From NCBI GenBank assembly GCA_022562295.1, contig JADFPO010000022.1, forward strand, positions 1-41,560: a stretch of DNA of 41,560 nucleotides, given 5' to 3'. Source of the stretch: Gemmatimonadota bacterium (GTDB taxonomy: Bacteria > Gemmatimonadota > Gemmatimonadetes > Gemmatimonadales > GWC2-71-9). A program made the position numbers and the translations under genes. The notes below the pieces were generated by a model. That model was not told the origin of the DNA. It did no database searches and worked only from the letters and a program-made list of their open reading frames with translations. Shown here one piece after another: positions 1 through 41,560 of this stretch. The stretch's first letter is position 1. Every line of letters starts with the position of its first letter.

Positions 1-647
1 TTCTCCACCGCCTCCATGTCGCCCTCGTACGCACGCCGCAAATCGCCGGGCCCGGGGATCGCCACGCTCACACCGGGAGTGCTCACGATCTCGCGGGCGT
101 TTTGCACGGCGACTTGATCTTCGAGAATCAGGATGTTCACCAGGCGACCGTTCGGATTGCCCGGCCAGACGTCGGTGCCCATCGAACCGATCGCCAACGC
201 CGCTTCCTGCGCCGTTTCCACATGTGGGAAGACAATCGCATCGACACCGGCCGCGAGTCCCTGCCCCACATGTTCCCTGGCGACGCCCGCTCCATCGCGA
301 ATTGGAGGAATCCGCAGCGTTATCGGGTGCCGACCGCCACCGACCGCTGCGTCCGCCATGCCCTGCATGTAGGCCTCCATGGCCGGGATGTCGAACGGAC
401 CCGACTCCAGCGAGTAGAACACGAAGTCAGTTTCTTGGTTCTCGGCCATCGCCGCACCCTGCTCGGCCGTATGCTCTCCCGAGAAGATGCCGAACACAGC
501 CTGGCCGTCGGCGAGGAGACGGACGAGCGTGGGCAATTCCGTCTCGCCCTCTTCAGCAGCCGGAGCGCAGGCGACCCACCAGCCGGCGCCGAGGGCGACG
601 AAGGCCATCGAACGGGACAGACCGGAGCGGCTTCGGGTGGGCGTCAT
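1..647 (-). CDS. Exported HpcH/HpaI-type aldolase, C-terminus cut by window edge
   Basis: The first 215 residues of a gene that runs off the left edge are visible. HpcH/HpaI aldolases cleave or form 2-oxo-acid aldols with pyruvate or a similar nucleophile, using a divalent metal. The family pattern is clear: an early GIFSGEH strand, FVFYSLESGPFD, AGVDAIVFPHVET, a metal-ligand-like Glu in ILILEDQ, and the STPGVSVAIPGPGDL signature with its Asp near the visible end. The N-terminus is unusual: a basic segment and a hydrophobic stretch ending in WVAC form a signal peptide, possibly a lipobox, while family members are normally cytosolic. ATG at 647 was chosen over an in-frame ATG at 656 because AGGA lies about 10 nt upstream of it. 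Substrate is unknown. Confidence 0.8.
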   Translation of the reverse strand, partial: MTPTRSRSGLSRSMAFVALGAGWWVACAPAAEEGETELPTLVRLLADGQAVFGIFSGEHTAEQGAAMAENQETDFVFYSLESGPFDIPAMEAYMQGMADAAVGGGRHPITLRIPPIRDGAGVAREHVGQGLAAGVDAIVFPHVETAQEAALAIGSMGTDVWPGNPNGRLVNILILEDQVAVQNAREIVSTPGVSVAIPGPGDLRRAYEGDMEAVE

Positions 648-763
648 GGCACGCATCCTGTGAAATCGGTAGACCGCCAGATCGTGAATACATCTCAAGG
701 ATGGGGTATTCTATCCGATGGCGCCATCATGGCAATGCCGTTGGCTGTGAGTCGTGAATGGAG

Positions 764-790
764 AAGTGCCACCGCCTCCAAGTCACCTGG
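764..790 (+). repeat. Left terminal inverted repeat of the IS
   Basis: It begins AAGTGCCA and contains the box TCCAAGTCAC. It pairs with the complement of 2125-2151, with mismatches only at repeat positions 9, 10, 13, 24 and 26. Confidence 0.8.
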
Positions 791-846
791 GTGCCACAGG
801 GTCCAAGTCAGGAGTGTCACAGCATCCAAGTCAGGAGTGTTATGAG
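777..846 (+). repeat. Three direct repeats inside the left IS end, likely transposase-binding sites
   Basis: The 9-mer TCCAAGTCA starts at 777, 802 and 825, spaced 25 and 23 nt apart; the second and third copies extend to TCCAAGTCAGGAGTGT. The right end has only one copy (minus strand, 2130-2138). Repeated boxes at one end suggest several transposase-binding sites and an asymmetric element; this role is inferred. Confidence 0.65.
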
Positions 847-897
847 TATAGTGCACGAAACAGGTTTTTCGGGGGTCAGGATGCCTAAAAAGGTCGG

Positions 898-2070
898 GTG
901 GAAGAGCGGCGTCGAAAGATGGTCGCTGCGGTTCGGCGTGGGGCATCGCTGCGAACGGTGGCCGGTAGGTTCCACGTGAGCTTGTTGACGGTACAGCGAT
1001 GGGTGAAGCGTTCCAACGGCCAGCGGTTGGATCGGGTCGATTGGAGCGACAGGCCTTCGATAGCGCACACGATTCATCGCACGGCGGCGGCCGTAGAAGA
1101 TACCGTGCTGACGCTCCGCCGAGAGCTGCGTGAAACGAGCGATCTGGGGGAGTACGGAGCCGCAGCTATCCATCGCGAGTTGCTAGCCTGCCACTATCGC
1201 AGCGTCCCTGCGGTGCGGACGATCGGACGCATCCTGGAGCGGAGCGGCGCGCTGGACGGTCGTCGTCGAGTGCGTCGCCCACCACCACCTCGAGGCTGGT
1301 ATTTACCCGAGGTGGCTGCGAGCCACGCGGAGCTAGACAGCTTTGACATCGTCGAAGGTCTGGTGATCAAAGGCGGGACCGAGGTCGAAGTGCTCAACGG
1401 CATCTCACTGCACGGCGGGTTGGTCGCGTCGTGGCCCGGCCCACCGGTCCGTGCGCGCACCGTCGTTGAGGTCCTAGTAGCGCACTGGCGGCAGTTCGGG
1501 CTGCCAGCCTATGCACAGTTCGACAACGACACCCGGTTCCAGGGCGCGCATCAGTTCCCTGACACCGTCGGCCGTGTCACGCGCCTGTGTTTGAGTTTGG
1601 GGGTCGTCCCGGTGTTCGCGCCGCCCCGCGAGACCGGGTTTCAGGCGGCGGTGGAAAGCTACAATGGACGATGGCAGGCCAAGGTGTGGGCTCGTTTCCA
1701 CCATCCCACCCTTACCGCGCTGCGCGAGCGTTCGGATCGCTACGTGGCAGCAGCCCGGCAGCGAGCAGCAGCCCGTGTGGAGGCCGCACCGCCACGACGA
1801 TCATTTCCCAAAGAGTGGGAGTTGGACCTGCAAACCCGTCCGCGCGGCCGCCTACTGTTCTTGCGACGCACGAGCGAGCAGGGAACGGCCGACCTACTGG
1901 GACATACCTGGCGGGTCGATACTCATTGGCCGCACCGTCTCGTGCGCGCCGAAGTCGATTTCGACGCCAACCGCATCCGCTTCTATGCACTGCGGCGACA
2001 CGAACCGCAGTCTCAACCCCTGTTGCAGACCGTTCGCTATCGCTTTCCTCGTCACGGCTTTCAGGAATGA
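898..2070 (+). CDS. DDE transposase with HTH and integrase core
   Basis: This 390-residue protein is the only gene of the IS. Residues about 1-40 form a helix-turn-helix of the kind found in IS481/IS3-like transposases (ASLRTVAGRFHVSLLTVQRW). The integrase (rve) core spans roughly 140-290, with candidate catalytic acids in LDSFDIVEG, AQFDNDTRF and the Glu of AAVESYN. The C-terminal ~90 residues resemble the small beta domain of such transposases. Translation probably starts at GTG 898, 7 nt after AAGG; an in-frame stop at 886 rules out a longer form. No ATPase partner gene is present, which argues against an IS21-type pair. The frame is intact, so the element may still be active. Confidence 0.85.
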   Translation: MEERRRKMVAAVRRGASLRTVAGRFHVSLLTVQRWVKRSNGQRLDRVDWSDRPSIAHTIHRTAAAVEDTVLTLRRELRETSDLGEYGAAAIHRELLACHYRSVPAVRTIGRILERSGALDGRRRVRRPPPPRGWYLPEVAASHAELDSFDIVEGLVIKGGTEVEVLNGISLHGGLVASWPGPPVRARTVVEVLVAHWRQFGLPAYAQFDNDTRFQGAHQFPDTVGRVTRLCLSLGVVPVFAPPRETGFQAAVESYNGRWQAKVWARFHHPTLTALRERSDRYVAAARQRAAARVEAAPPRRSFPKEWELDLQTRPRGRLLFLRRTSEQGTADLLGHTWRVDTHWPHRLVRAEVDFDANRIRFYALRRHEPQSQPLLQTVRYRFPRHGFQE

Positions 2071-2124
2071 CCCGCAGCCATCACATGTCATGCCCTTGCC
2101 CACCACATGTCATCAAATCACGTT

Positions 2125-2151
2125 CAAAGTGACTTGGACGCTCTGGCACTT
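2125..2151 (-). repeat. Right terminal inverted repeat of the IS
   Basis: Read on the minus strand from 2151 it begins AAGTGCCA and has the same TCCAAGTCAC box as the left end. It lies about 55 nt beyond the transposase stop. Confidence 0.8.
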
Positions 2152-2193
2152 GCCCACTCACTACTCACTATTGCGCGCCCAATCCGCGGAGTT

Positions 2194-2733
2194 CTACGCT
2201 TTGAGCATCGCCAAGAAGTGCTTGCGTGCCTTTGCAACTTTCGGCGCCACGACCGCGGTACAGTACGGCTGATTGGGGTTGTTCTGAAAATATTGCTGGT
2301 GGTAATCCTCGGCGGGATAGAACTCCTTCAACCCGGTCAACTCGGTCACGATCGGAGCATCCCACACGGTGGCCAGCTCGGCGATGGTTTCTTCAGCGGT
2401 ATTCCTTTGTTCCGGCGAATGGTAGAAGATGGCGGACCGGTACTGCGTGCCGGCGTCTCCACCCTGCCGGTTGAGCGTCGTCGGATCGTGGATCGTGAAG
2501 AAGACCTCGAGCAACTCCTTGAACGAGATTTCGTCGGGGTCGAACGTGACCTGCACGACCTCGGCGTGGCCCGTCGTGCCGGTACACACCTGTTCGTACG
2601 ACGGGTTGGCGACATCGCCGCCCGCGTATCCCGATACCACGGTGTCAACGCCTCGCAAATCCTGGTACACGGCCTCGAGGCACCAGAAACAGCCGCCAGC
2701 CAGGGTTGCGACTTCGCTCTTTTGCGCGGTCAT
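2194..2733 (-). CDS. msrA: Peptide-methionine (S)-S-oxide reductase MsrA
   Basis: MsrA reduces methionine-S-sulfoxide in oxidised proteins back to methionine, drawing electrons from thioredoxin. The 179-residue length is usual for the family. The catalytic GCFWC motif lies at residues ~14-18. Further family blocks are SGYAGGDVANPSYEQVCTG, HAEVVQVTFDP, FFTIHDPTTLNRQGGD and GTQYRSAIFY. No extra N-terminal signal is present, so it is cytosolic. GGGAG about 8 nt before the ATG supports the start. It is monocistronic, between the IS and a repeat-bearing spacer. It is a normal Cys enzyme; there is no in-frame UGA. Confidence 0.97.
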   Translation of the reverse strand: MTAQKSEVATLAGGCFWCLEAVYQDLRGVDTVVSGYAGGDVANPSYEQVCTGTTGHAEVVQVTFDPDEISFKELLEVFFTIHDPTTLNRQGGDAGTQYRSAIFYHSPEQRNTAEETIAELATVWDAPIVTELTGLKEFYPAEDYHQQYFQNNPNQPYCTAVVAPKVAKARKHFLAMLKA

Positions 2734-2784
2734 GAGTTCGCTCCCGGATTTCCGTTTTGTCGTTGCGGTGGAAAGGTAGCTAAC

Positions 2785-2812
2785 TGAGCCACGAGCTACG
2801 AGCAGCCGGCAG
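2785..2812 (+). repeat. Short heptamer array (GAGCCAC/GAGCTAC) upstream of msrA
   Basis: Three 7-nt units, GAGCCAC-GAGCTAC-GAGCAGC, stand about 50 nt upstream of the msrA start on the opposite strand. The same GAGCTAC unit recurs at 40165-40200. No matching C-rich arm is seen close by. Confidence 0.5.
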
Positions 2813-2955
2813 ACCCCTCATACCTCGATTCCGCCTGGTAGGCATCTTATGCTTAACAAATGGAGCCGTAGACCGGTCTATCCCTGTGAGACGTCCGCTG
2901 CGCGATGGTGCGGTGGACACTAGGTGAAAGGTGAGGATGCAAAAGTGAGGACGCA

Positions 2956-3540
2956 ATGAAACGCATAGCATCAAATGCAGTGGTGATCGCCATAGCGGTG
3001 GTGTTGCCCCTCTCAGCGGCAAATGCCCAACGAAGGCAGGGAGGGGCTCGTGAAGGCATGAGGCCTGCCGGGGTCGAAAACTTGTTGCGGATGCGCGAGC
3101 GGCTGGAGCTGACCGACGAACAATTGACGCAACTCGAAGAACTCAGGGTTGCCGCCCTCGAGCGGCGAAAGACGCGTATGGCGGAGATGATGGACCTGCA
3201 GTCGCGGCGACGAGCCGGCGACCTCGAGCGGGAAGAATGGCGAGATGTGATGGCCGAACGCCGCGAGACAAATCGCACGCAAGGTGCTCGGCAGCGCGAG
3301 CAGATCACGGCGATCCTAACGGATGAACAACGGGACAGAATCACCTCGTTACGTCAGCAACGGGCCGGAACTCGGCGCGGTGCACGTGCTGGCAGGTTTC
3401 GGAATGGCCGTGGGGCAGCGCGGGGATTTAGAGGTCGCGAACCATCGCGCCGGTTTGCTGGGCCGCGTAGAGCCGATCGCCTTAGAGGAAGAGCAAGGGT
3501 CGGTGGGGGCCGGTGGTTCCGACGCGGTCCGATACGGTAG
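2956..3540 (+). CDS. Spy/CpxP-like periplasmic LTxxQ protein
   Basis: This 194-residue protein has a clear Sec signal peptide (cleavage after SAANA, residue ~24). A helical region follows with two LTxxQ-type motifs, ELTDEQLTQLEEL and ILTDEQRDRI, which mark the Spy/CpxP family of small periplasmic chaperones and envelope-stress sensors. The last ~65 residues are very rich in Arg and Gly (RNGRGAARGFRGREPSRRF) and look disordered; this tail is not part of classical Spy and may bind nucleic acid, anionic polymer or membrane. The start is supported by GAGGAC 6-8 nt before ATG. It sits alone, facing away from msrA. The chaperone role is inferred from the motif only. Confidence 0.8.
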   Translation: MKRIASNAVVIAIAVVLPLSAANAQRRQGGAREGMRPAGVENLLRMRERLELTDEQLTQLEELRVAALERRKTRMAEMMDLQSRRRAGDLEREEWRDVMAERRETNRTQGARQREQITAILTDEQRDRITSLRQQRAGTRRGARAGRFRNGRGAARGFRGREPSRRFAGPRRADRLRGRARVGGGRWFRRGPIR

Positions 3541-3626
3541 CCGGAGGTTGTGAACTACGAGCTTTGGGCCCTGCCGTTCGACGTGAGCCGCTAGCTTTGG
3601 CCAGCCCACAACTCACCGGGGCGATA

Positions 3627-4109
3627 TCATGGCAGTTGCGATCGAGCTGTACCGGATGCGTCGTACGTGGCGAAAAACGGATCCCCTCCTGCGTCCAAAC
3701 CCAGTTCGAGGCGCACGCGACCCGCGCGGTCGCGAATGGCGAGGCCGAGCGAGTCTCCTGCCAACCATCCCAAACGCAATCGTGTGTGGTCCACGTCGCG
3801 CGTCGCCAAACCCTCTGGGCCCAGCAAAGCCAGGAAGGGTCCGCTGACCGGGGCCGTGAGGTGCGCCCTCACCGTGCCGCGGGGGTCGGCCAATCCGATC
3901 CACGGGCCGGATCCTATCCCCACGGTGGCCCACGCGACAGCATCCCCAGCGTCGTTGTAGACGAACATCGCTTTGTTGGGCCGCGAGTTCACGTAGGCCA
4001 CGAGCACTGCTACTATGACCAGAACAATGAATAGGTTGGTGTGGTTCGAGATGCGCGTCTCCAGCTTCTTAATCCGCGCTTGCAGAACCTCTATTTCCGG
4101 GGTCGTCAT
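3627..4109 (-). CDS. Small single-pass membrane protein with repeated D-x-x-G beta units
   Basis: I do not recognise a named family. The 160-residue product starts with a short coiled-coil-like helix (EIEVLQARIKKLETRI). One membrane helix follows (NLFIVLVIVAVLVAYV, residues ~24-40), then an ~118-residue domain. That domain contains repeated turns of the form D-x-x-G-x-x-R/A-x-x-L (YNDAGDAVAWATVG, DPRGTVRAHL, RDRAGRVRLELGL, DASGTARSQL), suggesting a small beta-repeat fold, probably outside the membrane. ATG at 4109 has AAGGAG 7 nt upstream; a longer frame to 4334 would run through an intergenic repeat and is rejected. It lies downstream of the DUF457 gene on the same strand, 193 nt away. Confidence 0.7.
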   Translation of the reverse strand: MTTPEIEVLQARIKKLETRISNHTNLFIVLVIVAVLVAYVNSRPNKAMFVYNDAGDAVAWATVGIGSGPWIGLADPRGTVRAHLTAPVSGPFLALLGPEGLATRDVDHTRLRLGWLAGDSLGLAIRDRAGRVRLELGLDAGGDPFFATYDASGTARSQLP

Positions 4110-4252
4110 CACGGGCTCCTTGCCGCCTGAGTGAAGTGAATCTTCACTTATGATCAGGTTGGGCAAGGACGATGGGCTATGGGTTTGCGCTGTGGGCTCA
4201 GAGCTCAAGGCCCCCGGCTCAAAACCTACTCCGGGGTGGGGGAGAGGTTCCC

Positions 4253-4336
4253 GGTGGATTGGAGATTGGAAAGTGTCCGATGCGACCTCCAATCTCCACT
4301 CGTCAATTTCCACTCTCCACTCTCCCATCTCCAATC
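4253..4336 (+). repeat. Heptamer inverted array, units GGATTGG / CTCCAAT, overlapping a gene end
   Basis: The left arm (4253-4270) is GGATTGG-AGATTGG and the right arm (4287-4335) holds about seven CTCCAAT/CTCCACT-type 7-mers, roughly complementary to it. The right arm crosses the stop codon of the DUF457 gene (4303) and encodes its last ~11 residues. Confidence 0.75.
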
Positions 4337-5262
4337 AATACCGCTCCAAAGCCCGCGTTCTCATCGAGCGTGTAGCGCGCATCGACGATGTAGACCGAAG
4401 AGTCGGCCCCGGGTGACACGACGAAAAACGGGAAACGCGCCCAGTGGAGAAACGTGCGGCCCTGTTCCGTTGCGGCCGCACGAAGAGCCGCTGGGAGGCG
4501 ATGGTTGCGCGGGATGTGCGTGGTCTGGAGTTCGACCCGTGGTGTGGACAGCCAGCGAAAGGTGCCAAACCGGTACCCTGAGGAGTCCTCGACAACGATC
4601 AGCCGGCGAAAAGGATCGACGGGGACGGGTGCCACCATCAACCGCGCCGACGCGCTGACACCGTAGCGAGGAAGTTCGGCGGTGACCATGCGCCGCGCCG
4701 CGGAGCCCGCCACCGACATTAGCCCGATGTAAGCCGCGACACCGGCGAGAGCCGCTACGGCTGGCCGCCCCGAGGTTGGGCTCTCCTCGCGCCACCGCCG
4801 CCGCGACAAGTAGACGCCGGCGGCGAGGGCGGCCCAGATCCACGGATCGATGATGAACAGCACGTCTCCGTATCTCCAACGATCCACGAATGGCATCAGC
4901 CAGCGCATGCCGTACACGTTCATGAAATCGAGAGTAGGGTGCGTGATCATCCCGACGTACGCCAACAGCACCAGCTGCTTCGGACGAACCGGGTCCAGTC
5001 TCGGGTGCCGCACGCGGCCGAGCCGGTCCCACAACATCACCAGCCCAGCCAACGCGAGCGGGAGCAGAAGGATGCCCGTGGCCCCGTGGGTCCACCCACG
5101 GCGGAAGCCGAGTGCCGTGACCGGCCCGCCGACCAATGAGAGAACGTCGATGTCGGGCAGGTTCGCGGCGATCACAAGTGTCGCGAGCCCCAGGCGGGAA
5201 CGGTGTTTGAGACCCGTCTCCCCGATAGCCGCACCGACCAGCGTGTGGCAGACTGGATCCAT
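4303..5262 (-). CDS. DUF457/YdjM-family membrane-bound metal-dependent hydrolase
   Basis: The 319-residue protein belongs to the LexA-regulated YdjM-like inner-membrane hydrolases. It opens with MDPVCHTLVGAAIGE, followed by the conserved ANLPDID, RRGWTHG and THPTLDFMN motifs, whose His and Asp are the presumed metal ligands. Several hydrophobic helices lie between residues ~60 and ~200, and a soluble C-terminal region of about 130 residues follows. Family members are annotated as hydrolases from motif content; a substrate is not established. The start at 5262 puts the HTLVG motif at the N-terminus as usual. The last residues (LIGDGRVESGN) are encoded by the heptamer array, so the natural C-terminus has probably been replaced or extended by repeat sequence. 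Confidence 0.8.
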   Translation of the reverse strand: MDPVCHTLVGAAIGETGLKHRSRLGLATLVIAANLPDIDVLSLVGGPVTALGFRRGWTHGATGILLLPLALAGLVMLWDRLGRVRHPRLDPVRPKQLVLLAYVGMITHPTLDFMNVYGMRWLMPFVDRWRYGDVLFIIDPWIWAALAAGVYLSRRRWREESPTSGRPAVAALAGVAAYIGLMSVAGSAARRMVTAELPRYGVSASARLMVAPVPVDPFRRLIVVEDSSGYRFGTFRWLSTPRVELQTTHIPRNHRLPAALRAAATEQGRTFLHWARFPFFVVSPGADSSVYIVDARYTLDENAGFGAVLIGDGRVESGN

Positions 5263-5594
5263 GTGCGGTCCTAGGAAGTGTGGGTATCCTAATGCCTTGC
5301 GTTGATTTTGTCGGTGGGCCGCTTCCGACGACCTGACGGCATTAGGTTGCCTGGGTGAGCGAGCAGCCACATCGGTCAGAACTCGCTAATCCCGACGACT
5401 AGGATTGGCCCGATTAATCAGCAAGAATGCGCCAAACGGGGAAATTCAATCGTAACCTTTCATCGTCTGGCGGCACCTCTTATAGTAGGGTATTAAGAAG
5501 ACGGGAAGTCGGAAGGGACGAGCAGAGATTTAGGGCTGCCTACAGACGTGACACAGGTTCCGGTGGCTCTGGGTCGAAAACAGGAACAGACAAA

Positions 5595-5680
5595 GGCTGG
5601 GACAGGCGGTAGCGGTACGGGCCCTCCTTACGGTCCACCGCTCGCAAGGGAAAGAGGCCGCCGTCTGTTCCCAGCCGTTC
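5595..5680 (+). repeat. ~85-nt palindromic repeat, copy A
   Basis: It starts GGCTGGGA, contains GGCGGTAGCGG, and ends GTTCCCAGCCGTT, so its two ends are inverted copies of GGCTGGGAA. Aligned with copy B it differs at scattered, often paired positions. Confidence 0.7.
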
Positions 5681-5752
5681 CTTTGTGGTGAAAGAGGCCG
5701 CTGTTGTGAAAGAGGCCACCGCCCGATCCCCGAAACCCAGACGAGGAGGCGA

Positions 5753-5836
5753 GGCTGGGAAGGGCGGTAGCGGCATGACGCTCCTAACGCTCTACCGCTG
5801 CCAGGGAAAGAGGCCGCCACCCGTTCCCAGCCGTTT
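5753..5836 (+). repeat. ~85-nt palindromic repeat, copy B
   Basis: Same architecture as copy A 158 nt upstream: GGCTGGGA, GGCGGTAGCGG, then CTACCGCTGCC closing an inner hairpin, the shared AGGGAAAGAGGCCGCC, and GTTCCCAGCCGTT at the end. This fits a REP/BIME-like extragenic palindrome or a tiny non-autonomous element. Confidence 0.7.
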
Positions 5837-6084
5837 GTTTGTTTTGCAAGATGCCGCCGCCCGTACCCACTTCGTCGGTTGGGTTTGACCGCGCATCCGA
5901 ACCGCGTCAACCGAAGCTCACCGGCTCGCCCTACAGCGCCGTCGCACACATAATGGCATCGTCCTCTTTGCCGCGCTGTGACGTTTGACACAGTGCGGCA
6001 GTTTGGTTTTGTGCGTTGCTTTTCCAGCAGGAATGTCGAAGATTGCCACCCTCCAATAAATCGTTTGTTACGGACTGATATTTC

Positions 6085-6870
6085 ATGCGGACCATCTTCC
6101 TTGTGATCCCGCTCACGATCGGGGTGGGGAGTTGCGCGCCGGCGGATGACCGACTCGACCGGCTCTTCTCCGGCGACCTCACGGTGATCGACCTCACGCA
6201 CGCGCTGAGCGCCAACAGTCCCTACTGGCCGAACCCGGCCGGCAATCCGTTCTCGCATGACACGCTCGCCGCGCACGAGAGCGGCGCGCCGTCGATGGCG
6301 ACATACTCTACTCCCGAGCACAATGGGACTCACCTCGACGCGCCGATCCACGGCGGAGATCACCAGCCGTCGGTCGATGACCTGACCGCGGCCGATCTGT
6401 TCGGACCGGCAGCGGTAATAGACGCGTCAGGTCAGGCTGCGGCGGACCCGGACTATTTGCTCGCCAAGCAGGACCTGCTGGACTGGGAGGAGGAGCACGG
6501 TCGCCTACCCGAAGGCGTGATCGTCCTGATGTACACGGGCTGGAGCCGGAAGTGGTCCGACGCCGATGCCTACCGCAACCTGGACAGCGAGGGACGACTC
6601 CACTTCCCGGGGTTCTCGGAGGAAGCCGCGCGATTTCTCATCGACGAGCGCCAAATCCGCGGCATCGGGATCGACAATATGAGCGTCGATTACGGTCTGT
6701 CGAACGATTTCGCCGTCCATCGTATCGTCAACGGGTCCGGCAAATTCCATCTCGAAAATGTCGCCGATCTCCACCTGCTGCCGCCGACCGGCGCCTACCT
6801 CATCGTCGCCCCGATAAAGATCGAGGGTGGGTCGGGGGGGCAGGTAAGGATATTCGCGGTGGTGCCGTAA
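6085..6870 (+). CDS. Exported cyclase-family (kynurenine formamidase-like) lipoprotein
   Basis: The 261-residue protein belongs to the cyclase family (PF04199 type), metal-dependent hydrolases that include bacterial kynurenine formamidase and isatin hydrolase. It has the metal-binding signature HNGTHLDAPIHGGDHQPSVD around residues 79-98. VIDLTHALSANSPYWP lies near the start, as in the family, and GIDNMSVDYG and ENVADLHLLPPTGAYLIVAPIK near the end. The N-terminus is a short signal sequence ending in VGSC, so it is probably a lipoprotein; relatives are often cytosolic. The exact substrate (amide, lactone or formyl compound) cannot be read. It is alone on its strand, followed by a heptamer inverted array rather than a classical terminator. 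Confidence 0.88.
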   Translation: MRTIFLVIPLTIGVGSCAPADDRLDRLFSGDLTVIDLTHALSANSPYWPNPAGNPFSHDTLAAHESGAPSMATYSTPEHNGTHLDAPIHGGDHQPSVDDLTAADLFGPAAVIDASGQAAADPDYLLAKQDLLDWEEEHGRLPEGVIVLMYTGWSRKWSDADAYRNLDSEGRLHFPGFSEEAARFLIDERQIRGIGIDNMSVDYGLSNDFAVHRIVNGSGKFHLENVADLHLLPPTGAYLIVAPIKIEGGSGGQVRIFAVVP

Positions 6871-6881
6871 CGGAGGTGTTA

Positions 6882-7000
6882 GATGTCAGGTGTCGGGTAT
6901 CAGGCAGCAGGTGGCATGTGCCCGCGTGCCTCGTTACTGCGCCACGGATCAATCGGCAACCCGACCCCCGACACCCGAAACCTGACACCTGACACCATCC
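6882..7000 (+). repeat. Heptamer inverted array, units GTGTCAG / ACCTGAC
   Basis: The left arm (6882-6920) reads in 7-mers GTGTCGG-GTATCAG-GCAGCAG-GTGGCAT. The right arm (6955-7000) reads ACCCGAC-CCCCGAC-ACCCGAA-ACCTGAC-ACCTGAC. The arms are complementary, with a loop of about 35 nt. The array begins about 11 nt after the cyclase stop and may act as a 3' hairpin. Confidence 0.8.
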
Positions 7001-7125
7001 CCTAACCCGGAACCTCATTTCCGCTTACGAGTATGGAGACATGGTGATTATGTTTCGCGGCGCAAACTAGCTGGGAGTGGAGGCACCTCCCGTTCGGCGC
7101 TGAGTCCTTGCGAGGAGATGAAGCA

Positions 7126-7767
7126 GTGAGCGTAGGTCCCCGAGTTCTGTTGGTTGCCGGCATTGTGCTGGCCGGTTGTGCCAGAGAGCCGGAAATCATA
7201 CTGCCGGACAAGGAGCCGCCGACTGCCGTGTTCGAGACGTCGAAGGGCAGGTTCGTGATCGAGCTCGACCCGGTACGGGCTCCCGAAACTACCGACTTTT
7301 TCGTACGGCACCTCAAGGCTGGGTTCTACAACGGTCTGGCGTTCCACCGGGTCATTCCCCAATCGATCGTCCAGACGGGGCGGATGACCGCGGAACGGCT
7401 GATCCGCCGCACCCAGGCCCAACCCTTCGAGAGCGAGGCGGACAACGGTTTGAGGCACCGCCGGGGCACGGTTGGGCTGGCCCGAGCGGCGGGAAGGCCG
7501 CATAGCGGCAACACGCAGTTCTTTGTGAACCTCGTGAACAACGAGGCCTTGAACCACACCGGCAAGACGACGGACCGGGGTTGGGGCTACACGGTATTCG
7601 GACGCGTGATCGAGGGCATGTCGGTGGTGGACGCGATAGGACGCGTCAAGACGGAGGAGAGCGGGTCGCGCGAGTTCTGGCCGCTCGATCCGATCGTCAT
7701 CGACACGTCGTATATGATGAAGATCGATCCTCCCCCCGATTCTGTGGCGACGGAGAGCGGTCAGTAA
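7126..7767 (+). CDS. Cyclophilin-type peptidyl-prolyl isomerase lipoprotein
   Basis: The 213-residue protein is a cyclophilin that speeds cis-trans isomerisation of Xaa-Pro bonds in extracytoplasmic proteins. The signal sequence ends in the lipobox LAGC, so the mature protein is membrane-anchored. The fold motifs are present: FETSKGRFVIELDP, FYNGLAFHRVIPQSIVQTG, HSGNTQFFVNLVNN, and YTVFGRVIEGMSVVDAI. The FHRVI block carries the usual catalytic-site Phe, but the later Gln-containing block is QFFVN rather than QFFI. GTG at 7126 has AGGAG 8 nt upstream and gives a clean lipoprotein signal; a TTG at 7108 is less likely. A second exported cyclophilin lies at 26426-27076. Confidence 0.92.
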   Translation: MSVGPRVLLVAGIVLAGCAREPEIILPDKEPPTAVFETSKGRFVIELDPVRAPETTDFFVRHLKAGFYNGLAFHRVIPQSIVQTGRMTAERLIRRTQAQPFESEADNGLRHRRGTVGLARAAGRPHSGNTQFFVNLVNNEALNHTGKTTDRGWGYTVFGRVIEGMSVVDAIGRVKTEESGSREFWPLDPIVIDTSYMMKIDPPPDSVATESGQ

Positions 7768-7898
7768 CCGCATCCGCCGACGCCGCAACCGTTCTTGCGG
7801 ATTTCCCACCGCGGTCGTATGCTGAAAATCTGAAAGAGACCATGGCGCACCAATCGGTGCGGTTCACTATAGTCTTGCTCACCACATAGGATGGCAAC

Positions 7899-8687
7899 AT
7901 GTCTACGGCTGTGTCAGAGGGAGAGCACCAACTGGAGGGACTCATCAAGGACGAAGTTCTCAGAATGTATGAGGAGGTAGCTCACCATCCTGAGAAAGAG
8001 TTTCATTTTTTCCACGGGCGTCGTGCAGCCGAGATGTTCGACTATGACAAGGATTGGTTGGATCGGTGCCCGGATGGGGCGGTTGCGTCGTTTGCCGGCG
8101 TCGGCAACCCGCACGAGCGGAGTCGTTTGGCGGAAGGCGAGACCGTTCTCGACCTGGGGAGCGGGGCGGGAATGGACAGCATCATAGCCGGCTGGCAGGT
8201 GGGTTCATCCGGCAAGGTTATCGGTGTCGACTTCAATCCCGAGATGCTCGACAAGGCTCGCACGCATGCGGCCGAGGCCGGAGTGACGCAAGTGGAGTTC
8301 CGTCAGGGCACGATGGAGGACATTCCAGAGGAGGATGAGAGTCTGAACGTGATTATCTCCAATGGCGTGGTTAATCTCTCCTTCCGCAAGCGTCGGGTCA
8401 TCGAGGAGATGTTTCGCGCCATCGCGCCGGGTGGCAGGGTATCGTTCACCGACATCGTCAGCGCGAGACCGTTGTCAGCCGGCGTGGTGAAGGATCCCAA
8501 GTTGTGGGCGAGCTGAATTGGCGGTGCTCTCCCGGAGGGAGAGATGTTCGAACTGCTCGATGCCGCAGGGTTCAAACGGGTGCGCTCGGCGGTCGTCCCC
8601 GGTTTCCGCTTCAGTAAGAACTCGACACGCGACGCCGCCGAGGAGTTCGGTGTCAAGGCGATCATGTTTACGGCGGACCGACCCTAG
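7899..8687 (+). CDS. SAM-dependent methyltransferase, probable selenoprotein (UGA at codon 206)
   Basis: A class I methyltransferase related to the ArsM/UbiE-like group. Residues ~85-130 hold the SAM site: VLDLGSGAGMDSIIAG, VIGVDFNPEMLDKAR, and later VEFRQGTMEDIP and IISNGVVNLS. Before it comes FHGRRAAEMFDYD...SFAGVGNP, typical of this subgroup. The frame meets TGA at 8514-8516, directly after KLWAS. The same frame then continues for 56 more codons (IGGALPEGEMFELLDAAGF...) to TAG at 8687, giving 262 residues, the normal family length. Relatives I recall have Cys at the UGA position (LW..C.(A/G)GAL). A hairpin fitting a bacterial SECIS follows. The alternative is a simple nonsense mutation, but the tail shows no further decay. 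Substrate unknown. Confidence 0.75.
8514..8543 (+). other. Candidate bacterial SECIS: UGA plus hairpin
   Basis: TGA at 8514-8516 is followed by CTCTCCC (8527-8533), loop GGA (8534-8536) and GGGAGAG (8537-8543), a perfect 7-bp stem. The loop begins 18 nt after the UGA and its first two bases are G. Known bacterial SECIS elements lie inside the coding frame just after the UGA, with the apical loop about 16-37 nt away and a G among the first loop bases; this one fits. Confidence 0.65.
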
Positions 8688-8707
8688 AGACTTGGTTGCT
8701 CCGAGCC

Positions 8708-9664
8708 CTATTCACTCGGATTGGTCCCGCCGGCGTCCGCAGTATCGTCTTGGGTTTCGGTCGCGCCTGCGGCCGGCACCTTGCCCGCCGCAGCGGCGAG
8801 ACCCAGAATCCCGGGGAGGTTGAGTGAGTCTGCCAACCCGGAGGGGACCACCATCAGCGCTCCGCGCTTCGCGATGCTCTCGTAGAGCATGTTCATGGCG
8901 CGGAGGCTCAGTGCGGTAGGATTCGAGATGTAGCTCTTCGAGGCTTCGACGAACTTGGAGGCAATCTCGGTCTCGGCCGTCCCGAGGATGATGCGCGCCT
9001 GCCGTTCACGCTCGGCCTGCGCCTGGCGTGACATGGCCTCTTCGAGTGCTTTGGGAATGATGACATCCCGGATCTCGACCGACTGCACCTGAATACCCCA
9101 GTCGTGCATTTTTTTGTCGAGGATCTCCTTGAGACCGCGCCCGAGTTCTTTCCGCGATTGAATCAACTCGGCGAGCTCGTGCTTGCCGATCGCGTCGCGC
9201 AACGCCGTCTGGGCCGCCAGGACGACGGCCTGCTGGTATTGCTGCACCTCGAGGGCGGCACGCTCGACGTCGTACACGATCCAAAACGCGATCGCGTCTA
9301 CGTTGACGGGGACGGTGTCCTTGGTGAGGCACGACTCGGCGCCGAAATCGGTAGTGCGGATGCGCTGGTCGATGTGATAGGGCACGCGATCCAAGACCGG
9401 AATGACGAAGAACAACCCCGGGCCGCGTAGTCCGCGGTACTTGCCCATTCTGAGCACCACGGCCTTTTCCCACTGATCGGCAAACTTTATGGATGAGCCC
9501 ACGAACACAGCGGCGAGTCCGGCAAGTGCGGGCAGGACCACCGTGCTGAATGGTTCCCAGCCGATAGGCAGGAGCGACAGAAGGCCGGCGACGGCCCCCC
9601 CCGTAGCCACACCGCTGAGGATGGCTATCAGTGGGTAGCGCGTGTCGTTTGGTGAACTGGTCAT
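8708..9664 (-). CDS. Slipin/stomatin-like SPFH (band 7) membrane protein
   Basis: The 318-residue protein has two adjacent N-terminal hydrophobic stretches (residues ~10-55). The SPFH/band-7 domain follows: QWEKAVVLRMGKYRGLRGPGL, the IPVLDRVPYHIDQRI block, DTVPVNVDAIAFWIVYDVE, and SVEIRDVIIPKALEEAMSRQ at the end of the domain. A Glu/Arg-rich helix (AQAERERQARIILGTAE) comes before a hydrophobic tail. Such proteins oligomerise and organise membrane regions; bacterial slipins often sit with NfeD-type proteases, but none is here. ATG at 9664 has a strong AGGAGG. An upstream ATG at 9730 overlaps the GntR stop (ATGA) and could give a longer, translationally coupled form. Confidence 0.92.
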   Translation of the reverse strand: MTSSPNDTRYPLIAILSGVATGGAVAGLLSLLPIGWEPFSTVVLPALAGLAAVFVGSSIKFADQWEKAVVLRMGKYRGLRGPGLFFVIPVLDRVPYHIDQRIRTTDFGAESCLTKDTVPVNVDAIAFWIVYDVERAALEVQQYQQAVVLAAQTALRDAIGKHELAELIQSRKELGRGLKEILDKKMHDWGIQVQSVEIRDVIIPKALEEAMSRQAQAERERQARIILGTAETEIASKFVEASKSYISNPTALSLRAMNMLYESIAKRGALMVVPSGLADSLNLPGILGLAAAAGKVPAAGATETQDDTADAGGTNPSE

Positions 9665-9726
9665 GGCGTGGTCCTCCTGACGAATCTGCAACGGATAGGA
9701 ACTGCTGCCAACTGAATAGGGCACGT

Positions 9727-10143
9727 TCATCGCTTTCCATCCTCGGCTTCCGAACTCCGGCCGGGCGATCGGAACTCGGCTAGTGTATCGATGAGGTCGT
9801 CTAACGTGAATCCCAGGTCGCGCGCCTCGTTCACGACGCGGCGGCACAGGCCTTCGAACGCGGCGCGACGTTCGAACTCTTCCCGGTCGGGAGGTTTGAG
9901 CCCCACGAACGTACCCTCTCCGGATCGCTGAATCACGACGCCGAGCAATTCGAGCTCCTTGTACGCGCGCGCCACCGTGTTAGGATGCACGCTCAGGTCG
10001 ATTGCCAAACCGCGGATCGTCGGTAGCCGCTCACCAGGGTCTAGCGTGCCATCGATGACCTCGAGCCATACGCGATCGGCGATTTGCCGGTAGAGCGGTA
10101 CGGTGCTACCGGTGTCGAGCGTGATCTGGAGGTCGCCGGTCAT
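9727..10143 (-). CDS. GntR-family (YtrA-type) transcriptional regulator
   Basis: The 138-residue protein has a winged helix of the GntR type: STVPLYRQIADRVWLEVIDG, then GERLPTIRGLAIDLSVHPNTVARAYKELE with the recognition helix, and GEGTFVG in the wing. The short C-terminal part (~60 residues) is too small for a FadR or MocR effector domain and fits the YtrA subfamily, whose members usually control nearby ABC transporter or membrane-stress genes. It lies directly upstream of the slipin gene on the same strand, with its stop overlapping a possible slipin start, so the two are very likely co-transcribed and the slipin is its probable target. Confidence 0.9.
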   Translation of the reverse strand: MTGDLQITLDTGSTVPLYRQIADRVWLEVIDGTLDPGERLPTIRGLAIDLSVHPNTVARAYKELELLGVVIQRSGEGTFVGLKPPDREEFERRAAFEGLCRRVVNEARDLGFTLDDLIDTLAEFRSPGRSSEAEDGKR

Positions 10144-10259
10144 GAAGAAACCTACTCAGGGCGGCAAACGGCGCGCCACTGCTGGCCCCTGGCTTGAACG
10201 CTGGTCACCGGTAACTTTATGGGCATCAACACCGCGCCCGTGAGCTTTTAGGTCCCTTC

Positions 10260-11162
10260 ATGCCCGATTCGGTCAAGTGGTTCGACAGACGTTTCAATTT
10301 CGACTTCCCGACGGGCTTGTACCGCCAGGTCATCGAGCGACTGCGCGGAACGCCGGCTCGCGTGGAGGACCGCATCAAGTCCATTGCGTCGGACCGTCTC
10401 TCGATCCGCGACGGCGACCGCTGGTCTATCAAGGAAAACATCGGTCATCTGAGCGATATCGAGGGGCTGTTCCTGGGACGGCTCGACGATTTTGCGATCA
10501 AGGCCGGGACGTTGCGGCCCGCCGACCTCACGAACCTGCGAACGCGTGAGGCAGGCCACAACGACAAAGCCGCCGAGACCCTCTGCGCCGCATTTCGCAC
10601 GGTTCGTGCAGCGACGGTGAAGAGACTCGAGTCGCTCGCGCCGGCCGATTTCTCCCAGACAGCGCTGCATCCGCGTCTGGGTGTCCACATGCGGCTGGTG
10701 GACCTCATGGTGTTTCAGGCGGAGCATGACGACCACCACTTGGCTCGCATAACGGAGCTGTCGGAACTTCCTGCCACCGCGTCGATGGTGAAGCAGGAGA
10801 GCGGCCGACGCTCGGCGCTCGTGTGTGACGACAAGGCCTACATTCGCAGGGTCATCGGGAAAGTGCTCGATCAGGTCGGGGTGGAGGTCGTGGGGGAGGC
10901 CGAGACCGGAATCGACGCCGTGGAGCGGTACAAGGAGCTGACCCCCGACCTGGTGATGATGGACATCGTGATGCCGGGCATGACCGGCCTCGATGCGGTG
11001 CGGAAGATTATCGAGTTCGATCCGGCCGCACGCATTCTCATTTGTAGCGGCTTGGGCCAGGAGGCGCTTGTGGCTGAGGCGATGCGGGCGGGCGCGAAGG
11101 GTTACGTGCTCAAACCCTTCACCCTGTCCGATTTGATGGAAGCCGTTCAACTTGCACTCTAA
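10260..11162 (+). CDS. DinB-like domain fused to a CheY-type receiver domain
   Basis: One 300-residue frame joins two families. Residues ~1-170 are a DinB/YfiT-like four-helix bundle of the DinB_2 type: WSIKENIGHLSDIEGLFLGRL and VFQAEHDDHHLARI supply the His residues expected to bind a metal. Residues ~180-300 are a receiver domain. ALVCDDKAYIRR carries the acidic pocket, LVMMDIVMPGMTGLDAV the phosphoacceptor Asp, ILICSGLG the Ser of the switch, and GYVLKPFTL the Lys. The link (ATASMVKQESGRR) has no stop, ribosome site or frameshift. DinB-fold proteins usually act on small thiols or are of unknown role. The fusion suggests phosphorylation-gated activity, which is inference. No histidine kinase is in the window. 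Confidence 0.85.
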   Translation: MPDSVKWFDRRFNFDFPTGLYRQVIERLRGTPARVEDRIKSIASDRLSIRDGDRWSIKENIGHLSDIEGLFLGRLDDFAIKAGTLRPADLTNLRTREAGHNDKAAETLCAAFRTVRAATVKRLESLAPADFSQTALHPRLGVHMRLVDLMVFQAEHDDHHLARITELSELPATASMVKQESGRRSALVCDDKAYIRRVIGKVLDQVGVEVVGEAETGIDAVERYKELTPDLVMMDIVMPGMTGLDAVRKIIEFDPAARILICSGLGQEALVAEAMRAGAKGYVLKPFTLSDLMEAVQLAL

Positions 11163-11236
11163 TGCAAACACTGACATCCGGAAACCGGCCAACGAGGCCG
11201 ACCCCGGTTTTCGCCTTGGTTGAAAGGATCTTGCCC

Positions 11237-12706
11237 GTGAGACGTATCATCCCCTGCATCGGCATTGCGCTCGCCGTTTCTGCGGCCGAGGCACAAGAGC
11301 CCGTGGATCGCGACATGATCGCGCGGATCAAGGCCGAAGGTCTCGATCACTCACGTGTGCTGGCATCGTTCGACACGCTGACCAACGTGTTCGGTCCCCG
11401 CCTCACGGCTACACCCGCGTTCAAGCGATCCGCTGACTGGGTGCGCGCGCGCCTGGAGGAGTGGGGGATGGACAACGCCCATCTCGAGTCATGGGAGTTC
11501 GGCAGGGGGTGGACGCTGGAAAAATTCACGCTCGAGATGATCGAGCCGCGCTACTTTCCGATGATCGGCTACCCGGAGGCGTGGACGCCGTCGACGCCGG
11601 GGGAGATCGTCGGTGCGCCCGTCTTTCTCGGAGACAAGACGGCCGAGGAACTCCGTGCTCTCGAAAACGAGCTGCGCGGATCTATCGTGTTGTCGGAACC
11701 CATTCAACCGGCCTTCATACGAGAAGACAGGCCGCAACCGACGGAATTCGAAGAGCCCGTCCGAATCGGCGCTCCACCACGCATCAGAGCAGATGGCCCC
11801 GTCGGGTTCCGGGAGTTGCCGGCATTAGTCCGTGGGACCGGCGCTGCCGTTGAACTCAGGCCGAACCAAGGGGCTCACGGGACGTTGTTCGTTTTGGGAC
11901 GGGACAGGGGGAGGGGGAACGAGATGGTCCCGTCAGTCATCGTGAGCGCCGAGCAGTACAACATGGTCGCCCGAATGGTGCAACAGGGAGTGGCGGTGAG
12001 ACTGCGCGTCAACGTTGAGACCCGCTATCATGAGGATGACACCAACGGGTATAACATCATCGCCGAGATTCCCGGCTCCGATCCCGATTTGAAGGACGAA
12101 GTCGTGATGTTCGGGGCGCACCTCGACTCATGGCATTCGGGGACGGGAGGCACCGATAATGCCGACGGCGTCGCGGCGGCCATCGAGGCCATGCGCATCC
12201 TGAAGGCTGTCGGTGCCAACCCGCGGCGCACGATCCGCGTGGGCATTTGGGGCGGCGAGGAACAGGGCCTCCACGGGTCGCGGCAGTGGGTAGCGCGTCA
12301 TCTCGAAGGCGATGCGAATCGCGAGGCGAGGGAGAAGTTCTCCGTGTACTTCAACCAGGACATCGGGAAGGGATCGATCTACGGTTTTTACATGGAGGAG
12401 AACGACGAGGCCAAGGCCATCTTCGATACGTGGCTCGAGCAGCTGCAAGACATCGGCGCCCGGCGCAACGTGAGCGGGCACATCGGGAGCAGCGACCACA
12501 TGAGTTTCATTCGGGGTGCCGGCGTGCCGGCGTTCTCGACGCTCCAGGATTATGTAGACTACGACGTGCGGACGCACCATACGAACATGGATACGTACGA
12601 AAGACTCACCGAGGCCGATCTCCAGCAGTCGGCCATCGTGCTGGCCACGTTCGCGTATCTGTCAGCGATGCGCGACGAGAAAATCCCGCGGGGGCTGGTA
12701 CCGTGA
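11237..12706 (+). CDS. Exported M28-family zinc peptidase
   Basis: The 489-residue protein is a secreted aminopeptidase-like M28 enzyme. The zinc ligands can be placed: His in MFGAHLDSWHSG, Asp in GGTDNADG, the catalytic Glu pair in WGGEEQGLHGS, and His in RTHHTNMDTYE. Residues ~100-290 hold a PA-type insert, as in many bacterial M28 proteins. GTG at 11237 is chosen: AAAGG lies 9-13 nt upstream and it yields a clean signal peptide cleaved after AAEA. An ATG at 11162 would overlap the DinB-REC stop and place 25 extra residues before the signal. It probably frees amino acids from peptides in the periplasm. Its 3' end is followed by a heptamer inverted array. Confidence 0.92.
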   Translation: MRRIIPCIGIALAVSAAEAQEPVDRDMIARIKAEGLDHSRVLASFDTLTNVFGPRLTATPAFKRSADWVRARLEEWGMDNAHLESWEFGRGWTLEKFTLEMIEPRYFPMIGYPEAWTPSTPGEIVGAPVFLGDKTAEELRALENELRGSIVLSEPIQPAFIREDRPQPTEFEEPVRIGAPPRIRADGPVGFRELPALVRGTGAAVELRPNQGAHGTLFVLGRDRGRGNEMVPSVIVSAEQYNMVARMVQQGVAVRLRVNVETRYHEDDTNGYNIIAEIPGSDPDLKDEVVMFGAHLDSWHSGTGGTDNADGVAAAIEAMRILKAVGANPRRTIRVGIWGGEEQGLHGSRQWVARHLEGDANREAREKFSVYFNQDIGKGSIYGFYMEENDEAKAIFDTWLEQLQDIGARRNVSGHIGSSDHMSFIRGAGVPAFSTLQDYVDYDVRTHHTNMDTYERLTEADLQQSAIVLATFAYLSAMRDEKIPRGLVP

Positions 12707-12714
12707 TCTTCTAT

Positions 12715-12798
12715 AGGTGTCAGGTGACAGGTGGCAGGTGTCAGGGCTGAGCCCGCGCCACCGAAAATCTGAAACCTGAAACCTGAAACCTGAAACCT
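12715..12798 (+). repeat. Heptamer inverted array, units GGTGTCA / AACCTGA, just before glnS
   Basis: The left arm (12715-12746) is GGTGTCA-GGTGACA-GGTGGCA-GGTGTCA; the right arm (12769-12798) is four CTGAAAC units. The arms are complementary except that GT in the left unit is TT in the complement of the right. The array fills the whole spacer and ends 10 nt before the GlnRS start codon, so it could fold in the leader. Confidence 0.85.
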
Positions 12799-12808
12799 TG
12801 CTGCAAAT

Positions 12809-15145
12809 ATGCCGCTGAATCCCAAGAGTTCTCAACAGTCCTCCGACTTCATCCGCGCCATGGTGGCGGAGGATATGCGTACCGGCAAGTACGCCGGACG
12901 TGTGGTGACGCGCTTTCCGCCCGAGCCGAACGGCTACCTCCACATAGGGCACGCCAAGTCGATCTGCCTCAACTTCGGGATTGCGGAGGAAAACGAAGGC
13001 GGAGTCTGTCATCTGCGGTTCGATGACACCAATCCCGAATTGGAGGACATCAAGTACGCCGAGTCGATCCAGCACGATGTGCGGTGGCTCGGTTTCGATT
13101 GGCATGACCAGCTTTTCTTTGCATCGGACTACTTCGAGAGGCTTTATCGATATGCCGTCAAGCTCATCGAAGACGGCAACGCGTACGTCGACAGCCTGAG
13201 CGACGAAGAGATCCGAGAATACCGGGGCACGGTAACCGAACCCGGGCGCGAAAGCCCGTACCGCAACCGGTCGGTGCACGAGAACCTAGATCTGTTCCAA
13301 CGCATGCGGGCCGGCGAGTTCGAGGACGGCGCTCATGTGCTGCGCGCCAGGATCCGCATGGATGCGCCGAACATGGTGATGCGCGACCCGGTGCTCTACC
13401 GCATACGGCATGCATCGCATTACCGGACGGGAGACGAGTGGTGCGTTTATCCGCTGTACGATTTCACGCACTGTTTGTCGGACGCGATGGAAGACGTGAC
13501 GCATTCGCTTTGCTCGCTCGAGTTCAAGGACAGCCGCGAGCTGTATGACTGGGTGTTGGACGCCGCAGGAATCGAACGACCTCGCACCGAGCAAACGGAA
13601 TTTGCCAGACTCAATCTGGACTATACGGTTGTGAGCAAACGCAAGCTCGTGCGACTGGTCAATGAAGGTCACGTGAGAGGATGGGACGACCCGCGTTTGC
13701 CGACCATTGCCGGATTGCGGAGGCGGGGCGTGACACCCGAAGCCATCCGGCAGTTCTGCGATCTCATCGGCGTAGCGAAGGTCGATAGCCGGATCGACAT
13801 CGGTAAACTCGAGTTTTGCGTGCGGGACAACCTGAACAAACAAGTTCCGCGCGTCATGTGCGTGCTGCGTCCGCTGCGACTCGTCATCCTCAACTATCCG
13901 GAGGATCAAACGGAGGAGATCGACGCGCCATACTATCCGCACGATGTGCCGAAGGAGGGATCGCGCAAGGTTCCGTTTTCCCGCGTGCTGTATATCGAGC
14001 GCGACGACTTCCAAGAGGATCCGCCGAGCAAGTTCTTCCGGCTCGCACCGGGCCGCGAGGTGCGCCTGCGGTATGCGTACTTCGTGAAATGCGTTGACGT
14101 GGTGAAGGATGCCGACACCGGTGAGATCACGGAGATTCACTGCACCTACGATCCGGAGACAAAGGGAGGTGGGTCGGCTTCGGACGGCCGCAAGGTGAAG
14201 GGGACGTTGCATTGGGTCTCAGCCGGGCACTCGCTCCCAGCCGAGGTACGCTTGTACGACCGCCTGTTTGTTAAGGCCGATCCGGAGGAAACGGCCGGTG
14301 GCGAGGACTTCACGGCCCACCTGAATCCCCATTCCATGGTGACGTTGCGGGAAAGCCGCATCGAGCCGAGCGTTGCGGGCGATGCGCCTGGAACCAGATA
14401 CCAGTTCGAGCGTCAGGGGTACTTCTGCAGCGACTCCGTGGATTCCACGCCCGATGCCCTCGTGTTCAACCGCACAGTCGGGTTGCGCGACACCTGGGCG
14501 AAAGTAGCTGCGAAAGAGAGGGACCCCGTTGGGTCTGCGAAGAAGAAAGACGGCACTCGTCGTGCGAAGCATAAAACTTCGGATGCTCCGTCGGCGGTAG
14601 ACAGTGAGACGCCCGAACAATCGGCTGCGGTGGCGCGTTTCGTGGGGCAAGGCGTTGCGGCCGATGACGCCAGGATTCTGGCGCGGGATGAGGTGTTGTC
14701 GGGCATCTTCGATGAGGCCGTGAGGGTGCATTCGAATCCGGCGGCAGTAGCCGGTTGGGTCGTCAACGAGTTGCGGCGGGAGCTCAAACACACCGCAGCG
14801 ACGGATCTCCCGTTTACTGGCAAGCAGTTGGGGGCGCTCGCCGCGCTGGTCGATGACAAGACCATCTCCCGCACGATGGCGAAGGGCGTGTTTGCCGAGA
14901 TGGTCGAACGGGGTGGCGAGCCCGGTGATATCGTCGAGCGGAGAGGGTTGCGGCAACAGAGCGATCCGAGCGCGCTCGAGCCCATCATCGACAAGCTCAT
15001 CGCCGCGCATCAAGACAAGGTGGCCCAATACAAGGCGGGTAAGACGGGGCTACTCAGGTTTTTCGTGGGGCAGGTCATGAGGGAGACTGAGGGGAGGGCC
15101 AATCCTGCAGTCGTGAGCGAGTCGGTTCGCCAGAGGCTTTCGTAA
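12809..15145 (+). CDS. glnS: Glutaminyl-tRNA synthetase with C-terminal YqeY/GatB-like domain
   Basis: The 778-residue enzyme charges tRNA-Gln with glutamine. The class I signatures are clear: [17 protein letters not shown] (HIGH) at ~35-51, [11 protein letters not shown], the [22 protein letters not shown] block, and VVSKRKL (KMSKR equivalent) at ~275. The anticodon-binding beta-barrels follow. After a Lys/Arg-rich linker (~590) comes a ~170-residue helical domain like YqeY and the tail of GatB ([15 protein letters not shown] near the end). The same addition is known in Deinococcus GlnRS, where it aids tRNA binding. Having GlnRS suggests that this genome need not rely on the transamidation route for Gln-tRNA. 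It ends 1 nt before the next ATG, so it likely forms an operon with it. Confidence 0.97.
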
Positions 15146-15146
15146 C

Positions 15147-16463
15147 ATGGATCGACGCGAGTTTGCCTGCAATGCCATCGCGATCGGTGGGGCTGTCCTT
15201 TCCCCGCGACAAGTGAAGTGGCGGCAGCAGGCGACTCTACGTGTCGACGGTCGACGCGTGAACGACCACCTGCGCGAGCTGGCGGAGTTCGGCAAGAACG
15301 CCCAAGGCGGGATCAGCCGGGTCGCGTACAGCGAGGCCGACCTCGCCGGCCGCGAGTACGTGATGGGGCTGATGCGGGCGGCGCAGCTCGACCCGAGTAT
15401 CGACGCCGCCGGTAACATCATCGGGCGCCGCGCGGGACGTGATCCGACTCTGCCACCGTTGATGTTGGGCTCACACATCGATTCGGTTCCAGAAGGAGGC
15501 AACTACGACGGGCAGGTCGGCTCGATGGGGGCGATCGAGGTCGCCCACACGCTCGCCGACCACGCGCTTGTCACTCGGCACCCTTTGGAGGTCGCGATCT
15601 TCCAGAACGAGGAGGGCGGCAAGACGGGCAGCCGGGCGTTGAGCGGCGAAGTCGAGCCGGCCGAGTTCGACTTGGTGACGAGCAGCGGCCTGACTATCGG
15701 GGAGGGGATCGGAGCGATCGGAGGCGATCGAAGCCGGTTCGCCAGCGTCAGGCGCCGCCCCGGAAGCATCGCGGCCTACCTCGAGCTGCATATCGAGCAA
15801 GGCGCAATTCTGGACAAGGGAGACATCGACATCGGCGTGGTGGAGGGAATCGTCGGGATCAAGCGGTGGCGGGTGACCGTCGAGGGGTTTGCCAATCACG
15901 CCGGGACCACGCCGATGGACGACCGCCAGGACGCGCTGCTCGCGGCGTCACGCTTCGTGGACGCGGTGAACCGGGTGGTCACCGAAATGCCCGGGCGTCA
16001 GGTGGGGACGGTGGGGCAGCTAACGGCTGAGCCCGGCGCGCCCAATGTCGTTCCGGGCCGGGTCACGCTGAGTGTGGAGATCCGCGACTTGGAGATGGAC
16101 AAGATCGATGCCGTGTACCGAGGAGTCGAGGCCGAGGGCCACCGCATTGGCGAGCAGACGGGCACCACCTTCGACTTCGAGCAGTTCTACACCAGTTACG
16201 CCGCACCGACCGACGAGCGGATACGGCGGCTGGTGGCGGAGGCCGCCGGTGAGTTGGAGCTCACTTCCTTACGGATGCCGAGCGGGGCGGGGCACGACGC
16301 GCAGAGCATAGCCCTGCTTGCCCCCGTGGGGATGATCTTCATCCCGAGTGTGGACGGGATCAGCCATTCGCCGCGGGAGTTCTCTCATCCGGAGGATGTC
16401 GAGAACGGGGCGAATGTGCTGTTGCGCACGCTGATGAAGCTGGACCGGATAGATCTCGACTAA
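15147..16463 (+). CDS. Exported M20-type N-carbamoyl amino acid / ureidoglycolate amidohydrolase
   Basis: The 438-residue enzyme belongs to the hydantoinase/carbamoylase branch of M20 (AmaB/HyuC/AllC type), which releases amines, CO2 and ammonia from N-carbamoyl or ureido compounds. Metal-site motifs are LGSHIDSVPEGGNYDG, FQNEEGGKTGSRALSG and ELHIEQGAILD; the dimerisation domain contains GFANHAGTTPMDDRQDAL, and MPSGAGHDAQSIA and GISHSPREFSHPED close the active site. It starts with MDRREFACNAIAIGGA, a Tat-like leader, so it is probably exported folded. It starts 1 nt after the glnS stop. Its 3' end overlaps a decayed gene by 4 nt, tail to tail. Whether it prefers beta-ureido acids, carbamoyl amino acids or ureidoglycolate cannot be told. 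Confidence 0.9.
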   Translation: MDRREFACNAIAIGGAVLSPRQVKWRQQATLRVDGRRVNDHLRELAEFGKNAQGGISRVAYSEADLAGREYVMGLMRAAQLDPSIDAAGNIIGRRAGRDPTLPPLMLGSHIDSVPEGGNYDGQVGSMGAIEVAHTLADHALVTRHPLEVAIFQNEEGGKTGSRALSGEVEPAEFDLVTSSGLTIGEGIGAIGGDRSRFASVRRRPGSIAAYLELHIEQGAILDKGDIDIGVVEGIVGIKRWRVTVEGFANHAGTTPMDDRQDALLAASRFVDAVNRVVTEMPGRQVGTVGQLTAEPGAPNVVPGRVTLSVEIRDLEMDKIDAVYRGVEAEGHRIGEQTGTTFDFEQFYTSYAAPTDERIRRLVAEAAGELELTSLRMPSGAGHDAQSIALLAPVGMIFIPSVDGISHSPREFSHPEDVENGANVLLRTLMKLDRIDLD

Positions 16464-17098
16464 CGTCCCCTCGAGGTGGCTCCGTCCTCTCCGTTCAGTA
16501 AGGCCCAGTCGTACTCGAGGTTGACCTCCGTCCAAATCTTTACTGGTCCTATCAACATCTGCGTGCGGAAGCTGTTGCCTTCCGTCACGACCCGAAACGG
16601 TTGACTCAAGTCGATGGACACTTCGCTACGCGCGACCGGCACACCGTTCACCGCGTAGCCGCACGTCCCGTCGGGAAACACTTGGATCGCCACGTCGTAC
16701 GCGTCACCGTCGCTCATTCCGCGAGTCGCGGGAACCAATATGTCTTCCTGGCCCGTGGAGAATTGCATCAGTTCCCGGCCACGGTCCGAAGGATAGTGCC
16801 ACGGGCAAAGCGTGCTGGACGTCGGGTGTCAGGGTATGGAGCCGGTGGACCGGTCCCAGTCCGGCAGCTTCAATTCATTCCAAACGGATCCGATCTGAAT
16901 GCTCGCGCCCTGCCATTGGGGGCCGGGTATGGGCGTTGATACCCGTGCCGATACGCCGATACCACTGCCGGCGTCCCAAGAGCGGCTCGTGTAAGCACCG
17001 CTCTTGAACGACCCGTCACCGTTGTTGAAGAACGCGTTGCCCAGGGATGGGTGGACCACGAGTACGTCCCACGCAGGGAGATCAGCTACAGCGGCCTG
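16460..17098 (-). pseudogene. Decayed C-terminal domain of a larger protein, with in-frame stop
   Basis: Two open stretches (17059-16829 and 16768-16460) lie in the same minus frame, parted by TGA at 16829-16831; similarity continues upstream to ~17098 (PAWDVLVVHPSLGNAF). Together they read as one beta-sandwich domain of LamG-like look: HPSLGNAFFNNGDGSFKSGAY, ARVSTPIPGPQWQ, DWDRSTG, then YDVAIQVFPDGTCGYAVNG and PFRVVTEGN. I recall this pattern as the C-terminal domain of much larger bacterial proteins. Its N-terminal part is missing: the Uma2 stop abuts directly. The stop codon lies in CCTGAC-ACCCGAC, which resembles the heptamer repeats, so repeat insertion may have broken it. Selenocysteine is unlikely here. 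Confidence 0.65.
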
Positions 17099-17634
17099 AA
17101 CAGATCGGCTAGGTCCACGACCAACGGCTCACCTGCACCACCCGGCTTCCACTCGACGGTCTCCGTGCAAACCGTCGGGAACCGATCTTCCACCGTCCAC
17201 ACTTCGACCGACTGCGCGTCCGGATCGACGATCCAATAGGTCGGAATCCCCACGTCCTGGTAGAGCTTCCGTTTGGTGAAGCGGTCGTGGCGTGCGGTGG
17301 TGGGAGAGAGGATCTCTACGGCCAGTAGCAACGTCTTCATCCTGGCCCAATCCATCGTCTTGGCCTCACCGATGTCCACCACAAACAGGTCGGGCTGCAC
17401 GAGAACGTCGTCGCTCCAGGAGATGTCGGCCGGTGAGTTGAACGGATGGCCCACGGGATATCTGTCCAGGTAGTGCTCCACGACCCGGCTGAGCCTCCGA
17501 AGCACCTCTTGGTGCCACGCTTTCGGCGCCGGCGTCACCAGCAGCTCCCCGAAAACGGTCTCGTAGCGATTGCCGTCGTTGGGCAGGGCGCGGACCATGT
17601 CCGCCGTGTAGTAGGCGTGTGCAACCATATCCAT
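17086..17634 (-). CDS. Uma2-family PD-(D/E)xK nuclease-fold protein
   Basis: The 182-residue protein shows the Uma2 (DUF820) pattern. ETVFGELLVTPAPKAWHQEV is the first block; the catalytic series follows as Asp in VQPDLFVVD, Glu in LAVEILSPTT, and Lys in RFTKRKLYQ; YWIVDPDAQSVEVW comes after. Uma2 proteins have a restriction-endonuclease-like fold, are often present in many copies, and their role is unknown. ATG at 17634 has a weak AGG upstream; 17628 or 17664 are possible alternatives. Its last 13 nt overlap the remnant of the decayed gene downstream, suggesting a recombination junction there. It is not clearly paired with any other gene. Confidence 0.9.
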   Translation of the reverse strand: MDMVAHAYYTADMVRALPNDGNRYETVFGELLVTPAPKAWHQEVLRRLSRVVEHYLDRYPVGHPFNSPADISWSDDVLVQPDLFVVDIGEAKTMDWARMKTLLLAVEILSPTTARHDRFTKRKLYQDVGIPTYWIVDPDAQSVEVWTVEDRFPTVCTETVEWKPGGAGEPLVVDLADLFRPL

Positions 17635-17788
17635 AAGTTGGCCTCGGCTCTCGGGAGAACGCAAGTGAACATGCGGGCATCATGATGCCGCGGGGCCGAA
17701 GGTGCGTCACCATTCCCTTGCGAGAAGAATCAATAATCACGAGACGCCAGCCGCAGACCGCGACGCGTAACAGGCTGGACGTGTAACC

Positions 17789-18217
17789 TCACCATCTATC
17801 CGCCGGCACCGTGCGAAACCCGGCGATCTTGAAGTGCACATCGAAGGTGAACGCCGTCGCAATGCCCGCCGTGTTCATCACGGCGAAGCTCACCGCGTCG
17901 GTGAGTGTGAACTCCTGATCTTCAAATCGGTGAATCCACTCGACCAGTGCTCTCGTCTGCAGGTCGCGATCCACGAACGTTTCCTCCACCCATGGATCCG
18001 ACACGAGCGCCTCTACGTGTTTGGCAGCCCGCTGAGGTCCGAAGCCGTGAAGCAAATGGAGGTGGAGTTCGGCGACGATGAGATCGGTGACCACCAATCG
18101 TGTGTGTTCCGAACGAAGGTGCCGTAGCATGCGCGCCGCTTGCGCGTGATACTGATCGCGAACGTGAAATGCGGCGAGCCACGCTCCCGTGTCGACAAGG
18201 ACGCGCCGCGCCGTCAG
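17789..18217 (-). CDS. vapC: VapC-type PIN-domain toxin with apparent CTG start
   Basis: The 142-residue PIN protein is a likely VapC RNase toxin. It has LVDTGAW at the start (first acidic residue), VTDLIVAELHLHLLHG (Glu), FTLTDAVSFAVM (Asp) and FTFDVHFKIAGF near the end. The N-terminal strand lies upstream of the first in-frame ATG (18130), so the usual start cannot be used. The frame extends up to a CTG at 18215-18217 that overlaps the TGA of the upstream antitoxin (CTGA). This mimics the normal ATGA coupling with C in place of A. Either CTG is used at low efficiency or the toxin has been weakened by mutation. The pair forms one operon with the RHH gene. Confidence 0.8.
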   Translation of the reverse strand: MTARRVLVDTGAWLAAFHVRDQYHAQAARMLRHLRSEHTRLVVTDLIVAELHLHLLHGFGPQRAAKHVEALVSDPWVEETFVDRDLQTRALVEWIHRFEDQEFTLTDAVSFAVMNTAGIATAFTFDVHFKIAGFRTVPADRW

Positions 18218-18510
18218 ACCTGGTCCTCTTCGGCTTCCGGTTCGGCTACGCGACGCGCCGGATGCCTCCGAGCGGCGTATTCATGGTATCGCGTGGACAA
18301 ATCCGACGGCACATCTGGATTGTCCAAACCCCCGATGAGCTTGAGCAAGGGGTCCTCTGCTCCCCCCCCTCCCCCCGAAAGCTCCCGTGCCAAACGCCGC
18401 AGCGCTTCCCGTATGGCCTCAGCTTTGGACACGCCCAGCCGGTTCGCCGCCTGCTCGAGGAGGCCCTGGTCGCGGGGGTCGAGGTAAACTTGGAACGGAA
18501 GCTTATTCAT
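18214..18510 (-). CDS. vapB: Ribbon-helix-helix antitoxin (VapB-like)
   Basis: The 98-residue protein starts with a ribbon-helix-helix DNA-binding motif: LPFQVYLDPRDQGLLEQAAN is the strand and first helix, GVSKAEAIREALRRLARE the turn and second helix. The C-terminal half (residues ~45-98), after a Gly-rich stretch encoded by a C-run, is polar and probably wraps the toxin. It lies immediately upstream of the PIN gene with a 4-nt overlap, the standard VapBC order. It probably represses its own promoter at the palindromic AT-rich site just upstream (18523-18543). Confidence 0.85.
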   Translation of the reverse strand: MNKLPFQVYLDPRDQGLLEQAANRLGVSKAEAIREALRRLARELSGGGGGAEDPLLKLIGGLDNPDVPSDLSTRYHEYAARRHPARRVAEPEAEEDQV

Positions 18511-18522
18511 GTTAATTTATCA

Positions 18523-18543
18523 ATGTATACATGTATTCATACA
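18523..18543 (-). promoter_or_regulatory. Likely VapB operator: overlapping palindromes
   Basis: ATGTATACAT (18523-18532) is a perfect palindrome, and TGTAT at 18524-18528 pairs with ATACA at 18539-18543. The site is AT-rich in a GC-rich region and lies 13-33 nt upstream of the antitoxin start, where autoregulatory sites of RHH antitoxins usually are. Confidence 0.55.
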
Positions 18544-18568
18544 AATTCAATTCACCATCCCATCAGAT

Positions 18569-19020
18569 GCTGATGGCTGATATGACTGCTGGCGCTGACT
18601 CGCCTTCAGCTCCGACCGGGTGGGTCCCGCCGTTGTCAGGAGACCGCGGATAACGCGGAAGAGGCGGATGAACACAGATCAACTACTTTGTTGGTGTGTG
18701 GAGGGGGGGTAGGATCCGCTTTTGTCCGTCCCATCAGCGTCATCCGCGGTTCCCCACTGGGTGTTCGGACGTGGAATGCCGGACGCTGAAAGCTGATGGC
18801 TGATATGACTGCCTGGCAGCTGACTCACCTTCAGCTCCGGCCGGGTGGGTCCCGCCGTTGTCAGGAGACCGCGGATGACACGGAAGAGGCGGATGAACAC
18901 AGATCAACTACGTTGTTGGTGTGTGGAGGGGTGGTAGGATCCGCTTTTGTCCGCCCCATCCGCGGTTCCCCAGCGGGTGTCCGGACGTCGAACGCCGGAC
19001 GCTGAAAGCTGATGGCTGAT
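18569..19020 (+). repeat. Two ~220-nt tandem direct repeats bounded by GCTGATG heptamers
   Basis: GCTGATGGCTGATA begins at 18569, 18792 and 19008, defining unit 1 (223 nt) and unit 2 (216 nt), which are nearly identical apart from substitutions and a small deletion near CAGCGTCATC. Each unit holds ACCGCGGATGAC-like sequence on the left and GTCATCCGCGGT-like sequence on the right, so each can fold. The 640-nt gap between vapB and GGT (18511-19150) contains nothing else except GCTGATA heptamers at 19008-19030 and the GGT ribosome site. Confidence 0.85.
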
Positions 19021-19150
19021 AGCTGATAGCATTCAGCGTTCCTCGTTCGACATTCGATACTCGCCATCCGGACTCCCCGAATCGTCCGTCCAGCGTTTAC
19101 TTAGAGAACTACAGCGTATCTCACTGCCAGCACTCGAAGGAGATAGCGGA

Positions 19151-20911
19151 ATGCCTGTTTCCGGCAGACGGATCGTCCCGCAGCGTCTCATCCCACTCGC
19201 GCTCCTCACCGCCGCGGCGATTGGTTGCCAATCCACGGTCGGGACTCCCAGCCCCGCGATCGGTCTCACCGCTGTCGTGTCGGCGCCTCCGGTGCGTGCC
19301 GACCGGGGCATGGTGGTGTCGTCCAATTTCCGGGCCAGTCAGGTGGGGCGTGAGATCCTTCGGGCGGGCGGGAACGCGGTGGATGCCGCGGTCGCGACGG
19401 GATTTGCGTTGGCCGTGACACACCCCTCCGCCGGCAACATCGGTGGTGGGGGATTCATGGTTGTTCGGTTTCCGGATGGGAATGCGACGGCAATCGATTT
19501 CCGGGAAAAGGCTCCTCTCTCGGCCCATGCACGCATGTTCCTCGACCAAGCGGGGGAATACTCGCGAGCGATCCACCACAACAGCCACCTAGCGGTTGGG
19601 GTGCCTGGCACGGTCGCCGGGTTTGCCAAGGCTCAGGCGGCGTACGGCAAGCTGCCCTGGGAGCGGGTGGTCGAGCCCGCAGTCGACTTGGCCGGAGAGG
19701 GGTTCGTGCTCACGAGATCACTCGCCGGTTCGATGGCCCGAATCGTGGAGGGCTATCCCCAGTATCCAGCCACCGTAGCCGCGTTTTCGAACGGCGGAGT
19801 TCCGTTTGCGGCCGGTGAGGTGTTCAGGCAGCCGGACCTCGCGGCCACGCTCGCCAGGATCATGCGTCACGGGCACGACGGGTTCTATCGCGGCGAGACG
19901 GCGCGACTGCTGGCGGCCGAGATGCGGCGTGGTGGCGGCATGATCACCGAGGCGGATCTGGCGCGGTACGAGGCCAAGGAGCGCACGCCCGTGCGAGGAA
20001 CGTACCGCGGCTACGACATCCTGGGCATGCCCCCGCCGAGCAGTGGTGGCATCGCCGTGGTGCAGATGCTGAATATCCTGGAGGGATACGACCTCGGCGC
20101 TATGGGCCACAATTCGGCCGAGTACATCCACCATCTCACCGAGGCGATGCGCCTCGCCTTCCGTGACCGCGCCAGTCTCGTGGCCGACATGGACTTCGTG
20201 GACGTGCCCGCCGAGCGTCTCACGAGCAAGGCATACGCCGCGGAGCTTCGCGATGGCATCGATGTCGCCCGGGCCGGTGCGTCAGCCCCGTCTGACGTCG
20301 AGTTGCCCCTGCCCTATGAAAGTCAGGAAACGACGCACTTTTCGGTAGTGGACGCGGACGGGATGGCGGTCTCGGTCACCTACACGCTCGAGCAGGGATA
20401 CGGGTCGAAGATCGTGGTGCCGGGTGCAGGATTCCTCCTCAACAACGAGATGGGCGACTTCAATGCCAACCCCGGTCTCACGACGGTCGATGGGCTCATC
20501 GGCACCGAGCCCAACACGGCGCGGCCCGAGCAGCGGATGCTCTCGAGCATGACGCCCAGCATTCTCGCGCGCGACGGCGAGCTGGTGGCGGTCATTGGGA
20601 GTCCCGGCGGCCGCACGATCATCAACAGCGTTTTGCAGGTGATCCTGAACATCGTCGAGTTCGACATGAACATTCAGGAGGCCGTCGACGCCAAGCGACT
20701 GCACCACCAATGGCTCCCCGATCGGATTCGTATCGAGGCAGGCGGGGTCACAGCTCAAACGGTGCGTGAGCTGACTGACATGGGCCATACGGTCGTCGTT
20801 CGCGGCAGTCAGGGCAGGGCCAACTCCATTATGATCGACGCGCGGACCGGAGAGCGCCTTGGCGCGCCCGACGCGCGGGCCCCCGACTCGGGCGCGGCTG
20901 GACACAATTAA
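19151..20911 (+). CDS. ggt: Gamma-glutamyltransferase (lipoprotein)
   Basis: The 586-residue protein is a self-processing N-terminal-nucleophile hydrolase that cleaves gamma-glutamyl bonds (glutathione, gamma-Glu peptides). The large-subunit motifs are SSNFRASQVGREILRAGGNA, HPSAGNIGGGGFMVV and the FREKAP substrate-binding Arg. Self-cleavage is predicted before Thr394 in the QETTHFSVVD block. Small-subunit motifs are GAGFLLNNEMGDF, MLSSMTPSIL and GSPGGRTI, the oxyanion site. The signal sequence ends in AAIGC, a lipobox, so it is probably anchored and faces the periplasm. AGGAG 9 nt before ATG marks the start. Base composition and length (~570-590) are ordinary. It suits peptide and glutathione scavenging. 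Confidence 0.97.
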   Translation: MPVSGRRIVPQRLIPLALLTAAAIGCQSTVGTPSPAIGLTAVVSAPPVRADRGMVVSSNFRASQVGREILRAGGNAVDAAVATGFALAVTHPSAGNIGGGGFMVVRFPDGNATAIDFREKAPLSAHARMFLDQAGEYSRAIHHNSHLAVGVPGTVAGFAKAQAAYGKLPWERVVEPAVDLAGEGFVLTRSLAGSMARIVEGYPQYPATVAAFSNGGVPFAAGEVFRQPDLAATLARIMRHGHDGFYRGETARLLAAEMRRGGGMITEADLARYEAKERTPVRGTYRGYDILGMPPPSSGGIAVVQMLNILEGYDLGAMGHNSAEYIHHLTEAMRLAFRDRASLVADMDFVDVPAERLTSKAYAAELRDGIDVARAGASAPSDVELPLPYESQETTHFSVVDADGMAVSVTYTLEQGYGSKIVVPGAGFLLNNEMGDFNANPGLTTVDGLIGTEPNTARPEQRMLSSMTPSILARDGELVAVIGSPGGRTIINSVLQVILNIVEFDMNIQEAVDAKRLHHQWLPDRIRIEAGGVTAQTVRELTDMGHTVVVRGSQGRANSIMIDARTGERLGAPDARAPDSGAAGHN

Positions 20912-20970
20912 GCGGGTAGGCGGGCAGGCGGGCAGGCGGGCAGGCGGGCGGTACCCGGCCCGCCTGCCGG
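20912..20970 (+). repeat. Period-8 inverted array, unit GGGCAGGC
   Basis: Four or five GGCGGGCA units (20912-20951) start at the GGT stop, followed by the complementary GGCCCGCCTGCC (20957-20968). This is the same arm order as the heptamer arrays but with an 8-nt period. Confidence 0.75.
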
Positions 20971-20976
20971 GTTAGG

Positions 20977-21100
20977 TGGAAGGGTGGGGTGGGCCCGCCG
21001 GGTTGAGGGGTGGAGTGGCGGGGGCCCGCTGGGCGGGGTGTTGGGGTGGTAGGGGCCCGCCGGGAGGGGTGGCGCGGTGGGGTGGTCCCGCTCTACCCTC
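20977..21100 (+). repeat. G-rich ~34-nt imperfect tandem repeats upstream of the VanZ-like gene
   Basis: GGGCCCGC recurs at about 20990, 21023 and 21054, each followed by a run of GGGGTGG-type sequence. The plus strand is very rich in short G-runs. No gene is credible here; the frame that extends the VanZ-like gene upstream translates this repeat into Gly/Trp-rich sequence. Confidence 0.6.
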
Positions 21101-21110
21101 CGGCAACGCC

Positions 21111-21479
21111 ATGATCGTTCTGCATCGCCACCGCCGCTCCATCTTCGGCGCGTACCTGGTTCTCGTGCTCGTGCTCCTGCTGGCGCCGATCACGCAGGAG
21201 TCGCCGATTCCCGAGCTGACATGGTTAGACAAGCTCGTGCACTTCGTGCTGTTCGTTGGACTCGCGGTGTTGGGGTTTTGGAACCGCGCGTCCGTTCCGG
21301 CGGTGGCGCTCTTCACCGTCGCGCTGGCCGGCACGCTGGAGTTGATACAAGGGCCGCTGCCGTATCGCAGCGCGGAGTTACTGGACTTCGTTGCTGGAGT
21401 GGTGGGTGGAGTTTGCGGGGTCGGGTTAGCGGTACTGTTGAGGGGTGGGCAGATGGGCAGATGGGCAGATGGGCGGTAG
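21111..21479 (+). CDS. VanZ-like small membrane protein
   Basis: The 122-residue protein has the VanZ-like layout of about four short helices: FGAYLVLVLVLLLAPITQE, LDKLVHFVLFVGLAVLGFW, VALFTVALAGTLELIQG and LLDFVAGVVGGVCGVGLAVLL. The conserved features DKLVHF, the E-x-x-Q in TLELIQG, and RSAELLDFVAGVVGG are all present. Such proteins are widespread with no settled function; the founding member gives low-level teicoplanin resistance. ATG at 21111 was chosen because everything upstream is repeat. The last ~11 residues (GGQMGRWADGR) are encoded by the GATGGGCA array, so the gene end has been rebuilt by repeat sequence. Confidence 0.85.
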   Translation: MIVLHRHRRSIFGAYLVLVLVLLLAPITQESPIPELTWLDKLVHFVLFVGLAVLGFWNRASVPAVALFTVALAGTLELIQGPLPYRSAELLDFVAGVVGGVCGVGLAVLLRGGQMGRWADGR

Positions 21480-21480
21480 G
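21447..21480 (+). repeat. Period-8 array, unit GATGGGCA, inside the VanZ-like 3' end
   Basis: GGGCAGAT repeats three times, then GGGCGG. The array is in frame with the VanZ-like gene and supplies its stop codon. The complementary C-rich arm is not seen directly after it. Confidence 0.7.
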
Positions 21481-21665
21481 ACGGTGGGGCGGGCGGTGGG
21501 GTGGTCGGTAGGACGGTAGTGCGAGCCATACCGTCTGACCGTCGGGTGGGGTGGTGGAGTGGGGCGGTACCGTCGGGGGTGGTGGAAGGGCTGTGCGGGC
21601 CCGTCGTGCGGGGGGCGGTGCGGTAGGGGGCCGTCGGGGTGGTGGTGCGCGGTGGGGTGGGCCGC
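21481..21665 (+). repeat. G-rich low-complexity spacer
   Basis: About 185 nt of GGTGGGG, GGTCGGTAGGACGG and GTGGAGTGGGGCGGT-like segments on the plus strand, without a clean period and without a credible gene. It separates the convergent VanZ-like gene and the minus-strand gene at 21666. Many G-runs of 3-6 could form G-quadruplexes. Confidence 0.55.
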
Positions 21666-22049
21666 CTACTCCGGTGTCTCCGGATCCCCCGTGGCGGCAT
21701 CGAAGAACCCCGACGTCGACGGGTCCACGGACTGGATGCGCACCTTCGAGTGGGCCGTGACCCACTGTGCCGGTGCCACCCACACCCGAGCGTCCCATAG
21801 AAAACCCTCGAGTTCGAACGGGGCCAACGCTTCCTCGTCCACGTCGAGTTTGACCTCCAGCAATGCATCGCCTTCGAGTCCTTCTTCCGGCCCCAGCGGC
21901 CGATCGGCCAACCATACGCCGTCCACGGTGACCTCTTCTCCCGTCCGCACGTCGTGAAGGCCGAAGTCCAGTTCGCTGTCCTCGAAGCCGTCCTTGGCGA
22001 TGGCGCGCGCATCCGCGATGGTCGTGCGGTGAAATACGGTGATGGTCAT
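21666..22049 (-). CDS. Small conserved unknown (VFHRTT...GVWLADRPL family)
   Basis: The 127-residue acidic protein is not assigned to a named family. It starts ITVFHRTTIADARAIAKDGF, followed by GVWLADRPLGPEEGLEGDALL, then LEVKLDVDEEALAPFELEG, and ends with a WVAPAQWVTAHSKV block. I recall similar small orphan proteins with HRTT near the N-terminus, a V/DGVWL block and a C-terminal VP/VA motif. The order His-x-T-T, GF, then a VWL strand is reminiscent of the ADP-ribosyltransferase/DUF3990-type core, but the catalytic Glu cannot be assigned, so this is only a suggestion. No signal or membrane segment is present. It is alone on its strand, after 190 nt without features. Confidence 0.65.
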   Translation of the reverse strand: MTITVFHRTTIADARAIAKDGFEDSELDFGLHDVRTGEEVTVDGVWLADRPLGPEEGLEGDALLEVKLDVDEEALAPFELEGFLWDARVWVAPAQWVTAHSKVRIQSVDPSTSGFFDAATGDPETPE

Positions 22050-22239
22050 AACGGCCTGCTATTCCTTAAATGTGCCACGGTGATGGTCGCCGGTTCCTCT
22101 GGTTTCGGCCACTTGCGGCCAGTTCTTCAACGACTCAGGAACGTTGCGCTGCTGGTCGAGGGTCGGGCTGTGACGTGCGACACCAAGAAGGCTGGTGTGG
22201 CCGCACACGGCCTCGTTGGGCCGCCAAGGTCCAATCGGC

Positions 22240-23073
22240 TCATCGCGCCGCGACAACCGTGTTTCGCAACACGCCTACTCCTTCCACTTCAATCTCGACC
22301 ACGTCACCCGGTTTCATAGCCTGGGTGCTGCCGGGGGTCCCAGTAAAGATGACGTCACCGGGCATCAACGTGACGTAGCGGCTGACGTAACTGACGATCT
22401 CCTCTAGGTTGAAGATCAAATCCTTGCTGCTCTCCGACTGGCGCACCTCGCCGTTGAGCCGGGTCTGTACCAACAAGTCGTTGTAATTCAAACCCGTGGC
22501 AATGACGGGGCCGAGGGGCCCGAACGTGTCCGAAGCTTTGGCCCGCAGCCATTGGAGATCGGCGGCCTGCCAGTCGCGCTCGCTGACATCGTTGCCGGCG
22601 GTGACGCCGAAGATGTAATCGGCCGCATCGGCGACGGAAACGTTGTGTGCCTCTTTGCCGATGACGATTACCAGCTCACCCTCGTAATGCAGGTTGTTGG
22701 CGTCGGCCGGCATGACGATATCGTCGCCGTGCGCTATGATCGATGTTGGGTATTTCGCAAACAGCCCGGGGTATTCGGACGCTTGCCTGGTGCCGAGGTG
22801 GCTCTGATAGTTCAGCCCGACCGCTATCACTTTGGAAGGCTGCGTGGGTGGGAGCAGGCGAACGTCAGAGAGCTGGACTGTCGTTCCCGTCCTCCGGGGA
22901 GAGGCGAACAGGTCCCCATCCAACACATGGATGGTCTCGCCCTCGAGCACACCGTACAGATCGCGCCCCTCGTACGCATACCGTACGTACCTGGTGACGC
23001 CGTCTTGGGCTACGGCGGTGCCGGAGGCAAGGAGTACGGCTATCGTACTCAATACCGCTGTGGTCGCTCTCAT
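22240..23073 (-). CDS. Exported fumarylacetoacetate hydrolase (FAH)-family enzyme
   Basis: The 277-residue protein carries the FAH-family C-terminal fold: KVIAVGLNYQSHLG, the metal ligands in NLHYEGELVIVIGKEA (Glu and Glu) and GNDVSERDWQ (Asp), FGPLGPVIATGL, and GDVIFTGTPGSTQAMKPGD. Such enzymes hydrolyse C-C bonds in 2,4-diketo or acylpyruvate substrates, decarboxylate or hydrate related compounds. Unusually, the N-terminus is a Sec signal peptide (cleavage after TAVA), so it works in the periplasm; AGGAGA upstream of ATG 23073 supports this start and hence the signal. It stands alone, with repeat arrays upstream. Substrate unknown. Confidence 0.9.
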   Translation of the reverse strand: MRATTAVLSTIAVLLASGTAVAQDGVTRYVRYAYEGRDLYGVLEGETIHVLDGDLFASPRRTGTTVQLSDVRLLPPTQPSKVIAVGLNYQSHLGTRQASEYPGLFAKYPTSIIAHGDDIVMPADANNLHYEGELVIVIGKEAHNVSVADAADYIFGVTAGNDVSERDWQAADLQWLRAKASDTFGPLGPVIATGLNYNDLLVQTRLNGEVRQSESSKDLIFNLEEIVSYVSRYVTLMPGDVIFTGTPGSTQAMKPGDVVEIEVEGVGVLRNTVVAAR

Positions 23074-23180
23074 GACGGTCTCCTCGCGTGACGGTTGTAA
23101 GGGCCCGAGCTTGGTACCAGTTGGAGTGTCCAAACGGGCCCTAACTATATGACTCGCGGGAGGCTATCGCCAGCGCAGTA

Positions 23181-23263
23181 TGAGCTGTGAGCTAGGAGCT
23201 GTGAGCTAGGAGCATTCCGCTACACCATTGGAAGACTCACTACTAACAACTCACTACTCACTG
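23181..23263 (+). repeat. Heptamer inverted array, units GAGCTGT / CTCACTA, at a gene 3' end
   Basis: The left arm (23181-23213) is GAGCTGT-GAGCTAG-GAGCTGT-GAGCTAG. The right arm (23235-23263) is CTCACTA-CTAACAA-CTCACTA-CTCACTG. The right arm contains the stop codon of the minus-strand DUF4173-like gene. The two arms use different, only partly complementary units; the same pairing of units recurs at 40165-40253. Confidence 0.8.
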
Positions 23264-24745
23264 GCATCCGCGGGGACTCTCGCGCACCATCCGCCTCGCC
23301 ACGGACCTCGAGAGATTCCAGGTTCGCCACCCGCCGTGCACTCCTCGTTCCGCGCGCTCAGACACGAGCCGCCAGGCTACACACTGGGCTTCTGATTCGA
23401 GCGAGGTGAGACGGGCCATGAGTGCGGGTGCGGCGTCGGCACTGAGCCGCTCGACGTACGCAACGTCGAATCCCTTTCCCGCGTCGATGCGAGAGAGGTT
23501 GACACGCGCGATGACGGCGTCGGGGCTCACGGCATTGAGCAAGGCGAGCAACCCGAATCCGCTCGCGATCGCGCCGAACGCAAAACGGTGGCGGAAGCCG
23601 CGTAAGACGGTGAACGCGAAGCAGGCCATCACCGCACCGATCCATCCCATGAACGCGGCGGCATAGAAGCGATCCTCGGTGAGACCGTACGCACTGACAT
23701 ACATGTACATCCGGAACAGCGCTGACACCGTGATTGGGATGATCAGGACCAGCAACCCGGAGGCGAGGCCACGAAAGGCCATGCGAGCGCGCACCGAATC
23801 GTGCGGGACCAACCAGTCGAAGACGAGTAATACGGGAAGCAGCAGCGTTGCGACCGCCACCAGTTCGAAGAACCCGCCGCGAGCGTACTCTGCATACGTG
23901 AGGCCCGCCGTGGCGAGGATGACGTCCTCGCCGCCGAAGAGGTAGCGCGCTTGAAGTCCAACGAAGACCGCGAATATCAGCGCTAGTGTCCCGAGTGGAA
24001 TGGCCAACTCGATCGCCCCCAGTGACGGCTTGTGTCTTGCTTGTTCGATCCATCCCGTCGCGGCCGCAAAAAACGGATCGTTCTTGCGCACGACGAGTCT
24101 CAGCAATCCAGCCGAGCACCACGTGAGGAACCCCGCGAGCAGCAGGTGAGAAGAGATTGTGGAGTAGTCCAGGTCGATAGTGGCTCGCACCAACCTGTCG
24201 AAGCCCGGGTCGGCCGACATGAGCAGGGCTCCGAACACGAACAGGACGGGAACCGCCAGGAGTGTCCCGGTGGCAATCGCGGCCGCGTGTCGCCCGTGCC
24301 GTGAAAGACGCCGTTGGCCGAGATCGTCCGGTGTGAGGAGCAGGGCGCCCCCGACGGCGTGCGCGCCACTGGTGGCGGCCCCTAAGACGAACTCGTAGAT
24401 CCGGCCGCTGCGGAGCCGCAGCCCTCGGGATTGCAGCACTACGAGCGACACCGCGGCCAAAACCGCGACCGTATTCCAAAAAGCCAGAAAGGAGGAATCC
24501 CGCCAGGCCAGACAGGAGGCAAAGAACAGCGCGACCCAAACCGGTGCCCCGCCCCCACCGCTTCCACCCCCCTCTGCGCGAGGCGGTCGGTTCGGGATCA
24601 CTGCCCATCCTCCAGCCGCACCGACGGCGATCCAGATCGGCAGGTTGAGGCCCCACGGGGTCGCTCGGAGCAGGGAGTCACCCAGAACTCCTAAGAGAAC
24701 TGCCATTCCCACGATGCCCAAACCGGTGGTCGCGCGAGTTGACAC
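23258..24745 (-). CDS. DUF4173/DUF4153-like polytopic membrane protein
   Basis: The 495-residue protein has about ten hydrophobic helices from residue ~8 to ~405, then a soluble C-terminal region of ~80 residues. Recognisable stretches of the DUF4173-type family are FWNTVAVLAAVSLV, the SADPGFDRLV loop, and GLTYAEYARGGFFELVAVA with its acidic residues in the membrane. Function is unknown; such genes often travel with small regulators. The GTG start at 24745 follows GAGGAG by 4 nt. The promoter carries the ACTTTG-N5-CAAAGT operator shared with idi, so it is probably repressed by a common factor. The stop codon lies within a heptamer array. Confidence 0.8.
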   Translation of the reverse strand: MSTRATTGLGIVGMAVLLGVLGDSLLRATPWGLNLPIWIAVGAAGGWAVIPNRPPRAEGGGSGGGGAPVWVALFFASCLAWRDSSFLAFWNTVAVLAAVSLVVLQSRGLRLRSGRIYEFVLGAATSGAHAVGGALLLTPDDLGQRRLSRHGRHAAAIATGTLLAVPVLFVFGALLMSADPGFDRLVRATIDLDYSTISSHLLLAGFLTWCSAGLLRLVVRKNDPFFAAATGWIEQARHKPSLGAIELAIPLGTLALIFAVFVGLQARYLFGGEDVILATAGLTYAEYARGGFFELVAVATLLLPVLLVFDWLVPHDSVRARMAFRGLASGLLVLIIPITVSALFRMYMYVSAYGLTEDRFYAAAFMGWIGAVMACFAFTVLRGFRHRFAFGAIASGFGLLALLNAVSPDAVIARVNLSRIDAGKGFDVAYVERLSADAAPALMARLTSLESEAQCVAWRLVSERAERGVHGGWRTWNLSRSVARRMVRESPRGCQ

Positions 24746-24764
24746 GGGGCTCCTCGGTTAAGAT

Positions 24765-24793
24765 TTGATACAAAGTACTTTGTGTTGCAAAGT
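24765..24793 (-). promoter_or_regulatory. Promoter with shared ACTTTG-N5-CAAAGT operator (DUF4173-like gene)
   Basis: ACTTTG (24777-24782) and CAAAGT (24788-24793) are separated by 5 nt. They overlap a perfect 14-nt palindrome ACAAAGTACTTTGT (24770-24783), giving three half-sites. On the minus strand a -10-like TATCAA (24770-24765) follows directly, so a bound protein would block the promoter. 19 of 22 bases match the idi site. Confidence 0.65.
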
Positions 24794-24895
24794 AGTCAAT
24801 AGCCGATCCGGAGTGTGGCGGCTGAGGGGTCTCGAATGCCAGGGCCACGTCGTATGACGGTCACACGCCGGGGCGGCACAGCTTGGGTGGTATCG

Positions 24896-25807
24896 CTAGC
24901 CGGCTTGCTTCGCGGCCTCTCGGACGGTCCCGCAGTGAATCTCGACGGTGTCATCAGGATGGAGCGCGTACCCTCCCGCCAGGCTCACCGCACCGGGCAC
25001 ACCGGCGTTGGCGAGAGCGTCGAAGACCAGACGATCACGCCGCCGGAGTCCGCTGAGCGTGAGTCCGAGTCCGCCGAGCTGATCGTGCTCGTAGGGATCG
25101 GCGCCCGCCAAGTAGAACACGAGGTCGGGCCTGTGGTTCTCGAGGATTTTGGGCACGTGGTGTTCCACCGCCGACAAGTACTCGTCGTCACCAATGCCAT
25201 CGGCGAGGCCGATATCGAGGTCGCTCGGCGGCTTCTGGGCGGGATAATTGTTTTCCTGGTGCATCGAGAACGTGAACACGTCTGGCTCGTTGGCAAAGAT
25301 GGCTGCGGTGCCGTTCCCGTGATGGACGTCCAGGTCGATTACCGCTGCCCGCCGGATCACCTGCCGGTCAGTCAGCACGCGAATGGCGATTGCCACGTCG
25401 TTGACAAGGCAGAATCCCTCCCCGTGCTCGGAAAACGCGTGATGAAAGCCACCACCCAGATGCACGGCCAACCCACCGTCGAGCGCAAGCTCCCCGGTCA
25501 GTATCGACCCGCCGGTGCAGAGCCACATCGCCTCCCGAAGTGCCGCCGAGAGGGGGACCTCGAGTGTCATCCGCTCCTGCGCGCTCAAGTCGTTGGCGGT
25601 GACCTTGCGTAGATAGCCGGCGCTGTGCACCAGGCCGATCTCGTGTTCCGTCGCCGGGTCGGGGCGCCGGATGGTTTCGTGTCCGATGGTGCCTTCGTGC
25701 AGCAGCCGGTCCCGCACGAGCCGGTATTTTTGGGTGGGGAAAACGTGCGGGCCGATGTCCATCTCGTACGCTTCGTGCCAGACGACGGGGAGGGATGGTG
25801 TATTCAC
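24896..25807 (-). CDS. Histone-deacetylase-fold hydrolase (AcuC/polyamine deacetylase type)
   Basis: The 303-residue protein has the arginase/deacetylase fold that removes acetyl groups from lysine or polyamines with a zinc ion. Key motifs: LVHSAGYL, LGGGFHHAFSEHGEGFCLVND (general base His pair), AVIDLDVHHGNGT (zinc Asp and His), FTFSMHQENNYP, AGADPYEHDQLGGLGLT (second zinc Asp), and SLAGGYA near the end. Length and motif order fit bacterial class IV-like HDACs, whose substrates are usually unknown. GTG 25807 is the likely start; the only nearby ATG (25809) is out of frame. No acetyltransferase or acs gene is adjacent, so an AcuC role in acetyl-CoA synthetase control cannot be inferred. Confidence 0.93.
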   Translation of the reverse strand: MNTPSLPVVWHEAYEMDIGPHVFPTQKYRLVRDRLLHEGTIGHETIRRPDPATEHEIGLVHSAGYLRKVTANDLSAQERMTLEVPLSAALREAMWLCTGGSILTGELALDGGLAVHLGGGFHHAFSEHGEGFCLVNDVAIAIRVLTDRQVIRRAAVIDLDVHHGNGTAAIFANEPDVFTFSMHQENNYPAQKPPSDLDIGLADGIGDDEYLSAVEHHVPKILENHRPDLVFYLAGADPYEHDQLGGLGLTLSGLRRRDRLVFDALANAGVPGAVSLAGGYALHPDDTVEIHCGTVREAAKQAG

Positions 25808-25939
25808 ATGCAGTTAGTCTCGAGTGCCTGTATCGCAAACCGACGTGTTGCGGGTTGGAGAGGTTGCCATGGATCTACCGGCTCTCTCATTTTTTAGCTA
25901 TCAATAGGAACAAGGTTACTGGATACGACGGAGTCGAGC

Positions 25940-26371
25940 ATGTGGCGATGCCAGGGGAGTGCCGCGAAGATTGGGTTGGTGGCCGTCGTGGTCGTCGGCT
26001 TGACCGCGGCCGGCGGATGCGGTGATTCCGGTGTGCCCGACGAGGGTATTCCCGGGGCGTATACCTTGACGGCGATCGCCGGCCAGGGCTTGCCGTTTGC
26101 CATTATCGACTTCGGGAACGGGGACAAGGTCGAGATAACGGGTGGGGGCATTCTCCTCAATGCCGACGACACGTTCAGCCAGACGCTGAACTCCACCTCG
26201 ACCTTCGATCGCACGCCGGAAAGTACATCCGTAACCAGGGACGGCACCTATGTGGTTACCGGAACGTCGATCACGCTCAATTTTTCGGACAACGAATCGC
26301 TGATGGGGTCCATCGACGGCATCACGCTCACCGTCACCGTCGAGCGCGTCCCGTGGACCTTCCGCAAGTAG
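25940..26371 (+). CDS. Small lipoprotein of lipocalin-like look, function unknown
   Basis: The 143-residue protein has a signal sequence with a lipobox ending at AAGGC (Cys ~27). A ~115-residue beta-rich domain follows (YTLTAIAGQGLPF, VEITGGGILLNADDTFSQ, SVTRDGTYVVTGTSITLNFS, DGITLTVTVERVPWTF). The pattern of strand, 'G-x-Y-x-L-T', and final 'W-x-F-R-K' is like small lipocalin-type lipoproteins common in Gemmatimonadota and related phyla. No catalytic residues are seen. GGAG upstream of ATG supports the start. It is monocistronic; a C-rich run (26380-26410) follows instead of a hairpin terminator. Confidence 0.75.
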   Translation: MWRCQGSAAKIGLVAVVVVGLTAAGGCGDSGVPDEGIPGAYTLTAIAGQGLPFAIIDFGNGDKVEITGGGILLNADDTFSQTLNSTSTFDRTPESTSVTRDGTYVVTGTSITLNFSDNESLMGSIDGITLTVTVERVPWTFRK

Positions 26372-26425
26372 CTCCTCGCCGGCCCCCCCGCCCCCCCGCC
26401 CCCGGCTGCCCGGCGCCGAGCGTGA

Positions 26426-27076
26426 CTACCGGACGTACGCCGCGTAGAGCGCGATGGGCTCGGAGGGGAAGTCCCTGTATGGTCCCACCCGGTGCGTGTC
26501 GATTTTCGCAATTTCTTCCACCACATCTATCCCCTCCACCACATACGCGAACACCGCGTAGCCCCAATCCTGTCGCGTGAATGCCTTAAAATCCAAACTG
26601 GGATTGTTTCTCACGTTGATAAAGAACTGCGTGTCGGCGCTCTGCGGATCAGGTCCCCGGGCCATGGCCACCGCGCCCCGCAGATTTTTCATCCGGTTTG
26701 CGGCCTCGTTTTCGATGGGGGCGACCTCGTGTTGCCGAGGCTGGCCGTCCATTCCGAGCGCTCCCGTCTGGATCACGTATTCATTCACGACGCGGTGAAA
26801 CAGCAGCTCGTCATAGAACCCGGAGCGAACCAGCGTGAGGAAGTTCTCCACCGTCTTGGGTGCCTTCTCCGGGAACAACTCGATCGTAATGTTGCCGAGG
26901 CTCGTCTCGAGCACGACGAACGGATTCGGTTCGGCCTGGGAGTCCTGCCTCGCCGTGTGCAGCAGCTCATCGTGAAGTCCTGGCCCTGCGACCATCAGGG
27001 CCAAAAGCGGAGCGACGGTCGACACGATCCGCCTTGGGCTTTGGGATGCCGGTTTGCTGGTTTGCATGATCGCCAT
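26426..27076 (-). CDS. Second exported cyclophilin-type peptidyl-prolyl isomerase
   Basis: The 216-residue protein repeats the cyclophilin pattern: VVLETSLGNITIELFPEKAPKT, FYDELLFHRVVNEYVIQTG, then SADTQFFINVRNNPSLDF and WGYAVFAYVVEGIDVVEEI. The QFFIN block and catalytic-site FHRV residues are present, so it should be active. The N-terminus has a hydrophobic segment (STVAPLLALMVAGPG), so export or membrane anchoring is likely, without a clear lipobox. ATG 27076 or 27067 may start it. It is clearly paralogous to the lipoprotein at 7126-7767, and both probably assist folding of exported proteins. Confidence 0.92.
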   Translation of the reverse strand: MAIMQTSKPASQSPRRIVSTVAPLLALMVAGPGLHDELLHTARQDSQAEPNPFVVLETSLGNITIELFPEKAPKTVENFLTLVRSGFYDELLFHRVVNEYVIQTGALGMDGQPRQHEVAPIENEAANRMKNLRGAVAMARGPDPQSADTQFFINVRNNPSLDFKAFTRQDWGYAVFAYVVEGIDVVEEIAKIDTHRVGPYRDFPSEPIALYAAYVR

Positions 27077-27282
27077 GATTGGGTTTCGGTTCGTTGACTG
27101 CTAGAACAATCTAAAGACCCGCACCCGCAGGCGGGACCGCCATCCGAGGATCGAGAACCACGGCGCCGCCTGACTCGTTCCCGTCCTAACGCCCGCCGGT
27201 TCCGTGTTGCGCGACGGCGTCCTGCGGCTCAATATCCCTGGGGGGTTGATGGTCCGGTGGCGAAATTCGCAAAAAGGGGTGC

Positions 27283-29745
27283 ATGATGATCCGCGTTTCT
27301 CTCAGATGGACAATTCGCGTCACGCTCCTGCTCGGCCTCGTGGCCGGCATGACGGCCTCGACGACGTGGGCGCAGCAGGTGGACTACAACCGGGCCGAGC
27401 GGTTCTTGACTTGGCACACGTCCCGGCTGATCTCAGGCGATCAGGTGGTGCCGGAGTGGATGGAGGACAACACACGATTCTGGTACCGCAACAAGACCGG
27501 CAACGGTTATCAGTTCGTGCTCGTGGATCCTGCGCGCAACACGCAGGGAGCCCTCTTCGACCATTACCGCATGGCAGCCTCTATGAGTCTCGCGGCGGAT
27601 ACTTCGTTCAATCCCGACAAGCTTCCCTTTAGCAGTTTCGAGTTTCTGCGCGACGAGACCGCGATAGAGTTCACCGCAAAGCGGAAGACGTTCGATTGCG
27701 ATTTGCAGACATATGTCTGCAACATCGAGAGTTCGGATTGGCGTGGCGATGAGGAGCGCGATCAGCGTGGGGTGTTGAGGTCCGGCGGCACTCCCTCGAA
27801 CTCGTTCGTGGAGTCGCCGGATGGGCAGTGGGAAGCGTTCGCGATGGACTACAATCTGTACATTCGCCCAAAGGGTGGCGGGGACACCACGCAGCTGACT
27901 ACGGACGGTGAAAAGTACTGGGCGTACGGGTTCAACGAGCCGCGGCCCAACCAGCGGAGGCGGGGTGGCCGCGCCCTGCGCAACCGGCGACCGAACCTTC
28001 GTTGGTCACCGGATTCCCGCCGGCTCGTTGTGAGTCGCCGCGACGAGCGAGACGTGAAGCACATGCATTACATCTCGTACACATCACAGCGGCCTCGGCA
28101 CTTTTCGCAGCCCTATGCCCTGCCGGGTGATTCCATCATCCCCTATCCCGGGTTTCACATCATCACCATCGATACCGATATCGCCGCGGACGCCTCGAGC
28201 GACATGCGGGGACCTGCCGCCGATGGCGGCGTCGCGGTGGGTCGAAGGCCGATCGTGCGCGTCGTGAGCAACGTCGCCCCTGAGGTCGAGCCGCGGCCGA
28301 CTCAGCTATCGTTCGGCGGGTCCGCGCCGGACTCGACGTGGTCGCCCGACTCTGAGAATCTGTACGTCACCTACTTCACCCGAGGTTCGAAGAGCGTCCA
28401 CCTCGCCGAGATCGACGCTGCGACGGGAGCGGCGCGCGTCCTCGTGAGCGATTCGAGCCCCACGTTCGTGGAGCTGAGCCAGCGTGGCCCCTCGAGCTGG
28501 TATGTCAGCGACGACGGCGGTGACGTGATATGGTGGTCCGAACGAAACGGTTGGGCGCACCTCTATCGCTTCGACGGAAACGGCAATCTGATCAACCAGA
28601 TTACGTCGGGCCCCTGGACGGTTGGAACCGTGTATCACGTCGACGAAACGAGGCAGCAGATATACTTCACAGGGCGGGGGAGGGAGCCGGGCCGCAATAT
28701 TTACTACGCCCACCTCTATCGCGTGAATTTTGACGGCTCGGGACTCACCCTCCTGACACCGGAAGATGCGGATCACACGATTCGGTGGTCACCCGGCGGG
28801 CAATACTTCGTGGACACGTATTCCCGAATCGAGGCTGCGCCGGTCACGGTCCTCCGTACCAAGCCCGACGCCGGCATCGTTCGCACGCTCGAGGAGGCCG
28901 ACATCTCCCGCCTCGGCGAGATCGGTTGGAAACCGGGCGAAGTCTTCTCGGTCAAGGCGCGCGACGGGATGACGGATCTGTACGGGGTCATCTACTTCCC
29001 CCCGAACATCGATTCGACCAAGAAGTATCCGATCATCAGTCACATCTACCCCGGTCCACAGGTCGGCAGCGTGGGCAGCTGGCGTTTCAAGGGCGGTGGT
29101 GAGGACTTCGCGTTGGCTCAGCTCGGATTCGTGGTGATCCAACTCGATCACCTTGGCACGCCGCTGAGGTCCAAGGCGCTCCACGACAACTATTACGGAA
29201 ACTTTGGCGACAACGGCCTTCCGGACCACGTAGCCGCCATCAAGCAACTCGCCGCCCGGTATCCGTTCATCGACTTGGATCGGGTTGGCATCTACGGGCA
29301 CTCCGGCGGCGGTTTCGCGTCGACGGACGCCATGTTCCGCTACCCCGATTTCTTCAAGGTGGCGGTCTCCGGCGCGGGGAACCACGACAACCGCAGCTAC
29401 AACATCTATTGGGCGGAGAAGTATCAAGGTGAGATGGAGAGTGATAGCCTGAAGGGTACGGACAATTTCGAGGAATCTGCGAACAAGACGTTTGTGAAAA
29501 ATCTGAAAGGCAAGTTGCTGCTCATGCACGGAGACATGGACGACAACGTGCACCCTGCCAACACCATCCAGCTCATCAACGCGTTGATCGACGCCAATAA
29601 GGATTTCGACTTCATACTCGCGCCCGACCGCGCGCATGGATTGAACGAGCCCTACTTCGTACGGCGCCGCTGGGACTACTTCGTGAGGCACCTCTTGGGA
29701 GCCGAGCCCCCGGCGAACTACGAGATCAAACGCCCCGAGAACTGA
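27283..29745 (+). CDS. S9-family (prolyl oligopeptidase/DPP IV-like) peptidase
   Basis: The 820-residue exported enzyme has a Sec signal (cleavage after TWAQ region, ~residue 31) and an N-terminal beta-propeller that contains several WSPDS/N-type blades (LRWSPDSRRLVVS, STWSPDSENLYVTYF, IRWSPGGQYFVDTY). The alpha/beta-hydrolase catalytic domain starts near residue 560. The triad is readable: Ser674 in GIYGHSGGGFAS, Asp in LMHGDMDDNVHP, and His in APDRAHGLNEPYF. It should cut short, often Pro-containing peptides, complementing the M28 and M14 enzymes. Two adjacent ATGs (27283, 27286) are possible starts. A strong hairpin terminator follows at 29767-29804. Confidence 0.96.
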   Translation: MMIRVSLRWTIRVTLLLGLVAGMTASTTWAQQVDYNRAERFLTWHTSRLISGDQVVPEWMEDNTRFWYRNKTGNGYQFVLVDPARNTQGALFDHYRMAASMSLAADTSFNPDKLPFSSFEFLRDETAIEFTAKRKTFDCDLQTYVCNIESSDWRGDEERDQRGVLRSGGTPSNSFVESPDGQWEAFAMDYNLYIRPKGGGDTTQLTTDGEKYWAYGFNEPRPNQRRRGGRALRNRRPNLRWSPDSRRLVVSRRDERDVKHMHYISYTSQRPRHFSQPYALPGDSIIPYPGFHIITIDTDIAADASSDMRGPAADGGVAVGRRPIVRVVSNVAPEVEPRPTQLSFGGSAPDSTWSPDSENLYVTYFTRGSKSVHLAEIDAATGAARVLVSDSSPTFVELSQRGPSSWYVSDDGGDVIWWSERNGWAHLYRFDGNGNLINQITSGPWTVGTVYHVDETRQQIYFTGRGREPGRNIYYAHLYRVNFDGSGLTLLTPEDADHTIRWSPGGQYFVDTYSRIEAAPVTVLRTKPDAGIVRTLEEADISRLGEIGWKPGEVFSVKARDGMTDLYGVIYFPPNIDSTKKYPIISHIYPGPQVGSVGSWRFKGGGEDFALAQLGFVVIQLDHLGTPLRSKALHDNYYGNFGDNGLPDHVAAIKQLAARYPFIDLDRVGIYGHSGGGFASTDAMFRYPDFFKVAVSGAGNHDNRSYNIYWAEKYQGEMESDSLKGTDNFEESANKTFVKNLKGKLLLMHGDMDDNVHPANTIQLINALIDANKDFDFILAPDRAHGLNEPYFVRRRWDYFVRHLLGAEPPANYEIKRPEN

Positions 29746-29766
29746 TCCGTGCGTGACGGTTATGGG

Positions 29767-29804
29767 GACGGCCGCCGGCATATACCGGCGGCCGTCGGCG
29801 TTTT
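29767..29804 (+). terminator. Rho-independent terminator-like hairpin after the S9 peptidase
   Basis: A perfect 12-bp stem, GACGGCCGCCGG (29767-29778) and its complement (29785-29796), closes a 6-nt loop CATATA; the run TTTT follows after CGGCG. It is 21 nt after the peptidase stop. The U-tract is short, so termination may be partial. Confidence 0.7.
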
Positions 29805-29866
29805 GGGGCTCGAGCGCCGCGCCGGAGTGTGGGCGCCCTGTCGATCCATCGGTTAGGAGTTAGCCC

Positions 29867-30274
29867 ATGAAGCTTACGATTGGAGCAACGGCGACGAGAC
29901 AGTTGACGCTGACGGCCGATCATGTAAAAACGTTCGCCGAACTCAGCGGCGATTACAACCCTCTCCATTTCGACGAGACGTTTGCGGCAGGCACCAAGTT
30001 CGGGCGCCTGGTCGTTCAGGGTGGTCTGACGACAGGGTTGCTGAACGCCCTGGTGGCGATGGACATGCCGGGTCCCGGCACCGTCTTTCTCAGTCAAGAT
30101 TGGAAATTCACCGCCCCGGTGTTCATCGGCGATACGATCACCGCGGTGGCGGAAGTGCTCAGCGTGCACGAGTCGAAGCCGGTGACCCAGCTGAAGGTCT
30201 TCATCACGCGACAGGACGGAGAAACCGTGCTCGAGGGCGAAGCCTGGTGCTACACGTTCTCGCCGCGTCGCTAA
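29867..30274 (+). CDS. MaoC-like (R)-specific enoyl-CoA hydratase
   Basis: The 135-residue protein is a single hot-dog domain with the hydratase-2 motif: FAELSGDYNPLHFDETFAA, in which Asp and His are the catalytic pair, followed by GRLVVQGGLTTGL. TAPVFIGDTITAVAEV is the later strand pair. Such enzymes hydrate trans-2-enoyl-CoA to (R)-3-hydroxyacyl-CoA, or act on related acyl-CoA or dicarboxylic substrates. AGGAG 8 nt before ATG supports the start. It is convergent with idi, overlapping by 4 nt at the stop codons. No polyhydroxyalkanoate or fatty-acid synthesis gene lies next to it, so its pathway cannot be told. Confidence 0.9.
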   Translation: MKLTIGATATRQLTLTADHVKTFAELSGDYNPLHFDETFAAGTKFGRLVVQGGLTTGLLNALVAMDMPGPGTVFLSQDWKFTAPVFIGDTITAVAEVLSVHESKPVTQLKVFITRQDGETVLEGEAWCYTFSPRR

Positions 30275-30891
30275 CCATCCGACTGGTTAACACGTCCCCC
30301 CCCTTCGCGCCGCGCATGGGTGGGGGGTGGGGATCCGACGGTGGCGCCGAAAGGGTGAAGCGCGAGGAGCTTGCCCAGCGCGATTCCGAACCATGCGGTG
30401 TATCTCTCGGGATGCGCCGCACTCTCCTTGACAACCAATTCCACCGGCAACCAGCACCACTCGGCGACTTCGTCGGGGTTCGGCACCGGTGTCCGTTTTC
30501 CCGTCCCCCCCTCACTCCCCTCCGCCTCGATCCGCCCCACGAAGACGTGGTCGTATTCGTGTTCGGAGAGACCATTTCCTAGATCGCTCTGGTACACGAA
30601 CGAGAGAACGTGATGCAATGGGCACTCGACACCCATTTCCTCTCGCAGTCGTCGGTGTGCGGCCTGGTGGGTGTTCTCCCCGGGGCGAGGATGGCCGCAG
30701 CACGTATTGGACCACAATCCCGCCGAGTGATACTTGGTCTCGGCCCGACGCTGCAGGAGCAAGTTGTCTTCGCCGTCGAACACGAACACCGAAATTGCCC
30801 GGTGTAACTTCCCGGCGGTGTGTACCGCTAGTTTCGTGTCCGTGCCGACTTCACGGTCCTGGTCGTCGACGAGGATGACGCGTTCTTCCAT
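30271..30891 (-). CDS. idi: Isopentenyl-diphosphate delta-isomerase, type I
   Basis: Type I Idi interconverts isopentenyl and dimethylallyl diphosphate for isoprenoid synthesis. The 206-residue protein shows the Nudix-like fold and the catalytic Cys in LWSNTCCGHPRPGE, the metal/Glu block AAHRRLREEMGVECPL, FVYQSDLGNGLSEHEYDHVF, and the WLPVELVV region. The C-terminal ~25 residues are Pro/Gly-rich and unlike the core. The promoter carries a perfect TATAAT (minus strand, 30926-30921) overlapped by the ACTTTG-N5-CAAAGT operator. The gene therefore appears to be under repressor control rather than constitutive, together with the DUF4173-like gene. Confidence 0.96.
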   Translation of the reverse strand: MEERVILVDDQDREVGTDTKLAVHTAGKLHRAISVFVFDGEDNLLLQRRAETKYHSAGLWSNTCCGHPRPGENTHQAAHRRLREEMGVECPLHHVLSFVYQSDLGNGLSEHEYDHVFVGRIEAEGSEGGTGKRTPVPNPDEVAEWCWLPVELVVKESAAHPERYTAWFGIALGKLLALHPFGATVGSPPPTHARREGGGRVNQSDG

Positions 30892-30920
30892 ACTTGTCCG
30901 GCGGTCAAGGGGCGCGATTT

Positions 30921-30947
30921 ATTATAAAGTACTTTGTAATACAAAGT
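30921..30947 (-). promoter_or_regulatory. idi promoter with shared ACTTTG-N5-CAAAGT operator
   Basis: ACTTTG (30931-30936), 5-nt spacer, CAAAGT (30942-30947), and an extra AAAGT half-site from 30926. On the minus strand TATAAT (30926-30921) is the -10 and TTAACT 18 nt upstream a weak -35, so the operator fills the promoter spacer. Position and sequence match the site at 24772-24793. Confidence 0.7.
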
Positions 30948-31091
30948 TAAATCAGGAGACCCCCGATGTGCGTGCTGCCGCGGTGTCCCGCGCACTCGGT
31001 GGGCGAGAGAGCCCTGACTTGACCGTCCTTCAGGGGTGCCGCAAGTTCCGGGACATGCCTGGGCCTTACTCTACCGTCATGAGGCGTCACG

Positions 31092-31727
31092 TTGGTTCGT
31101 AATCTTCCCATGTTTTCGCGTCACGCAACGGGGTTGGGCTTAGGGTGGGGGTGGTCCGGATCCGCTAGAGTCCTGGTACTCTTGCCGTTGCTCGCGATAC
31201 CCGGCGCACGCCGGATCGACGGCAGTCCGGCAGCAAGAGTGGCTGACGACTCGGGAGCCACCGTGCCCGCACTCGATTTCACGTCCGACCGTACGGTTCG
31301 GTTCGCCGATATCTACAAGTTTCCGTTACGTGCCACCTCTCGCGCCCGGGGTGCTAAGGGGGCCGGTCACCTCCGCATTGCCCAGTCGCCCTTCGGGATC
31401 GCCCTCACGGCTGACGGGCACCTCGTCTACGACCTCGAGGTGACGATTGAGGGACTGCGGGCGCCACGGCCTTCCGGGGGGACCTACGTCGCGTGGCTCA
31501 CCACCCCGGAGCTGGATCGCTTCGACAAACTCGGGCCGGTCGAGCCATCGGGAACGTTCAGCTACCGGGTCTCGACCATGAACAAGTTCATTCTCCTCGT
31601 GTCGTTGGAGGCGTCGGAAGCGGTCACGAAACGGGCTGGCCCCACGGTGCTTCGGGGCGTGTCGCCCAGCGGGTTGATGCAGAACATGGAGTCGCACGAG
31701 CTTTTCAGCACCATGCCGCATGACTGA
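31092..31727 (+). CDS. Exported protein of unknown function, coupled to the multicopper oxidase
   Basis: I do not recognise a named family for this 211-residue protein. A signal/anchor segment (ARVLVLLPLLAIPGARR) lies at ~25-41. The rest is a beta-rich domain: HLRIAQSPFGIALTADG, YDLEVTIEGL, GTYVAWLTTPELDRFDKLG, GTFSYRVSTMNKFILLVSLEAS. The last part looks like anti-sigma-K/RskA-type extracellular domains, which read as 'Y.aWl.t......G.v', but this is only a visual resemblance. It ends 8 nt into the following multicopper oxidase gene, so they are translated together and probably function together. TTG 31092 has GAGG 7 nt upstream; ATG 31110 is an alternative without a ribosome site. Confidence 0.7.
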   Translation: MVRNLPMFSRHATGLGLGWGWSGSARVLVLLPLLAIPGARRIDGSPAARVADDSGATVPALDFTSDRTVRFADIYKFPLRATSRARGAKGAGHLRIAQSPFGIALTADGHLVYDLEVTIEGLRAPRPSGGTYVAWLTTPELDRFDKLGPVEPSGTFSYRVSTMNKFILLVSLEASEAVTKRAGPTVLRGVSPSGLMQNMESHELFSTMPHD

Positions 31728-33444
31728 CCGCGGGTGCGTAGCACTCCGGCGTATCACCCGATCCTTCGCCGCGACGCTATTGGGCGTCGCCATCGTCCCG
31801 TCGGTGGCGGCCGGCCAGGAGAGACCGAATCAACCGGCGCGCAACGGCCGCACGCTCGAGTGGCGCATGCCCGTCCCACCCATCCAGATGCCGATGCTTC
31901 CCGGTATGATGGCATACCGGCCGCCGATGACTCCGTTTCTCCCCGGAATCGGTGTCGACCCGTCTTCGTTACCCGTCGCACGTCCCCGGGAAGTCGTAAA
32001 TCTGGCGGATGGGGACACCCTCGATCTCGCAGCGATCCTCGTGCGGCGCGTGATCAACGGGAAGACATTCGTGATGTACGGATTCAACGGCCAGTACCCC
32101 GGGCCGTTGATCGTGGTGAAGCAGAGTGCGACGGTCGTCGTCAACTTCACCAACCGGATCGATTTACCGACGACGATCCACTGGCACGGCGTCCGGCTCG
32201 ACAACCGGTTCGACGGGGTTCCCGGAGTGACGCAAGACCCAGTGCTACCCGGCGAGAGCTTCGTCTACCAAATCCATTTTCCGGATCCCGGTATTTATTG
32301 GTATCACCCGCACGTTCGGGAGGACATTCAACAGGAGCTGGGCCTGTATGGGAACATGCTCGTCGAGTCTCCGGATCCCGACTATTACAATCCGGTCAAT
32401 CGAGAAGAAGTCTTGATACTCGACGATCTCTTCATGGATAGGGAAGAGATCGTGCCGTTCGGCGAAGAAGCCGGCAACTTCAGTCTCATGGGACGGTTCG
32501 GAAACCTCTTCCTGCTCAACGGCGAGCCAGACTATCACCTGAGCGTCAAACGAGGTGAGGTTGTCCGGTTCTTGCTCACGAACGTCTCGAACACCCGTTC
32601 CTACAACGTGGTTTTTGGTGACGCACGGATGAAGGTGGTGGGCGCCGACATCAGCAAGTTCCAACGGGAGGAGTGGGTCGAGAGTGTGTTCATCGCGCCG
32701 GCGCAGCGTTACGTGATCGAGGCCAGGTTCGACACACCGGGCGAGTTCGCCATCACGAACAACGTGCAGGCCATCAACCACGTACGGGGTGAATTTTTCG
32801 CGTCCGTTGACACGCTTGGCACGATCACCGTGTCCGAGGACCCCGCTGAGGCGAACTATGCGGGCCAGTTCTTGGTACTGCGTGAGAACGAGGACGTCAT
32901 CGCCGACATCGAACGGTTTCGCCCCCATTTCGATCGGCCGCCCGATCACGAGCTGGTCTTGACGCTGCGGTTGGGGGAGGTGCCCTCGATCGTGGTGCAG
33001 TTCATGAGTATCGACACGACATACTTTCCCCCGGTGGAAATGAACGACGCCATGCCCATGATGAACTGGGTTTCCAACGCGGGAAACGTCCGCTGGATAC
33101 TGCGCGAGCCCGCCACTCGCCGCGAGAACATGGACATCGATTGGGAGTTCACCCAAGGCGACGTGGTGAAGATCCGTCTCTTCAACGATCCCAACTCCAT
33201 CCATCCCATGGGCCACCCCATACATCTCCACGGGCAACGCCTGCTGGTGCTCGAGCGGGACGGCGTCCGAACGCGCAATTTGGCATGGAAGGACACCGCG
33301 ATGATCCCCACCGGGTCGACGGTCGATCTGCTGGTGGAGATGTCCAATCCTGGAAGATGGATGATGCACTGTCACATCGCGGAGCACCTGGAGGCCGGTA
33401 TGATGATGGCTTTTACCGTCACGCCGTCTGACGCGCGCAACTGA
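31720..33444 (+). CDS. Multicopper oxidase (laccase/CueO-like)
   Basis: The 574-residue exported enzyme oxidises a phenol, metal ion or similar donor and reduces O2 to water with four copper atoms. Copper motifs in order: IHWHGVRLDNRFDG, YWYHPHVRED, IHPMGHPIHLHGQ, and MMHCHIAEHLEAGMM, which contains the T1 Cys, two His and the axial Met. The N-terminus is a signal peptide (cleavage near VAAGQ). Early residues are Met/Pro-rich (MPVPPIQMPMLPGMM), as in enzymes that bind extra copper. It overlaps the preceding gene by 8 nt and is 46 nt before the LVIVD gene, forming a likely three-gene operon for a periplasmic redox or copper task. Confidence 0.96.
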   Translation: MTDRGCVALRRITRSFAATLLGVAIVPSVAAGQERPNQPARNGRTLEWRMPVPPIQMPMLPGMMAYRPPMTPFLPGIGVDPSSLPVARPREVVNLADGDTLDLAAILVRRVINGKTFVMYGFNGQYPGPLIVVKQSATVVVNFTNRIDLPTTIHWHGVRLDNRFDGVPGVTQDPVLPGESFVYQIHFPDPGIYWYHPHVREDIQQELGLYGNMLVESPDPDYYNPVNREEVLILDDLFMDREEIVPFGEEAGNFSLMGRFGNLFLLNGEPDYHLSVKRGEVVRFLLTNVSNTRSYNVVFGDARMKVVGADISKFQREEWVESVFIAPAQRYVIEARFDTPGEFAITNNVQAINHVRGEFFASVDTLGTITVSEDPAEANYAGQFLVLRENEDVIADIERFRPHFDRPPDHELVLTLRLGEVPSIVVQFMSIDTTYFPPVEMNDAMPMMNWVSNAGNVRWILREPATRRENMDIDWEFTQGDVVKIRLFNDPNSIHPMGHPIHLHGQRLLVLERDGVRTRNLAWKDTAMIPTGSTVDLLVEMSNPGRWMMHCHIAEHLEAGMMMAFTVTPSDARN

Positions 33445-33490
33445 TATTCATTATGATTGATCCCGTACCCGTACCATTTGGAGGTTCGTT

Positions 33491-34879
33491 ATGCGTCGTA
33501 CTCGTGATTCACTCTGCACCCTCGCGCTGGCAGCCCTGATAGCTGCACCGCTTACGGTGCTTGCTCAGAGCCTCCCTGGGGGCGCCACACCCCACGTGAG
33601 CCAGGGACCCAAGATCGGCGGCAGCGAAAACATGGAAATCATGTCTCACGTGCCACTCGGCGGATTCTTCCGCGTCACGGACGTCGAGATGGAGCAGGAG
33701 ATGTCGAGGCCGTATGTGTACGTTGCGCAGTCGCGTGAGCGGGCGGGCTTCTCGATCGTCGACGTGTCGGATCCGGAGCACGCACGGGTGATCTACCGCT
33801 GGGTCATCGAGGATGTCGACCTCCATCAGGGCCTCGGCGGCATGGACGCGAAGTACTTCAAGACCAACGGCCGCTATTACTACGTGCAGTCGATGCAGTT
33901 CCAGCAGGGAGGGGCGGACGCCGACCTCGGTGCCGTCGTCTTCGACGTGACGGGTTTGCCGGACGTCTCCACGGTGAAAGAGGTGGGTCGCATTCGGGCG
34001 CCTGAAACCCCGGGTGGCTTCCACAACATGTTCATGTACAAGCATTCCTCCGGGAGGGCATTGCTCGTCACGACAGTCCGCAGCAGCCACGCGAACATCT
34101 ACGACATGGACCGGTTTCTCGCGGGGGATGCGGACTACGGCAAGATCGGGGAGATTCCGGTGCCGGAGTCGCCGCTCGGCTTCGGCGGATACCACGATTT
34201 CTATTTGGCGTACGATCCGGCGACGGGACAGGACAAGTTCTACGGTGCGGGCTCCGGCGGATACCACGTCTACGACGTGACGACACCGGAAGCGCCGGAG
34301 CTGTTGTTCTCTATCACCGGGTCCCCGGGGATCACCTACGGCCACACGTTCACGCCGACGCCGGACGGGAAGTACGCGGTGGCCGAGACCGAATATCAGT
34401 ACGCGCCACTCCGGATCTTCGATCTCCGGCCGGGGCAGAGTGGAGAGTCACAAAACATTCGTCGCCCGGTCGGCGCATGGACCGCGGATTGGGAGGCGCT
34501 GGCTCACAATCACGAAGTGCGGTGGCCCTATGTGTTCGTTTCCGCGTACGAGGACGGTCTCCAGGTTTTCAGTATGGAAGACCCGACCAACCCCATCACG
34601 ATGGGTTGGTACTACACCTACAGCGGCCCGCACATGCAGGGATATGGTGGGAGCCAGGCCGAGGACTATCGTGGTACCAGCGTGATGAACGGGGCGTTCG
34701 GCGTGGACGTGCGGAACGAAGACGGCCTGATCGTGATCAGCGACAGCGCGACCGGGCTGTGGATCTTCCGGATGGACGGATTCCAAGGATGGAACGGTGA
34801 AGACTGGGGGATGCCCAACATCTCGAGCGTGCAGGATTGGGACAACGGCCCGGTCAAGCAGCCTACCACGATCTTCTAG
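33491..34879 (+). CDS. Secreted LVIVD-repeat beta-propeller protein
   Basis: The 462-residue protein has a signal peptide (cleavage after VLAQ). A predicted multi-blade propeller built of LVIVD-like repeats follows: YVYVAQSRERAGFSIVDVSDPEHARVI, AVVFDVTGLPDVSTVKEVG, LLVTTVRSSHANIYDMD, YHVYDVTTPEAPELLFSI, PYVFVSAYEDGLQVFSMEDP, and GLIVISDSATGLWIFRMDG. Such proteins are found outside the cell in several phyla; they have no clear catalytic residues and probably serve as ligand- or protein-binding scaffolds. GGAGG 6 nt before ATG marks the start. It follows the multicopper oxidase and ends in a strong hairpin terminator. Confidence 0.88.
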   Translation: MRRTRDSLCTLALAALIAAPLTVLAQSLPGGATPHVSQGPKIGGSENMEIMSHVPLGGFFRVTDVEMEQEMSRPYVYVAQSRERAGFSIVDVSDPEHARVIYRWVIEDVDLHQGLGGMDAKYFKTNGRYYYVQSMQFQQGGADADLGAVVFDVTGLPDVSTVKEVGRIRAPETPGGFHNMFMYKHSSGRALLVTTVRSSHANIYDMDRFLAGDADYGKIGEIPVPESPLGFGGYHDFYLAYDPATGQDKFYGAGSGGYHVYDVTTPEAPELLFSITGSPGITYGHTFTPTPDGKYAVAETEYQYAPLRIFDLRPGQSGESQNIRRPVGAWTADWEALAHNHEVRWPYVFVSAYEDGLQVFSMEDPTNPITMGWYYTYSGPHMQGYGGSQAEDYRGTSVMNGAFGVDVRNEDGLIVISDSATGLWIFRMDGFQGWNGEDWGMPNISSVQDWDNGPVKQPTTIF

Positions 34880-34907
34880 GCCGATAGCATCGTCTTCCCA
34901 AGCAACG

Positions 34908-34938
34908 AGCCCCGGCGCCTGAAGGTGCCGGGGCTTTG
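34908..34938 (+). terminator. Hairpin terminator after the LVIVD gene
   Basis: AGCCCCGGCGCC (34908-34919) pairs with GGTGCCGGGGCT (34924-34935) across a TGAA loop, with one wobble pair, 29 nt after the stop; only two extra T follow before a G-run. Next comes the heptamer array (34940). Confidence 0.75.
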
Positions 34939-34939
34939 G

Positions 34940-35055
34940 GTGCCAGGTGTCAGGGGATAGGGGATAGGGGCAGATGCTTACCCTCCGCCTACCTGCCCAC
35001 CTGCCCACCTGCCCATCCGCCCGCCTGCCCGCCTGCCCGCCTGCCCGCCTGCCAT
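34940..35055 (+). repeat. Mixed inverted array: GGGGATA heptamers then CACCTGCC octamers
   Basis: Left arm (34940-34973): GGTGTCA-GGGGATA-GGGGATA-GGGGCAG. Right arm (34980-35055): CTACCTGCC-CACCTGCC-CACCTGCC-CATCCGCC and four CGCCTGCC units. The units of the two arms differ, yet the order, G-rich then C-rich, is kept. It lies between the convergent LVIVD and cytochrome genes and ends 2 nt before the cytochrome stop. Confidence 0.8.
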
Positions 35056-35057
35056 CT

Positions 35058-35549
35058 TCACTCCTGTGGTTCGATCCGGATAGCGCGCAACACGCTTGGC
35101 TCCGCCGTTAGCTCGCGGTCGCCGGCCGGGTAACCGTTGGCTTGGAGAATGTAGGCCACGACATCGAGGTACTCTTGCGGTCGGAGCGTGCCGGGTTCCT
35201 CCTGGGGCATGGCGCTGGTCACGAAGGACAGGAAGTTTTCGAGTGTCACTCCGGGCTCGTTCCATCTCGCGATGAACTCGGGGCCCGTGAGGGGCAGGCC
35301 GCGGAAGCCCGACAGGTCGTCGAGGTGGCAGAAGGCGCAGTGATTCTGGTAGGCCGTCTGGCCGCGCGCGGCCTGGGTTTCGGTGTACACTTTCCCCCCA
35401 CCTGGCGGAGCAGTGGACTCGTTCGCAACCGCCGGCGCATCCCCACCCGGCTGTCCGCCTCCGGACCGGTCGGCGTCTTGTCCGCACGCGCTCGCTAGTA
35501 GGGCGGCGGTGAGTATGTTGGAGATCCTGCTCGTATGGATGACCTTCAT
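35058..35549 (-). CDS. c-type cytochrome lipoprotein
   Basis: The 163-residue protein has a lipoprotein signal (ALLASAC) and a disordered Gly/Pro-rich linker, then a class I mono-haem cytochrome c domain (residues ~60-150). The haem-binding motif is CAFCH (after AYQNH), and the axial Met is likely in SFVTSAMPQEEPGTLRP, the usual Met-loop position; the C-terminal helix is LDVVAYILQANGYP. Such one-haem lipoproteins carry electrons between periplasmic dehydrogenases or oxidases. It faces the multicopper oxidase operon convergently, and may share its redox partner, though this is inference. Confidence 0.92.
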   Translation of the reverse strand: MKVIHTSRISNILTAALLASACGQDADRSGGGQPGGDAPAVANESTAPPGGGKVYTETQAARGQTAYQNHCAFCHLDDLSGFRGLPLTGPEFIARWNEPGVTLENFLSFVTSAMPQEEPGTLRPQEYLDVVAYILQANGYPAGDRELTAEPSVLRAIRIEPQE

Positions 35550-35683
35550 GCACTCCTATTTCCGATGGAGCTTGCTGAATTTGTAGGCGTTACGCTGACG
35601 ATCAGTCTAGTGTGAGTTTTACCGCTGGGCTACCTTCTCGATTGATTGCCACGGCGATACGAAGACTTGTGAAAGAGGGGAAT

Positions 35684-37249
35684 ATGGTTCGAAGCGCGGC
35701 ACTGGCCTGCGGGCTCTGTCTTACCGTGACGGGTTCCGCCGCCGCCCGCACGCAGCAACAAGAGGCCCAGCCTCTGACGATCGAGGAAGCCACGATCGCG
35801 GAGATCCACGCCGAGATGGAAGCCGGTCGTCTCACCGCTAGTCAATTGGTCGAGCACTATCTCAGACGCATTCAGGCGTACGACAAGCGAGGCCCCGCGA
35901 TCAATGCCATAATCCTCGTCAATCCACGCGCGCGCGATCGGGCCTACGAGCTGGACCGGGCGTTTGCGGACTCGGGATTCATCGGGCCGCTGCACGGTAT
36001 CCCGGTGATCGTCAAGGACAACTACGACACGCACGACCTGCCGACCACGGGGGGCTCGCTGTCGTTGCAAGGCTCCATCCCACCCGACGACGCGTATCAG
36101 GTGAGGAAGTTGCGGGAGGCCGGCGCCATCGTCCTCGCCAAATCCAACATGGCCGAGTTTGCGTTCTCGCCGTACCACACCGTGGGGTCGGCGTTGCCGG
36201 GTCACACCCGGAACCCGTACGCGTTGAACCGCGTGCCGGCGGGATCGAGCGGCGGCACCGGAGCGGCGGTCGCCTCGAACTTCGGTACGGTGGGCATCGG
36301 CACGGACACGGGCAACTCGATTCGCGGGCCGTCGTCCCACAATCTTCTCGTGGGAATCCGCTCCACGATGGGGCTGACGAGTCGCGACGGCATCATTCCG
36401 CTCTACCTGGATCGGGACATCGGGGGCCCGATGGCGCGAACCGTGGCCGACGCGGTCGCGGTGCTGGACGTGATCGCCGGTTTCGATCCTGCCGATCCGG
36501 TGACGGCGGACAGTCGCGGGAGGACGGAAGAGAGCTACGCGGAGTTCTTGCGTGCGGACGGTCTGAACGGCGCCCGCATCGGCGTGCTGAGGCAGATCTC
36601 CAATACCGAAACGGCGGATCCGGAAATCCTTCGAAGGTTCGAAGAGGCGCTCGACGTGATGCGGCGGGAAGGAGCCGTCGTCATCGATCCCGTGAGAATT
36701 CCCGAGCAGGACGACATTCCGAGAGGTGCGCGCTGGTGCCCGCGATTCCGGACGGACATCAACGCTTATCTCGCGAGCTTGGGTCCTGACGCTCCGGTGA
36801 GGAGTTTGGGCGACATCATCAGATCGGGTCGCTTCCATCCCTCGATCCGGTCCAGCCTGCAGCGTTTCATGGGTATCGACGAACCGCCCGAGCAGAACGC
36901 CGCGTGCCAGCGGGCGGATGCCAACCGCCGGCTGCTACGCGCCGGTGTCCGGCGTGTGCTTGCGCAGCACGAGTTGGACGCCATGGTGTATCCCACCTGG
37001 AGCAACCCGCCGCGGCTCATCGGCGACCTCAACACGCCGCACGGCGACAACAGTCAAGACCTGGCACCGCACACCGGCTTTCCCGCCATCACGGTGCCGA
37101 TGGGGTTCGTGTACGACGGGTTGCCGACGGGGTTGCAGATCTTGGGCGACGCATGGTCGGAGCCGACACTGATTGCGATCGCCTATTCGTACGAGCAGGC
37201 GACGAAGCACCGCCGGCCGCCGCCGACGGTGCCACGGCTACCGCGGTGA
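35684..37249 (+). CDS. Exported amidase (amidase-signature family)
   Basis: The 521-residue protein belongs to the amidase-signature (AS) family, with the Ser-cisSer-Lys triad. IPVIVKDNYDTHDLPTTGGS carries the Lys, PAGSSGGTGAAVASNFGTVG the cis-Ser, and GTDTGNSIRGPSSHN the nucleophilic Ser. Later family landmarks include GGPMARTVADAVAVLDVIAG and YPTWSNPPRLIGD. The N-terminus is a signal peptide (cleavage after AAART/GSAAA), unlike the cytosolic GatA-type members. AGAGGGG 4-9 nt before ATG 35684 supports that start; an earlier ATG at 35612 is less likely. It hydrolyses amides of unknown nature, in line with the other exported hydrolases here. Its stop codon is inside the first heptamers of an array. 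Confidence 0.94.
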   Translation: MVRSAALACGLCLTVTGSAAARTQQQEAQPLTIEEATIAEIHAEMEAGRLTASQLVEHYLRRIQAYDKRGPAINAIILVNPRARDRAYELDRAFADSGFIGPLHGIPVIVKDNYDTHDLPTTGGSLSLQGSIPPDDAYQVRKLREAGAIVLAKSNMAEFAFSPYHTVGSALPGHTRNPYALNRVPAGSSGGTGAAVASNFGTVGIGTDTGNSIRGPSSHNLLVGIRSTMGLTSRDGIIPLYLDRDIGGPMARTVADAVAVLDVIAGFDPADPVTADSRGRTEESYAEFLRADGLNGARIGVLRQISNTETADPEILRRFEEALDVMRREGAVVIDPVRIPEQDDIPRGARWCPRFRTDINAYLASLGPDAPVRSLGDIIRSGRFHPSIRSSLQRFMGIDEPPEQNAACQRADANRRLLRAGVRRVLAQHELDAMVYPTWSNPPRLIGDLNTPHGDNSQDLAPHTGFPAITVPMGFVYDGLPTGLQILGDAWSEPTLIAIAYSYEQATKHRRPPPTVPRLPR

Positions 37250-37372
37250 GGGGATAGGGGATGGGGGATAGCGGTGGTATCACTTTTTTTGGTGACGTCG
37301 AACAGGAATAGACGCTGAGCAAACCCTATCCTACTACCCATCCCCTATCCCCTATCCCCCATCCCCATCCCC
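37249..37372 (+). repeat. Heptamer inverted array, units GGGGATA / CCCTATC
   Basis: The left arm (37249-37271) is GGGGATA-GGGGATG-GGGGATA; the right arm (37324-37372) is CCTATCC-TACTACC-CATCCCC-TATCCCC-TATCCCC-CATCCCC. These are almost fully complementary, with a ~50-nt loop containing a T-run. The array lies between the amidase and the CHRD-like gene and its 3' arm is 18 nt before that gene's start. Confidence 0.85.
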
Positions 37373-37389
37373 GCCCAGAACGAGGCCAT

Positions 37390-37677
37390 ATGAGTAAGCC
37401 AAGATTTGTCATGGCTATTACAATGCTGGCGTTAATGACCGCATGCGCCAATGATGGTACGGGACCTTCTGCAGAAACTTTTTCCGCGTCACTGAGTGGC
37501 GCCAACGTGGTCCATGAGTTGTTCACGGTGACGTTGGACACCGCGGCGGTGGTCGCCGCATTGTTCACGGCGGCAGCGGACGGTCGGAGGCAGTTCCGCA
37601 ACCCAGTCACAACGAACGCTACGGGGTCGGCGACTTTCACCGTAGAAAATTCGGTCCTCGACTACACCGTTGGCTGA
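37390..37677 (+). pseudogene. Truncated CHRD-like lipoprotein
   Basis: A 95-residue frame with a lipobox (ALMTAC) and a good ribosome site (GAGG before ATG). It contains FSASLSGANVV and, ~30 residues later, NPVTTNATGSATFTVENSVLDYTV. These two parts match the start of a CHRD domain (FSA.LSG.NEVPPVTTNATG.A.F). In an intact protein they are adjacent, so ~25-30 residues (residues ~38-65) seem inserted, and the frame stops where the domain should continue (usual CHRD is ~110-130 residues). No continuation is found in the other frames downstream. Probably a decayed gene, though a short functional product cannot be excluded. Confidence 0.55.
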
Positions 37678-37757
37678 AAGCGACGTGTTCGGCGGAGTCG
37701 CCTTGGCGACAGTCAGTTCGCCGAGCCGCGGGTTTACCCGTGGTTACACTGATGCTC

Positions 37758-38783
37758 CTACTCTACCTGGTCCAACCCCGCAGCGAGGAACGTCAATTGC
37801 AACGTCATCTGATCGCGCACCGGCATCGCGACGAGCCGGTGTTCGAGCGCGTCCGTTTCGACTTCGTCAGGCTCGCCTCCGGCGCGCAACACGGATCTCC
37901 ATCCGTCGATCCGCTCCTTCCATGCCTTGGCGACGGGATCGGGGGGCCCTAGCTGCCGCCCGACGCCGGGCGTGATGAACAGCGGCATCTCGGACACCAG
38001 CGTCAGCGGATCCCCGCCCATTGAACGGATCGCTTCCATGGAACTGGGGCGGAACAGATCGGCGGTTTCCCGATCGCCCAGAGCGATAAAATGCTCGCGC
38101 ATGTAGCGCGAGTCTGGCCGCGTGCAAAACCCGCGGCCGAGGCGAAAGAAACCCTTTTCGCCGTTCCGTTCGATATCGTGCAACATGTAACCCATTTCCT
38201 CGACCCGAGCGACGCAGCGCTCCTTGAGCTGCTTGCAACGATCCTTCCAAGCCCTCTCGATGAGAAACCACGGGCCCGCAGCGAAGGCCATGCCGTGGAA
38301 CGTCACATGGAGGGCGAACGGTTGCGGTGCCCTGTGCCACCAGTCAAACGCCGCCCGGTTTTCCGGCCGTGCTCCAGCGTCGTCGCTGTCACGGGGGAAT
38401 CCAAATTCGATGTCGTCGCCGGGAAGCTCTCGAATCACGTGTGAGAGGTAGGTGACCAGGTCGTACGCGTCGTCGTCGTCTCCGTACCAGGCGCGGTTGC
38501 GTTCCTCGCCATCGGGGTTGATGTGCGGAATGATCCACCACTGTCTTGTAGACAGCAGCGGGTCGTCGGGGGGCAAGGATGAAAGATGCGCGACGAGGTG
38601 GCGGAGCATGCGTGGCCCGACGGGTTCGTCGGCGTGGCAACCCCCGATCAGACTGATCCGCTGGAGCCCGCGCCCGATCCGAAATGCCCGGATGGTGCGG
38701 CCCTCCCGCGAGTTGCCGATCGTGTCCCCGTCATCTCGCGACATCGGAGTGGTATCGAGAATAGTGTCGATTCGGTCGTACAT
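37758..38783 (-). CDS. M14-like zinc carboxypeptidase / deacylase
   Basis: The 341-residue protein is an M14-like metallohydrolase. Zinc ligands appear in ISLIGGCHADEPVG (His-x-x-Glu) and in FALHVTFHGMAF (third His), and WWIIPHINPDGEERNR carries the substrate-binding N-P-D/Arg block. Such enzymes include carboxypeptidases and succinylglutamate-desuccinylase-like deacylases; the shortness and the absence of a signal peptide are more like the latter group. ATG 38783 (MYDRIDTIL) is preferred because the earlier frame to 38894 shows no family likeness, though no clear ribosome site precedes either. It stands alone on its strand, between a decayed gene and an Omp85-like gene. Confidence 0.82.
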   Translation of the reverse strand: MYDRIDTILDTTPMSRDDGDTIGNSREGRTIRAFRIGRGLQRISLIGGCHADEPVGPRMLRHLVAHLSSLPPDDPLLSTRQWWIIPHINPDGEERNRAWYGDDDDAYDLVTYLSHVIRELPGDDIEFGFPRDSDDAGARPENRAAFDWWHRAPQPFALHVTFHGMAFAAGPWFLIERAWKDRCKQLKERCVARVEEMGYMLHDIERNGEKGFFRLGRGFCTRPDSRYMREHFIALGDRETADLFRPSSMEAIRSMGGDPLTLVSEMPLFITPGVGRQLGPPDPVAKAWKERIDGWRSVLRAGGEPDEVETDALEHRLVAMPVRDQMTLQLTFLAAGLDQVE

Positions 38784-39000
38784 GAGGTCGGTGATTGGAT
38801 TCGGCGGAGCCGTCTGTGGCCGGTGACCACGTGCAGCGCCCGCTGCTGCAACATAATGACAAATTGGTTTGACGGCGGCACCTGAAGCCTGCACCTTAGT
38901 CGCTCGGTTTCAAGCAATTTCTCCGTCGCCGGCCCGAGGGGTTCGGGGTAAGGACCCACTGCAATGACTCCCGCTGCGGTACCTCTGCCGAACACGTTCG

Positions 39001-40164
39001 ATGGGCCCGGCGGTGGGTGACAGCCGGCCGGGACTCGTCTCTCGGCCATCGGGATCTATCGGGGTGCTCGGTCGCGCGGCCCTTCTCGTGTGCACCTGCA
39101 CCGTGATGGGGCAGGGGAGGGCGCAGGCACAGACCGCTGAGCCGGCCGATTCTCTTCCCGCCAAGGGCAGTAGCTGGGCGCTCCTGCCATCTGTCTACTA
39201 CACGCCTGAGACGAGACTCGCAGCCGGGTTCGCACTGCAAGGCTTCTTCAGACTTCCGGGCAACTCGCCCACGACCCGGTCGTCGAACATACTCGCGGCG
39301 CTGATCTATACGCAGAACAAGCAGGTCATCGCGCTCGTCCGGCCTCGGCTCTACTTGCAGGACCGCCAATACGAGCTGAGCGGGTCGCTCGAGTACTTCA
39401 AGTACCCGGACAAGTTCTATGGAATAGGCAACGACACCCCGGACAGTGCAGAGGAGCTCTATACGACCGGTACGCTTCGGCTTTACTTCGAGGTGCTCGG
39501 TCGCGTACGAAACGACTTTTACTTTGGCGCGCATCTCGAGGTAATCAAGCAGAAACTGTTGGAAACCCTGCCGGGGGGAGCGCTGGCGGCTGGAGGTGTG
39601 GTGGGAAGTGCTGGGGGCTGGGCGCCGGCCCTGGGGTTTCAGGCCGTGTGGGATAGTCGCGACAACATCAACTACCCGGCAACCGGATCCTATCGGCGAA
39701 TCGACGCGACGACTTCGCAAGGCGTATGGGGAAGCGATTACAGCTACAATCGATTCCGCATCGACGCGCGCAAGTTCATCCCGCTGGCGCGTTCCCATGT
39801 GCTGGCCGTGCGTGGCTACGCCGCTGTGGCGTCGGGTGGCGCACCGTTCACGCAACTCCCTCGACTCGGTGGGAGTAACCTCATGCGTGGGTTCTTCACG
39901 GGTCGCTATCGCGATCATGCACTCATCGCCGCCCAGGTCGAATACCGGCTGCCGTTAGTGTGGCGGCTCGGCGCGGTGGCCTTTGGCAGTGTCGGGCAGG
40001 TAGCCCCGTCGGTCGGTCTTTTGGGCCTAGACCGATTCCGGTTCGCCGGGGGCGGCGGCCTGCGATTTGCTCTGGTGCCCAGCGAAAGAGTGAACATCCG
40101 AATGGATCTCGCAATGGCGGGAAGTAGTTCAGGATTCTATTTGGCGTTGGGAGAAGCATTTTGA
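39001..40164 (+). CDS. Outer-membrane beta-barrel, BamA/TamA-type (Omp85, D15 domain)
   Basis: The 387-residue exported protein has the layout of a short Omp85-type barrel without POTRA domains. A signal sequence (LGRAALLVCTCTVMGQGRAQAQ) precedes strands starting WALLPSVYYTPETRLAAGFAL. Blocks such as LIYTQNKQVIALVRPRLYL, FYGIGNDTPD, and SRDNINYPATGSYRRIDAT (the D15 'p..G.y' motif) appear. RGFFTGRYRDHALIAAQVEYRLPL carries the conserved R-G-F and the last strand ends in Phe, the usual targeting signal. Short Omp85 members without POTRA are often linked to outer-membrane export or surface lipids. The ATG at 39001 has no clear ribosome site. The stop is followed at once by GAGCTAC heptamers. Confidence 0.85.
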   Translation: MGPAVGDSRPGLVSRPSGSIGVLGRAALLVCTCTVMGQGRAQAQTAEPADSLPAKGSSWALLPSVYYTPETRLAAGFALQGFFRLPGNSPTTRSSNILAALIYTQNKQVIALVRPRLYLQDRQYELSGSLEYFKYPDKFYGIGNDTPDSAEELYTTGTLRLYFEVLGRVRNDFYFGAHLEVIKQKLLETLPGGALAAGGVVGSAGGWAPALGFQAVWDSRDNINYPATGSYRRIDATTSQGVWGSDYSYNRFRIDARKFIPLARSHVLAVRGYAAVASGGAPFTQLPRLGGSNLMRGFFTGRYRDHALIAAQVEYRLPLVWRLGAVAFGSVGQVAPSVGLLGLDRFRFAGGGGLRFALVPSERVNIRMDLAMAGSSSGFYLALGEAF

Positions 40165-40253
40165 TTGAGCTACGAGCCTCGAGCTACGAGCTACGAGCCT
40201 TGGGTTTTGTCCAAACCCCCACTACTCACCGCTCACCACTCGCTACTCACTCC
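40165..40253 (+). repeat. Heptamer inverted array, units GAGCTAC / ACTCACT, between convergent genes
   Basis: Left arm (40165-40200): GAGCTAC-GAGCCTC-GAGCTAC-GAGCTAC-GAGCCT. Right arm (40217-40253): ACTACTC-ACCGCTC-ACCACTC-GCTACTC-ACTCCT. The unit pair is the same as at 23181-23263. The left arm starts just after the Omp85-like stop and the right arm contains the stop codon (minus strand, 40243) of the ABC permease. Confidence 0.85.
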
Positions 40254-41560
40254 TAAGCGCCACCATCGGATCCACCGCGCTCGCGCGGCGTGCCGGCAGG
40301 TAGCACGCGAGGAATGCCACCACCATCAGCACGGACGAAACGCCTGCGTAGGTCGTGATGTCCGTGGGGCGTACCTCGAACAGCAGAGCAGACGCAAAGC
40401 GCGACAGGCCGACCGACGCAACGATCCCCACCAGGAGGCCGGTGCCGGCTAACGCCATCCCGCCGGCCACCACATGTCGCAACACCGACGTACGCTCAGC
40501 CCCCAGCGCCATGCGAATCCCGATTTCCTGCGTGCGCTGCTGCACCGAGTAGGAGATCACGCCATAGAGGCCGACCGACGCAAGCACCACCGCGATCACT
40601 GCGAACACGCCGACGAGGGTGGCGGCGAAACGTTCCGCGCCGATGGAGTCGGAGAGGTAGTCGGTCATGGTTCGGACGTTGTAGATCGGAAGGTGGGAGG
40701 CCAGCGCTTGTACTTCCCTGCGGATGGGGCCGATCAAGCCGGCCGGGCTCGCAGCTGTGCGCACCACAAATGACACGTCTCTTGAAGCCTCGTGTCGGTA
40801 CGGGACATACAACGTTTCGCGGCTGCGGCTTCGCAGACTTTCGTGATGCACGTTTTCCACCACTCCCACGACCTCCGCCCACACGGCATCACCGTCCAAC
40901 GGAAACCCGATCGTCCGTCCTATGACGCTCCCGCTGGGAGCGATTCGCTGGGCCATGGTTTCGTCGACGATCGCCACCCGCCGATCCTGACGGTCGTCTG
41001 CGGCGTCGAAAAACCGTCCACTCAACAGCCGTGTTCCCATAGCGTCGAAATAGCCGGCGGTGATCACCCGGAAGTTGGCTGCGTTCGCGTTCCAGTCTTG
41101 TACGGCTTGGCCCTCGAGGCCATATGGCTGCGTCCATTCGCGACCGCCCAGCGGCAGTCTCCCCACCAGCCCCACCGATGTCACACCTGGTAATACCGCT
41201 ACGCGCTCTTGGAGTTGTTGCACGAAGCGGCTTCGCGCCGCCGGTCCGCGGTAGCTGCCGGGATGACGCAGCGTCACGTCGAACGCGAGTACGCCTTCCG
41301 GTTGAAAGCCGGGTTCAACCTGTTGCAGGCGAACGAAGCTCTTGAACAGGAGACCTGCTCCCACGAGCAGTATGAGCGACAGCGCGACCTCCGAGACGAC
41401 AAGCGTGGCGCGGAGACGCGCGCGCTCGACGGATCCAGCGCCACGCGATTGAAGCAGTTCGCGTCCGTAGCGCATCGACGAATCGAAGGCCGGAGCAACT
41501 CCGAATGCGAACGCGGCAAGCACCGTCGTGACTAACGTGAAACTCAGGACACTGCCGTCC
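40243..41560 (-). CDS. MacB/FtsX-like ABC transporter permease (ADOP type), N-terminus cut by window edge
   Basis: The C-terminal 438 residues of a permease are visible; the frame is open to the right edge, continuing as VTTVLAAFAFGVAPAF. It shows the MacB_PCD periplasmic core (FDVTLRHPGSYRG ... LPGVTSVGLVGRLPL ... VAIVDETMAQRIAPSGSVIG, then VVGVVENVHHESLR). This is followed by the FtsX domain with its terminal helices (FAVIAVVLASVGLYGVISYSV, QEIGIRMALGAERTSVLRHVV, SVLMVVAFLACYLPARRAS) and the ending VDPMVALRSE. Two-FtsX-domain permeases of this kind, of the 'ADOP' type, are abundant in Acidobacteria and Gemmatimonadota and act with a MacB-like ATPase, not present here. Its stop codon is inside a heptamer array. 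Confidence 0.9.
   Translation of the reverse strand, partial: DGSVLSFTLVTTVLAAFAFGVAPAFDSSMRYGRELLQSRGAGSVERARLRATLVVSEVALSLILLVGAGLLFKSFVRLQQVEPGFQPEGVLAFDVTLRHPGSYRGPAARSRFVQQLQERVAVLPGVTSVGLVGRLPLGGREWTQPYGLEGQAVQDWNANAANFRVITAGYFDAMGTRLLSGRFFDAADDRQDRRVAIVDETMAQRIAPSGSVIGRTIGFPLDGDAVWAEVVGVVENVHHESLRSRSRETLYVPYRHEASRDVSFVVRTAASPAGLIGPIRREVQALASHLPIYNVRTMTDYLSDSIGAERFAATLVGVFAVIAVVLASVGLYGVISYSVQQRTQEIGIRMALGAERTSVLRHVVAGGMALAGTGLLVGIVASVGLSRFASALLFEVRPTDITTYAGVSSVLMVVAFLACYLPARRASAVDPMVALRSE

Follow-up and report, generated by a model that had tools for sequence, protein, structure and literature searches.

A probable selenoprotein family of ArsM-like methyltransferases in Gemmatimonadota with selenocysteine at one of three arsenic-ligand positions

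Selenocysteine (Sec)-containing arsenite methyltransferases are an established table entry in PMC13188914 (citing Fomenko 2007) and are also found in the GOS survey (PMC2398784), and since such proteins have been catalogued, the basic claim of a Sec-containing ArsM is not new. An earlier note on the locus described here, made from its sequence alone, had been aware of no description of the exact case and had supposed that Sec-containing methyltransferases may be known from metagenomes; the case is indeed not undescribed in kind, as the two surveys above already list Sec arsenite methyltransferases. In the canonical enzyme CmArsM, arsenite takes three Cys ligands and methylarsenite two, with dimethylarsenite binding one, and both the C174A and C224A mutants are inactive (PMC3877260). 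The Sec of the ArsM fusion selenoproteins lies in a UxxG motif (PMC13188914), which is common to the protein presented here.

The gene lies in a window of 41,560 nucleotides, this being the whole stretch of DNA analysed (Gemmatimonadota bacterium, assembly GCA_022562295.1, contig JADFPO010000022.1), and has the following features:

7888..7891, + strand: AGGA, a likely ribosome-binding site judged from the sequence, 7 nt 5' of the ATG
7899..8687, + strand: gene of an ArsM-like SAM-dependent methyltransferase, very likely a selenoprotein, of 262 aa with Sec at codon 206 and TAG as stop
8100..8102, + strand: codon 68, Val, at the position of CmArsM Cys72 in alignments
8364..8366, + strand: codon 156, Gly, at the position of CmArsM Cys174 in alignments
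8514..8516, + strand: codon 206, UGA, very likely read as Sec, at the position of CmArsM Cys224 in alignments
8527..8543, + strand: bacterial SECIS-type hairpin of 7 bp with loop GGA, from folding and comparison

The frame opens with the ATG at 7899 and closes with the TAG at 8685-8687, its sole internal stop being the TGA at 8514-8516 directly after KLWAS, which confirms the interrupted 262-codon methyltransferase of the earlier note. GC3 is about equal upstream and downstream of the UGA (0.72 and 0.75 respectively). Reassignment of UGA in the genetic code was considered and rejected, since TGA terminates seven of the 14 other main window genes checked. The protein contains a SAM-binding class I methyltransferase domain, matching Methyltransf_31 with an E-value of 1.5e-30 in a profile search, and structure prediction from two sequences reached a pLDDT of only 39, too low to be used. 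Elsewhere in the window, positions 12809-15145 encode a glutamyl/glutaminyl-type tRNA synthetase of 778 aa with a C-terminal GatB/YqeY domain.

Among the 395 genomes of the phylum that were searched, ~50 carry a related gene interrupted by a TGA, and the family alignment comprises 54 members, including the window gene and one public contig (L023, a TGA form from a MAG labelled Acidobacteria). The codon-206 column holds TGA in 49 of the 54 members and Cys in five, with Cys also occupying this column in 20 of 20 canonical ArsM paralogues and in the five plasmid relatives checked (haloarchaeal and alphaproteobacterial), as the earlier note had expected of relatives. This alignment could have overturned the selenocysteine reading; no residue other than Sec or Cys was found among the family members, the canonical paralogues, or the five plasmid relatives. 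In the four rows checked (G043, G215, G166, and G107), the single TGA flagged in canonical ArsM genes proved to be nothing more than the terminal stop, and the viral contigs searched held no relatives of the methyltransferase.

The hairpin downstream of the UGA is formed by the exactly pairing strands CTCTCCC (8527-8533) and GGGAGAG (8537-8543) around the loop GGA (8534-8536), which begins 18 nt past the UGA; this is precisely the structure that had been read from the sequence, and folding recovers the identical 7 bp. All of the constraints given for bacterial SECIS elements in PMC13188914 are satisfied, namely a loop of 3–9 nt, a stem of 4–16 bp, a spacing of 16–37 nt, and a G in the first two loop positions, with an Rfam scan of the window returning no match. 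One sequence alone is weak evidence, since the z-score of the 51-nt stretch is only -1.7, and the hairpin within it is merely suggestive, since 13 of the 1108 TGAs on both strands of the window (1.2%) are followed, at the spacing of a SECIS element, by seven perfect base pairs closing a loop that has a G among its first two bases.

At the level of sequence, it is the comparison among genomes that is decisive, with the same TGA followed nearly always by the same hairpin in ~50 genomes. Pairing in the hairpin amounts to 95.9% across 45 distinct sequences, with three stem pairs showing double compensatory changes (for example, C-G to G-C in nine sequences) and the loop being GGA in 42. Sliding the partner strand by 1–3 bases lowers pairing to 51–73%, and the covariation score was reached by none of 500 shuffles, nor by any slid version, with the compensatory changes and codon counts outweighing the shuffle number because shuffling keeps the relatedness of the sequences. 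Compared with the rest of the same genes, a stem Ala codon is GCT in 45 of 49 cases (background 7%), a stem Gly codon is GGA in 37 of 37 (background 15%), and a stem Ala codon is GCA in 9 of 10 (background 7%); protein constraint does not explain the conservation of the hairpin or the choice of codons. The Cys relatives form just 1–4 of the seven pairs, and exceptions are presented by L054 and L055, which keep only three of the seven pairs, and by L060, in which the loop differs. That a Cys-type gene has suffered a nonsense mutation or was misread in sequencing, which a single genome alone could not exclude, is rendered extremely improbable by the recurrence of this TGA, together with a co-varying hairpin, in different genomes (49 family members).

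The genome of the window carries the Sec genes that the earlier note had proposed to look for, with selA (513 bits), selD (372 bits), and the tRNA-Sec gene selC (74.6 bits, gathering score 47) all found, along with selB on contig C199 (301 bits for its first segment and 332 bits with the in-frame neighbour, cut-off 242). The selD of this genome (L019) is a selenoprotein gene too, with an in-frame TGA in GAG-U-ACK. A strong selA match is present in 47 of 50 TGA-form genomes versus 233 of 345 others (Fisher p = 2e-5, indicative only because the genomes are related); the TGA-form genomes without one (G131, G271, and G334) are all fragmented assemblies, and four of the five Cys-form genomes give no selA match. 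In G226, which is of the same genus and is the closest sampled relative, selA is present and no ortholog was seen, suggesting a patchy distribution through loss, transfer, or an assembly gap. The reading of the UGA as selenocysteine put forward in the earlier note is thus supported by the alignment column, the covariation of the hairpin, and the machinery of the genome, and codon 206 very likely encodes selenocysteine.

ArsM enzymes are the best solved relatives of the protein, and alignment with them places Sec206 on CmArsM Cys224, Gly156 on Cys174, and Val68 on Cys72; this equivalence to Cys224 and the absence of the other two arsenic-binding Cys had been missed in the earlier note. Column 68 is Val, Thr, or Met in the family and column 156 is Gly in 54 of 54 members, with all 20 canonical paralogues having Cys in both columns, and the three arsenic-binding Cys of ArsM are represented in the window protein by Val68, Gly156, and Sec206. 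This branch of ArsM appears to have kept only the third arsenic-binding Cys, as Sec, or as Cys in some relatives. Three Sec forms lack any Cys beyond residue 12, one of these being a fragment missing its start. Furthermore, a FHFxxGR-type motif, of which His36, Phe37, and Gly40 are invariant and Arg41 is 98% conserved, replaces the Cys-rich N-terminal loop of the canonical paralogues. The tree splits the family from the canonical enzymes with support of 100/99, and inside the family two Sec clades each join a Cys clade with moderate support (93–94), indicating that Sec and Cys were probably interchanged more than once. We hold with high confidence that the window gene encodes a selenoprotein and that its family forms a clade separate from the three-Cys arsenite methyltransferases.

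An ordinary ArsM detoxifying As(III), with one catalytic Cys exchanged for Sec, would account for the shared superfamily, for ArsM enzymes being the nearest solved structures, and for the NCBI labelling of Sec forms as arsenite methyltransferase, with canonical ArsM also slightly commoner in Sec-form genomes (41 of 50 versus 229 of 345, p = 0.02–0.03). However, two of the three arsenic ligands are absent family-wide, and mutation C174A kills both methylation steps in CmArsM (PMC3877260). The window protein additionally scores 211.8 bits against NF008823, under the arsenite-methyltransferase cut-off of 263, while a canonical three-Cys ArsM in the same genome (G000:C137) scores 363 bits, and we regard an ordinary ArsM as quite improbable. 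With two of the three arsenic-binding Cys lost, the substrate is probably not ordinary arsenite.

A one-ligand selenolate mechanism, in our assessment, is somewhat favoured by this anatomy. SelB with Sec-tRNA would decode the UGA at 8514-8516, aided by the hairpin at 8527-8543, and the selenolate of residue 206 would capture a soft, electrophilic substrate by a single bond to Se, beside the methyl group of SAM, with the other ligands of the substrate being small thiols, or none. The captured substrate would be methylated, and the product freed by small thiols or by a thiol partner outside the protein, since no internal relay via the ArsM cysteines is possible now that those Cys are gone. Binding of arsenite by three thiols in the manner of ArsM does not fit, as one selenolate remains, with dimethylarsenite being a plausible substrate since it needs one protein ligand only. 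Our best guess at the likeliest substrates is an already methylated or thiol-bound arsenical, a different soft metalloid, or a compound of thiol type. The broader proposal, of a widespread ArsM-fold family in which three thiols gave way to one selenolate, with a different substrate and no relay through ArsM Cys, we consider evenly balanced between right and wrong; such a substrate might be, for example, dimethylarsenite, a persulfide, or a metalloid bound to a thiol.

A more specific role, as a third-step enzyme that follows the genome's canonical ArsM and turns dimethylarsenite into trimethylarsine, would suit the one-ligand anatomy and the binding of DMA(III) by one Cys (PMC3877260), as well as the modestly raised co-occurrence with canonical ArsM. 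This role is nevertheless unlikely, with nine of the 50 carriers having no canonical ArsM above the cut-off (many of these being incomplete assemblies), and no ars operon context seen.

Since no conserved neighbour or operon was found across the Sec forms, and none of the genes seen next to the window gene is an arsenic gene, the views on substrate given here rest on anatomy and on the neighbours of distant Cys relatives. An OsmC gene lies directly upstream in six of the seven haloarchaeal plasmid loci read (L114, L115, L118, L134, L135, and L136), and a CMD (carboxymuconolactone decarboxylase)/AhpD-like gene lies upstream in two haloarchaeal loci (L117 and L134). These neighbours, along with the fused ArsM/AhpD selenoprotein NF041537 being among the best matches, would suit a methyltransferase linked to thiol or peroxide redox of the OsmC/AhpD type, which might, for example, methylate the S or Se of a reactive thiol, a persulfide, or a related adduct. 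However, the Sec forms showed no OsmC/AhpD linkage, and the haloarchaeal relatives are only ~40% identical, such that we offer this redox-linked role tentatively, as a possibility. On a Chelatococcus plasmid (L116), the Cys form is preceded by a pair of genes annotated as sigma-70 and zf-HC2, with similar small genes seen by eye before Cys forms of the phylum (L061, L062, L070, and L071); LysR-, MBL/rhodanese-, or MFS-like genes were likewise seen by eye beside some Sec forms (L074, L028, L055, L054, and L090).

Standard annotation would end such genes at codon 205 or call them arsenite methyltransferase. Several independent lines of evidence for recoding instead point to a conserved selenoprotein in about one eighth of the sampled genomes of one phylum, which is predicted not to methylate arsenite in the usual way, a prediction that is directly testable. 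The family also provides a natural comparison between a methyltransferase with one Se ligand and one with three S ligands, together with the relatives that use Cys.

The described Sec arsenite methyltransferase (NF008823/PRK11873) and the window protein share an ArsM-like fold family and a Sec in UxxG, however the window protein lies below the cut-off of this model and is missing the other two arsenic-binding Cys, the published Sec-ArsM being compared by description. Canonical ArsM enzymes (CmArsM, 4fr0 and 5evj; human AS3MT) belong to the same superfamily, with Sec206 aligned on CmArsM Cys224, but Cys72 and Cys174 are replaced by Val and Gly, and the Cys-rich loop by the FHFxxGR-type motif. 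The NCBI fusion models NF041537, NF041536, and NF047649, in which an ArsM-like domain is fused to AhpD, DUF2284, or UXPK-star in multi-Sec proteins, match the window protein with 209, 190, and 182 bits, near end-to-end over their methyltransferase part, with scores under the respective cut-offs of 510, 575, and 460. Unlike the fusion selenoproteins, the window protein stops after the methyltransferase domain (8687) and has one Sec, and the UXPK-star fusion model found nothing above its cut-off in 21 genomes of the phylum. The literature covered, which does not take in 2025 work on ArsM-fusion selenoproteins, contained no account of the other two arsenic ligands being lost. To the Sec-containing ArsM proteins already catalogued, the present analysis adds a separate, well-supported clade with a lone ligand, compared with the NCBI fusion models by profile score only.
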